From Gemmatimonadota bacterium (GTDB lineage Bacteria > Gemmatimonadota > Gemmatimonadetes > Gemmatimonadales > GWC2-71-9): a stretch of DNA of 44,696 nucleotides. Of this stretch, positions 1 to 44,696 are shown one piece after another. The notes below the pieces were generated by a model, which saw only the letters and a program-made list of their open reading frames with translations, did no database searches and had not been told where the DNA came from. The translations under genes and the position numbers were made by a program. The first letter of the stretch is position 1. Every line of letters starts with the position of its first letter. The stretch is taken from positions 1-44,696 of the forward strand of contig JAHECL010000007.1 of the NCBI GenBank assembly GCA_024641745.1. Direction: 5' to 3'.

Positions 1-1125
1 GACAATGATGCCGCCGACGTCCCGCAGCCGGAGCTGCCGGGCAATCTCCTTCGCCGCCTCGAGGTTGGTGCGGAGGATCGTCTTTTCCGGATCCTTCTTG
101 CCGGTGTAGCGGCCGGTGTTGACGTCGATCGAGACCAGCGCCTCGGTCGGCTGGATGATGATCGACCCGCCGGTGGGCAGTTCGCACCGCGGCTTGAAGA
201 GGTCGCGAATTTCCGACTCGATGTCGAACTTGTCGAAGAGGGGCTGTTCCCCGGTGTAGTGGTGGACCCGGCCCATGAGGTCGGGATCGACCTGCTCGAG
301 GTACTGCCCCACCTCGTTGAAGAGCTCCTTCGAATCCACGTGCAGGGCGTCCACCTTGGCGCTGAACAGGTCGCGGATGATCCCGCGCGTCAGGCTGGTC
401 TCCCGCTGGACCAGCGCCGGCGCCCGGACGAAGCCCTTCTTGCGGTTGATCTTCTTCCAGAGCCCGAGGAGCGACTCGATTTCCCGGTTGACCTGTTCCT
501 CGGTGACACCTTCCGCCACGGTCCGCACGATGACGCCGCCGGCGTCCTCCGGCAGCGCCTTCCGGACCATCTCGCGCAGCTTGCTCCGCTGTTCCCGGCT
601 CTCGATCTTCCGGCTGACGCCCACCCGGGACGCGAAGGGCATGTAGACGAGAAACCGGCCGGGGAGGGAGATCTGGGCGGTGACGCGTGAGCCCTTGGTA
701 TTGATCGGCTCCTTGGTCACCTGCACCAGGATGGTCTGCCCTTTCTTGAGCAGCTCCTGGATGTTCGGCACAGCCTGGCGGTGGTCGACCTCCCGCTGGC
801 GGGGCGCGGCCTTGTCGCGCCCGTTGGTGGCAGCGTCCGCGCCGTCCACGTCGGGAACGTCGGCGACGTCATCCTCGTCGGGATCGTCGTCTTCTTCGGG
901 CTCGAGGAGGTCGGAGGCGTGCAGGAACGCCGACTTCTCCAGGCCGATGTCTACAAAGGCGGCCTGGATGCCGGGGAGGACCGCGTCAACGCGGCCAAGA
1001 TAGATGTCGCCGAGGGAACGGCGCTGGTCAGGACGATCGTAGAGGAGCTCTACGAGCCGATCGTCCTCGAGGATGGCCACGCGGGTCTCCCGCCGGCCTC
1101 CATTGATGAGAATTTCGCGCTTCAC
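1..1125 (-). CDS. rng: Ribonuclease E/G family protein, 3' end beyond the left edge
   Basis: Single-strand-specific endoribonuclease of the RNase E/G family, acting in mRNA turnover and rRNA maturation. The GTG start at 1125 gives MKREILING, the usual opening of RNase G-type proteins, and GAGGT lies 8 bases upstream. An S1 RNA-binding domain follows (about residues 36-150), split by an acidic, low-complexity insert at about 75-120 that is rich in Asp and Glu. The catalytic region contains SIDVNTGRYTGKK, which supplies the first metal-binding Asp. The second (IDFIDM in the family) would come just past GGIIV, where the window ends. About 375 codons are visible of a family that is usually about 490-530 residues long. 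The gene stands alone after a 446-base gene-free leader. Confidence 0.93.
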   Translation of the reverse strand, partial: MKREILINGGRRETRVAILEDDRLVELLYDRPDQRRSLGDIYLGRVDAVLPGIQAAFVDIGLEKSAFLHASDLLEPEEDDDPDEDDVADVPDVDGADAATNGRDKAAPRQREVDHRQAVPNIQELLKKGQTILVQVTKEPINTKGSRVTAQISLPGRFLVYMPFASRVGVSRKIESREQRSKLREMVRKALPEDAGGVIVRTVAEGVTEEQVNREIESLLGLWKKINRKKGFVRAPALVQRETSLTRGIIRDLFSAKVDALHVDSKELFNEVGQYLEQVDPDLMGRVHHYTGEQPLFDKFDIESEIRDLFKPRCELPTGGSIIIQPTEALVSIDVNTGRYTGKKDPEKTILRTNLEAAKEIARQLRLRDVGGIIV

Positions 1126-1571
1126 GCGTCAAGACCTCGACCGGATGCAATGCGGCGGCCTGGCCCAGCAGGGCCTGGCCGACGGTGGCACCGGTCAGAA
1201 CGAGGGAATCCCACGCATGCGCCCACCCCCCAGCCCCGCCGACCCGGGCGGCCCGCAGGCCCGCCGTCGGGTGGAGAGTAGGGGGAGATTCCGCGCGGGA
1301 CCAATCATTGGGCGGCGACGCCGCCGGCAGCAGATCAAACCATGAATAGACGAGATTCGAGCCATCCGACCCCTGCCGCCCCGCCGGACAGGCCGGCGCG
1401 TTGCGGGAGGGAACCGGGTGGAAACCGACGATCCGAGACAGTACACCAAGCGCAGTCGCCCCCCAGGCTCGGACCTGGGAGGCGAACAAGACCGCAAAAG
1501 CTGAGGATGCGGAAGACTTCATGCCCTAATGATATGACAGGCCGTCACTTGGGGCAATAGAGGGTGCCGGG
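1126..1571. other. 446-base gene-free stretch upstream of rng
   Basis: No convincing gene is seen on either strand; open frames here have poor codon structure and no family resemblance. It lies between the stop of the acyl-CoA dehydrogenase gene and the rng start, both on the minus strand, so it would be the rng promoter and 5' leader. The clearest structure is an imperfect inverted repeat at 1456-1485: TCGCC, one mismatch, CCCAGG, a 6-base loop, CCTGGG, one mismatch, GGCGA. No T-run follows on either strand, so it is not a standard intrinsic terminator. A structured leader that limits RNase E/G synthesis is possible, as in E. coli rne autoregulation, but this is inference. Confidence 0.5.
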
Positions 1572-2789
1572 CTACCCCTCGAGCGAGGCGAGAATCTCCC
1601 GCGCGATGACGATGCGCTGAATCTCGCTGGTCCCCTCACCGATCTCGCAGACCTTGGCGTCGCGCATCATCCGCTCGACGGGATAATCGGTGGTGTACCC
1701 ATAGCCCCCGAACACCTGGACCGCCCTGGTGGTCGCCCGCATGGCCAGTTCAGAACAGTAGAGCTTGGCCATCGCCGCCTCCTTCTTGAAGGGCTGGCCG
1801 TTCTGCTTGAGCCAGGCGGCGTGGTAGAGGAGGTGGGTGCCGGCCTGGATCTCGGTGGCCATGTCGGCCAGCTGAAAGCTGATGCCCTGGAAGCTCGAGA
1901 TCGACCGTCCGAATTGCTTCCGGCTGGCGGAATAGCGGAGCGCCTCCAGGTAGGCCCCCTCCGCGATGCCCAGCGAAACGGCGGCGATGCCGATCCGTCC
2001 CGCATCGAGGGTCTTGAGGAAGTTCACGAACCCCTCGCCCACGGTGCCCAGCACATTCTCCTTGGGCACGATCGCGTCCTCGAGGATCAGCTCGCGGGTA
2101 TCGGAGGAGCGCCAGCCCATCTTGTCTTCCTTCTTGCCGGCCCGGACGCCCGGCGTCTTGGCCAGTGTCTCCGCGTGCCCGACGCCCAGGGCCTGGCAGC
2201 GGTCGAGGTCCACGGAGTCCTTGGTCACGATGAAGCTGGTGATGCCGCGATGGTCCGACCCCGGCGTGGTGCGGGCTGTCACCGAGAAGATCTCCCCGAC
2301 GCCGGCGTGGGTGATGAACACCTTGGAGCCGTTCAGGAGGTAGTGATCGCCCTTGTCGACCGCGGTCGTGGCGGTGCCACCGGCATCGCTGCCGGCGCCC
2401 GGCTCGGTGAGGCCGAAGCCGCCGAGAACCCTCCCGGAGGCGAGGAGCGGCACATAGCGCTCGCGCTGGGCCTGCGTGCCGAACTCGACGATCGGCGATG
2501 TTCCGAGGTTGGTGTGGGCGCTGACCGTGAGGGCATGACTGGCGTCGACCTTCGCCAGTTCGTGCAGCACGATGTAGTAGGAGAGCTGGTCCATCCCGGC
2601 GCCGCCGAGCTCCTCCGGCCAGGGCACGCCAAGGAGCCCGAGGGGCCCCATCTTGGCGACGCTGTCCCAGAGGAATGCCGAGGTGCGGTCAAGTTCACGG
2701 GCGACCGGGGCGACTTCAGCCTGGGCGAACTCGCGCACCATGTCCCGCACCTGCAGGTGCTGCTCGCCGAAGTAGAACGGAAGATCCAT
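1572..2789 (-). CDS. Acyl-CoA dehydrogenase, short-chain type
   Basis: FAD enzyme that introduces the alpha,beta double bond in acyl-CoA thioesters and passes electrons to ETF. The product has 405 residues, a normal length. The ATG at 2789 ([11 protein letters not shown]) is chosen because conserved sequence begins there; the frame stays open further upstream but without conservation. The FAD/substrate signature [13 protein letters not shown] is at about 127-138. The C-terminal motif [10 protein letters not shown] supplies Glu385, the catalytic base position of short- and medium-chain enzymes. Isovaleryl-CoA dehydrogenases have Ala or Gly there and use another Glu, so that assignment is unlikely. 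A segment of roughly 20 residues at about 194-216 looks inserted before GKKEDKMGW. The gene is monocistronic, divergent from the sugar dehydrogenase gene and 10 kb from the branched acyl-CoA operon. Substrate is unknown. Confidence 0.93.
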
Positions 2790-2821
2790 GAAGCACCCGG
2801 GCTGGAGGAAGAGTCTCCCCC

Positions 2822-2827
2822 AATTTA
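2822..2827 (-). promoter_or_regulatory. Candidate -10 box for the acyl-CoA dehydrogenase gene
   Basis: On the minus strand this reads TAAATT, an AT-rich island in GC-rich surroundings. It lies 33 bases before the ATG at 2789, which would give a short leader. The -35 region 17 bases upstream (GTGAAT) is a poor match to TTGACA. On the other strand, TACCTTTC at 2864-2871 could serve the divergent dehydrogenase gene at 2922. Confidence 0.35.
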
Positions 2828-2921
2828 CCACGGCCAGCCCCCCGATTCACCCCGCGGCGCTGTTACCTTTCCTCGGGGCGCCGTTGGGCGCTCCCCCCTG
2901 CACCGCCGTTCCGGAGCCCTG

Positions 2922-4106
2922 ATGCCGGCTTGCCGCCGTTCCCCGTGGTCGATTCGCCTCGTCCTCCCCTGCATCGCCGCCGCGGCGATCGGCTGCGGGA
3001 GCGATGCCGCCGGTCCCGGTGCCCCACCCGCCAACCTGACCCTCGCTCCGGTGGACAGCGGGTACGACTTCCCGATCCAGGTCGCCGCTCCTCCGGGCGA
3101 CGCGACCCGGCTGCTCGTGCTCGAGCGCGGCGGCCGCGTCATGCTGCGGAAGAACGGCGTGGCACTCGATTCCGCCTACGTGAATCTGACGGCGCTGACC
3201 GGTGTCCCGGGAGTCGCGCGCGAGTACGGCGTCCTCGGCATCGCCTTCCATCCGCAATACGCCAGCAACCGGCGGCTGTTCGCGTACCTGATCGACACGA
3301 ACGAGGACACCCGCCTGGTCGAGCTGGCCGCCGACCCGGGCTTCGATCACGCGAGCCCGATCCCCGTCCGCACGATCCTGCAATTCTCGCAGCCGAGCTA
3401 CGCCATTCACTATGGCGGCACGGTGGCATTCGGGAAGGACGGCTACCTCTACCTGGCCACCGGCGACGGCGAGACCGGCGCGGTCCCCACCAGCCCGGCG
3501 CAGGACAGCACCTCACTCCTCGGCAAGATGCTGCGCATCGACGTGGACGGCGGCGTGCCCTACACGATCCCGGTCACCAACCCGTTCGTCGGCAGGGCGG
3601 GATGGCGCGGCGAGATCTACCATCTCGGGCTCCGCAACCCGTTCCGCTGGAGCGTGGACCGGCAGACCGGTGACTTCTGGTGGGGTGACGTCGGCGAGGA
3701 CAGCTGGGAGGAGGTCAATTTCGCGGCGGCCGGGGTGGGCGGACGCAACTTCGGCTGGCCCTATCGCGAGGGCAATGCCTGCTGGCACCCGGCATCGGCA
3801 TGCCCCTCGGCGGGCCTCACCCCGCCCCTCTACACGTACTCTCACGCCGACGGCTGCTCCGTCATCGGCGGGTTCGTCTACCGCGGTACCGCCATTCCGA
3901 GCCGCCAGGGGACATACCTCTTCGGGGACTTCTGCCGAAACACCTTCCGTTCCCTGACACGCTCGGGAACCGGCACGACGTCCGGCGTGACGACCTGGAC
4001 CCCCGCCATCCCGGCGGACAACCTGTCGGGCTTCGGTGAAGACGCCGGGGGTGAGTTGTACATCACGATGGCGTCCGGGCGGGTGTACAAGGTCGTGGCG
4101 GAGTAG
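2922..4106 (+). CDS. PQQ-dependent sugar dehydrogenase family lipoprotein
   Basis: Secreted six-bladed propeller enzyme of the glucose/sorbosone dehydrogenase family (soluble glucose dehydrogenase, YliI/Asd, HHIP-like). Known members oxidise aldose sugars with PQQ. The product is 394 residues long. A lipoprotein signal peptide is clear: charged start MPACRRSPW, a hydrophobic stretch, and lipobox AIGC with the lipidated Cys at about residue 25, followed by a short Pro/Gly/Ala linker. Typical family segments follow: RLLVLERGGRV, GVLGIAFHPQY, LGLRNPFRWSVD, GDVGEDSWEEVNF, FGWPYREG and VIGGFVYRG. The cofactor cannot be read from sequence alone. No complete PQQ synthesis operon is in the window; only a PqqB-like protein of uncertain role lies at 36455. 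The gene is divergent from the acyl-CoA dehydrogenase. Confidence 0.88.
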   Translation: MPACRRSPWSIRLVLPCIAAAAIGCGSDAAGPGAPPANLTLAPVDSGYDFPIQVAAPPGDATRLLVLERGGRVMLRKNGVALDSAYVNLTALTGVPGVAREYGVLGIAFHPQYASNRRLFAYLIDTNEDTRLVELAADPGFDHASPIPVRTILQFSQPSYAIHYGGTVAFGKDGYLYLATGDGETGAVPTSPAQDSTSLLGKMLRIDVDGGVPYTIPVTNPFVGRAGWRGEIYHLGLRNPFRWSVDRQTGDFWWGDVGEDSWEEVNFAAAGVGGRNFGWPYREGNACWHPASACPSAGLTPPLYTYSHADGCSVIGGFVYRGTAIPSRQGTYLFGDFCRNTFRSLTRSGTGTTSGVTTWTPAIPADNLSGFGEDAGGELYITMASGRVYKVVAE

Positions 4107-4181
4107 GCGGGGGAGACGGGCAGACTGCATGTCACCCTGGCCGAGGCCGGGGTCCAGGTTCATCCTACGCACGGGGGTGCT

Positions 4182-4661
4182 GTGTCTGACTTCGAATCGC
4201 TCGAAGCGCGGGTGAAGGTGCTGGAAGGCCATAATCGCAGCCTGCGGTGGACGGTCATCCTCACCCTTGCACTCTCGCTCCTCGGGCTGATGTGGGGACG
4301 GGTGTGGCCGCGTAACGGCGTGATCGAGGCAAGGTCGTTCGTGGTCTCGGACGCGAATGGCGAGATCCACGGCACCTTCGGCCTGGACGAGGGCGGTGTC
4401 GGACTCAACCTCCATGATGCGCGCGGCCGCTGGCGCGCGGGGATGGTCGTGGACAATACCGGTCGCCCGGCTCTCTTCCTCTTCGATACCGTGTCCCAGC
4501 CGGTGGTGACGCTGAACCTGCAGCGTGGCGGCGCGCCGATGCTCAGGATGCGGACGCCCGACGACGCAGCCACCTTGCAGGTGAACCTGGGCGACGGCGC
4601 GAGGCAGGGACTCTTCCTGACGCGGGCGGCGGATACCGTCGGACTGGCGCCGCCCAGATAG
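4182..4661 (+). CDS. Small membrane-anchored protein with Asp-Gly repeat pattern, function unknown
   Basis: A protein of 159 residues starting at GTG 4182, with GGGGGTG just upstream. Residues 1-20 look like a short coiled coil (MSDFESLEARVKVLEGHNRS), and 21-40 form one membrane helix. The rest, about 110 residues, is outside or in the periplasm by the usual positive-inside reasoning. It is a run of beta-type repeats of the form DANGEIHGTFGLDEGGVGL, DARGRWRAGMVVDNTGRPAL, FDTVSQPVVTLNLQRGGAP. I have seen such repeats in uncharacterised proteins of several phyla but know no function for them. It lies 75 bases after the sugar dehydrogenase and 91 bases before the HdeD-like gene, so it may share their transcript. 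Confidence 0.75.
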   Translation: MSDFESLEARVKVLEGHNRSLRWTVILTLALSLLGLMWGRVWPRNGVIEARSFVVSDANGEIHGTFGLDEGGVGLNLHDARGRWRAGMVVDNTGRPALFLFDTVSQPVVTLNLQRGGAPMLRMRTPDDAATLQVNLGDGARQGLFLTRAADTVGLAPPR

Positions 4662-4752
4662 CGGCCTGCCCGTCCTTGCGGGAGGCGCCGACGGAGCGTA
4701 GGGTATGGCCAGAGCACCGTGCCACCCCTCCCCCAACCTGAGAGGTTCAGCC

Positions 4753-5310
4753 ATGACCGGTCCATCGCACTGGCGCGCCGAAGCACACAGACACGCCAGG
4801 CGCCTCGTCACCCTCGGACTCCTCGAGATCATCGTCGGCGTCCTGATCATGGCGACACCGCTCGCCGGCGGCCTGGCCGTGACGGTCATCGTGGGACTCG
4901 GCCTCATGCTGGCCGGCATCTTCCGGATCGTGGCGGCATTCCACGCGGACTCGTTCGGGTCCGGGGCGCTGGGCTTCCTCTGGGGGCTCCTCCTCACCGT
5001 GGCCGGATTCCACATCTTTACCAACCCGGGCCTCGGCCTGCTGAGCCTGACCCTGGTGCTCACGATGGTGTTCTTCGCGAGCGGGCTGACCCAGATCATC
5101 GTGGCCTTCAAGATGAAGCCGCATGAGGGATGGGGCTGGATGCTGGTCGGGGGCGCCGTGGCGGTCCTCCTGTCCATCATGGTCTGGCGCCAGTTCCCGT
5201 TCTCCGGCGTGTACCTGGTCGGCACGCTGGTGGGAATCAACATCCTGTTCAACGGCATCAGCACCCTGGTGGTCGGGCGCGCCGCCCGCAAGCTGACAGC
5301 TACGAGCTAG
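4753..5310 (+). CDS. HdeD/DUF308 family multi-pass membrane protein
   Basis: A membrane protein of 185 residues, related to HdeD, which in E. coli contributes to acid resistance at high cell density. About six hydrophobic helices in three hairpin pairs span residues 18-178, with internal similarity between pairs (the pattern LLEIIVGVLIMATPLAGG recurs loosely), as is typical of DUF308. The ATG at 4753 is chosen because GAGAGG lies 7 bases upstream; extension to an upstream start would add a non-hydrophobic, poorly coding stretch. The function here is not known beyond family membership. It converges on recQ with 19 bases between the stops and no visible terminator. Confidence 0.88.
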   Translation: MTGPSHWRAEAHRHARRLVTLGLLEIIVGVLIMATPLAGGLAVTVIVGLGLMLAGIFRIVAAFHADSFGSGALGFLWGLLLTVAGFHIFTNPGLGLLSLTLVLTMVFFASGLTQIIVAFKMKPHEGWGWMLVGGAVAVLLSIMVWRQFPFSGVYLVGTLVGINILFNGISTLVVGRAARKLTATS

Positions 5311-5329
5311 CCGGCACCGCACCGCCGTC

Positions 5330-6697
5330 TCAGGGCTGCAGCGGGTGCCGGTCGCACCCGCTGCACCGCTTGAGGCACTCACCGAAATACCGCAGCAGTT
5401 CTCGCCGACGGCATCGAGAAGTCGTCGCATACCGTTCCATCGCCGCGATGCGCGCCGCCGCCCCCTTCCGTCGGAGCCGCACGGCCTTCCAGTCCGGCCC
5501 TTCGCCACCGGCACCGAGTTCGTTCCGCAGCCTCTCGACCGAGTCGCGCACATTCGAGGGCAGCCCGGCCAGCTGGTTCGGGTCCTTCCACGCCCTTTCC
5601 ACCATCCGCTCCGGCGGGAAGGTCACGTCCAGCTGCCGGCGGTGGAGCTCGGCGTCCCCCTTCCGGAAGAGAAGCAGGCACCGGGACGCCTCGCCATCGC
5701 GCCCCGCCCTCCCCGCCTCCTGGTAGTAGGACTCCGGCGTCGCCGGCAGCATCCAATGCACGACGACCCGCACGTCGGGCTTGTCGATGCCCATCCCGAA
5801 GGCGCTGGTCGCCGTGACCACATCGATCCCGCCGGCGAGAAATCGTGTCAGGACATCGTGCCGCCGGTTCCGGTCCAGGCCGGCGTGGTAGGACGCGCTG
5901 CGGAACCCCGCCATGTGGAGCGACCGCGCCAGCCCCTCCGTGATCCGGCGGGTCGGCGCATAGACGATGGCGGTGCCCTGGCGCGGGGCGAGGGAGGTGA
6001 GCACTCGCCTGAACCGGTCTCGATGGTCGGTGACCCGTTCGACGCCGAACCAGAGATTCGGCCGGTCGAACGATGCGAGGTGCAGGTCGCAGCGCCCGGC
6101 CCGCCCGAGCCGCAGCGAGGTCGTGATATCCGCCCGCACCGCGGGAGTCGCGCTGCCGGTGAGCGCGATGACCGGCGGCCTGCCCAGGCGAATCCGGGCG
6201 GCGAGCAGCAACCGGTAGCTCGGCCGGAAGTCATGTCCCCACTCACTGATGCAGTGCGCTTCATCGACGGCCAGCAGTCCCACCCGGACTCCGGCGGTGG
6301 AAAGCCCCGCCGCCAGGCGCTCCAGTCGCTCCGGTGAGACGTACAGGAGCTTCACCAGGCCCGCGCGAACGTCCGCCAGCACCGCACGCTGCTCCGTCGC
6401 ATCGAGGGCACTGTTGAGCGCGGCCGCGGCCATCCCGCGGCGACGCGCTGCCTCGACCTGGTCCTGCATCAGCGAAAGCAGCGGCGACACCACGACGGTG
6501 AGCCCGTCGAGCACGAGGGCCGGGACCTGGAAGCAGACCGACTTGCCGCCGCCCGTCGGCAGGACCGCCAGGGTATCGCGCCCGGCGAGCACCGACTGGA
6601 TGACCCGGCGCTGCGCGGGACGAAAATCGGGAAAGCCGTAGTGATGCGCGAGCACCGCCCGGGCACGGACGAGGCGCTCGGGAAGCGAAGTCGGCAT
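5330..6697 (-). CDS. recQ: ATP-dependent DNA helicase RecQ, short form
   Basis: 3'-5' superfamily 2 DNA helicase used in recombination and fork repair. The product is 455 residues long, against about 600 for E. coli RecQ. Helicase motifs are intact: motif 0 (FRPAQ), Walker A LPTGGGKS at 46-53, DEAH at 145-148, the aromatic-rich loop HCISEWGHDFRP, motif V (ATSAFGMGIDKPDVR) and motif VI (QEAGRAGRDG). The protein stops just after the RecQ zinc-binding segment. There the four ligands would be Cys429, Cys445, Cys448 and His451, so the usual last Cys appears to be His. The winged-helix and HRDC domains are absent. Start is ATG 6697. It stands apart from the operon upstream by 72 bases. Confidence 0.93.
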   Translation of the reverse strand: MPTSLPERLVRARAVLAHHYGFPDFRPAQRRVIQSVLAGRDTLAVLPTGGGKSVCFQVPALVLDGLTVVVSPLLSLMQDQVEAARRRGMAAAALNSALDATEQRAVLADVRAGLVKLLYVSPERLERLAAGLSTAGVRVGLLAVDEAHCISEWGHDFRPSYRLLLAARIRLGRPPVIALTGSATPAVRADITTSLRLGRAGRCDLHLASFDRPNLWFGVERVTDHRDRFRRVLTSLAPRQGTAIVYAPTRRITEGLARSLHMAGFRSASYHAGLDRNRRHDVLTRFLAGGIDVVTATSAFGMGIDKPDVRVVVHWMLPATPESYYQEAGRAGRDGEASRCLLLFRKGDAELHRRQLDVTFPPERMVERAWKDPNQLAGLPSNVRDSVERLRNELGAGGEGPDWKAVRLRRKGAAARIAAMERYATTSRCRRRELLRYFGECLKRCSGCDRHPLQP

Positions 6698-6769
6698 CGG
6701 CCAACGATGCCCATGGGCAGGGGAGGCGGTGGTACCACGGTGGTGCGAGCCGGAGCGCGGGCCCGCCGG

Positions 6770-6961
6770 TCAGTCCTCGGGGCTGTCCGTCGACTCTTCG
6801 GAGGATGCCCTGCGCTGCTGGAACCGCTGCATCATCCGGACCGCGAACGACGATCCCAGGAATCCGATCGCGATCCAGACGAGGGTTCGGTCATCGCGGG
6901 CGATGGCGATCGCCGCCGCCAGAAAGCCCATGAGGGCAGTGAAATAGCGGAGCGGGTTCAC
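6770..6961 (-). CDS. Small membrane protein, 63 residues, function unknown
   Basis: The GTG start at 6961 overlaps the stop of the enoyl-CoA hydratase gene in a GTGA arrangement, which argues that this is a real, translationally coupled gene. Two hydrophobic segments at about 5-21 and 27-41 are followed by a basic stretch (RMMQRFQQRR) and an acidic tail (EESTDSPED). I recognise no family. It is the last gene of the long minus-strand run, and 72 bases separate it from recQ. Confidence 0.65.
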   Translation of the reverse strand: MNPLRYFTALMGFLAAAIAIARDDRTLVWIAIGFLGSSFAVRMMQRFQQRRASSEESTDSPED

Positions 6962-7716
6962 TTGGCGAGAAAGGCCGCGATCGCCTGCTTGAAGTCCGGC
7001 GTGCTGCGCGCAAGGGCGTTCACCTGGGCACCGAGGGCGATCCCCTCCTCGAAGCCAAGCCCGTCGAGCTGGTAGAACTGGCGCTTCGTCAGCGCGAGCG
7101 CCGACCCGCTGGATCCGGCCAGCACCGCGATGGTACGGGCAGCCTCTGCGTCAAACTCCGCATCGGCGATGACCCTCGACACCAGCCCCGCCGCCAGCGC
7201 CTCGCTGGCGGTGAGCACCCGGCCCGTGGCCGCGAGGTCAAAGGCGATCTTCTCGCCGGTCAGCCGGCGCAACAGCGTCATCACCATGGCCGGGACGAAC
7301 CCGCGCTCGATCTCGGGATACCCGAATTTCGCGCTGGCCGTTGCGAGGACCAGGTCGCACGCCGTCGCGAGCCCCGCGCCGCCGGCCAGCGCCCGACCGT
7401 GCACCACGGCCACGACCGGCTTGGGCAGCTCCCGGAACTTGACGAAGAGCCCGCCGAGGTGAAGTGCCGTCGCCCGGTTCTGTTCCGGGGTCTGGTCCGC
7501 GCTGGCCAGCAGTTCCGCGAGATCGGCCCCGGCGCAGAAGTCCTTCCCCGCCCCACGGATGGCAACCACCCGCACGTCCGCATCGAGGTCGGCCCGGTCG
7601 AGCGCCGCGTGCAGCGCGTCGAGCGTGGGTGTGTCGAGCGCATTGCGCTTCGCTGGACGGTTCAGGGTGAGGGTCAGGATCCCGCCGTCGAGTCGCTGCA
7701 GGAGGGAATCGCTCAC
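6958..7716 (-). CDS. Enoyl-CoA hydratase/isomerase family protein, methylglutaconyl-type active site
   Basis: Crotonase-fold protein of 252 residues; the family hydrates or isomerises enoyl-CoA esters. The GTG start at 7716 overlaps the preceding stop (GTGA). The oxyanion-hole segments DFCAGADLAEL (59-69) and ALAGGAGLATACD (109-121) are present. Of the two Glu residues that catalyse hydration in mitochondrial crotonase, the second is kept (Glu135 in GYPEIERGF) while the first position is Gly115. Bacterial methylglutaconyl-CoA hydratases (LiuC) and AtuE-like enzymes also lack the first Glu, as far as I recall. With an MCC-like carboxyltransferase and AtuA in the same operon, a role in leucine/isovalerate or isoprenoid acid breakdown is more likely than ordinary beta-oxidation. 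Substrate specificity is inferred. Confidence 0.88.
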   Translation of the reverse strand: MSDSLLQRLDGGILTLTLNRPAKRNALDTPTLDALHAALDRADLDADVRVVAIRGAGKDFCAGADLAELLASADQTPEQNRATALHLGGLFVKFRELPKPVVAVVHGRALAGGAGLATACDLVLATASAKFGYPEIERGFVPAMVMTLLRRLTGEKIAFDLAATGRVLTASEALAAGLVSRVIADAEFDAEAARTIAVLAGSSGSALALTKRQFYQLDGLGFEEGIALGAQVNALARSTPDFKQAIAAFLAK

Positions 7717-8078
7717 CTGGCCGCCTTCCGCGCCTTGCGCGCCACGGCCGCGGTGACCGGGACTTCCATCCGGAGGAGCGCCGTCGAGTACACCTTGCCC
7801 TGTGCATCGGTCTTCAGGGAAATCGTCCCGCCCCCGTCGAGCGCGTCGTGGAGGAGGAAGTTGAGCGCCGAAAGGTTGGGCAACTCGAAGCGCTCCACGC
7901 GGCTCACCATGCCCTTGAAATGCCTGCGCACCCGTGCCACGGTGACCTGCGTCTTCAGGAGCGCGTACCACTCCGGCTCCAGCGCGATGAGGCCGACGTT
8001 GGCGGTGTTTCCCTTGTCGCCTGAGCGGGCGTGGGCCAGGTAGCGGAGCTGCAGCGGAACCATCTTGGCAGTGGGCAT
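7713..8078 (-). CDS. AtuA-like C-terminal domain as a separate small protein
   Basis: A protein of 121 residues corresponding to the C-terminal ferredoxin-fold domain of AtuA. The typical opening LRYLAHARSGDKGNTANVGL is seen at 11-30, where ARSGDKGN is the family hallmark. The ATG at 8078 overlaps the stop of the larger AtuA gene (ATGA), and its own stop overlaps the next gene (GTGA), so the two halves are almost certainly made together. The C terminus is basic (ARKARKAAR). In pseudomonads AtuA is a single polypeptide needed for growth on citronellol/geranyl acids, but its reaction is unknown to me. Here it is a two-subunit form. Confidence 0.85.
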   Translation of the reverse strand: MPTAKMVPLQLRYLAHARSGDKGNTANVGLIALEPEWYALLKTQVTVARVRRHFKGMVSRVERFELPNLSALNFLLHDALDGGGTISLKTDAQGKVYSTALLRMEVPVTAAVARKARKAAR

Positions 8079-9454
8079 CACGCCTCCAGAATCTCGACCC
8101 GGACCCCGGGCTCGACGGCGGTTCGGTCGATCAACGCGGGCCAGTAGGCCACGATCTCCTCGACCTGCGGGCGTCCTCCCGCGAAGCCGGTGACGCTGGG
8201 CGGGCCGGTCAGCACCAGCGGCGCGATCTCCCGCGTGAACCGCTCGACGGCGGCCTTGTCGGTCGACCGGACCCCGACTCGCAGCTGTACCTCCGGCGCC
8301 TCCGGATTGGCGGGCCCGGCCAGGCGGCCGTGCGTCGCGTCCACCCCGACGTACTCGGTGAGGATCTGCTCGAACTGAAGTCCGAGGTCCTTCAGCCGCT
8401 GCCGGAGAATGGCGTCGGCGGCCTTCGCCTTGTCGTACGCGTCGGGCCAGCCGTAAACCAGGGTTCCCACCGCCTTGTACCCATAGAAGTAGGCGATGGA
8501 CACCTTCAGCATCGCCGTCTTCGGGCCGCCCCGGATACCGCTCACCCGCACCCGGTTCTTCCCCGCCTGTGCCAGCCGGATCGTGGTGAAGTCGGCCACG
8601 CCGTCCGGGGTGATGTACGCTTCCGGGTCGCCCATTTCGTATACCAGCTGCTCGGTCACCGAGGGGACCGAGACCACCCCGCCGGTGCCGGGATGCTTGG
8701 TGATCACGAAGCTTCCGTCCGCCTCTGCCTCGACGATCGGGAAGCCCGGGTTGGCGAGCCCCTTCACCGAACGCCAGTCCTTCAGCAGGTTGCCCCCGGA
8801 ACTCTGGGCGCCGCACTCGATGATGTGTCCCGCCACGGTGCCCGCGGCCACCTTGTCCCAGTCGTCCGGATCCCAGCCAAATTCGTGGAACATCGGGGCG
8901 AGGGTCAGTCCGGTGTCGGTGACCCGGCCGGTGATGACGACCTGCGCCCCGCGATCGAGCGCCTCCACCATCGAGGCCATGCCGAGATAGGCGTTGGCGG
9001 AGAGGACGCGATCCCGGATATCGGACAAGGGGCGCCCCGTCTCCATGTCACGCAGGTCGTGACCGGCGGCGATGAGCTCGTCGAGGTCCGGCAGGAGGTC
9101 ATCGCCGGTGACGAGCCCGATCTTCAGCTTGCCCGCGAGCCCGAGGGCCCGCGCCGACTCCAGCACCGCCTCCGCGCAGCCGCGCGGATTGACGCCGCCG
9201 GCGTTGGAGGTGACGCGGATGCCCTTCGCCACGATGTCGGGGAGGATCCGCTCCATGAGCGGAACGAAGTCCCGCGCGTAGCCGGCCCGCGGGTTCCGTG
9301 ACCGCTGCTTCTGCATGATGGACATCGTGACTTCCGCCAGGTAGTCCATCATCAGGTAGTCGATCGGGCCGCCGCGCACCTGCCGGACCGGGGCCTCGAG
9401 CCAGTCACCCCAGAAGCCCTGCCCGCCTGCGATCCGCACGACCTTGCCCGTCAT
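8078..9454 (-). CDS. Acyclic terpene utilization AtuA family protein (DUF1446)
   Basis: A cytoplasmic protein of 458 residues in the DUF1446/AtuA family. Start ATG 9454 overlaps the stop of the peptidase gene (ATGA); sequence upstream in the same frame belongs to that gene in another frame. Family segments include [12 protein letters not shown] at the N terminus, [32 protein letters not shown], the [13 protein letters not shown] region and [11 protein letters not shown]. AtuA is genetically linked to acyclic terpene (citronellol) breakdown in Pseudomonas, beside the geranyl-CoA carboxylase genes atuC/atuF. Homologues occur more widely with acyl-CoA enzymes, and the chemistry is undefined. The C-terminal domain is the separate gene at 7713-8078. 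Confidence 0.9.
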
Positions 9455-12276
9455 CGCATCACCGGACCGATCGGCGCCGGGAGACCCGCGGTGGCCGTCC
9501 AGAGATTGTCTCCATCCATGACGACTCCCTGTCCCAGGGGAAAGAATCCATCGGGCAACGGCCACGGCGAGACCGGCATCACAAACCGAACCGTGCTCCG
9601 TGCACCGGGCGCGAGGGTGACCGTCCTGCGCGCCTCGGGTCCGTCGACATCCAGCAGCACCGGTTCCTCCGCGAAGAACCGGGCCCGGACATTCAGGAGC
9701 CAGCCCCCGGTGTCGGCACTGTCGGCGAGCGCCGGCGTCATGCGCAGCGTGAGCGTCTCGCCGGCCAGATCCTCCGGCACCTCGATGCGGAGCCGCACGT
9801 CGGCGTAGTTCAGTGGCTCCTCCTTGACGATGCGGCCGGCCGCATCATAGAGGGTGAAACCGAAATCGGTGAACCGGGACCACTCCGCGCGGGGAAGGAC
9901 GCCGTCGACGACGAGTTCCCTGGCCCAGACGGGCACGGTGAACGCCAGCGACTCCTCCCGGCTCCCCTTCCCCGGCACCAGCGCCCCGCGCTCCGCACCG
10001 ATGAGCGCCACGCCCACCTGCAGGTCGGCCTGGCCACTGGAGAGGCTGGCGAGGCTCAGGTCCACTCCGTCCGGCCCGCGGGACAACCCGAGGCGCGCCG
10101 GAGCGGTACGCAGTACGAGCGTCGCCGCCCCCGGCTCCACCGGCGAGCCGAGCACGTCCACCTCCCAGAGCCCCGGGGTCGCATCCTCGGCGTCGATGAC
10201 CCAGTCGGCGGGGACGGAGGGCCCGGCCGGAAGGATATCGTCGTCCAGGGAGGGTCGGCCGCCAGGGACGTACAGCGCCCCGAGGAGTGTCGGGCCCCGG
10301 TCGTCGGCGACGATCCGCACCGAAAAGGGCCGTGCCGAATCGGCGGCGAAGAAGGAGCGCGCGGTGGAGCCGGCCTCGAGGGCGGTCGGGCCAATGACGG
10401 TGTCGGGTCGGACCGGGACGATAATGGTGTTCACCAGGCGAAAGAGGGGACCGGCCAGGGTGTCCGGTCCCCACCCCGTCACGACCCCGGTGTAGACGCC
10501 AGGCGCGTCGAGCCGTGCCGTGCGGTAGCCGAGCCGGATCTCCGAGGTGCCCCCGTGCAACACCGACGAGGCCGGCGCCGAGATCCATGGGCTGTCGGTC
10601 CGCAGCGTGACCGTGAGGGGGGCGGCGTCGGCGTGGCGCTCGACGCGGAACAGCTGGACGGAGTCGGTACGAGACGCGAGGGTGCGGAAGGCCGCCGTAC
10701 CACCGCCCCCGCCGGTCGAGGCGACCAGCACGTCGGGCACCGGGCGCCCCACGTGCAGCCACGTCCAGGCGGCGCCGACGTCGGGAGTGCCGGTACCCTG
10801 ATCGAGGTAGCTGGCACCGGCCACCGGTCGGGCGGTCACCATCAGCGCCTGTTTCAACTGCCGCGCGCTGGGGGCTTCCTTCTCGGCCACGGCAGCGGAA
10901 CGCAGGAGGGCGAGCAGTCCGGCGGCGTGGGGAGACGCCATGCTGGTTCCCCCCTTCCGCTCATCACCGATCGACCAGCGCGGGACCGTCGAATAGGCCA
11001 CGCCGGGTGTGATGATGTCGGGTTTGGCGAGTTCGCCGCCGCGCGAGGAGAAATAGGCGACCGGGTCGGGGCGACCGTCTTCGGGTGCCCCGGCCAGGAA
11101 CGCGAGCGGGAAGGTGGCCCCGACGGTGACGGCGCGCTCGGCGGACCCGGGAAATCCGATGGTGGAGAGGCCGGGGCCCTCGTTGCCGGCGCTGATGGCC
11201 ATCGCCACGTCGGGATTGGCGGCCAGCACGGAATCGACCAGATGGTCCATCCGCGCAGTGCCTTCCCTTTCGTTCCCCACGCCGAAACTCATGTTGAGCA
11301 CCAGGGGCATCTGTCGCACCCTGGCGAACTCGATGGCGTAGTCCATCGCCGCCAGCATGCTGCCCGTGACGGTCACGCCGCCGTGTGCGTTGTTGGCGAT
11401 CTTCAGGCCGAGGAGCTGGGCGCCCGGCGCCACGCCGTCGAACCCGCCGACGCCGTAGAGGTCGTTCCCGGCCGCGATGCCCGCCACGTGGGTGCCGTGA
11501 CCGCTGGTATCGAAGAACAGGTCCAGGGCCGGCACGCCGCTGACCTCCGTCAGGTTCGCAGCGACGGTCAGCGGTGTGGGCTGCCCCGGCTGGGCCCAGC
11601 CGAAGGTGTCGCGCCCGTGCAGGTAGTCGCGCACCGCACGCTCGCCGGCGAAGGAGCCGTCGCCATCGGCATCCACCATCACGATCCAGCCGTCGCTCGC
11701 CCGGGTGACCAGCACCGCCAGCGCGTCCTCCTCGTCGCCGTCCCCGTTCACGTCGGAGGCGGGCATCGCTCCGAGGGGGCGCTCCCGGAATACGCCGCCG
11801 TACCAGGGCCCGTTCGCGTTCAGGGCCCGCACCCGGCTCATCCCGCCGAGCACCGCCCCGCTGATCCGCACCGAATCGCCGCGCGGGTCGAGGCGGACGA
11901 GGGTCACCCGGCCCTCAGCCGAAAAGTCGCGGAGGTCGAGCAGCTTGGGACTCCCGGTCGGCGTGCGCTGCAGTCCGGGCACGCCGGCATCGATCCCGCT
12001 GTCGAGGATCCCGACCAGGACCCCCCGGCCGTCCCACGCCGGGTGGACGGCCAGAAAGTCCGTGACACCGGTGGCGGCGAGGGGCATCCATCCACGCGCG
12101 TAGGCGGCATCCGCGGCGGCCAGGGGCGCCGGGACCCCGGCGGCGGGTCCGGTCGGCTCCGCGGCGGACACCTCCGGTGCTTCCATCCGGCCGGGATCGA
12201 TGTTCGGTTGCGGGGCCTGCACGGCGGGCGCGCAGCCGAGCAGCAGCGCCAGGAGGAAGAGCGAACGGTGATGCAT
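9451..12276 (-). CDS. S8 family serine peptidase lipoprotein with large Asp-His insertion
   Basis: Subtilisin-like peptidase of 941 residues, probably anchored to the envelope: the leader ends in LLLGC with lipidated Cys15. The catalytic triad is complete: Asp92 in GILDSGID, His260 in SGHGTHVAG and Ser445 in [12 protein letters not shown], with oxyanion Asn in SAGNEGPG. Asp and His are 168 residues apart, against 32 in subtilisin. Long insertions there are typical of tripeptidyl-peptidase II-like and related subtilases. The insertion contains two Asp-rich loops, [10 protein letters not shown] (175-184) and DADGDGSF (202-209), which look like calcium sites. The C-terminal 450 residues are beta-rich and resemble the accessory domains of large subtilases. 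The start shares one base with the upstream stop (TGATG), and the stop overlaps the AtuA gene, so a secreted peptidase sits inside a CoA-ester operon. Substrate is unknown. Confidence 0.9.
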
Positions 12277-13925
12277 CAGCGCGGGGATGCCGAATCGAGC
12301 GGCGGAAGGACGAACGGCCCGAGATGCGGCCCGGCGTAGTTGGAGACCGTCCGCAGGAGGAACGCGAGCTGGTCGCGGGTTTCCTCGGGGGTGATGATGG
12401 CGTCCACGTACCCCCGCGCCGCGGCGTACTTGGCATCGAGCTGGTGCTCATAGTCGACCCGCATCGAGGCGACCGACTCCTGCACCCCGGCGGGGGGGTC
12501 CTCGCCGGCCTCCTGGGCCTTGGCGAGCTCCGGCCCGTGCACCGCCATCACCGCCGACTCCCCTTCCATCACCGCCATCCGGCCGGTGGGCCAGGAGAGG
12601 ATGAAGTCGGGATCGAACCCCTGCCCCGCCATCGCGTAGTAGCCGGCGCCGGAGGCGTGGTTGACGGTGAGCACGATCTTCGGCACCACCGCGGTGGCCA
12701 TCGCCTCGACGAACCGGGCGCCGGCACGAATGATCCCGGAGTGCTCCGCCTCCGGCCCCACCATGAATCCGCTCACATCCTGGATGAAGAGCAACGGGAT
12801 CCGCTCGCGGCTCGCCGTCTCGATGAAGTAGGCGACCTTCTCCGCGCTCTCGGTATAGACGATGCCGCCGAACTTCGGCCGCGTGCCGGGGGCGCCCTTG
12901 ACCAGCCCCCGGCGGTTGGTGATGACCGCCACCGGCCACCCCTCGAGATGCGCGTGGCCGCAGATCATCTCCCTGGCCACGTCGGGCTGGAACTCGTCGA
13001 GCACGCCCCCGTCGAGGAGGCATTCGAGGAGGTGCGGCATGTCGTACGACATCCGATGATCCTGCGGGAGGATGTCGTAGAGTTCCGAGGGGTCGCGCTT
13101 CGGCGGCAGGGCGTCGCGCACGACGTGACGGAGCCCGTCCAGCCGAGGCAGCCGGCTCACGTACTCACGAATCCGTTCGAGGCACTCGGTGTCGGTGGCC
13201 GCCCGGTAATGCGCCACCGCGCTGATTTCAGTGTGCGTGCGCGCGCCGCCCAGCGACTCGCCGTCCACGGTCTGCCCGGTGGCGCCCTTGACGAGGTTGG
13301 GACCGCCGAGCCCCATGAAGCTGGTGCCGTCCACCATGAAGATGACGTCGGAGAGCGCGGGGAGATATGCCCCGCCCGCCACGCAGCTGCCCATCACCGC
13401 GCTGACCTGCGGCACATGCAGGTAGCGGCGCATGATCGAGTTGTAGTAGAAGATGCGCGCCGCGCCGTACTGGCCGGGGAAGACGCCGCCCTGGTAGGGC
13501 AGGTTCACGCCGGCGCTGTCCACCAGGTAGATGATGGGAATCCGCTGGCGCATCGCCACTTCCTGCGCGCGGAGGATCTTGCGGATGGTCTCCGGCCACC
13601 ACGAGCCCGCCTTGACGGTGGCGTCGTTCGCGACGATGACGACTTCCCGCCCCTCGACGACACCGATGCCGGTGATGACGCCGGCGCCGGGCGCCTGGCC
13701 GTCGTACTGATCGTACGCCATCAGCAGCCCGAGCTCCACCCACACCGATCCGGTGTCCCGGAGGCGCTCGACGCGCTCCCGGGGAGCGAGCTGCCCTTTG
13801 GCGTGCATCCGGGCGACGCGCGTGGCGCCGCCGCCGCCCTCGAGGCGGCGCGCCAGCTCGCGGAACTCGTCGGTCAGCGCGCGCAGCCGGCCCGCGTGGG
13901 ATTCGTCGGTCGAGGAGGAGGACAC
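12276..13925 (-). CDS. Acyl-CoA carboxylase, carboxyltransferase (beta) subunit, MCC/GCC-like
   Basis: Carboxyltransferase of a biotin-dependent acyl-CoA carboxylase, 549 residues, the normal size. It moves carboxyl from carboxybiotin to an acyl-CoA. The crotonase-like halves are complete. MGSCVAGGAYLPALSD, LGGPNLVKGATGQ and LPYQGGVFPGQYGAARIFY resemble methylcrotonyl- and geranyl-CoA carboxylases, while GGARTHTEISAVAH is more propionyl-CoA carboxylase-like, so the substrate is uncertain. Start GTG 13925 is one base after the stop of the B12-subunit gene. The biotin carboxylase/biotin carrier subunit is not in the window and must be encoded elsewhere. Operon context (hydratase, AtuA, acyl-CoA mutase) points to a branched acyl-CoA. 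Confidence 0.92.
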   Translation of the reverse strand: MSSSSTDESHAGRLRALTDEFRELARRLEGGGGATRVARMHAKGQLAPRERVERLRDTGSVWVELGLLMAYDQYDGQAPGAGVITGIGVVEGREVVIVANDATVKAGSWWPETIRKILRAQEVAMRQRIPIIYLVDSAGVNLPYQGGVFPGQYGAARIFYYNSIMRRYLHVPQVSAVMGSCVAGGAYLPALSDVIFMVDGTSFMGLGGPNLVKGATGQTVDGESLGGARTHTEISAVAHYRAATDTECLERIREYVSRLPRLDGLRHVVRDALPPKRDPSELYDILPQDHRMSYDMPHLLECLLDGGVLDEFQPDVAREMICGHAHLEGWPVAVITNRRGLVKGAPGTRPKFGGIVYTESAEKVAYFIETASRERIPLLFIQDVSGFMVGPEAEHSGIIRAGARFVEAMATAVVPKIVLTVNHASGAGYYAMAGQGFDPDFILSWPTGRMAVMEGESAVMAVHGPELAKAQEAGEDPPAGVQESVASMRVDYEHQLDAKYAAARGYVDAIITPEETRDQLAFLLRTVSNYAGPHLGPFVLPPLDSASPR

Positions 13926-13926
13926 G

Positions 13927-14352
13927 TCAATCCTTCAGGTGTTCGGCGGCCCACGCCTGGATGTACCCGATGAGGTCGGAGGTCGGGGTGCCCGGCCCGA
14001 AGAGGCGACCGGTGCCCTGCCGCTCCAGCGCCTCGACGTCCTCCGTCGGCAGGATGCCGCCGCCGGTCAGCAGCACGTCCTGCCGTCCCTGGGCGTCGAG
14101 CATCTGCCGCACCCGCGGGAAGAGGGTCATGTGGGCGCCGGAGAGAATGGAGAGGCCGACGACATCGACGTCCTCCTGCACGGCCGCCGCGGCGATCATC
14201 TCCGGGGTCTGGTGCAGCCCGGTGTAGATCACCTCCATCCCCGCATCCCGCAGGGCGGCGGCGACCACCTTGGCGCCCCGGTCGTGGCCGTCGAGGCCGG
14301 GCTTGGCCACGAGCACCCGGATCGGTCGGGACAGCGGCTTGGTGCGTGTCAT
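13927..14352 (-). CDS. icmB: Cobalamin-binding small subunit of an acyl-CoA mutase
   Basis: B12-binding Rossmann-like subunit of 141 residues, the size of IcmB (about 136). The base-off/His-on signature is clear: [11 protein letters not shown] with Asp21, His23 and Gly26 (DxHxxG), followed by GLSILSGAH and LLTGGGILP, the remaining parts of the cobalamin site. It would pair with the separate large subunit at 15584-17287 to form a heteromeric adenosylcobalamin-dependent carbon-skeleton mutase, as in Streptomyces isobutyryl-CoA mutase and archaeal methylmalonyl-CoA mutase. Between the two subunit genes lies a baeRF-like gene. The icmB name rests on the large-subunit active site; by itself this subunit could equally serve methylmalonyl-CoA mutase. 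Confidence 0.9.
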
Positions 14353-14385
14353 GCGCTCGTGCTCCTGTCTCGGAGAAAGATGCGA

Positions 14386-15555
14386 CTACCGGAACCGCAG
14401 CAGCGCGGCGAGCCCGTGCACGGCCTTCTTCGCGGACGGCTCGTAGACCACGTTGACGGTGACGCGCTGGCGGAGCGCCTCCTCGATGGCATCGTCGATC
14501 ACGTCGAGCACCGGGAACACGTCACTCTCGCCGCGGAGATCCGCCTCCATCAGCGCCAGGCGGCCCGAGGCCATGCCGCGGAACCCCGCCTCCGCCACGT
14601 CCGGATCGACGAGCAGGGTGCGCACCTGCCCGCGGCCCAGCGCCTTGAGCGTCTCGTGCACCCCGTCGACCGCCCAGCCGGTCCCGAGCCCTTCTTCCAG
14701 TTCGTGCATCAGCACCAGCTCGGATGACCGCTCCCAGCTCTGCCGCACCTCGAGCGTCGCCGCGAGCACCTCCGCGGCCGTCACCTTCTTCGCGTTGAGC
14801 CGGACCGATCCCATCACCCTGTCCGCCAGATAAGGATGGAGGAACGGCTGGAGGGCATCGGCGTCGGTGCCGATGCCGGCGAGCACCACCCCGCGCACCG
14901 GGTCCTTCCGGTCGAGCGCCTCAAGCTGCCGCGCGGCCGCCTCGAGGTGGCGCTGCCGCTCGGTCCGCAGCCGGTTGTTATAGGTATGCTCACCCCAGCC
15001 CGGCCCGTTCGCGTCGGCATGGAAGCGCCCACCGCGAATCGCCGTGGACGTCAGGTCCGCCACCTCATGCGCCTCGAAGGCGGTGACCTGGAAGAAGCGG
15101 GCTGCCCGGCGGTCGATGACGGCGGTGAGCAGCCGCCCGAACTCGTCGTGCGTCGAGGCCAGTTCCCGCACCAGCGGGGTCCGGTCCACCGCGAGCCGGG
15201 AGCGGTGCACCGCCGGCAGCGGCACGACCTCCCAGAGCTTCAGCGGTCCGGAGGCAAAGATCGCCAATCCCTGCGACGGGGGCAGGTTCCCGGGCGATTT
15301 CAGGAAGGTGAGCACCCGGTCGAGATCGCCGCGAATCGCCTCCTGGGTGGCTCGATCGAGCCCCAGTTCCGGCAGGGCCTGCTCGAGATCGCGCACCCGG
15401 TTCTTCACCTTGATCAGGTACTTGCCCCGCGCGCGGTCCCGTGGCTCCACCTTCAGGTAGCAGCTGACCACCCGGTGCTTCCCGGGGCGCACCTTGTTGA
15501 GCCGTTCGATCTGCGTCGCGATGCTGGGTGCCGCTGCCTTGGTGCTGCGTGCCAT
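14386..15555 (-). CDS. baeRF-like protein (bacterial archaeo-eukaryotic release factor family)
   Basis: A protein of 389 residues with the eRF1/Pelota-like layout seen in bacterial baeRF families. An N-terminal domain (about 1-130) is followed by a central RNase H-like domain (SRLLTAVIDRR-type strand at 140-150, AARFFQV) and a C-terminal L7Ae-like domain (residues 260-389, with TLLVDPDV). The loop at the start of the central helix reads ADANGPGWGEHTYNNRLRTE (180-199); the catalytic GGQ of true release factors is absent. Start ATG 15555 has GGGAGG 6 bases upstream. These proteins are thought to act on ribosomes, but cellular roles are poorly known. Position is odd: between the two subunit genes of a B12 mutase (28 bases after the large subunit, 33 before the small). 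Family assignment is from general resemblance and is moderately sure. Confidence 0.72.
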   Translation of the reverse strand: MARSTKAAAPSIATQIERLNKVRPGKHRVVSCYLKVEPRDRARGKYLIKVKNRVRDLEQALPELGLDRATQEAIRGDLDRVLTFLKSPGNLPPSQGLAIFASGPLKLWEVVPLPAVHRSRLAVDRTPLVRELASTHDEFGRLLTAVIDRRAARFFQVTAFEAHEVADLTSTAIRGGRFHADANGPGWGEHTYNNRLRTERQRHLEAAARQLEALDRKDPVRGVVLAGIGTDADALQPFLHPYLADRVMGSVRLNAKKVTAAEVLAATLEVRQSWERSSELVLMHELEEGLGTGWAVDGVHETLKALGRGQVRTLLVDPDVAEAGFRGMASGRLALMEADLRGESDVFPVLDVIDDAIEEALRQRVTVNVVYEPSAKKAVHGLAALLRFR

Positions 15556-15583
15556 ACGTGCCTCCCAGTCATGCCGAGAGGGG

Positions 15584-17283
<1,700 letters not shown>

Positions 17284-17287
<4 letters not shown>

Positions 17288-18324
17288 GGCCGTGCTCCCT
17301 GCTTGAGGGCGTCCAGGATGGTGCCCGCCAGCTCGTACGGGCTCACCTGCCCCGCTTCGAGGTCGTCGAGTCGCTCGCGGATGGCCTGTGCGGCCGCCGT
17401 CTCGTCCCACACCCAGCGGACCAGCGCGCGGTCCACCACTTCGTGCGTGCGCTCCTCCAGCCGGCGGCGGCGGCGCTCACGCATCGTGCCGGAGGCCTCC
17501 AGCCAGGTCCGGTGGGCATCGAGCGCCTCTACCACGGCGTCGACCCCCTCGCCCTTGGCGGCAATGGTGGCGAGGACGGGATGCTTCCACTCCCCGTCGG
17601 CCCGGTCGGCCAGCGCGGCGGTCTCCGCCTTCGTCCGGGCCGTGAACCCGTGGTGCGCCGGGACGTGACGGAAGGCGTTGCCGCGCCGGATGCCGAGGGT
17701 GATCTCGATTTCCTGCCGGAGCTTGTCGGCCCCGGGCCGGTCCGCCTTGTTGACGACGAAGAGGTCGGCAATTTCCATGATCCCCGACTTCAGGGTCTGG
17801 ATTCCGTCACCCGATTCCGGCACGAGCAGCAGGAGGCTGGTATCGGCCATCCGCGAGACCGCCAGCTCCGACTGTCCGACCCCCACCGTCTCGACCAAAA
17901 TCCGGTCGAAGCCGGCGGCGTCCAGCACGTCGCACACCTCGCGGGTGGACGTGGCGAGCCCGCCGAGCGAACCGCGGGTGGCCATCGACCGGATGAAGAC
18001 CCCGGGATCGAGCGCGATGCTTTCCATCCGGATCCGGTCGCCGAGCAGCGCGCCACCCGAGAAGGGGCTGGTCGGATCGACGGCAATGACGGCCACGGTG
18101 TGCCCCTGGGCCCGGAAGGCGGCGACCAGCCGTTCCGTCAGGGTGGACTTCCCGGCCCCCGGCGGGCCGGTGATGCCGATCCGGTGGGCCTGACCGAGGT
18201 TCGGATGCAGCGCGCTCAGCAGCGGCTCGAAGCCGGCACGGCCGTTCTCGACCACCGAAATGGCCCGGGCGAGGGCGGCGGGCTGGCGCGCGCGCAGGCC
18301 GGCGAGCAGGGCGTCACGATCCAT
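17284..18324 (-). CDS. meaB: MeaB-type GTPase, mutase chaperone
   Basis: G3E-family GTPase of 346 residues (MeaB/ArgK) that gates cobalamin loading and protects B12 acyl-CoA mutases from inactivation. P-loop GPPGAGKST is at residues 53-61 after the hydrophobic strand HRIGITG. Switch regions [18 protein letters not shown] and ETVGVGQSE follow, and the guanine-specificity motif [13 protein letters not shown] is intact. The C-terminal dimerisation part ([12 protein letters not shown]-like basic stretch and HEVVDRAL) is present. The gene heads the catabolic half of the minus-strand run; its stop overlaps the mutase large-subunit start, and 35 bases separate it from mgtE. By context it serves the isobutyryl-type mutase (the role called MeaI in some systems). 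Confidence 0.94.
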
Positions 18325-18359
18325 GATGAAAAGTCACCCGGAAGCGAGACCGGGGCAAG

Positions 18360-19700
18360 CTAGAGCAGGAAGTGCGTGGCCATCCCCAGCAACAGGAAAA
18401 AGCCGCACATGTCCGTGAAGGTGGTGACGAACACCGAACTGGCGATGGCGGGGTCGATGCGCAGCCGCTCCAGCAGCAGCGGGACAAAGGCCCCGGCGAA
18501 CCCGGCGACCGCCAGGTTGGCCATCATCGCGAGCGCCACCACCCCGCCGAACTCGGGGCCGACGGCCAGCCAGCCGATCGACCCCGCCACCAGGGCGTTG
18601 GCGAGCCCGTTCACCAGGCCGACCAGCATCTCCTTCCCGACGATCTCCACCTCCCGGCCATGCGGCACCTGGCCCAGCGCAATCCGGCGGACCGAGACCG
18701 CCAGCGCCTGGGTGCCCGCGTTGCCTCCCATGCCCGCGATCACCGGCATGAACACGGCAAGCCACTTCAACTCCTGGATGGCGTCGGAGAAGACCAGCAC
18801 CACGGAGGCTGCGGCGAAGGCGGTGAGCAGGTTGACGTAGAGCCACGGCAGCCGGCTTCGCACCGCCTCGGTCCACGACGCACCCAGCTCCTCGTCGGCC
18901 GAGACACCACCGAACTGCAGGAGGTCCTCCGTCGTCTCCGCCTCGACCACGTCGATCACGTCGTCGAAGGTGACGCGGCCGAGCAGGACGCCGTTCACGT
19001 CCACCACGGGCACGCTGGGCACGTTGTAGCGCGCCATGAGGCGGGCCACCTCTTCCTGGTCCCGATCGGGGGTGACGGTGATGTCCGCCGCCTCCGCGAA
19101 CTCCATGACGCCCCGCCCCGGCGGGCTGGTGACGAGGTCACGCAGCGGGAGGAGTCCGACGAGGCGTCCGGCGGGATCCACCACAAACACCTGGTAGAAG
19201 CCCTCCATCTCCTCCGCCTGGCGCCGGATCTCCTCGATGGCCTCGGCCGCCGTGGCCGAATCGAAGACGGTCACGACGTGGGTCGTCATCAGGCCGCCGG
19301 CAGACTCCTCGTCATACGCCAGCAGGCGGTCCACCTCGCTCCGATCCTCGACCTCCGAAAGGATCCGCTCCTGCTCCTCCGGCTCGAGTTCCTGGAGGAT
19401 GTCGGCGGCGTCGTCGTCGGCGAGTTCATCGACGATGTCCGCGGCCTGCTCCGGTCCGAGCGCCGCGAGGGTGTCCTCCGCGTGCTCGTCCTCCGGCATC
19501 TCGATCAGCGCCTCGCCGGAGACTTCCGGCGGCAGCGCGCGGACGGCGGTCAGGCGTTCGTCGTCGTCGAGGGACGACAGGACGTCGGCGAGATCCACCG
19601 GCTCGAGGTCGAGGGCGCGCTTGACGAATTCGTCGATGCGGCCGGCGCGGAGCAGTTCCGCGAGTCCCGGTCCCTTCTTCTTCGCGGCACGCGGGCTCAT
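18360..19700 (-). CDS. mgtE: Magnesium transporter MgtE
   Basis: Dimeric Mg2+ channel with a cytosolic gate, 446 residues. The order is as in the family: N-terminal superhelical domain of acidic repeats (about 25-130, with DDDAADILQELEPEEQERIL), two CBS domains (about 135-255) and a five-helix pore domain (about 285-446). The pore signature PVIAGMGGNAGTQAL is present and includes the Gly/Asn residues of the ion path. A pore-lining Asp lies in FTDMCGFFL near the end. Start ATG 19700 overlaps the stop of the upstream CNNM gene (ATGA). Coupling to two CNNM/CorC-type genes makes a magnesium-handling unit. I see no Mg riboswitch within the coupled genes; any such element would have to be upstream of the run. 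Confidence 0.95.
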   Translation of the reverse strand: MSPRAAKKKGPGLAELLRAGRIDEFVKRALDLEPVDLADVLSSLDDDERLTAVRALPPEVSGEALIEMPEDEHAEDTLAALGPEQAADIVDELADDDAADILQELEPEEQERILSEVEDRSEVDRLLAYDEESAGGLMTTHVVTVFDSATAAEAIEEIRRQAEEMEGFYQVFVVDPAGRLVGLLPLRDLVTSPPGRGVMEFAEAADITVTPDRDQEEVARLMARYNVPSVPVVDVNGVLLGRVTFDDVIDVVEAETTEDLLQFGGVSADEELGASWTEAVRSRLPWLYVNLLTAFAAASVVLVFSDAIQELKWLAVFMPVIAGMGGNAGTQALAVSVRRIALGQVPHGREVEIVGKEMLVGLVNGLANALVAGSIGWLAVGPEFGGVVALAMMANLAVAGFAGAFVPLLLERLRIDPAIASSVFVTTFTDMCGFFLLLGMATHFLL

Positions 19701-20893
19701 GAGGCCTCCCTCACCAGTGGGACCAGGGCGACGGGGCCCGGCCGGACGATGACACGCTCGACCCGCGTCGCCGTGGCGGTGACCACGTCGAGTTCGAGGT
19801 CGCCGATCACGAACCGCTCCCCGGGCGCCGGGATGCGGCCCGCCAGTTCGGCGAGGAGTCCGCCGATGGTGGAGGCGACCGACGTCGGCAGTACCACCTC
19901 GAACCGCGCCGCCACGTCGGCGGTCGGCGTGGACCCGTCGAGGTCGGCGAGCGCCGCGCCCCGGGTCGGCGGGATCGGCTGGGGCACCTGGTCGTGCTCG
20001 TCGTAAATCTCGCCGACCAGTTCCTCGAGCAGGTCCTCGAGGGAGACCAGCCCGAGCGTCCCCCCGAACTCGTCGATGACGATGGCGAGGTGCCGGCGCT
20101 CCCGCTGCATGTCGAGGAAGAGTTCCCCGGCGGGTCGGCCGGGTGCGGCGATGGCGACGGGCCGGACCGGCAGCGGGTCGCCGGGACGCAGCTTGAAGAG
20201 GTCGAAGGCGTGCAACATGCCGACGATCTCGTCGATCGTGCCCCGGTACACCGGAATCCGGCTGTACCCGCTCTGCGCGAAGATCAGCACGATGTCCGCG
20301 AGCACGGCGTCCTCCGGAATCGCGATGAGGTCGGTCCGCGGCGTCATGATCTCGCGGACCGGACGGCTCGCGAAGGCCATGACGCCGCCCACGGCGCGCA
20401 GGTCCTCGTCGGCACGCAGGCCGACGGCGGCCCCTTCGCGCCAGAGGGTCCGGAATTCCGTGGCGCGCGAGGGCCGGCGCGCCGGCAGGAGGGCGGCGAG
20501 GAGGCGCGCCCACGGCTCGAGGACCGGCATCGCCAGCTTCGACACCGTTTCCGCCCGTGACGCCGTGATCCATCGCGGCGCGAGGTAGCCGCTGAAGAGC
20601 ACGAACGGCACGGCCACGAGCGCCACCAGCGGCGCCAGGAAGGCGGCGCCGGAGCGGGCGAAGAGCGCCGGGAAGGCAGCGCCGAGGAGGATCACGCCGA
20701 AGGCCGACGTCGCCGCGGAGGCGGTGAGGATCGACTCGATGCGCGAGAGCCAGGCGAGGGCGGAGGATCCCCCTCGCAGCTGGCGCGACACCGCGCGGGC
20801 CAGCTCGGCGCGGCTGACATAGACCAGCGCGGCACTGGACATCGACCCGAGCAGGGTCAGCGCCAGCCCGGCGAGGAAGACGCTCCAGATCAT
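19697..20893 (-). CDS. CNNM/CorC-HlyC family membrane protein with CBS pair
   Basis: A protein of 398 residues related to CNNM/CorB-type Mg2+ transporters, still often called hemolysins. An N-terminal DUF21 membrane domain of about four helices (residues 1-115) has the family start SSAALVYVSRAELAR. Two CBS domains follow (about 175-300; VREIMTPRTDLIAI, YSRIPVYRG, LAIVIDEFGGTLGLVSLEDLLEELVGEI), and then a C-terminal CorC-HlyC domain (about 315-395, with VASTIGGLLAEL and RIPAPGERF). Its start overlaps the stop of a second CNNM-type gene and its stop overlaps mgtE, so the three are translationally coupled. Known roles are Mg2+/Co2+ export or resistance; direction of transport here is not known. 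Confidence 0.9.
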   Translation of the reverse strand: MIWSVFLAGLALTLLGSMSSAALVYVSRAELARAVSRQLRGGSSALAWLSRIESILTASAATSAFGVILLGAAFPALFARSGAAFLAPLVALVAVPFVLFSGYLAPRWITASRAETVSKLAMPVLEPWARLLAALLPARRPSRATEFRTLWREGAAVGLRADEDLRAVGGVMAFASRPVREIMTPRTDLIAIPEDAVLADIVLIFAQSGYSRIPVYRGTIDEIVGMLHAFDLFKLRPGDPLPVRPVAIAAPGRPAGELFLDMQRERRHLAIVIDEFGGTLGLVSLEDLLEELVGEIYDEHDQVPQPIPPTRGAALADLDGSTPTADVAARFEVVLPTSVASTIGGLLAELAGRIPAPGERFVIGDLELDVVTATATRVERVIVRPGPVALVPLVREAS

Positions 20894-22077
20894 GGTGTCC
20901 CTCCCTCGTCCGGCGGCGAACCGCCGTCCGCGGGGAAGCGCCGGGCGAGGACCCGACGCACCCGGCGTCGCGCCACCTGCTCGACCTGCAATTCCACGTC
21001 GCCGATGCGGACCCGGTCCCCGGCCCGGGGCACCCGGCCGAGATGCGCGAGCACCAGCCCGCCGACGGTGCTCACATCCTCGTGGCCGAGGTCCTGCTGG
21101 ACCAGCGCCTCGAGCTCGGAGAGCGCCACGCCGCCGACCACGCGGAAGACATCGGGTTCCAGCATCACGACCGGTTCGACCTCATCCACGTCGTACTCGT
21201 CGTGGATCTCGCCGACCACCTGCTCGAGGATGTCCTCGAGGGTGATGAGTCCGGCCGTCCCGCCGAACTCGTCCACCACCACCGCGAGGTGGCTCGGCCC
21301 GCGCTGGAAGTCCCGCAGCTGCCGGTCCAGCGTCTTCCCCTCGGGCACGAAGGGCACCGGCCGGATGAGCCCGGTCCAGCGCGCGGCGGTCTCGTCGTCG
21401 TCGAGGTGGGCCAGCATGTCCTTGGCGTAGACCACGCCGGCGACGGCGTCGGGATGGCCCTCGAAGACCGGCAGCCGCGCATGCTCGGCGCTGCTGAGCG
21501 TCGAGACCACCTCTTCCCGCGAATCGGCGGCGTCCACCCCGACGATGTCGATGCGGGGCGTCATCACCTCGGCGACGGTCATGTCGGACAGGGCGAAGAC
21601 GCCGATCATCGCGTCGCGCGGCGCCATTCCCGTGGCGCGGCGGTGGGTGACGATCGGCCGCATGCCCTGCTGGTCGACAAGCGTGACGAGGTGGTAGAGC
21701 GGCCGGAAGATGGCGAGAGAGCGCGCGGCACCGGGCCGGACCAGCCGGGCCAGGTCGGGCGCGATGGCGGCAAGGAGCCGCGGGAGGAGGTCGCCGATGA
21801 CCCAGACGACCGTGACCGCGAGCAGGAGATGGTAGAGGCCGCGCAGCGGCGGCCAGGACCACCAGACGACGGCGGTTGCGGCGGCGGCCCCGGCGATCAC
21901 CAGCAGGGCGAGGTGCGCGAGGTGCAACTTGCGGGCGAGGGGGAGCGCGGCGGCTCCCTCCCCGTCAGGACGCGGCAGGTCCCCCTCGGCCTCGGCCGCC
22001 AGCGCGATCCAGGCGGCCCAGAGGGCAAACACCACGAGGGCCGTCGGCGAGAGGAGACCGTGGAAGAAAGTGCTCAC
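20890..22077 (-). CDS. Second CNNM/CorC-HlyC family protein, divergent membrane domain
   Basis: A protein of 395 residues paralogous to its neighbour, sharing the order membrane domain, CBS pair, CorC-HlyC domain. CBS segments (VAEVMTPRIDIVGV, HARLPVFEGH, LAVVVDEFGGTAGLITLEDILEQVVGEIHDEYD) are well conserved. The membrane part (1-110) has about three or four helices but lacks the Ser-rich DUF21 opening and carries an acidic loop (EAEGDLPRPDGEG), so its transport function may have drifted. Start GTG 22077 is chosen because it overlaps the ybeY stop (GTGA). Pairs of unequal CNNM homologues suggest a heteromer, which is inference. Confidence 0.88.
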   Translation of the reverse strand: MSTFFHGLLSPTALVVFALWAAWIALAAEAEGDLPRPDGEGAAALPLARKLHLAHLALLVIAGAAAATAVVWWSWPPLRGLYHLLLAVTVVWVIGDLLPRLLAAIAPDLARLVRPGAARSLAIFRPLYHLVTLVDQQGMRPIVTHRRATGMAPRDAMIGVFALSDMTVAEVMTPRIDIVGVDAADSREEVVSTLSSAEHARLPVFEGHPDAVAGVVYAKDMLAHLDDDETAARWTGLIRPVPFVPEGKTLDRQLRDFQRGPSHLAVVVDEFGGTAGLITLEDILEQVVGEIHDEYDVDEVEPVVMLEPDVFRVVGGVALSELEALVQQDLGHEDVSTVGGLVLAHLGRVPRAGDRVRIGDVELQVEQVARRRVRRVLARRFPADGGSPPDEGGTP

Positions 22078-22499
22078 AGGAGCGTCCGGAGATAGCGTTC
22101 CTGGCGAACCCACATCGTCGACGCCTCGCGGCCGGCGCCGTCGTCATGGTCCCAGCCCAGGATGTGCAGCGTCCCGTGGATCACGAGGCGCAGCAACTCC
22201 TCGCGCAGGGGCAGGTCCCGGCGACGCGCTTCCCGCTCGGCCTGCCAGCGGCAGATGTAGAGATCGCCGAGAAGGCCGCCGCGGGGGTCGGGGAGGGCGA
22301 AGCTGATGACGTCGGTGGGAAAATCGTGTCCCTTGTGGCGCCGGTTCATCTGGCGCATCGCCTCGCGCCCCAGGAAGGTGACCGAGACGGAGGCGTGCCG
22401 CCCCTCGCCGGCAAGCACGGTCCGCACCGCCTTCCGCACGGCGGCGGCCGGCAACGGCACCACGCGCCCGTGGACGGTCACCTCAGGCGCGGAGGACAC
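22074..22499 (-). CDS. ybeY: Endoribonuclease YbeY
   Basis: Metal-dependent RNase for 16S rRNA 3'-end maturation and ribosome quality control, 141 residues. The zinc motif HGTLHILGWDH gives ligands His108, His112 and His118 (HxxxHxxGxDH). The other conserved segment TDVISFALP is at 62-70. Start GTG 22499 is used because an upstream ATG (MKTNG) is out of frame; 15 bases separate it from the phoH stop. The phoH-ybeY order is conserved in many phyla, and the two are thought to act together on ribosomal RNA. Confidence 0.95.
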   Translation of the reverse strand: MSSAPEVTVHGRVVPLPAAAVRKAVRTVLAGEGRHASVSVTFLGREAMRQMNRRHKGHDFPTDVISFALPDPRGGLLGDLYICRWQAEREARRRDLPLREELLRLVIHGTLHILGWDHDDGAGREASTMWVRQERYLRTLL

Positions 22500-22514
22500 G
22501 GGTCCCGTTCGTCT

Positions 22515-23463
22515 TCATCCCACCTGGTCTTCCGCATAGGCGCGGATGATGTCGCGCACCAGCCGGTGCCGGACGACATCGGTGTCCTGCAGGTAGCAGA
22601 ACGAGATCCCCTCGATGCCGGGGAGGATCCGCTCGACCTGGATCAGGCCGGAGTCTTCGCGCTTGGGGAGGTCGACCTGCGTCTTGTCGCCGGTGACGAC
22701 CACCCGGCTGTTCACGCCGAGGCGGGTGAGGAACATCTTCATCTGGGCGCCGGTGGCGTTCTGCGCCTCGTCGAGGATGATGAAGGCGTCGGAGAGGGTG
22801 CGGCCACGCATGTAGGCGAGCGGCGCGATCTCGATGGTGCGGGTCTCCAGCGCCTTCTGCACCTTTTCCGAGGGCATCATGTCTTCGAGCGCGTCGTAGA
22901 GCGGCCGCAGGTAGGGGTCGACCTTGGCCTGCAGGTCGCCGGGGAGGAAGCCGAGCGACTCGCCCGCCTCGACGGCAGGGCGGGCGAGGATGATCCGCTT
23001 GACCCGCTTGCGCGCCAGCGCCTCGACCGCCTTGGCGACGGCGAGGTAGGTCTTGCCGGTGCCGGCCGGCCCGATGCCGACGACGATGTCGTGCGCGGTG
23101 ATGGCGGCGAGGTAGTCCTTCTGCCCGCCGGTCTTGGCCACGATGGCCCGCCGCATCCCCGGGAGCACGATCCGGCCGTCGAGGCCGGTGGCCGGCATTT
23201 CCGCCCCCGGCTCGGAGGCGATGCGGTAGACATCCTCCGGGGCGATCGACTCCCCCATCCGCGCCAGATCGATCAGGCCCTGCACCACCGGCGTCGCCCG
23301 CTCGATCTGTTCGAGCGTGCCGCCGAGGGTCAGCGTGTCGCCGCGGAGCGAGGCGCGCACGCCCAGCGCGCGCTGGAGTTCGAGCAGGTTGACGTCGTTC
23401 ACCCCGCCGAGGAGGAGCGAGTCCGCCCCCTCGGTGGAGATGCGGTGGACGACATCGTTGGCG

Positions 23464-23474
<11 letters not shown>
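22515..23474 (-). CDS. PhoH-like ATPase (YbeZ type)
   Basis: P-loop ATPase of 319 residues, YbeZ/PhoL group, with a short N-terminal KH-like part, thought to work with YbeY in rRNA processing. Walker A GPAGTGKT is at 135-142, Walker B follows in FIILDEAQN, and the conserved ARPAVEAGESLGFLPGD lies between them. Start GTG 23474 is chosen because GGAGGT lies just upstream and conserved sequence begins there. The start is 11 bases inside the end of aspS, so the two genes overlap and are probably coupled. The longer frame upstream is aspS sequence in another frame. Confidence 0.94.
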
Positions 23475-25236
<1,762 letters not shown>

Positions 25237-25385
25237 GCGGCGATTTCCTTACGGAGTCAGGGAGGCGGCAGAACACCGCAACTGTGGGAAACGTAACCGC
25301 CGCTTCCAGAGGGGGCAAGTAATTCAAACAAAAGGGCTTAGGGGGCGATTGGAAGGCGACGGCGCCGTGGCGCGGAGCAGCCCCT

Positions 25386-25393
25386 TATCTTTG
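25386..25393 (+). promoter_or_regulatory. Candidate -7/-10 element for a nearly leaderless rlmN
   Basis: TATCTTTG lies 4 bases before the rlmN ATG. It fits both a sigma-70 -10 box (TATCTT) and the TAnnTTTG element known from Bacteroidota. No Shine-Dalgarno precedes this ATG, so transcription starting at or next to the ATG is plausible. No clear -35/-33 partner is visible. Confidence 0.35.
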
Positions 25394-25397
25394 CGTC

Positions 25398-26459
25398 ATG
25401 GCATCTCCCAGAGTGGCTCCGCCCGCGGACTCGATCCTCGACCTGACACCGGACGCAGCGCTTGAGCGCCTGTCGCAGTGGGTCGCAGCGCGCGGACTGC
25501 CGCGCTTTCGCACCGAACAGATGCACCGCCGGCTCTGGGTCCAGCCGATCGCCTCCTGGCAAGACGCGACCGAGCTGCCGGTGACCGTGCGCGAGGCGCT
25601 CGACCTTGAACTGCCGCTGCGGCGCCTGGCCGAGGAGCTCTCCGAACTCTCCTCCGACGGCACCCGCAAGTTCCTCTGGCGGCTCGACGATGGAGAGGCG
25701 GTCGAATCGGTCCTGATTCCCTCCGGCACCCGCCGCACGCTCTGCATCTCCTCGCAGGCAGGGTGCGCCCTGGGCTGCGTCTTCTGCGCCACCGGCCGGA
25801 TGGGGTTTCGTCGGAACCTGAGCCCATTCGAGATCGCCGGCCAGGTTCGGGAGGTGATACTGCGTGATCCGGCCGACAAGCCGAGCAACATCGTCTTCAT
25901 GGGCATGGGCGAGCCGCTCCTCAACTGGCCGGGCGTGGATACGGCGCTCACGATCCTCAACCGGCCTGAGGGGCTGGGGATCGGCGCGCGGCACATCACG
26001 GTGTCCACGGTAGGGATCATTCCGGGAATGGAGAAGCTGGCGGCGCGCCCCGAGCAGTTCCGGCTGGCGATCTCGCTCCATGCCCCGACCGCGGAACGCC
26101 GCCTCGCCATCATGCCGATCGAGAAGAAGTACGACCTCAAAGCGGTGCTCGAGGCCGCCTCCGCGTTTCGAAAGCGGATCACCTTCGAATACGTGATGAT
26201 CGCCGGCAAGAACGACAGCGATCAGGACGCCGACGCGCTCGCCACATTGGCCAACAAGCAGGGCGCGCTGGTCAACCTCCTGCCGCTCCATCCGGGCGGA
26301 GCGCCAGGACTGGAGGCCACCCCGCCGAACCGGATCAAGAACTTCGCCTCCCGGCTCCAGGCCCGAGGTGTGGAAGCGGTCGTCCGCCGGAGCCGGGGCC
26401 TCGACATCCAGGCGGCGTGTGGACAACTGGCGGGCAAGTCGGGCGGGCCGACGGCCTGA
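25398..26459 (+). CDS. rlmN: Dual-specificity RNA methyltransferase RlmN
   Basis: Radical SAM enzyme that methylates C2 of A2503 in 23S rRNA and A37 of some tRNAs, 353 residues. The [4Fe-4S] motif is Cys123, Cys127 and Cys130 in GCALGCVFC. The methyl-carrying Cys that forms the transient protein-RNA link is Cys341 in the C-terminal IQAACGQL. RlmN-type Cys116 (TLCISSQ) is present as well, and the GEPL segment is MGMGEPLLNW. Cfr-like resistance enzymes have other sequence features; nothing here suggests Cfr. The ATG at 25398 has no ribosome-binding site, and a promoter-like box sits directly in front. Confidence 0.96.
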   Translation: MASPRVAPPADSILDLTPDAALERLSQWVAARGLPRFRTEQMHRRLWVQPIASWQDATELPVTVREALDLELPLRRLAEELSELSSDGTRKFLWRLDDGEAVESVLIPSGTRRTLCISSQAGCALGCVFCATGRMGFRRNLSPFEIAGQVREVILRDPADKPSNIVFMGMGEPLLNWPGVDTALTILNRPEGLGIGARHITVSTVGIIPGMEKLAARPEQFRLAISLHAPTAERRLAIMPIEKKYDLKAVLEAASAFRKRITFEYVMIAGKNDSDQDADALATLANKQGALVNLLPLHPGGAPGLEATPPNRIKNFASRLQARGVEAVVRRSRGLDIQAACGQLAGKSGGPTA

Positions 26460-26491
26460 CGGGCAGCCGCAGCACGATCGCTTCATCCTCG

Positions 26492-26526
26492 CCTCCGGGG
26501 GCCCCGCTCCGGCAAGCCCCGGGAGG
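26492..26526 (+). terminator. GC-rich hairpin after rlmN, possible terminator
   Basis: CCTCCGGGG pairs with CCCCGGGAGG across a 16-base loop, with one bulged G. It starts 32 bases after the rlmN stop. No T-run follows, so termination would have to be weak or Rho-assisted. Confidence 0.35.
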
Positions 26527-26755
26527 GGGAGGCGTTTGCATCACTCTCAGTTTGGGACATGCTACATCGCGTGACATGCCACGCGTTAACCGTATGTTTT
26601 TGATGCTGTTACGGTCTTTCTCAACAGCTGCTTTTCAAGCCAGGGGATTGCCCATCCCACGGCACTGAAGACCACGGAAAACATTCACGGTAATCCCACG
26701 GTCCATACCACCACCACATGCCATACTTGAGTTGACTCTTTCCGGAGCCCGCTTC
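26527..26755 (+). promoter_or_regulatory. AT-richer upstream region of the glyoxylate-shunt operon
   Basis: This stretch is visibly less GC-rich than its neighbours (for example TATGTTTTTGATGCTGTTA at about 26592-26610) and must hold the aceB-aceA promoter. Direct repeats are seen: GACATGC at 26556 and 26573, and ATCCCACGG at 26654 and 26693, with further CCACGG/TTCACGG copies between them. These could be operator half-sites, but I cannot name a regulator. An inverted repeat CCGTA/TACGG with a 15-base loop lies at 26590-26614. A 30-codon frame opening at ATG 26576 is possible but has no supporting ribosome-binding site. GGAG at about 26743 serves the aceB start. Confidence 0.4.
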
Positions 26756-28354
<1,599 letters not shown>

Positions 28355-28370
28355 TCCCACGAGAGCCCTC

Positions 28371-29621
28371 ATGTCCTCGAATTCCGGAAATCGCTGGGCC
28401 GGCATCACGCGCCCCTACACCGACGCCGACGTCGCCCGCCTCCGCGGCAGCGTCCGGGTGGAGCACACCCTCGCCCGGCTGGGCGCCGAGCGGCTCTGGC
28501 ACCTGATGCACACGACCGAGTACGTACAGTCGCTCGGCGCCGTGACCGGCAACCAGGCGATGCAGCAGGTGCGCGCGGGGCTGCCCGCCGTCTACTGCTC
28601 GGGGTGGCAGGTGGCAGCCGACGGGAACGACGCCTGCAGCATGTATCCCGACCAGAGCCTCTACCCGGCGCACTCGGTGCCGATGATGGTGCGGCGGATC
28701 AACAACGCCCTGCAGCGCGCCGACCAGATCGAGTGCGCCGAGGGAAAGCCGGGCAAGACCCACTGGTTCGCGCCGATCGTCGCGGATGCGGAGGCGGGGT
28801 TCGGCGGGGCCCTCAACGCCTTCGAACTGATGAAGGGGATGATCGAGGCGGGGGCGGCGGGGGTACATTTCGAGGACCAGCTGAGCTCCGAGAAGAAGTG
28901 CGGGCATCTGGGGGGCAAGGTGCTGGTACCGACGGGACAGTTCATCCGGACGCTGGTGGCGGCGCGGCTCGCCGCGGATGTGTCGGACGTGCCGACCATC
29001 CTCATCGCGCGCACCGACGCCGATTCGGCGACGCTGATCACGAGCGACGCCGATCCCCGCGACCGGCCCTTTATCAAGGACGAGCCCCGGACCCCGGAGG
29101 GATTCTTCCACATCCGGAACGGCGTCGAGATGGCCATCGCCCGGGCCTGCGCCTACGCCCCCTACGCCGACATGCTCTGGTGCGAGACCTCGACGCCGGA
29201 CCTGGAGGAGGCGCGGCAGTTCGCGGAGGGGGTGCATGCGAAGTATCCCGGCAAGCTCCTGACCTACAACTGCAGCCCGTCATTTAATTGGGAGAAGCAT
29301 CTCGACAAGCCGACCATTGCAAAGTTCCAGCGGGAGCTGGCGAGGATGGGGTACAAGTTCCAGTTCGTGACCCTGGCGGGGTTCCACGCCATCAACCACT
29401 CGATGTACGAGCTGGCGCGGGAGTACAGGGAACGGGCGATGACGGCCTACTCGGAGCTCCAGCAGGCGGAGTTCGCCTCGGAGGTACACGGCTACACCGC
29501 CACCAGGCACCAGCGCGAGGTGGGAGCCGGCTACTTCGACGCGGTGGCGCAGGTGGTATCGGCGGGCCAGAGCTCGACGCTGGCCCTGGAGGGGAGCACG
29601 GAGACGGCGCAGTTCGCCTGA
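28371..29621 (+). CDS. aceA: Isocitrate lyase
   Basis: Splits isocitrate to glyoxylate and succinate; with malate synthase it lets the cell grow on acetate, fatty acids and other C2-yielding substrates. The product has 416 residues (E. coli 434). The catalytic loop KKCGHLGGK is intact with Cys177, and the Mg2+/substrate residues are in [10 protein letters not shown] and GVHFEDQL. This distinguishes it from 2-methylisocitrate lyase, which is shorter (about 295 residues). GAGAG precedes the ATG. A strong hairpin follows the stop at 29651. Confidence 0.97.
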
Positions 29622-29650
29622 GCCGGCATCAGGCTACTGTTCTTCGGGAT

Positions 29651-29684
29651 GGCCGAGGCTGTGCCTCGGCCATTCTCGTTTCAC
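29651..29684 (+). terminator. Intrinsic-type terminator after aceA
   Basis: A perfect 10-base stem, TGGCCGAGGC / GCCTCGGCCA, with a 3-base loop (TGT), starts 30 bases after the aceA stop and is followed by TTCTCGTTT. It could also stop transcripts of the BTAD regulator gene coming from the other side. Confidence 0.8.
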
Positions 29685-29822
29685 CGTGATGTCCACGCCG
29701 CACCTCGCAGCCGGAGTTCCCGATTGACAGCGGACGAACCAGCTTCACACCGGGAACGTGTGTCGATCCTCGGTCTCGCCCTTGCCGTCCTCGGGTACCA
29801 GGGTGTGACCTCTGCCGGCTCG

Positions 29823-32672
29823 TCAGGGGCCGGTGGCACCGAGCTGGTCCAGGCGATCCCTCGCGTGCCTCACCCTCGGCTGGAGCTTCGGGTCGGCGTT
29901 GGCCCAGGAGCGTGGAACGATGCGGTAGTGCAGCACCGCGCTGTCCACCCGCCCAGCCTGGTCATACGCATCAGCCAGGAGATCGTGCAGCTCGGTCCTC
30001 GTCACGTAGAAGTTTGACGCATCCAGGGCACAACGCAGTGCGGCGCCTACGATCGGGACCGCGTCGGCTGGCCGCCCTTGCCGCAGCAAGGACCGCCCAA
30101 GTTCAAGATTGACCCTCGTGAAGCCGCAATTCGGCGAATGTATTGCGTCCCGCAGGTGCTCCACCGCCGCTGCATCCCGCCCGCGTGCCACTTCGGCCAG
30201 CCCGCGCACATAGTGATGCAGCCGCTGGTCGCGTCCATACAGGCTCCGCGCACCGAGCGCCTCAATGGTGTCCGCCAGCGCCAGCAGGCGGGTGGTGTCA
30301 CCAAGCGCAGCCAGGCTGGTCGCCATCTGGGCCAGCCACCACGCACGCTGCCCGGAACCGGGCTGGCGGTCCGTGGGCGCACCCGCCATGTCGCTGAATA
30401 ATTTGGCGGCGCGGCGATGATCGCCCAATTCCTGGTACGCGAGCCCCTCGAGGTAGGCCTCGGCGTGCCATGTCGTGTCCGGGTCTCTGCCCGACGACGG
30501 CCACCACCCATCCACCACGGCCTGCACCACCTCCCGTTGACGCCCCTGGTTCCGCAGCGCGATGAGCCTGAGCCAACGCCAGCGAGTCAGCATGTCCGGC
30601 GCGGCGGGTACCGGCCGCCTCGCCAACAGCCGGTCTGCCCCAGCCGGGTCGCCGGACCGCAACATCAGTTCCTCCGTCATGAGCCCCTGGGGCTGAGGCA
30701 ATTCCGCGGCGGCGGCCAGCGCAGCCTCGAAGTGTACGACCTCCTCGGCTCGCGCCTGCGCGTTCAGGACGGCGATCAGGTCGCGGAGGATCATCCCGTT
30801 GCGGGGATGCTGGCCAAGTGCGGCCCGCAGCGCCCGCTCTGCCGCGGGAAGCGAGTCCATCCACGCATAGGAGGTGGAGAGCAGCCAGACAGCTCCGCAC
30901 TCTGCGCAGGCACGCCAGGCGGTGGATTCTGTGGATTCGTCCCCCTCCAACAATCGCAGGGCGTGCCGGGCCTCGGCGATCGCGGCGACGAATCGCCCTT
31001 CCGTCAAGTACACCTGACCCGCGAGGACGTGTGCCTGCGCATGCGAGGGAAAGAGGCGCACCGCGCTGTCCGCATAGTCCGCCGCGACAAGCGCACGATT
31101 GTGGGACATCTCGAAATAGCCGAGGATGTAGAGTCGTTCCTCCATCGGTGCGGTACTCGCCGCGCGGACGGCCCGGGTCAGCAGTACCGATCGTTCAGGC
31201 AAGTCGAGGAGCTGTGCGGTGTGCCAGGCCCAGAACGCCGCCACGGCAAAGCTCGAGTCTGCATCGGAGGCGGCCGACAGCATGCGGTACGCACCGAGGA
31301 GGTCGCCTCGCTCCATGAGGCGCATCCCGTTGTGATAGAACGAGATGGCTTCCCAGGAGGCAGACCCCATGACCGGCACCCGCTCGGTGGGGGGGGGAAG
31401 CCCGATGCCGACGGCGACTGCCCTCGTGGCCGAGTCCACCAGCGAGAGAAGATCAGGCGCGCGAACCGAAGTGACGAACCTGATCCTCCCGGAATGAACA
31501 TCGGTGAGGGTCAGGCGGAGGTCGAATCCACCAGTGCCAGCCCGGCTCAGCATCCCCTCCAGCAGGTCCGTGGCGCCGGCCGACGCGGCGGCGCCGATCC
31601 ATCCCGTCGTGCCGCGCGCGACGGCTTCGTCCAGCCACCGGTGCGACACGACTCCGGCGCCGGAGAACCGGCCCGTGGCCATCTCCAACGCCTGTGCAAG
31701 CAGCGGCCCGAGGGTGTCGGCCGGACTCGCCCCGGCCTCGCGGACCGCACCGATCACGAGAATCGGCTGTGGGTCGCGGGCCCGGCCTGTCCGGAGCACC
31801 AGCGACAGGGTGGCAGCCGCTCCCACGAGGAGAAGCGCGGCGGCCGCCGGCCAGCGGGCTGCACGAAGCCAAGTGGCGGGTTCGGCGCTCGGCAGCGGCG
31901 GATTGATCCCGGCGGCTGCAGGATGGTCCGGCGGAGGGCCGGCAGGAGGGGGCGGTGCCGTAATGGTCTGGGTTACGGCCCGGAGTCGGGCCAGATGCCC
32001 GAGCACCGACTCGGGCGGCTCCATGTCCAGTTCTGCGCCGAGTGCCGCCACGTGCCGCTGAAGGGCCTGGAGTGCGCTGACCGGCGCGTGGTGCTCCTCG
32101 AGCGCAGTCATGAGCGCCACGGCATACGGCGTCGAGAAGCGGTCAAGCCGGACCAATTCGCTGGCGATGTCGAGGCGCGCCTCCACCCCGTCGGCCATGC
32201 GCAAGGCGCGTTCGAGCGCGCTGGTGAGTTGTCGCAGCACTCCAGTCCGCGTCTGCTCGACCCACTCCTCAAATTCGCCGTGTCCCGAAAGGTGGAACCC
32301 GTCGAGGAATGGGCCGCGGTAATTCGACGCCGCGAAGAGCACGTCTCCGCGGGCCAAGGCACCGCGAAGGTCCTGGAGATCCGATGAAATCTCGTGGGGT
32401 GCAAGGACGAGATTCATCGCCCCGGTGACCAGCGATCCCGCCGCCAGGTCCTTCCGCAAGGCGTAAATGGTCTGGTTGAGGGAGTGGCGGGCGTGCGGAG
32501 AATCGCTGTCGGGCCAGAGGTAGGCGATCACCCGGTCGCGCGAGACCCCGCCTGGCGGACTGGCGGCGACGAGGGCCAGCAGCGCCAGGGGAAGCCGGCC
32601 GGCGTTCTCGCCGGTCAGCGTGCCGTTGGGCCCTTCCAGGCAGAGGGGGCCCAGTGTGCGGAGCATCAACAT
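29823..32672 (-). CDS. Membrane-anchored BTAD (SARP-like) transcriptional regulator with TPR-like C-terminus
   Basis: A protein of 949 residues. About 1-100 is an OmpR-like winged-helix DNA-binding domain as in SARPs (RVIAYLWPDSDSPHARHSL...ALRKDL). About 105-235 is the BTAD helical domain (FEEWVEQTRTGVLRQL, ALQALQRHVAALGAELDMEP). A Pro-rich linker (238-265) leads to one membrane helix (about 274-293), and the remaining 650 residues are outside, made of helical TPR-like repeats (ALRMLEGDES-, AERALRAALGQHPRNG-type units). The topology resembles ToxR/CadC: DNA binding in the cytoplasm, sensing outside. ATG 32672 is chosen because AAGGTGGG lies 4 bases upstream; an earlier ATG would add a non-conserved piece. 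It is divergent from two repeat lipoproteins, with SARP-like repeats between. Target genes and signal are inferred. Confidence 0.85.
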   Translation of the reverse strand: MLMLRTLGPLCLEGPNGTLTGENAGRLPLALLALVAASPPGGVSRDRVIAYLWPDSDSPHARHSLNQTIYALRKDLAAGSLVTGAMNLVLAPHEISSDLQDLRGALARGDVLFAASNYRGPFLDGFHLSGHGEFEEWVEQTRTGVLRQLTSALERALRMADGVEARLDIASELVRLDRFSTPYAVALMTALEEHHAPVSALQALQRHVAALGAELDMEPPESVLGHLARLRAVTQTITAPPPPAGPPPDHPAAAGINPPLPSAEPATWLRAARWPAAAALLLVGAAATLSLVLRTGRARDPQPILVIGAVREAGASPADTLGPLLAQALEMATGRFSGAGVVSHRWLDEAVARGTTGWIGAAASAGATDLLEGMLSRAGTGGFDLRLTLTDVHSGRIRFVTSVRAPDLLSLVDSATRAVAVGIGLPPPTERVPVMGSASWEAISFYHNGMRLMERGDLLGAYRMLSAASDADSSFAVAAFWAWHTAQLLDLPERSVLLTRAVRAASTAPMEERLYILGYFEMSHNRALVAADYADSAVRLFPSHAQAHVLAGQVYLTEGRFVAAIAEARHALRLLEGDESTESTAWRACAECGAVWLLSTSYAWMDSLPAAERALRAALGQHPRNGMILRDLIAVLNAQARAEEVVHFEAALAAAAELPQPQGLMTEELMLRSGDPAGADRLLARRPVPAAPDMLTRWRWLRLIALRNQGRQREVVQAVVDGWWPSSGRDPDTTWHAEAYLEGLAYQELGDHRRAAKLFSDMAGAPTDRQPGSGQRAWWLAQMATSLAALGDTTRLLALADTIEALGARSLYGRDQRLHHYVRGLAEVARGRDAAAVEHLRDAIHSPNCGFTRVNLELGRSLLRQGRPADAVPIVGAALRCALDASNFYVTRTELHDLLADAYDQAGRVDSAVLHYRIVPRSWANADPKLQPRVRHARDRLDQLGATGP

Positions 32673-32690
32673 GCGACCCACCTTCAGGGA

Positions 32691-32718
32691 CCTGACTGGG
32701 CCTGACTGGTACCTGACC
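32691..32718 (+). promoter_or_regulatory. Three phased CCTGAC direct repeats, candidate BTAD/SARP operator
   Basis: CCTGACT at 32691, CCTGACT at 32701 and CCTGACC at 32712 are spaced 10 and 11 bases, so they lie on one face of the helix. SARP regulators bind heptamer direct repeats at about 11-base intervals, the last one about 8 bases before the -10 box. Here CAATTT at 32728-32733 begins 9 bases after the last repeat, pointing to control of the plus-strand lipoprotein genes. The same repeats sit 18 bases upstream of the regulator start, so self-control is also possible. Confidence 0.55.
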
Positions 32719-32765
32719 GTGTCTCCCCAATTTGCCTCTTCACGGCAGAACTGCAATGGCGAGGA

Positions 32766-32775
32766 CGCAATTGCG
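32766..32775. promoter_or_regulatory. 10-base palindrome CGCAATTGCG in the lipoprotein leader
   Basis: A perfect palindrome 25 bases before the ATG at 32801, flanked by two ACTGCA copies (32750 and 32776). It may be a second operator or a leader structure. Function is unknown. Confidence 0.3.
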
Positions 32776-32800
32776 ACTGCATTACTCGGGGAGGCGCCAC

Positions 32801-33883
32801 ATGAACAAGCCCACGCGTTGGTCTATCCTGGCGGTGCTGCCGATCCTGGCGGCGTGCAGGGAGTCCCCTACCGGAAACGCCGACAGCATTGATCCCCTCT
32901 TCAAGCCCGCGCCCGCGGGGCCAGGCTACGCCGTGGTCGTCCCTCCGGTCACACCGGGCTATGCCGCCTTCATGCCCACAGACATCAACGCGCATCACGT
33001 CGCGATCGGCGTCATGAACCCGGCAGGCACCACCGGTCCGTCCTTTCGGCAGGGAGCCTACTGGAAGGCGGATGCCGGTGGCCCGCCGCAACTGTTGCCG
33101 CTCGGTTCCCATGCGGGCCCTGGCATCCCGACCGACATCGCGGACGATGGCGTGATCGGGGGCAACATCGGTCGCGCAGCCGTCCTGTGGCGGCCGGTTG
33201 GGGCGGTCTGGGAACTGGTCACGCTGCACGCCGATGCCCGCGTCAATGGTGTCGGGACCGGCGGCCGTGCGGTCGGTGCGCTGTACAACCCGGCGTACGT
33301 CTGGCAGGAGAATCCCCAGCCGGTGCTGTGGGATGCGGACGGTGCGGCGCAGACCCTGCCGCTGCCCAGTTCAGGGGAGTTCAACGGCGGCGAGGCCCAT
33401 GCAATCAGCTCCGGGGGCGACATCGCAGGTGAGGTACAGGTCTGGACACTCGGGGTGTGGTACTCGTGGGGCGCGGTCTGGATCCGACGGGAAGACGGGA
33501 GCTACGGAGAACCGATCGTGTTTCAGGGAGGGCCGTCGCGCGGGATCTCCGAGCGCGCCGCCGCAGGGGCCCTCTTCGTGACGGCCGGAGGGGCGAACTC
33601 CTATCGACATCTGATGGTTCGGGACGCCAGCGGGAGCTGGGCGAAGGGGGACTCGTCTTCCATCGCAGGAACGGCCGAAGACATGAATGGGGCGGGCGAT
33701 CTCACGGGGACAGATCGCAGGAGCCGTTATCAGTCAGCCGGCACACCGTTCGTCGCCATGACATCGGGAGCCGTCATCAGCCTGCCGCTTCCCAAGAGCA
33801 GCACCGGGGTGGCCACCGGCCTCAGCACCGACGGCTGGGTCGCCGGACGCATCGAGCTGACCGGCGTCATCTGGAAGCGCTGA
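32801..33883 (+). CDS. HAF-like repeat lipoprotein 1
   Basis: Lipoprotein of 360 residues, starting at ATG 32801 with GGGGAGG 7 bases upstream. The leader MNKPTRWSILAVLPILAAC ends in a good lipobox (LAAC, Cys19). The mature part is a series of about six repeats of the form xDIxxxGVIGGxxxxxAVLW, for example TDIADDGVIGGNIGRAAVLW, AHAISSGGDIAGEVQVW and TGLSTDGWVAGRIELTGVIW. This is the HAF-type extracellular repeat pattern and suggests a beta-propeller. No enzyme residues are recognisable. The gene is followed after 53 bases by a similar gene and is divergent from the BTAD regulator. I infer a surface or envelope protein under that regulator. Confidence 0.82.
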   Translation: MNKPTRWSILAVLPILAACRESPTGNADSIDPLFKPAPAGPGYAVVVPPVTPGYAAFMPTDINAHHVAIGVMNPAGTTGPSFRQGAYWKADAGGPPQLLPLGSHAGPGIPTDIADDGVIGGNIGRAAVLWRPVGAVWELVTLHADARVNGVGTGGRAVGALYNPAYVWQENPQPVLWDADGAAQTLPLPSSGEFNGGEAHAISSGGDIAGEVQVWTLGVWYSWGAVWIRREDGSYGEPIVFQGGPSRGISERAAAGALFVTAGGANSYRHLMVRDASGSWAKGDSSSIAGTAEDMNGAGDLTGTDRRSRYQSAGTPFVAMTSGAVISLPLPKSSTGVATGLSTDGWVAGRIELTGVIWKR

Positions 33884-33936
33884 TGTCCCGCGCCTTCACC
33901 GCAGCAGCAGCCACCTTGGATTCGAAGGAGCGCATC

Positions 33937-35142
33937 ATGACGTCCAACGCAGAATCAATTGCCCTCCGCTTCATCGGCCTCGCCCTGGCGGCGATGGTCG
34001 CCGGTTGCGGGTCGGATAGCGCAACGGGGACGATGGAGAGCCCAGCCCTGGCGAAGGGCGGGAAGCCCGGAGGAGGGACCACTACCACGATTCCCCAGGA
34101 AATGAAGCTGTCCAACCTGAGGGACCTGAAATGCAGCGGCATCATGCCGACCGCGATCAGCCGGGTCGCTGGCGACCGGGTGGTCGGCTACGGCTGGTGC
34201 GGATCGGGGACACAGCTATTCACCTGGACCGAGGCGGCCGGCCCCGCCCTGGTCGGCGGAGGATCGACCGAGGGCATGGCCAACGACGTGGCAGGTGATG
34301 GTACCCTCGTGGGACACGTCCGGGTGTCGGGCAATCTTCGGCCATTCGTGATTCCCGGCGGAAGTGGTCCGCCGGTACTGCTGCCCATGCTCCCCGGAGA
34401 CGGACCGAACGGCGACGCGACGGCAGTCAGTGACGACGGGCGGTACCTGGCCGGCACCACCTCCTCGGGCGGCGTGCTGTGGACCCGCCAGTCCGACGGC
34501 ACCTACTCCGGTCCCGAACTCATCGGCTCGGTGGGCCCGTCGGCGGTGAGCCTGGACGGTCAGGTCGTCATCGGCACCTCGGGGGATCGCGCCGTGCGCT
34601 GGGTGAAGCAGGGGTCGTGGAGCGTGACGTACCTGAAACAGGATGTCGCCGGTGAGCCGGTCTACGGAAGCTCGGCGGAGGCGGTCAACGCCCGGGGTGA
34701 TGTGATCGCGGGGAGTCGGGCCCTGCCGCTGGACGCCGACCCGGGCACACAATACTCGGAGCCCGTCGTCTGGCGACTCGTGGGAACGGAGTGGGTTCTC
34801 GAGCCATTGCGGGGGTTCACCTTCTCGGAAGGCGGCAGTCAGGATGTGGTCGACTACCACGGCAGCGTCGTGGTGGTGGGCGAGGCGTGGGAAGATGACC
34901 CGGGCAAGGGAGGAGTGCTTTGGCCCGTCGTCTGGACGTGGGATCGGACCCCGGCGAAGGCGTTCTGCCTCCCGCAGCGCCTGGCGATCATCTCGAAACA
35001 GGGATGGGGCGGGGGGAGCGCTGCGGGCGTGAGCGAAAGTGGTCGCATCGTCGGACGCGCCTGGACGAGTTCCGTCAGCAACTCTGGCTATCCCGTCACC
35101 TGGAGGCTGCCGGCCACCGCGCCGTGCCCGGGCGGCAGCTAG
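33937..35142 (+). CDS. HAF-like repeat lipoprotein 2
   Basis: Lipoprotein of 401 residues. ATG 33937 is chosen over an in-frame ATG at 33883 because GAAGGAG stands 6 bases in front of it and the leader then has normal length; the earlier ATG would overlap the upstream stop (TGATG) and cannot be excluded. The lipobox is VAGC (about Cys24). After a Gly/Lys/Thr-rich linker come about seven repeats such as ANDVAGDGTLVGHVRVSG, ATAVSDDGRYLAGTTSSGGVLW, AEAVNARGDVIAGSR and AAGVSESGRIVGRAW, again propeller-like. Two Cys (in DLKCSGIM and GWCGSG) may form a disulfide. It is a diverged tandem paralogue of the previous gene. Function unknown. Confidence 0.8.
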   Translation: MTSNAESIALRFIGLALAAMVAGCGSDSATGTMESPALAKGGKPGGGTTTTIPQEMKLSNLRDLKCSGIMPTAISRVAGDRVVGYGWCGSGTQLFTWTEAAGPALVGGGSTEGMANDVAGDGTLVGHVRVSGNLRPFVIPGGSGPPVLLPMLPGDGPNGDATAVSDDGRYLAGTTSSGGVLWTRQSDGTYSGPELIGSVGPSAVSLDGQVVIGTSGDRAVRWVKQGSWSVTYLKQDVAGEPVYGSSAEAVNARGDVIAGSRALPLDADPGTQYSEPVVWRLVGTEWVLEPLRGFTFSEGGSQDVVDYHGSVVVVGEAWEDDPGKGGVLWPVVWTWDRTPAKAFCLPQRLAIISKQGWGGGSAAGVSESGRIVGRAWTSSVSNSGYPVTWRLPATAPCPGGS

Positions 35143-35216
35143 TCCCATCGGGCCTGGCCTGTAGGTGGCTTGCGAACTCCTGCTTCGGGCGGCAGTCTTC
35201 CCTTCCCGGAAGATGA

Positions 35217-35558
35217 ATGGGAGGACGCGTGGAACTCCGCCTCGTCAAGCTGCTCCACACCGCGGTCTGGATCTTCTTCGTGGGTTGCATCGTGGCGATC
35301 CCGGTCTTCGCGGGGAGGCGCGAGTTCGACCGGGCCCTGATGGCCATCGGGCTGGTATGCGTCGAAGTGGTGGTGCTGGCACTCAACCGATGGACCTGCC
35401 CGCTCACGCCGGTCGCGGCGCGCTACACCGACGATCGGGCGGCGAACTTTGATATTTATCTCCCGCGCCGGCTCGCACAGTACAACAAGGAGATCTTCGG
35501 CCCGCTTTTCCTCAGCGCGGTGCTCTTCACCGCCGCGCGGTGGCTTGGCTGGTTCTAG
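35217..35558 (+). CDS. Small membrane protein, 113 residues, function unknown
   Basis: Three hydrophobic helices are seen (about 9-30, 38-56 and 93-110), with a conserved-looking middle part, NRWTCPLTPVAARYTDDRAANFDIYLP, here cited in pieces: NRWTCPLTPVAARY and NFDIYLPRRL. The pattern CPLT followed by a YLP/IF(G) segment reminds me of small bacterial membrane families (DUF2784-like), but I am not sure. Either ATG 35217 (GGAAG ahead) or GTG 35229 (GGGAGG ahead) could be the start; they differ by four residues. It lies alone after the lipoprotein pair. Confidence 0.65.
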   Translation: MGGRVELRLVKLLHTAVWIFFVGCIVAIPVFAGRREFDRALMAIGLVCVEVVVLALNRWTCPLTPVAARYTDDRAANFDIYLPRRLAQYNKEIFGPLFLSAVLFTAARWLGWF

Positions 35559-35668
35559 CCGGCGACGCCGAACCGTCAGCGGTCAGGGTGCCTGAACTTC
35601 CCTGCCCTCCGTGTCCATCCGCTCGACCGGACCCAAGCCAGGCGGTCCGACCGGCCCAAGGAGTCCGC

Positions 35669-35890
35669 ATGCGCATCGGAACCCTGCTCGGCACTGTCCT
35701 CCTCCTCATCGGCGCCTACATCGGGCTGCGCGGGATGCATTACACCTCCCAGCGGAGCGTCATCGAGGTCGGCGAGTTCAAGGCGAGCGTGGAAGAACAG
35801 CGGAACATCCCACCGTGGATCGGCGGCGCGCTGTTCGTCGCAGGCCTGGGGCTCGTCGGGTTCAGCGTGCGCGGACAGCGGAAGAGCTAG
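35669..35890 (+). CDS. Small membrane protein, DUF3185-like
   Basis: A protein of 73 residues with AAGGAG 5 bases before ATG 35669. Two hydrophobic helices, at about 4-21 (TLLGTVLLLIGAYIGLRG) and 48-66, flank a polar loop containing VIEVGEFKASVEEQ. This hairpin layout is that of DUF3185-like small membrane proteins. Function is unknown. The start further upstream in the same frame has no ribosome-binding site and codes poorly. Confidence 0.7.
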   Translation: MRIGTLLGTVLLLIGAYIGLRGMHYTSQRSVIEVGEFKASVEEQRNIPPWIGGALFVAGLGLVGFSVRGQRKS

Positions 35891-36002
35891 CGCCGCACGC
35901 GCGGATGGAGTGGCAGGCTGGCTGCCCCCGCCTCAGCCCGGCATATTCACGGGGCATCGATTCCGGTTACCCTGCCCCGACCACAGTCCCGGAGCGTCCT
36001 GG

Positions 36003-36452
36003 ATGCGTAACCGCCTCACCACATCGTTGCCCCTCGCCCTGGCCTTCGGGCTCGCCGTCGGCGCCTGCAGTGACAGCACGAGTCCCAATGACGATGTCCG
36101 GGGAACCTACGATGCCGTCGTCCTCCGCCTGACCTCGGGCGTGGAGACGACCGACCTGCTGGCGGCCGGCGCCGCACTGTCCATCGAACTGAAGACCGAC
36201 GGCACGACGACCGGGGCGCTGGTCATCCCGGCCGAATACACCGAGTCGGGCGACGAGGAGACCGTCTCGCTGGCCGGGACCTACACCTACGACCAGGCCG
36301 AAGGCACCGTCACCTTCGACATGGCGGGGGATACCTTCGTGCGGGACATCACCTGGGAAGTCGTCGACAATCAGCTGCAAGGCGCCTTCACTGGGGTGGA
36401 CTTCATGCTGACCGCCGTCCTTCAGCTTGCTCCCGGCATCAGCCAGGGTTGA
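36003..36452 (+). CDS. Lipoprotein, lipocalin-like, function unknown
   Basis: A protein of 149 residues with leader MRNRLTTSLPLALAFGLAVGAC; the lipobox VGAC gives lipidated Cys22, followed by a Ser/Thr/Asp linker. The mature part starts with VRGTYDAVVLRL and contains alternating strands (GALVIPAEYTESGDEETVSLAGTY read as GALVIPAEY, VSLAGTYTY, GTVTFDMAGDTF, ITWEVVDNQLQGAF). This is the layout of small lipocalin-like barrels that are common as lipoproteins in this kind of genome. GGAG lies 8 bases before the start. The stop is 2 bases from the next gene, so the two are probably co-transcribed. Confidence 0.78.
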   Translation: MRNRLTTSLPLALAFGLAVGACSDSTSPNDDVRGTYDAVVLRLTSGVETTDLLAAGAALSIELKTDGTTTGALVIPAEYTESGDEETVSLAGTYTYDQAEGTVTFDMAGDTFVRDITWEVVDNQLQGAFTGVDFMLTAVLQLAPGISQG

Positions 36453-36454
36453 CG

Positions 36455-37432
36455 ATGCACCGCCGGCAGTTTCTGTCCGTGCTTGCCGCCAGCGGCCTCC
36501 TTTCGCGCCCATTCCTTCCTTCCGGGGCGGGACATGGGCCATCCAGCGCAGACGAACTCTACGCCCTCGTCCTCGGCTCGGTGCAGGATGCCGGCTTCCC
36601 GCAGGTCGGCTGCTACACCGAGCTCTGCGACCTCGGCCGGGAGCTGCAGGCCGCCGGACGCGGCCGGTTCGTGTCTTCCCTGGCGTTCGTGGAGCCGGCG
36701 GCGGAGCGTTTCTACCTGGTGGACGCCACCCCCGACATCACCCGCCAGCTCGACCTCATCACCGATCCGGCATTTCGCCGACGCGCCGCCGAGCGGCGGC
36801 CGTTCGACGGCATCTTCCTGACGCACGCCCACATCGGGCACTATGCGGGGCTGGCCGTGCTCGGCAATGAGGGGATGGGCATCCGGAACACACCGGTCTA
36901 CTGCACGGAGGCGATGGCCGGCTTCCTGGCCACCAATCAGCCCTGGCAGTTTCTCGTGGATCAGGGACGCATCGAGTTGCGTCCGCTCGCGACCGATCGC
37001 TGGCATCGGATTGATCCGCTCCTGGAGGTCCAGCTCTGGAAGGTGCCGCACCGAGACGAGTTCGCCGACACCGTCGGGTTCGTCTTTCGCGGGCCTGACG
37101 CCTCCCTCCTCTTCATCCCCGACATCAATGCGTGGGCGCGCTGGGACCGCAACGTCGTGGAGGCCGTGTCGAGCGTCGACGTGGCATTGCTGGATGGCTC
37201 GTTCTGGTCGATGGCGGAACTGCCGGGACGGTCGGTGGAGGAGGTCCCCCATCCGCTGATGACCCAGACGATGGACGCGCTGCAGCGAGTCGTGGAGGAG
37301 GGGCATACCAGGGTGGTGCTCACCCACCTGAACAACTCGAACCCTGCCCTCGTCGAGGGAGGACCGCAGCAGACGGAGGTGGCGCGACGCGGCTTCGGCA
37401 TCGCGCGGGAGGGCATGCGGTTCGGGCTCTAA
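36455..37432 (+). CDS. PqqB-like metallo-beta-lactamase-fold protein with Tat-type leader
   Basis: A protein of 325 residues. The N terminus MHRRQFLSVLAASGLLSRPF is a Tat-type signal (twin Arg, then FL). The mature part opens with LVLGSVQDAGFPQVGC, closely like the PqqB opening (GSAAGGGFPQ). The metal motif reads LTHAHIGHYAGL, so the usual HxHxDH becomes HxHxGH (His124, His126, His129): the Asp that holds the second metal is Gly. Later ligand-like positions are in VPHRDEF, IPDINAW, LLDGSFW and LTHLNNSNP. Authentic PqqB is cytoplasmic and sits with pqqACDE, none of which is here. An exported hydrolase is therefore more likely than a PQQ synthesis step. A TTG six bases upstream is an alternative start. 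Confidence 0.8.
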   Translation: MHRRQFLSVLAASGLLSRPFLPSGAGHGPSSADELYALVLGSVQDAGFPQVGCYTELCDLGRELQAAGRGRFVSSLAFVEPAAERFYLVDATPDITRQLDLITDPAFRRRAAERRPFDGIFLTHAHIGHYAGLAVLGNEGMGIRNTPVYCTEAMAGFLATNQPWQFLVDQGRIELRPLATDRWHRIDPLLEVQLWKVPHRDEFADTVGFVFRGPDASLLFIPDINAWARWDRNVVEAVSSVDVALLDGSFWSMAELPGRSVEEVPHPLMTQTMDALQRVVEEGHTRVVLTHLNNSNPALVEGGPQQTEVARRGFGIAREGMRFGL

Positions 37433-37442
37433 GGCGTCCGCC

Positions 37443-37700
37443 TCAGGAGCTCGGCTCGACCTTCACCTCGACGGCGCCCCCGACGTCATAGCTGACGTGG
37501 ACCTTCCAGGGCCGGCAGCAGACCTGGCAGTCTTCCACGTAGTCCTGCGTGGCGCCACCACTCGAATCCAGGGTGAGAGGCACGACCTCCCCGCAGTAGG
37601 GGCACTCCACCTCGGTCTCCTGGGTGGGATCGTCGTCACCAAGCTGGCCCGGCAGGTCCCAACCGGTCGCATCTTCGTCATGCTCGTCGTCGTGTCGCAC
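37443..37700 (-). CDS. CPXCG-motif cysteine-rich protein
   Basis: A protein of 85 residues. The conserved core is TEVECPYCGEVVPLTLD, then DYVEDCQVCCRPWKVHV: two CxxC pairs (CPYC and CQVC), expected to bind one zinc. An acidic stretch rich in Asp and Glu precedes the core. GTG 37700 is chosen because GGAGGG stands just upstream and longer versions add a Lys/Gly-rich non-conserved piece. Family members are widespread in proteobacteria and others; no function is established to my knowledge. It converges with the PqqB-like gene with 10 bases between stops. Confidence 0.8.
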   Translation of the reverse strand: MRHDDEHDEDATGWDLPGQLGDDDPTQETEVECPYCGEVVPLTLDSSGGATQDYVEDCQVCCRPWKVHVSYDVGGAVEVKVEPSS

Positions 37701-37803
37701 AAACCCTCCAGTCTCGACGTTATCCTCCCTGCCCCCACAGGCACAGTATAGTGTCTTCCCTGCGGATTTGCCCCCCCGACCGATCCCGGCGATCTTGGGA
37801 TCC

Positions 37804-38496
37804 ATGACTGACCGACGCTACACCGAGGACGAGGTCGCCGAGATCTTCAAGCGTGCGGCCGAATCCCAGCAGACTGCCCGACGCCAGCTCCCTGCCGGCG
37901 AGGGCATGACGCTGGCCGATATCCAGGGAATCGGACATGAGGTGGGGATTCCAGCGGAGCTCGTGGCCCAGGCGGCCAGCGACCTTGAACACCGAGGTCT
38001 TCCCGCCTCCGAACGCTTCCTCGGCTTCCCGCTCAAGGTCGGGCGGACCATCGAACTGGACCGGCGGGTGACCGACGAGGAGTGGGATCGCCTCGTGGTC
38101 GACCTGCGGGAGACATTCGATGCGCGTGGCACCGTTCGGAGCAGCGGCTCCTTGCGGGAGTGGACCAACGGCAACCTGCAGGCGTTGCTCGAGCCAACGC
38201 CGACCGGCCACCGGCTGCGCCTCCGGACAACCAACGGCAATGCGCGAAGCCTCATTTCCATGGGGGCCATCGGTATTGGGGCGTTCCTGACCTTCGGTGT
38301 GGTGGCAGCCGCCACGGGAACCCTCGCCGAGGCCGCATCCATCCTGATTTCCTTCGGCCTCATCGGAATCGGTGGCCTGGCCCTGGGGGCGCTCCGGCTG
38401 CCTCGTTGGGCCGCGGCGCGCGCCCGGCAGATGGAAGGGGTCGCTTCGAGGCTGGCGCTCGTGACCAGGTCGCTCCCGCCGGGTGGGGACGAGTGA
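37804..38496 (+). CDS. Membrane protein with N-terminal helical domain, function unknown
   Basis: A protein of 230 residues. The N-terminal part (1-65), MTDRRYTEDEVAEIFKRAAE onward, looks like a helical domain ending in GIPAELVAQAASDLEHRG. I associate this opening with uncharacterised proteins of Gemmatimonadota. Residues 75-145 form a strand-rich soluble domain, followed by two membrane helices (about 150-171 and 176-197) and a basic C-terminal tail. The stop overlaps the next start (GTGA), so the two membrane proteins are probably made together. No known family function can be given. Confidence 0.75.
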   Translation: MTDRRYTEDEVAEIFKRAAESQQTARRQLPAGEGMTLADIQGIGHEVGIPAELVAQAASDLEHRGLPASERFLGFPLKVGRTIELDRRVTDEEWDRLVVDLRETFDARGTVRSSGSLREWTNGNLQALLEPTPTGHRLRLRTTNGNARSLISMGAIGIGAFLTFGVVAAATGTLAEAASILISFGLIGIGGLALGALRLPRWAAARARQMEGVASRLALVTRSLPPGGDE

Positions 38497-38906
38497 GCGT
38501 GGATCGATTGCTGGTGGCCACGGCGGGGCTCTACGCCATCCCCGGGCTGGCGTTGACCTTTGCGCCAGAGGAGGTGCTCCTGGGGCTCGGCGCCCTCCCA
38601 ACGCCGGCTTTCGGCTGGATCGGACAACTCCTGGGCGCCGTCCTGATCGGCATGGCTTTGCTGAACTGGTACCTGCGCCGTTCGGCGATGGGCGGCATCT
38701 ACGGGAGGCCACTCCTGCTGGCCAACCTGACCCCGCTCACCATCGCCTTCTTTGCGACTCTGCGCCTCTGGGCCGGCGCGGGGACGATGCTGTACGCCGT
38801 CGCCACGGCGATCCTGGGCGTGTTCACCGTCGCATATGGAGGGCGACTCTTCCGGACGCCGGCGGCGGTAGGGGCGCCGCCTGAATCAGGCGTCTCATCG
38901 GCATGA
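38493..38906 (+). CDS. Four-helix membrane protein, function unknown
   Basis: A protein of 137 residues, GTG start at 38493 overlapping the upstream stop. About four hydrophobic helices are seen (6-24, 42-60, 72-91, 97-116), separated by short loops (LTFAPEEVLLGLGALPTPAF, NWYLRRSAMGGIYGRP). The pattern resembles small DoxX/DUF4345-like membrane proteins, but no motif is decisive. Translational coupling to the preceding gene suggests joint action in the membrane. Confidence 0.7.
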   Translation: MSVDRLLVATAGLYAIPGLALTFAPEEVLLGLGALPTPAFGWIGQLLGAVLIGMALLNWYLRRSAMGGIYGRPLLLANLTPLTIAFFATLRLWAGAGTMLYAVATAILGVFTVAYGGRLFRTPAAVGAPPESGVSSA

Positions 38907-38922
38907 TGTCCCCTGGCATGCC

Positions 38923-40026
38923 GTGAAGGACTGGCTGATGGTACCCTGCCTCGGACTGATCGCATGCGCCGGCCGGGATGCGGTCCCGCCGCCCTGCCCC
39001 CCTCGATTCGAGGCGACCGCATGGGAGGCGGCCGACCTCCTCTTCCGGCGCGATTCCTTCTGGGTCGGCGGCGACGGCGCCTACTCGGTCGACCTTGGGA
39101 CTGGGCAGGTGTTGTGGCTCTTCGGGGACAGCTGGATCGACCCGGTGGGCAGGCATTCCCGACAGAGCCCCTCCGCAGAAATGGTCAGCAACACCCTCGC
39201 CATCCAAAAGGGGTATGACCCCGCCACTGCCAGCATGCGGTTCTTCTGGCGCTCGAACGCCGACGAGGTCCCGACAGCATTCTTCCCAGATGAGAGCGAG
39301 GCCCGCTACTGGCCGGGCGACGGCATCCTCCTCCGCGATCGCCTCCTGCTCTTCCTGATGAAGGTTCGGAGCGTTCCCACCGGATTGGGCTTCGAGGTGT
39401 ATGACTGGGAAGCGGTGCTGGTCCGCAATCCCGAGGCCGATCCCACCGAGTGGGACATGACCTGGCTCGAAACGCCAGTGAACAACCTCCAGGTGATCGT
39501 CGGATCCGCCAGTGTCCTGGTCGAGGATGGATTCGTCTATGCCTACAGTTCGCGTGAGCCGAGTGGAGGCGATGTCTACCTGGTTCGCTGGCCCGAACCG
39601 GAGGCCTACGCCGGCAATCTTGCTGGCATTGAATGGTGGGCAGGCGACGCGGGTTGGATCATCGCCGACTCTGGATCCTTCGATCCACAGCCCGTCCTGC
39701 GGGGAGGTGGAACGGAGTTCACGGTGCATCGCCATGGCCGGGACGCCTGCTTCCTGCAGGTCCAGTCCGTCGGGTTTGGACCGGCAGTCCTCACCATGCG
39801 CTCCGCCGCGTTCCTCACCGGCCCGTGGGGAGGGGCTGACACGCTCTACCGTCCGCCCGAATTCGACAGGGCCGGCATCATGATCTATCAGGGAAAGGCG
39901 CACCCGCAGCTGTCGGGGGCCGATATCGTGCTCACCTATTCCACCAATCATTTCCATTTCCAGTCCCAGATCGAGGACTCGATGATCTACTATCCCCGGT
40001 TTGTGCGGCTGACGGAGACCCGGTGA
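38923..40026 (+). CDS. DUF4185-like secreted lipoprotein
   Basis: A protein of 367 residues. The leader MKDWLMVPCLGLIACAG ends in lipobox LIAC (Cys15). The mature part begins with a DLLFRRDSFWVGGDGAYSVD segment and the motif LWLFGDSWID, and later has NNLQVIVGSASVLVEDGFVY, YLVRWPEP and LTYSTNHFHF. These are the recurring strands of a five-bladed propeller as in DUF4185/DUF5005 and glycoside-hydrolase-43-like proteins. Catalytic residues cannot be assigned. Start GTG 38923 lacks a good ribosome-binding site, and ATG 38938 is an alternative giving a very short leader. Its stop overlaps the GNAT gene start (GTGA). Confidence 0.78.
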   Translation: MKDWLMVPCLGLIACAGRDAVPPPCPPRFEATAWEAADLLFRRDSFWVGGDGAYSVDLGTGQVLWLFGDSWIDPVGRHSRQSPSAEMVSNTLAIQKGYDPATASMRFFWRSNADEVPTAFFPDESEARYWPGDGILLRDRLLLFLMKVRSVPTGLGFEVYDWEAVLVRNPEADPTEWDMTWLETPVNNLQVIVGSASVLVEDGFVYAYSSREPSGGDVYLVRWPEPEAYAGNLAGIEWWAGDAGWIIADSGSFDPQPVLRGGGTEFTVHRHGRDACFLQVQSVGFGPAVLTMRSAAFLTGPWGGADTLYRPPEFDRAGIMIYQGKAHPQLSGADIVLTYSTNHFHFQSQIEDSMIYYPRFVRLTETR

Positions 40027-40502
40027 GGACGCCACGCCTCGCCGGCCCTGCCGATCTTCCGGCCATCACGCGCCTGATCAACACCGCCTACCGTGTGGAA
40101 GCGTTCTTCATCCGGGGGGATCGCACCACGGAGCAGGAGCTCCGGACGCGCCTCGAGGGCCGCCGCTCCGACTTCCTGGTCATCGAGGATCCCCTGGACG
40201 ATGCACTGGTGGGGGCGGTCTATCTGGAGCTGCGGGGCGACTGCGGACACTTCAGCATGCTCTCCGTGGACCCGGCGAGGCAGGGCACCGGCCTCGGACG
40301 CCGGCTCGTCGAGGCCGCGGAGACATACTGCCGTGCGGCGGGCTGCACCGCGGTCGAAATCGATGTCGTCAACCTCCGGACCGAGCTGCCGGCCTTCTAC
40401 GCCAAGTTCGGGTACCGGACCACCGGGACCTCCCCCTTCCCCGCGCCGGCAAAGCTGACCCAGCCCATTCACCTGATCGTCATGCGCAAGCCGCTCGCCT
40501 GA
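40023..40502 (+). CDS. GNAT family N-acetyltransferase
   Basis: A protein of 159 residues with the GNAT fold. Acetyl-CoA binding motif A reads SVDPARQGTGLGRRLVEAAE (about 88-107), with the pyrophosphate loop RQGTGLG. The final strand and Tyr region is NLRTELPAFYAKFGYRTTGT, ending in a C-terminal strand. The N-terminal part (AGPADLPAITRLINTAYR) is typical of amino-group acetyltransferases. Substrate is unknown. The GTG start overlaps the previous stop. The partner downstream is not a ribbon-helix-helix protein, so this is unlikely to be a GNAT toxin. Confidence 0.88.
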   Translation: MRTPRLAGPADLPAITRLINTAYRVEAFFIRGDRTTEQELRTRLEGRRSDFLVIEDPLDDALVGAVYLELRGDCGHFSMLSVDPARQGTGLGRRLVEAAETYCRAAGCTAVEIDVVNLRTELPAFYAKFGYRTTGTSPFPAPAKLTQPIHLIVMRKPLA

Positions 40503-40609
40503 CCCCTCCGCCCGCCTAAACCCCGCCGCAGCAATCCTCTAGCTTCATTCATCGCACCTTCATCTTTCCTTCACGGCACCCCGATCAAACTCATGCACGC
40601 ACTCTTCAC

Positions 40610-40629
40610 ATGTACCTGTGAGCGTACGT
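40610..40629. promoter_or_regulatory. Imperfect inverted repeat ATGTAC-n8-GTACGT, candidate Phd/YefM operator
   Basis: ATGTAC (40610-40615) and GTACGT (40624-40629) face each other across 8 bases, directly before the ATG at 40631. YefM-type antitoxins bind operators with TGTACA cores, so this fits self-control by the antitoxin-like product. Upstream, TAGCTTCA at 40540-40547 is a possible -10 box. Confidence 0.5.
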
Positions 40630-40630
40630 C

Positions 40631-40936
40631 ATGACGAACCGCAAACTGCCCCGCCTCTCCCCGTCCCAGGACGTCCGTCCGGTCACCGAATTCCGGGCGC
40701 ACGCTTCCGCGTTCCTCCAACAGATCCGCGATACCAAGCGGGCCGTCATCCTGACCCAGCACGGGCGGTCCGCCGCCGTGCTGCTCGATGTGGCGGTCTA
40801 TGAGGATCTGCTCGGGGAGCTGACGCTCCTGCGCGAGAACCGGGCGCGGCCCAGGCAGCCCGAGTCGCCTCCCGACGCCGCCCACCACGACAGCGACGAC
40901 CTGGCCGAGCGCCGCCGCTTCGGCCCCTCGACCTGA
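40631..40936 (+). CDS. Phd/YefM family antitoxin-like protein, without a toxin gene
   Basis: A protein of 101 residues. The N-terminal DNA-binding fold is typical: RPVTEFRAHASAFLQQIRDT, then KRAVILTQHGRSAAVLLDVAVYEDL (about 17-60), matching the Phd/YefM pattern TEFR..A...L......P..IT..G...AVL...Y. The C-terminal tail is polar and disordered-looking (PRQPESPPDAAHHDSDDLAE) where a toxin-binding segment would be. No RelE, YoeB, Doc or PIN toxin gene lies next to it. It is 11 bases before korA and so leads the 2-oxoacid oxidoreductase operon. I infer that it may act as an ordinary transcription factor. Confidence 0.85.
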   Translation: MTNRKLPRLSPSQDVRPVTEFRAHASAFLQQIRDTKRAVILTQHGRSAAVLLDVAVYEDLLGELTLLRENRARPRQPESPPDAAHHDSDDLAERRRFGPST

Positions 40937-40947
40937 GGATCTCCCAC

Positions 40948-42828
40948 GTGACTGCCACCTCTTCCCCTGTCGCCCCCGTCGCCACCCGCCTGGCCGAGCA
41001 CACCATCGAGATCGTCTCGGATTCCGGCGAAGGCGCCCAGAAGTGCGGCCAGATCTTCGGCGCCGTCTCCGCCAAGATGGGCAATGGCGTCTGGACCGTC
41101 GAAATCATCCCCGCCGAAATCCAGCCGCCGCCCCGCATCCCCGAGGGCGCCAGCGGCTACCGGATCCGCCTCGGCGCGGGGACGGTCACCAACTGGGGTG
41201 ACGCCACCAACCTGGCCCTCGCCTTCAACGAACAGGTCCTCGTCGCGCGACACCGGCTCGGCGCCCTGGCGCCGGACGCCGTCCTCCTCATCGAGGACAA
41301 GTGGGCCACCCACGAGGACGCCGACATCCGCACCGCCTGGGCCGAGGCGATGGCCGAACTGGCGACACGACCCTACCGGATCATCCCCGTTCCGATGGAA
41401 ACAGAGTGCCTGACGCTGGTGGACAATGCCCGCAAGGGGAAGAACATGTTCGCCCTCGGCATCCTCGCCTGCATCTACGGGCGGGACATGGAGCGGATCA
41501 AGGAGCAGATCGCCCACGCCTTCCGGAAGAAGAGCGAAGCGGTCTACGAGCAGAACGTCGCGCTGCTGGAGCTGGGCCGGAACTGGGCTGAGGAGCACAT
41601 CGACTTCCGGATCGAGGTCACCCCGGCGCCGATGACCGAACCGCTGGTCGTGATGAACGGCAACGAGGCACTCGGCCTCGGCGCGATTGCGGCGGGGATG
41701 GAACTCTGCGCGATGTACCCCATCACCCCCGCGACCTCGGTCTCCCACTACCTCAGCGAGGTCTTCGAGCGGTTCGGGGGGATCGTCCACCAGGCGGAGG
41801 ACGAAATCGCGGCCGCGGGCGTGGCGATCGGGTCCAGCTACGCCGGCAAGGTGGCCTTCACCGTCACCTCCGGCCCGGGACTCGCGCTCAAGACCGAGTT
41901 CCTCGGCCTCGCCATCATGACCGAGATCCCGCTGGTGCTCATCGACGTGCAGCGGGGCGGCCCCAGCACCGGACTCCCGACCAAGGTCGAACAGTCGGAC
42001 CTGCTTGCGGCGCTCTATGCCAGCCCGGGCGACGCCCCGCACGTGGTCGTGGCACCCGCCACCATCGAGGAGTGCTTCCACATCATGGTCACCGCCCGGC
42101 GGATCGCCGAGGCGTTCCGCACCGTGGTGATGGTCCTCTCCGATGCGAACCTGGCCACCGGTGTGACACCCTTCCCCCGCCCGAAGGGGGATGTGCGCTG
42201 GCAGGCGGATCCGATCGATCTCGCGCCGGTGCCCGAGGGCCAGAAGGCCTATCAGTGGGACGCCGAGACGGGCCTCTCCCGCCGGATCGTCCCCGGACAG
42301 CCCGGTGGCGCCTACACGGTGACCGGCCTCTCGCACGACGAAGGCAGCAAGGTGGCCTACAGCTCGGGGGTGCATCAGCGGAGCTCGGCGATGCGGAGCC
42401 GCAAGCTGGCGGTGCTGCAGAGCCTCCTCGCGCCCCCGACCGTCTATGGCGACGCCGAGGGCGACCTCCTCCTGATTGGATGGGGGAGCACCAAGGGCGC
42501 CATCGAGGAGGCCGTGGACCGGGCGCGGGCGGAAGGCATCCGGGTCTCGTCCGTCCACCTCCGCTTCCTGTCACCGCTCGAGCCGGGGCTCAAGGCGATC
42601 TTCTCGAAGTTCGCCAGGGTCTGCACCGTCGAAATCAACTACAGCGACGAACCGGGCGACCCCTACATCACCGAGGAGAATCGCCGGATAGGCCAGCTGG
42701 CCTGGGTGCTCCGGGCGACGACCCTGGTGGACATCGACTGCTGGACCCGCGTGCCGGGCGAGCCGCTGCGGCCCGGTTCCATCCTTGACGCCATCCGCGA
42801 GCGCACGCCGCGGGGAGGTGCCGCATGA
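40948..42828 (+). CDS. korA: 2-oxoacid:acceptor oxidoreductase, gamma-alpha fused subunit
   Basis: Large subunit of a thiamine-diphosphate, ferredoxin-linked 2-oxoacid oxidoreductase, probably 2-oxoglutarate (KorA) in the TCA cycle; 626 residues. The first 225 residues are the gamma domain (SDSGEGAQKCGQIFGAVSAK, DAVLLIEDKWAT), fused to the alpha domain (GNEALGLGAIAAGMELCAMY, YPITPATSVSHYL, HQAEDEIAAAGVAIGSSYAG, TSGPGLALKTEFLGLA, DVQRGGPSTGLPTKVEQSDL). The YPITP loop contacts substrate. This two-subunit form has only the beta-subunit iron-sulfur cluster and differs from four-subunit archaeal enzymes. GTG 40948 is the start, with GGAT 8 bases before. Its stop overlaps korB (ATGA). 2-oxoglutarate rather than pyruvate is inferred from the fused layout only. 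Confidence 0.93.
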   Translation: MTATSSPVAPVATRLAEHTIEIVSDSGEGAQKCGQIFGAVSAKMGNGVWTVEIIPAEIQPPPRIPEGASGYRIRLGAGTVTNWGDATNLALAFNEQVLVARHRLGALAPDAVLLIEDKWATHEDADIRTAWAEAMAELATRPYRIIPVPMETECLTLVDNARKGKNMFALGILACIYGRDMERIKEQIAHAFRKKSEAVYEQNVALLELGRNWAEEHIDFRIEVTPAPMTEPLVVMNGNEALGLGAIAAGMELCAMYPITPATSVSHYLSEVFERFGGIVHQAEDEIAAAGVAIGSSYAGKVAFTVTSGPGLALKTEFLGLAIMTEIPLVLIDVQRGGPSTGLPTKVEQSDLLAALYASPGDAPHVVVAPATIEECFHIMVTARRIAEAFRTVVMVLSDANLATGVTPFPRPKGDVRWQADPIDLAPVPEGQKAYQWDAETGLSRRIVPGQPGGAYTVTGLSHDEGSKVAYSSGVHQRSSAMRSRKLAVLQSLLAPPTVYGDAEGDLLLIGWGSTKGAIEEAVDRARAEGIRVSSVHLRFLSPLEPGLKAIFSKFARVCTVEINYSDEPGDPYITEENRRIGQLAWVLRATTLVDIDCWTRVPGEPLRPGSILDAIRERTPRGGAA

Positions 42829-43781
42829 CTGCCACCTGCGGGCTCCTGCCGGTCCTCGAACCGGCGGAACACGAAGCCCACTATGAAATCACCGACTACG
42901 AGGGCGCCCGGGCCCGCTGGTGCCCCGGCTGCGGCGATCACTCCATCCTCGCCTCGGTGCAGAAGCTCCTCTCGGCCGAGCAGCTGACCCCCGAGCAGAC
43001 GGTGTTCGTCTCGGGGATCGGCTGCTCCAGCCGCTTCCCGCACTACCTGCGGACCTACGGATTCCACGGGATCCACGGCCGGGCGCTCCCGGTCGCGACG
43101 GGGATCAAGCTGACGCGGCCTGACCTGCAGGTCTTCGTGGTGATGGGCGACGGCGACTGCACCTCGATCGGGGCCGCGCACTGGGTCCACGCCCTGCGCT
43201 ACAACGTGAATCTCACGGTGCTGCTGCTCGACAACGGCATCTACGCCCTGACCAAGAAGCAGACCTCGCCGACCACGCCGCAGGGGTTCGTCAGCAATAC
43301 CTCTCCGGAGGGCGGCGTCCTGCCCTCCCTGAACCCCCTGTCGGTGGCGCTCGGCGTGACCAACGCCTCGTTTGTGGCGCAGACGGCGGAGTGGTCGCCG
43401 GCGCACCTCTACGCCACGCTGCGCGCCGCCTACCATCACCGTGGCCTGAGCTTCGTCCGCATCCTGCAGCGGTGCCCCATCTACTCCACCGCGGTGTATC
43501 AGGCGGCGGTCCAGGATCCGGCACGGATCGCCCTGCTGGTCCACGACGACGGCGTCGTGGTCCCCGAAATCGAGAAGATCTACAAGTCGCAGGTGGCGCA
43601 CGACCCGCACGACCTGGCCGCCGCCCGGCGAATCGCGGACGCCACCGACCACATCCACCTCGGGGTGCTCTACCGCGATCCGAGCCGGCTCCGGTACGAC
43701 GAGATTCGCCGCGTGCCGCCGCGGACGGCGGAAGAGCGGCTCACCCTGATCGACGCGGAGCTGGATCGCTATGCCGTCTGA
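42825..43781 (+). CDS. korB: 2-oxoacid:acceptor oxidoreductase, beta subunit
   Basis: Thiamine-diphosphate and [4Fe-4S]-binding subunit, 318 residues. Cluster ligands are all visible: Cys33 and Cys36 in WCPGCGDHS, Cys67 in GIGCSSRFPHY, and Cys217 in RCPIY. The TPP/Mg2+ motif is MGDGDCTSIG (GDG at 108-110), followed by LLDNGIY. The QTSPTTPQG loop is typical of two-subunit enzymes. It oxidatively decarboxylates a 2-oxoacid to acyl-CoA and reduces ferredoxin. Start ATG overlaps the korA stop, and its own end overlaps the next gene by 11 bases. Confidence 0.94.
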   Translation: MTATCGLLPVLEPAEHEAHYEITDYEGARARWCPGCGDHSILASVQKLLSAEQLTPEQTVFVSGIGCSSRFPHYLRTYGFHGIHGRALPVATGIKLTRPDLQVFVVMGDGDCTSIGAAHWVHALRYNVNLTVLLLDNGIYALTKKQTSPTTPQGFVSNTSPEGGVLPSLNPLSVALGVTNASFVAQTAEWSPAHLYATLRAAYHHRGLSFVRILQRCPIYSTAVYQAAVQDPARIALLVHDDGVVVPEIEKIYKSQVAHDPHDLAAARRIADATDHIHLGVLYRDPSRLRYDEIRRVPPRTAEERLTLIDAELDRYAV

Positions 43782-44696
43782 ATCGAACCTCGCACTGGCG
43801 ATGGAGGCGATGGCGCAGCCCATCGCCGAATTCCGCGGCCTCATCGAGGGCGCCCTGGCGCAGGCCGAGGCCTTCCTCGTGGAACAGGGCGCGGATACGG
43901 ACCAGCGCGCCGCCCGTGCCGGCAGTGAGCTGGGCCTGTTCGGGTCCGGGCGCATCGACGCCACCCGGTTTGCCGAGCTCTTCCCGGCCGTCCCCCCCGT
44001 GGACCCGGCGGCCGTCGCCGCACTGCATCGTGCCATCGCGACCCTGCAGGCGCTTCGTGACCGGGGAGCCGAGGCCTTCGTGGTGCAGCTCCCGAAGGGC
44101 GGCCGGCTGGGCGTGGCGGTCGGCGATGCCCTGGCGGAAATCGGGCGGGCCTTCGGCGCCGTCGTCCTCGCCGAGGTGGTCCGCGGCGGGCGCTACCACG
44201 GGAAGGAGCACGACCTCCTCCTCGATCCGCTCGAGTTCCGCGCCTGGAGCAAGGCGGCGCGACGGTATGCGCCGCCGCTCATCGTGTCGCTCGAGGGCAG
44301 CGACCTCCATGTGGGCGCCCTGAGCGACTACGCCGATGGCCGGGAGAAGATCGTCCTGGTCGTCCGGGGAGCCGCCCCGCCCGCGCCACTGGCCCGCTGC
44401 ATCACGCCAGGCACCCTTGTGCTGCAGACGGCGGACGGATCGGGGCTCGACCGGGTGGCCACCTTCGACGGACCGGCGGTGGCGGCAGTCGTGCCGGAAG
44501 GCGCCGCGGTCTTCCTCCATGACCCGATGGCCGGCAGGGAGCCGTGGCAGCGTCTGACGGTGCGGACCCTTGGCGAGCCGCCGCGGCACGGCGTCGGCGG
44601 CATGAGCGCCTGGCAGATGGCCGAGGACCGGACGCTCCTCAGCGACCTCGGCCGAACCCCCTTCACCATCCCCGTCAGCGGCGGGACCGCCGCCCC
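43771..44696 (+). CDS. Unrecognised protein coupled to korB, 3' end beyond the right edge
   Basis: ATG 43771 lies 11 bases inside the end of korB, with GGAG about 9 bases ahead, and the frame stays open for 308 codons to the window edge. No signal peptide or membrane helix is seen. The N-terminal 80 residues are helical (FRGLIEGALAQAEAFLVEQG, GSELGLFGSGRIDATRF). A mixed domain with RGAEAFVVQLPKGGRLGVAV, a basic patch and DLLLDPLEFR follows. Later, ARCITPGTLVLQTADGSG and VPEGAAVFLHDPMAG vaguely recall the swivelling phosphohistidine domain of PEP-utilising enzymes, but I do not trust this. I recognise no family. Overlap with korB suggests a partner, electron carrier-related or assembly role for the oxidoreductase. 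Confidence 0.75.
   Translation, partial: MPSESNLALAMEAMAQPIAEFRGLIEGALAQAEAFLVEQGADTDQRAARAGSELGLFGSGRIDATRFAELFPAVPPVDPAAVAALHRAIATLQALRDRGAEAFVVQLPKGGRLGVAVGDALAEIGRAFGAVVLAEVVRGGRYHGKEHDLLLDPLEFRAWSKAARRYAPPLIVSLEGSDLHVGALSDYADGREKIVLVVRGAAPPAPLARCITPGTLVLQTADGSGLDRVATFDGPAVAAVVPEGAAVFLHDPMAGREPWQRLTVRTLGEPPRHGVGGMSAWQMAEDRTLLSDLGRTPFTIPVSGGTAA

Follow-up and report, generated by a model that had tools for sequence, protein, structure and literature searches.

What do three short direct repeats do when they lie between the gene of a BTAD-type regulator and two divergent lipoprotein genes in a member of the Gemmatimonadota, a soil phylum that is mostly uncultured and mostly known from metagenomes? 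In the window (the whole stretch of 44,696 nucleotides that was analyzed) the forward strand reads CCTGACT at 32691–32697, CCTGACT again at 32701–32707 and CCTGACC at 32712–32718, with spacings of 10 and then 11, and 9 bases (32719–32727) separate the third heptamer from the hexamer CAATTT. The arrangement of the original prediction, three CCTGAC(T/C) repeats spaced by 10–11 and ending about 9 bases before CAATTT, is thus present at these coordinates. The features of the locus are collected in Table 1. Ten bp ahead of unit 1, at 32681–32688, there is also CCTTCAGG, which lacks the TGA core and may be a degenerate fourth unit.

Table 1. Predicted features of the locus, in window coordinates.
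Feature	Position	Strand	Description	Basis
Regulator gene	29823..32672	-	949 aa: winged helix and BTAD (~1-240), predicted TM (~275-293), alpha/beta domain, TPR superhelix	
Operator unit 1 (putative)	32691..32698	+	CCTGACTG, 8-bp recognition unit	Sequence; unit limits from within-operator agreement, 62 operators
Operator unit 2 (putative)	32701..32708	+	CCTGACTG	Sequence; within-operator agreement
Operator unit 3 (putative)	32712..32719	+	CCTGACCG, 8 bp short of -10	Sequence; within-operator agreement; +14 offset
-10, divergent lipoprotein promoter (predicted)	32728..32733	+	CAATTT; no -35 expected on this strand	Fits family-wide +14; weak in sequence
-10, regulator's own promoter (predicted)	32729..32734	-	CAAATT; overlaps divergent -10	Sequence; -35/-10 conserved on regulator's strand in relatives
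-35, regulator's own promoter (predicted)	32751..32756	-	TTGCAG; 16-bp spacer	Sequence; family-wide TTG at +41 to +43
Predicted target 1	32801..33883	+	Lipoprotein, lipobox LAAC, GGAGG ribosome-binding site, HAF-like repeats by eye	
Predicted target 2	33938..35142	+	Second lipoprotein, HAF-like repeats by eye; probably one operon with target 1	

That the triple is a chance or low-complexity repeat without function is extremely improbable, even if short repeats are frequent in GC-rich genomes. The phased pair CCTGACY-N3,4-CCTGACY appeared in none of 100 dinucleotide shuffles of the window, and the phased-triple score of the window (21.5) was reached by 0 of 1020 shuffles and by 1 of 455 control stretches, taken from DNA further upstream of homologous genes. 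The same repeats scattered at random positions over the genome would speak against a regulatory site. A genome-wide search allowing no mismatch found the exact triple only once in the 2.67 Mb, at up to 3 mismatches there were only three further matches, all of them weak, and a search with 11/11 spacing gave no more matches than its reversed-pattern control. By these repeat searches no further target of the regulator rises above background elsewhere in its own genome, and the reading first proposed is left standing.

The protein encoded beside the repeats had been taken for a BTAD regulator, and the comparisons made here bear this out. Pfam gave no BTAD call when the full-length regulator was scanned, but the isolated N-terminal domain scores above the BTAD cut-off (Trans_reg_C, with an E value of 6e-4, stays below its own). 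The profiles of EmbR and AfsR match over the whole of this domain, with EmbR as the best whole-domain sequence match, and a Foldseek search with the AlphaFold model of the N-terminal part (mean pLDDT 91.7) retrieved AfsR and EmbR as the only structures at E<=0.001. The winged helix also has a weak sequence match to regulators of the ToxR/CadC type. For the C-terminal part the fold search returned generic TPR superhelices only. Hydropathy reaches 2.12 over residues 275–293, a predicted transmembrane segment that has counterparts in 45 of 70 homologous regulators, and the protein is predicted to be membrane-anchored; transmembrane and signal predictions were made here by hydropathy and pattern only. 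An isocitrate-lyase-like gene, recognized by eye from its translation, adjoins the 3′ end of the regulator gene (28371–29621, forward strand) and has no evident link to it.

We have oriented 100 homologues of the same family and compared their upstream DNA. Hexamer autocorrelation over the first 90 upstream bp of 72 homologues gave a peak at lag 11 (198 over a background of ~20–40), and again at lag 22, while the lag-11 peak was absent 300 bp further up from the same 72 genes. Peaks were present too in a second subfamily (28 genes). A phased-triple score of at least 17 was found at 54% of the loci and at 37% of those in an independent set of named genomes, almost entirely Gemmatimonadota, vs. 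0.4% in controls and 0.4% in shuffles. About half of the homologues remain below the operator threshold, some of them with degenerate repeats and some inside operons. The spacing is 11/11 in 56 of 62 other operators and 10/11 in the window. The repeat sequence itself varies from gene to gene (GTGATT, TTGACC, GTGAGC, CTAACG, CGAGAG, etc.), and it is this conservation of geometry with differing sequence that led us to reject a chance repeat. The full protein had no match at E<=1e-30 in the other two genomes of its genus.

Two further observations concern the distribution of the family. In a second BTAD subfamily, recognizable by the motif RGFHRRD (L113–L128), the first 100 bp upstream carry 11-bp phased units of GTNAC type, frequently alternating between GTGAC and GTCAC and located farther from the start codon. 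Close homologues, mostly with the same operator, are also found on MAG contigs labelled Eisenbacteria, Chloroflexi and “Terrabacteria ANGP1” (L131, L137, L141, L143, L167, L168, L170), which may be either mis-binned Gemmatimonadota or cases of gene transfer.

The position of the repeats relative to the promoters was studied by aligning the loci on the last repeat alone, without any promoter element as anchor. T+14, A+15 and T+19 were found in 27, 31, and 29 of 39 aligned loci and make up a -10 for the divergent direction. In the same alignment CAA at +41 to +43 recurs across the family; read on the regulator's strand, it is the TTG of a -35 that a spacer of 17 bp separates from its -10. A strict TANNNT occurs exactly +14 from the T of the last unit in 37 of the 62 non-redundant operators, compared with 0.12 expected per offset, and one turn later in 5 of them; in the window CAATTT takes exactly this +14 position relative to the T in unit 3. 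A -35 match, defined as at least 3 of 6 bases with a spacer of 16–18, appears on the divergent strand in only 15% of cases, compared to 37% in control DNA and 73% on the regulator's strand. Over the 62 operators, agreement among the units of an operator is confined to columns -2 to +5; it extends beyond the TGA core and holds at columns that were not used in finding the units (z 5.5, 5.6, and 2.5), indicating that the unit comprises 8 bp of each 11-bp period and stops 8 bp short of the -10. Measured in the window, this last distance is 8 bp from the 8-bp unit and 9 from the heptamer. The SARP-type geometry originally proposed for a single locus is therefore recovered in many relatives: 11-bp phasing, a -10 locked in place, a divergent strand without -35 and an 8-bp unit.

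The -10 element is in addition nearly palindromic in the family, as far as sequence symmetry alone can tell, with the full TANNNTA present in 28 of 62 operators besides the frequent A+15 and T+19. In the window CAATTT doubles as the complement of the -10 of the BTAD gene, so that one promoter region is probably shared by both strands and the operator would also span the start of the regulator's transcript. This position invites the alternative that the repeats serve only to block the regulator's own promoter, the divergent gene being unaffected or affected incidentally. The repeats would lie at ~+1 to +35 of the regulator's transcript, directly after its -10, and the better promoter, with both -35 and -10, is the one on the regulator's strand. 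Pure autorepression does not account, however, for a distance between the last repeat and the divergent -10 that is locked to the base, nor for repeats standing precisely where the divergent promoter lacks its -35; the N-terminal fold, moreover, is that of activators.

The genes on the other side of the repeats also weigh against it, since operators accompany divergent genes and are absent where the neighbour is co-directional. Operator loci with a divergent neighbour were 50 vs. 3 as called (Fisher p 0.014). The automatic calls of neighbour direction had misjudged several loci, and eleven scored as unclear or co-directional were inspected: most of those that bear an operator turned out to have a divergent exported ORF, and loci within co-directional operons had no operator. 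A signal-like N-terminus was found in 36 of 49 divergent products vs. 9 of 45 control genes, and a lipobox in 20 and 5 of these same sets, respectively. On balance, we regard autorepression as the sole role of the repeats as unlikely. In the window, the neighbours had been described as HAF lipoproteins. The lipobox LAAC agrees with the lipoprotein assignment, but the HAF part could not be confirmed, the lipoprotein having no Pfam or NCBIfam match to this family at E<=1 and its repeats being HAF-like by eye alone. At one of the related loci (L168, 14–180 upstream of the BTAD gene) the operator and -10 are intact and the divergent gene is seemingly shortened compared with its relative at L170, possibly a decaying target.

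The original prediction had offered the repeats as a link between the regulator and its target, and the regulator side of this link gains support from covariation across relatives. Operators resemble each other more closely the higher the identity between the recognition helices (rho 0.39, or 0.35 once BTAD similarity is removed, a result reached in 0 of 1000 permutations), compared to a rho of 0.10 for the flanking DNA of the -10/-35 spacer. Among ~1540 residue-by-position tests, 3 exceeded z 6.5, all of them in the recognition helix alpha-3; the BTAD domain, with 882 tests, gave none. The coupled pairs are residue 70 and position 1, residue 67 and position 0, and residue 66 and position 3. 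With Q67 the base is T in 52/52 cases, and with D67 it is another base in 5/5; Y70 is paired with G in all 45 scored cases, H or F at this residue often with A; the base is C in 17/17 cases with K/R66 and G in 7/7 with E/D66. On a tree of the BTAD domain the coupled characters change 4 to 16 times, a modest number of events that nevertheless indicates that more than a single lineage underlies the coupling. If the proteins are aligned on the conserved L-R-K register, residue 67 would be the counterpart of the base-contacting T88 of AfsR (PMC10936776). This covariation supports the view that the recognition helix reads the repeats.

It also speaks against another factor, for instance a response regulator of the PhoB/OmpR type, binding the repeats with the adjacent BTAD gene as its target. 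Response regulators of the OmpR type bind head-to-tail 11-bp repeats too, and the known SARP repeats differ in sequence (TCGAG, CGTTCATCG). Yet the repeat sequence changes by locus, tracking the recognition helix of the adjacent protein, and the repeat array of the window has no second copy in its genome, where the box of a common regulon would recur. A foreign factor was rejected on conservation and covariation, and we consider it very improbable.

Our preferred reading, to which we give a probability of roughly 0.78, is that the repeats form an operator at which the adjacent regulator, a membrane-tethered activator of SARP type, binds and controls the divergent lipoprotein operon. What has been read from the sequence is the geometry, its conservation, the protein-DNA covariation, the divergent exported neighbour and the fold; from these we infer binding, activation, autorepression and topology. 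The regulator would consist of an OmpR-like winged helix and a BTAD, one transmembrane helix after the BTAD and an extracytoplasmic TPR part. One protomer would sit on each repeat, side by side in successive major grooves, and the bound protomers would substitute for the missing -35, docking sigma region 4 of RNA polymerase beside the weak -10 CAATTT, with the outcome that both lipoprotein genes are switched on. The near-palindromic -10 would be common to this promoter and to that of the regulator with its own -35/-10, and the occupied operator, overlying the start of the regulator's transcript, would probably cause self-repression. With a shared -10 and an operator over the transcript start, the regulator should reduce its own production when it activates the divergent genes. 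Against this reading stand the weak -10 of the window and its 10/11 spacing, and an autorepressor would suit the same site.

Considering the whole family, it seems somewhat probable that the Gemmatimonadota possess a large set of membrane-anchored regulators of SARP type, each connected to one divergent exported-protein operon by a phased operator of its own and by a symmetric -10 that both promoters use, working as self-limiting sense-and-express modules with a recognition code at residues 66, 67, and 70. Very probably, a promoter design known from the antibiotic regulators of Streptomyces is widely used in this phylum to control exported proteins, with the repeats as the place where the adjacent regulator docks. 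A 2024 review places SARPs exclusively in actinobacteria (PMC10972967), and among the papers that we searched for SARP or BTAD proteins of the Gemmatimonadota none describes such regulators. The original prediction that the arrangement occurs in an unrelated phylum extends well beyond this locus, as fold, repeat phasing, -10 distance and missing -35 all recur in Gemmatimonadota. This would be a complete SARP-type arrangement in another phylum and serving another purpose. For many unannotated genes of soil bacteria it suggests concretely which regulator may act on which target, the residue-base couplings are candidates for a recognition code of the BTAD class, and the shared -10 would be an example from nature of a bidirectional promoter governed by an activator.

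The closest known systems are the SARPs (AfsR, ActII-ORF4, DnrI, PimR), which share the fold of winged helix plus BTAD. Their 11-bp direct repeats, with 8 of 11 bp specific, are located 8 bp from a poor -10 and replace the -35 (PMC10936776, PMC10972967). The contacts of AfsR fall on the leading 8 bp of every 11, SARP repeats stop 8 bp ahead of the -10 (PMC10936776), and 10-bp units are known for PimR (PMC10972967). The regulator and its putative operator have all the SARP traits that were checked, an N-terminal wHTH-BTAD, direct repeats of ~11 bp, the distance to the -10 with the -35 replaced and, as judged by covariation, a recognition helix that reads the repeats. In the strict sense of an actinobacterial regulator of an antibiotic cluster they do not belong there, because the host is one of the Gemmatimonadota and the divergent neighbours are lipoprotein or exported-protein genes. 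Other differences are the predicted membrane anchor, the TGA core instead of TCGAG or GTTCA, and a single private operator beside the regulator gene with an exported lipoprotein gene as predicted target. The known SARP repeats differ among themselves as well, reading GTTCA toward the -10 for AfsR and TCGAG for ActII-ORF4. EmbR of Mycobacterium tuberculosis is alike in N-terminal fold and in whole-domain sequence match but ends in a phosphopeptide-binding FHA domain, where the window regulator continues with the predicted transmembrane helix and the TPR part. ToxR and CadC also have a winged helix tethered to the membrane and an extracytoplasmic sensor part (predicted here by hydropathy), but theirs is a winged helix without BTAD, whereas here a BTAD follows it and the operator is of SARP type. 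Finally, the bidirectional promoters of E. coli have a near-palindromic -10 for both strands, a likeness that consists here of sequence symmetry only, and a factor that activates one of their two directions tends to be a repressor of the opposite one (PMC12825309); in the Gemmatimonadota, by contrast, the arrangement is a recurrent one within a regulator-target pair.
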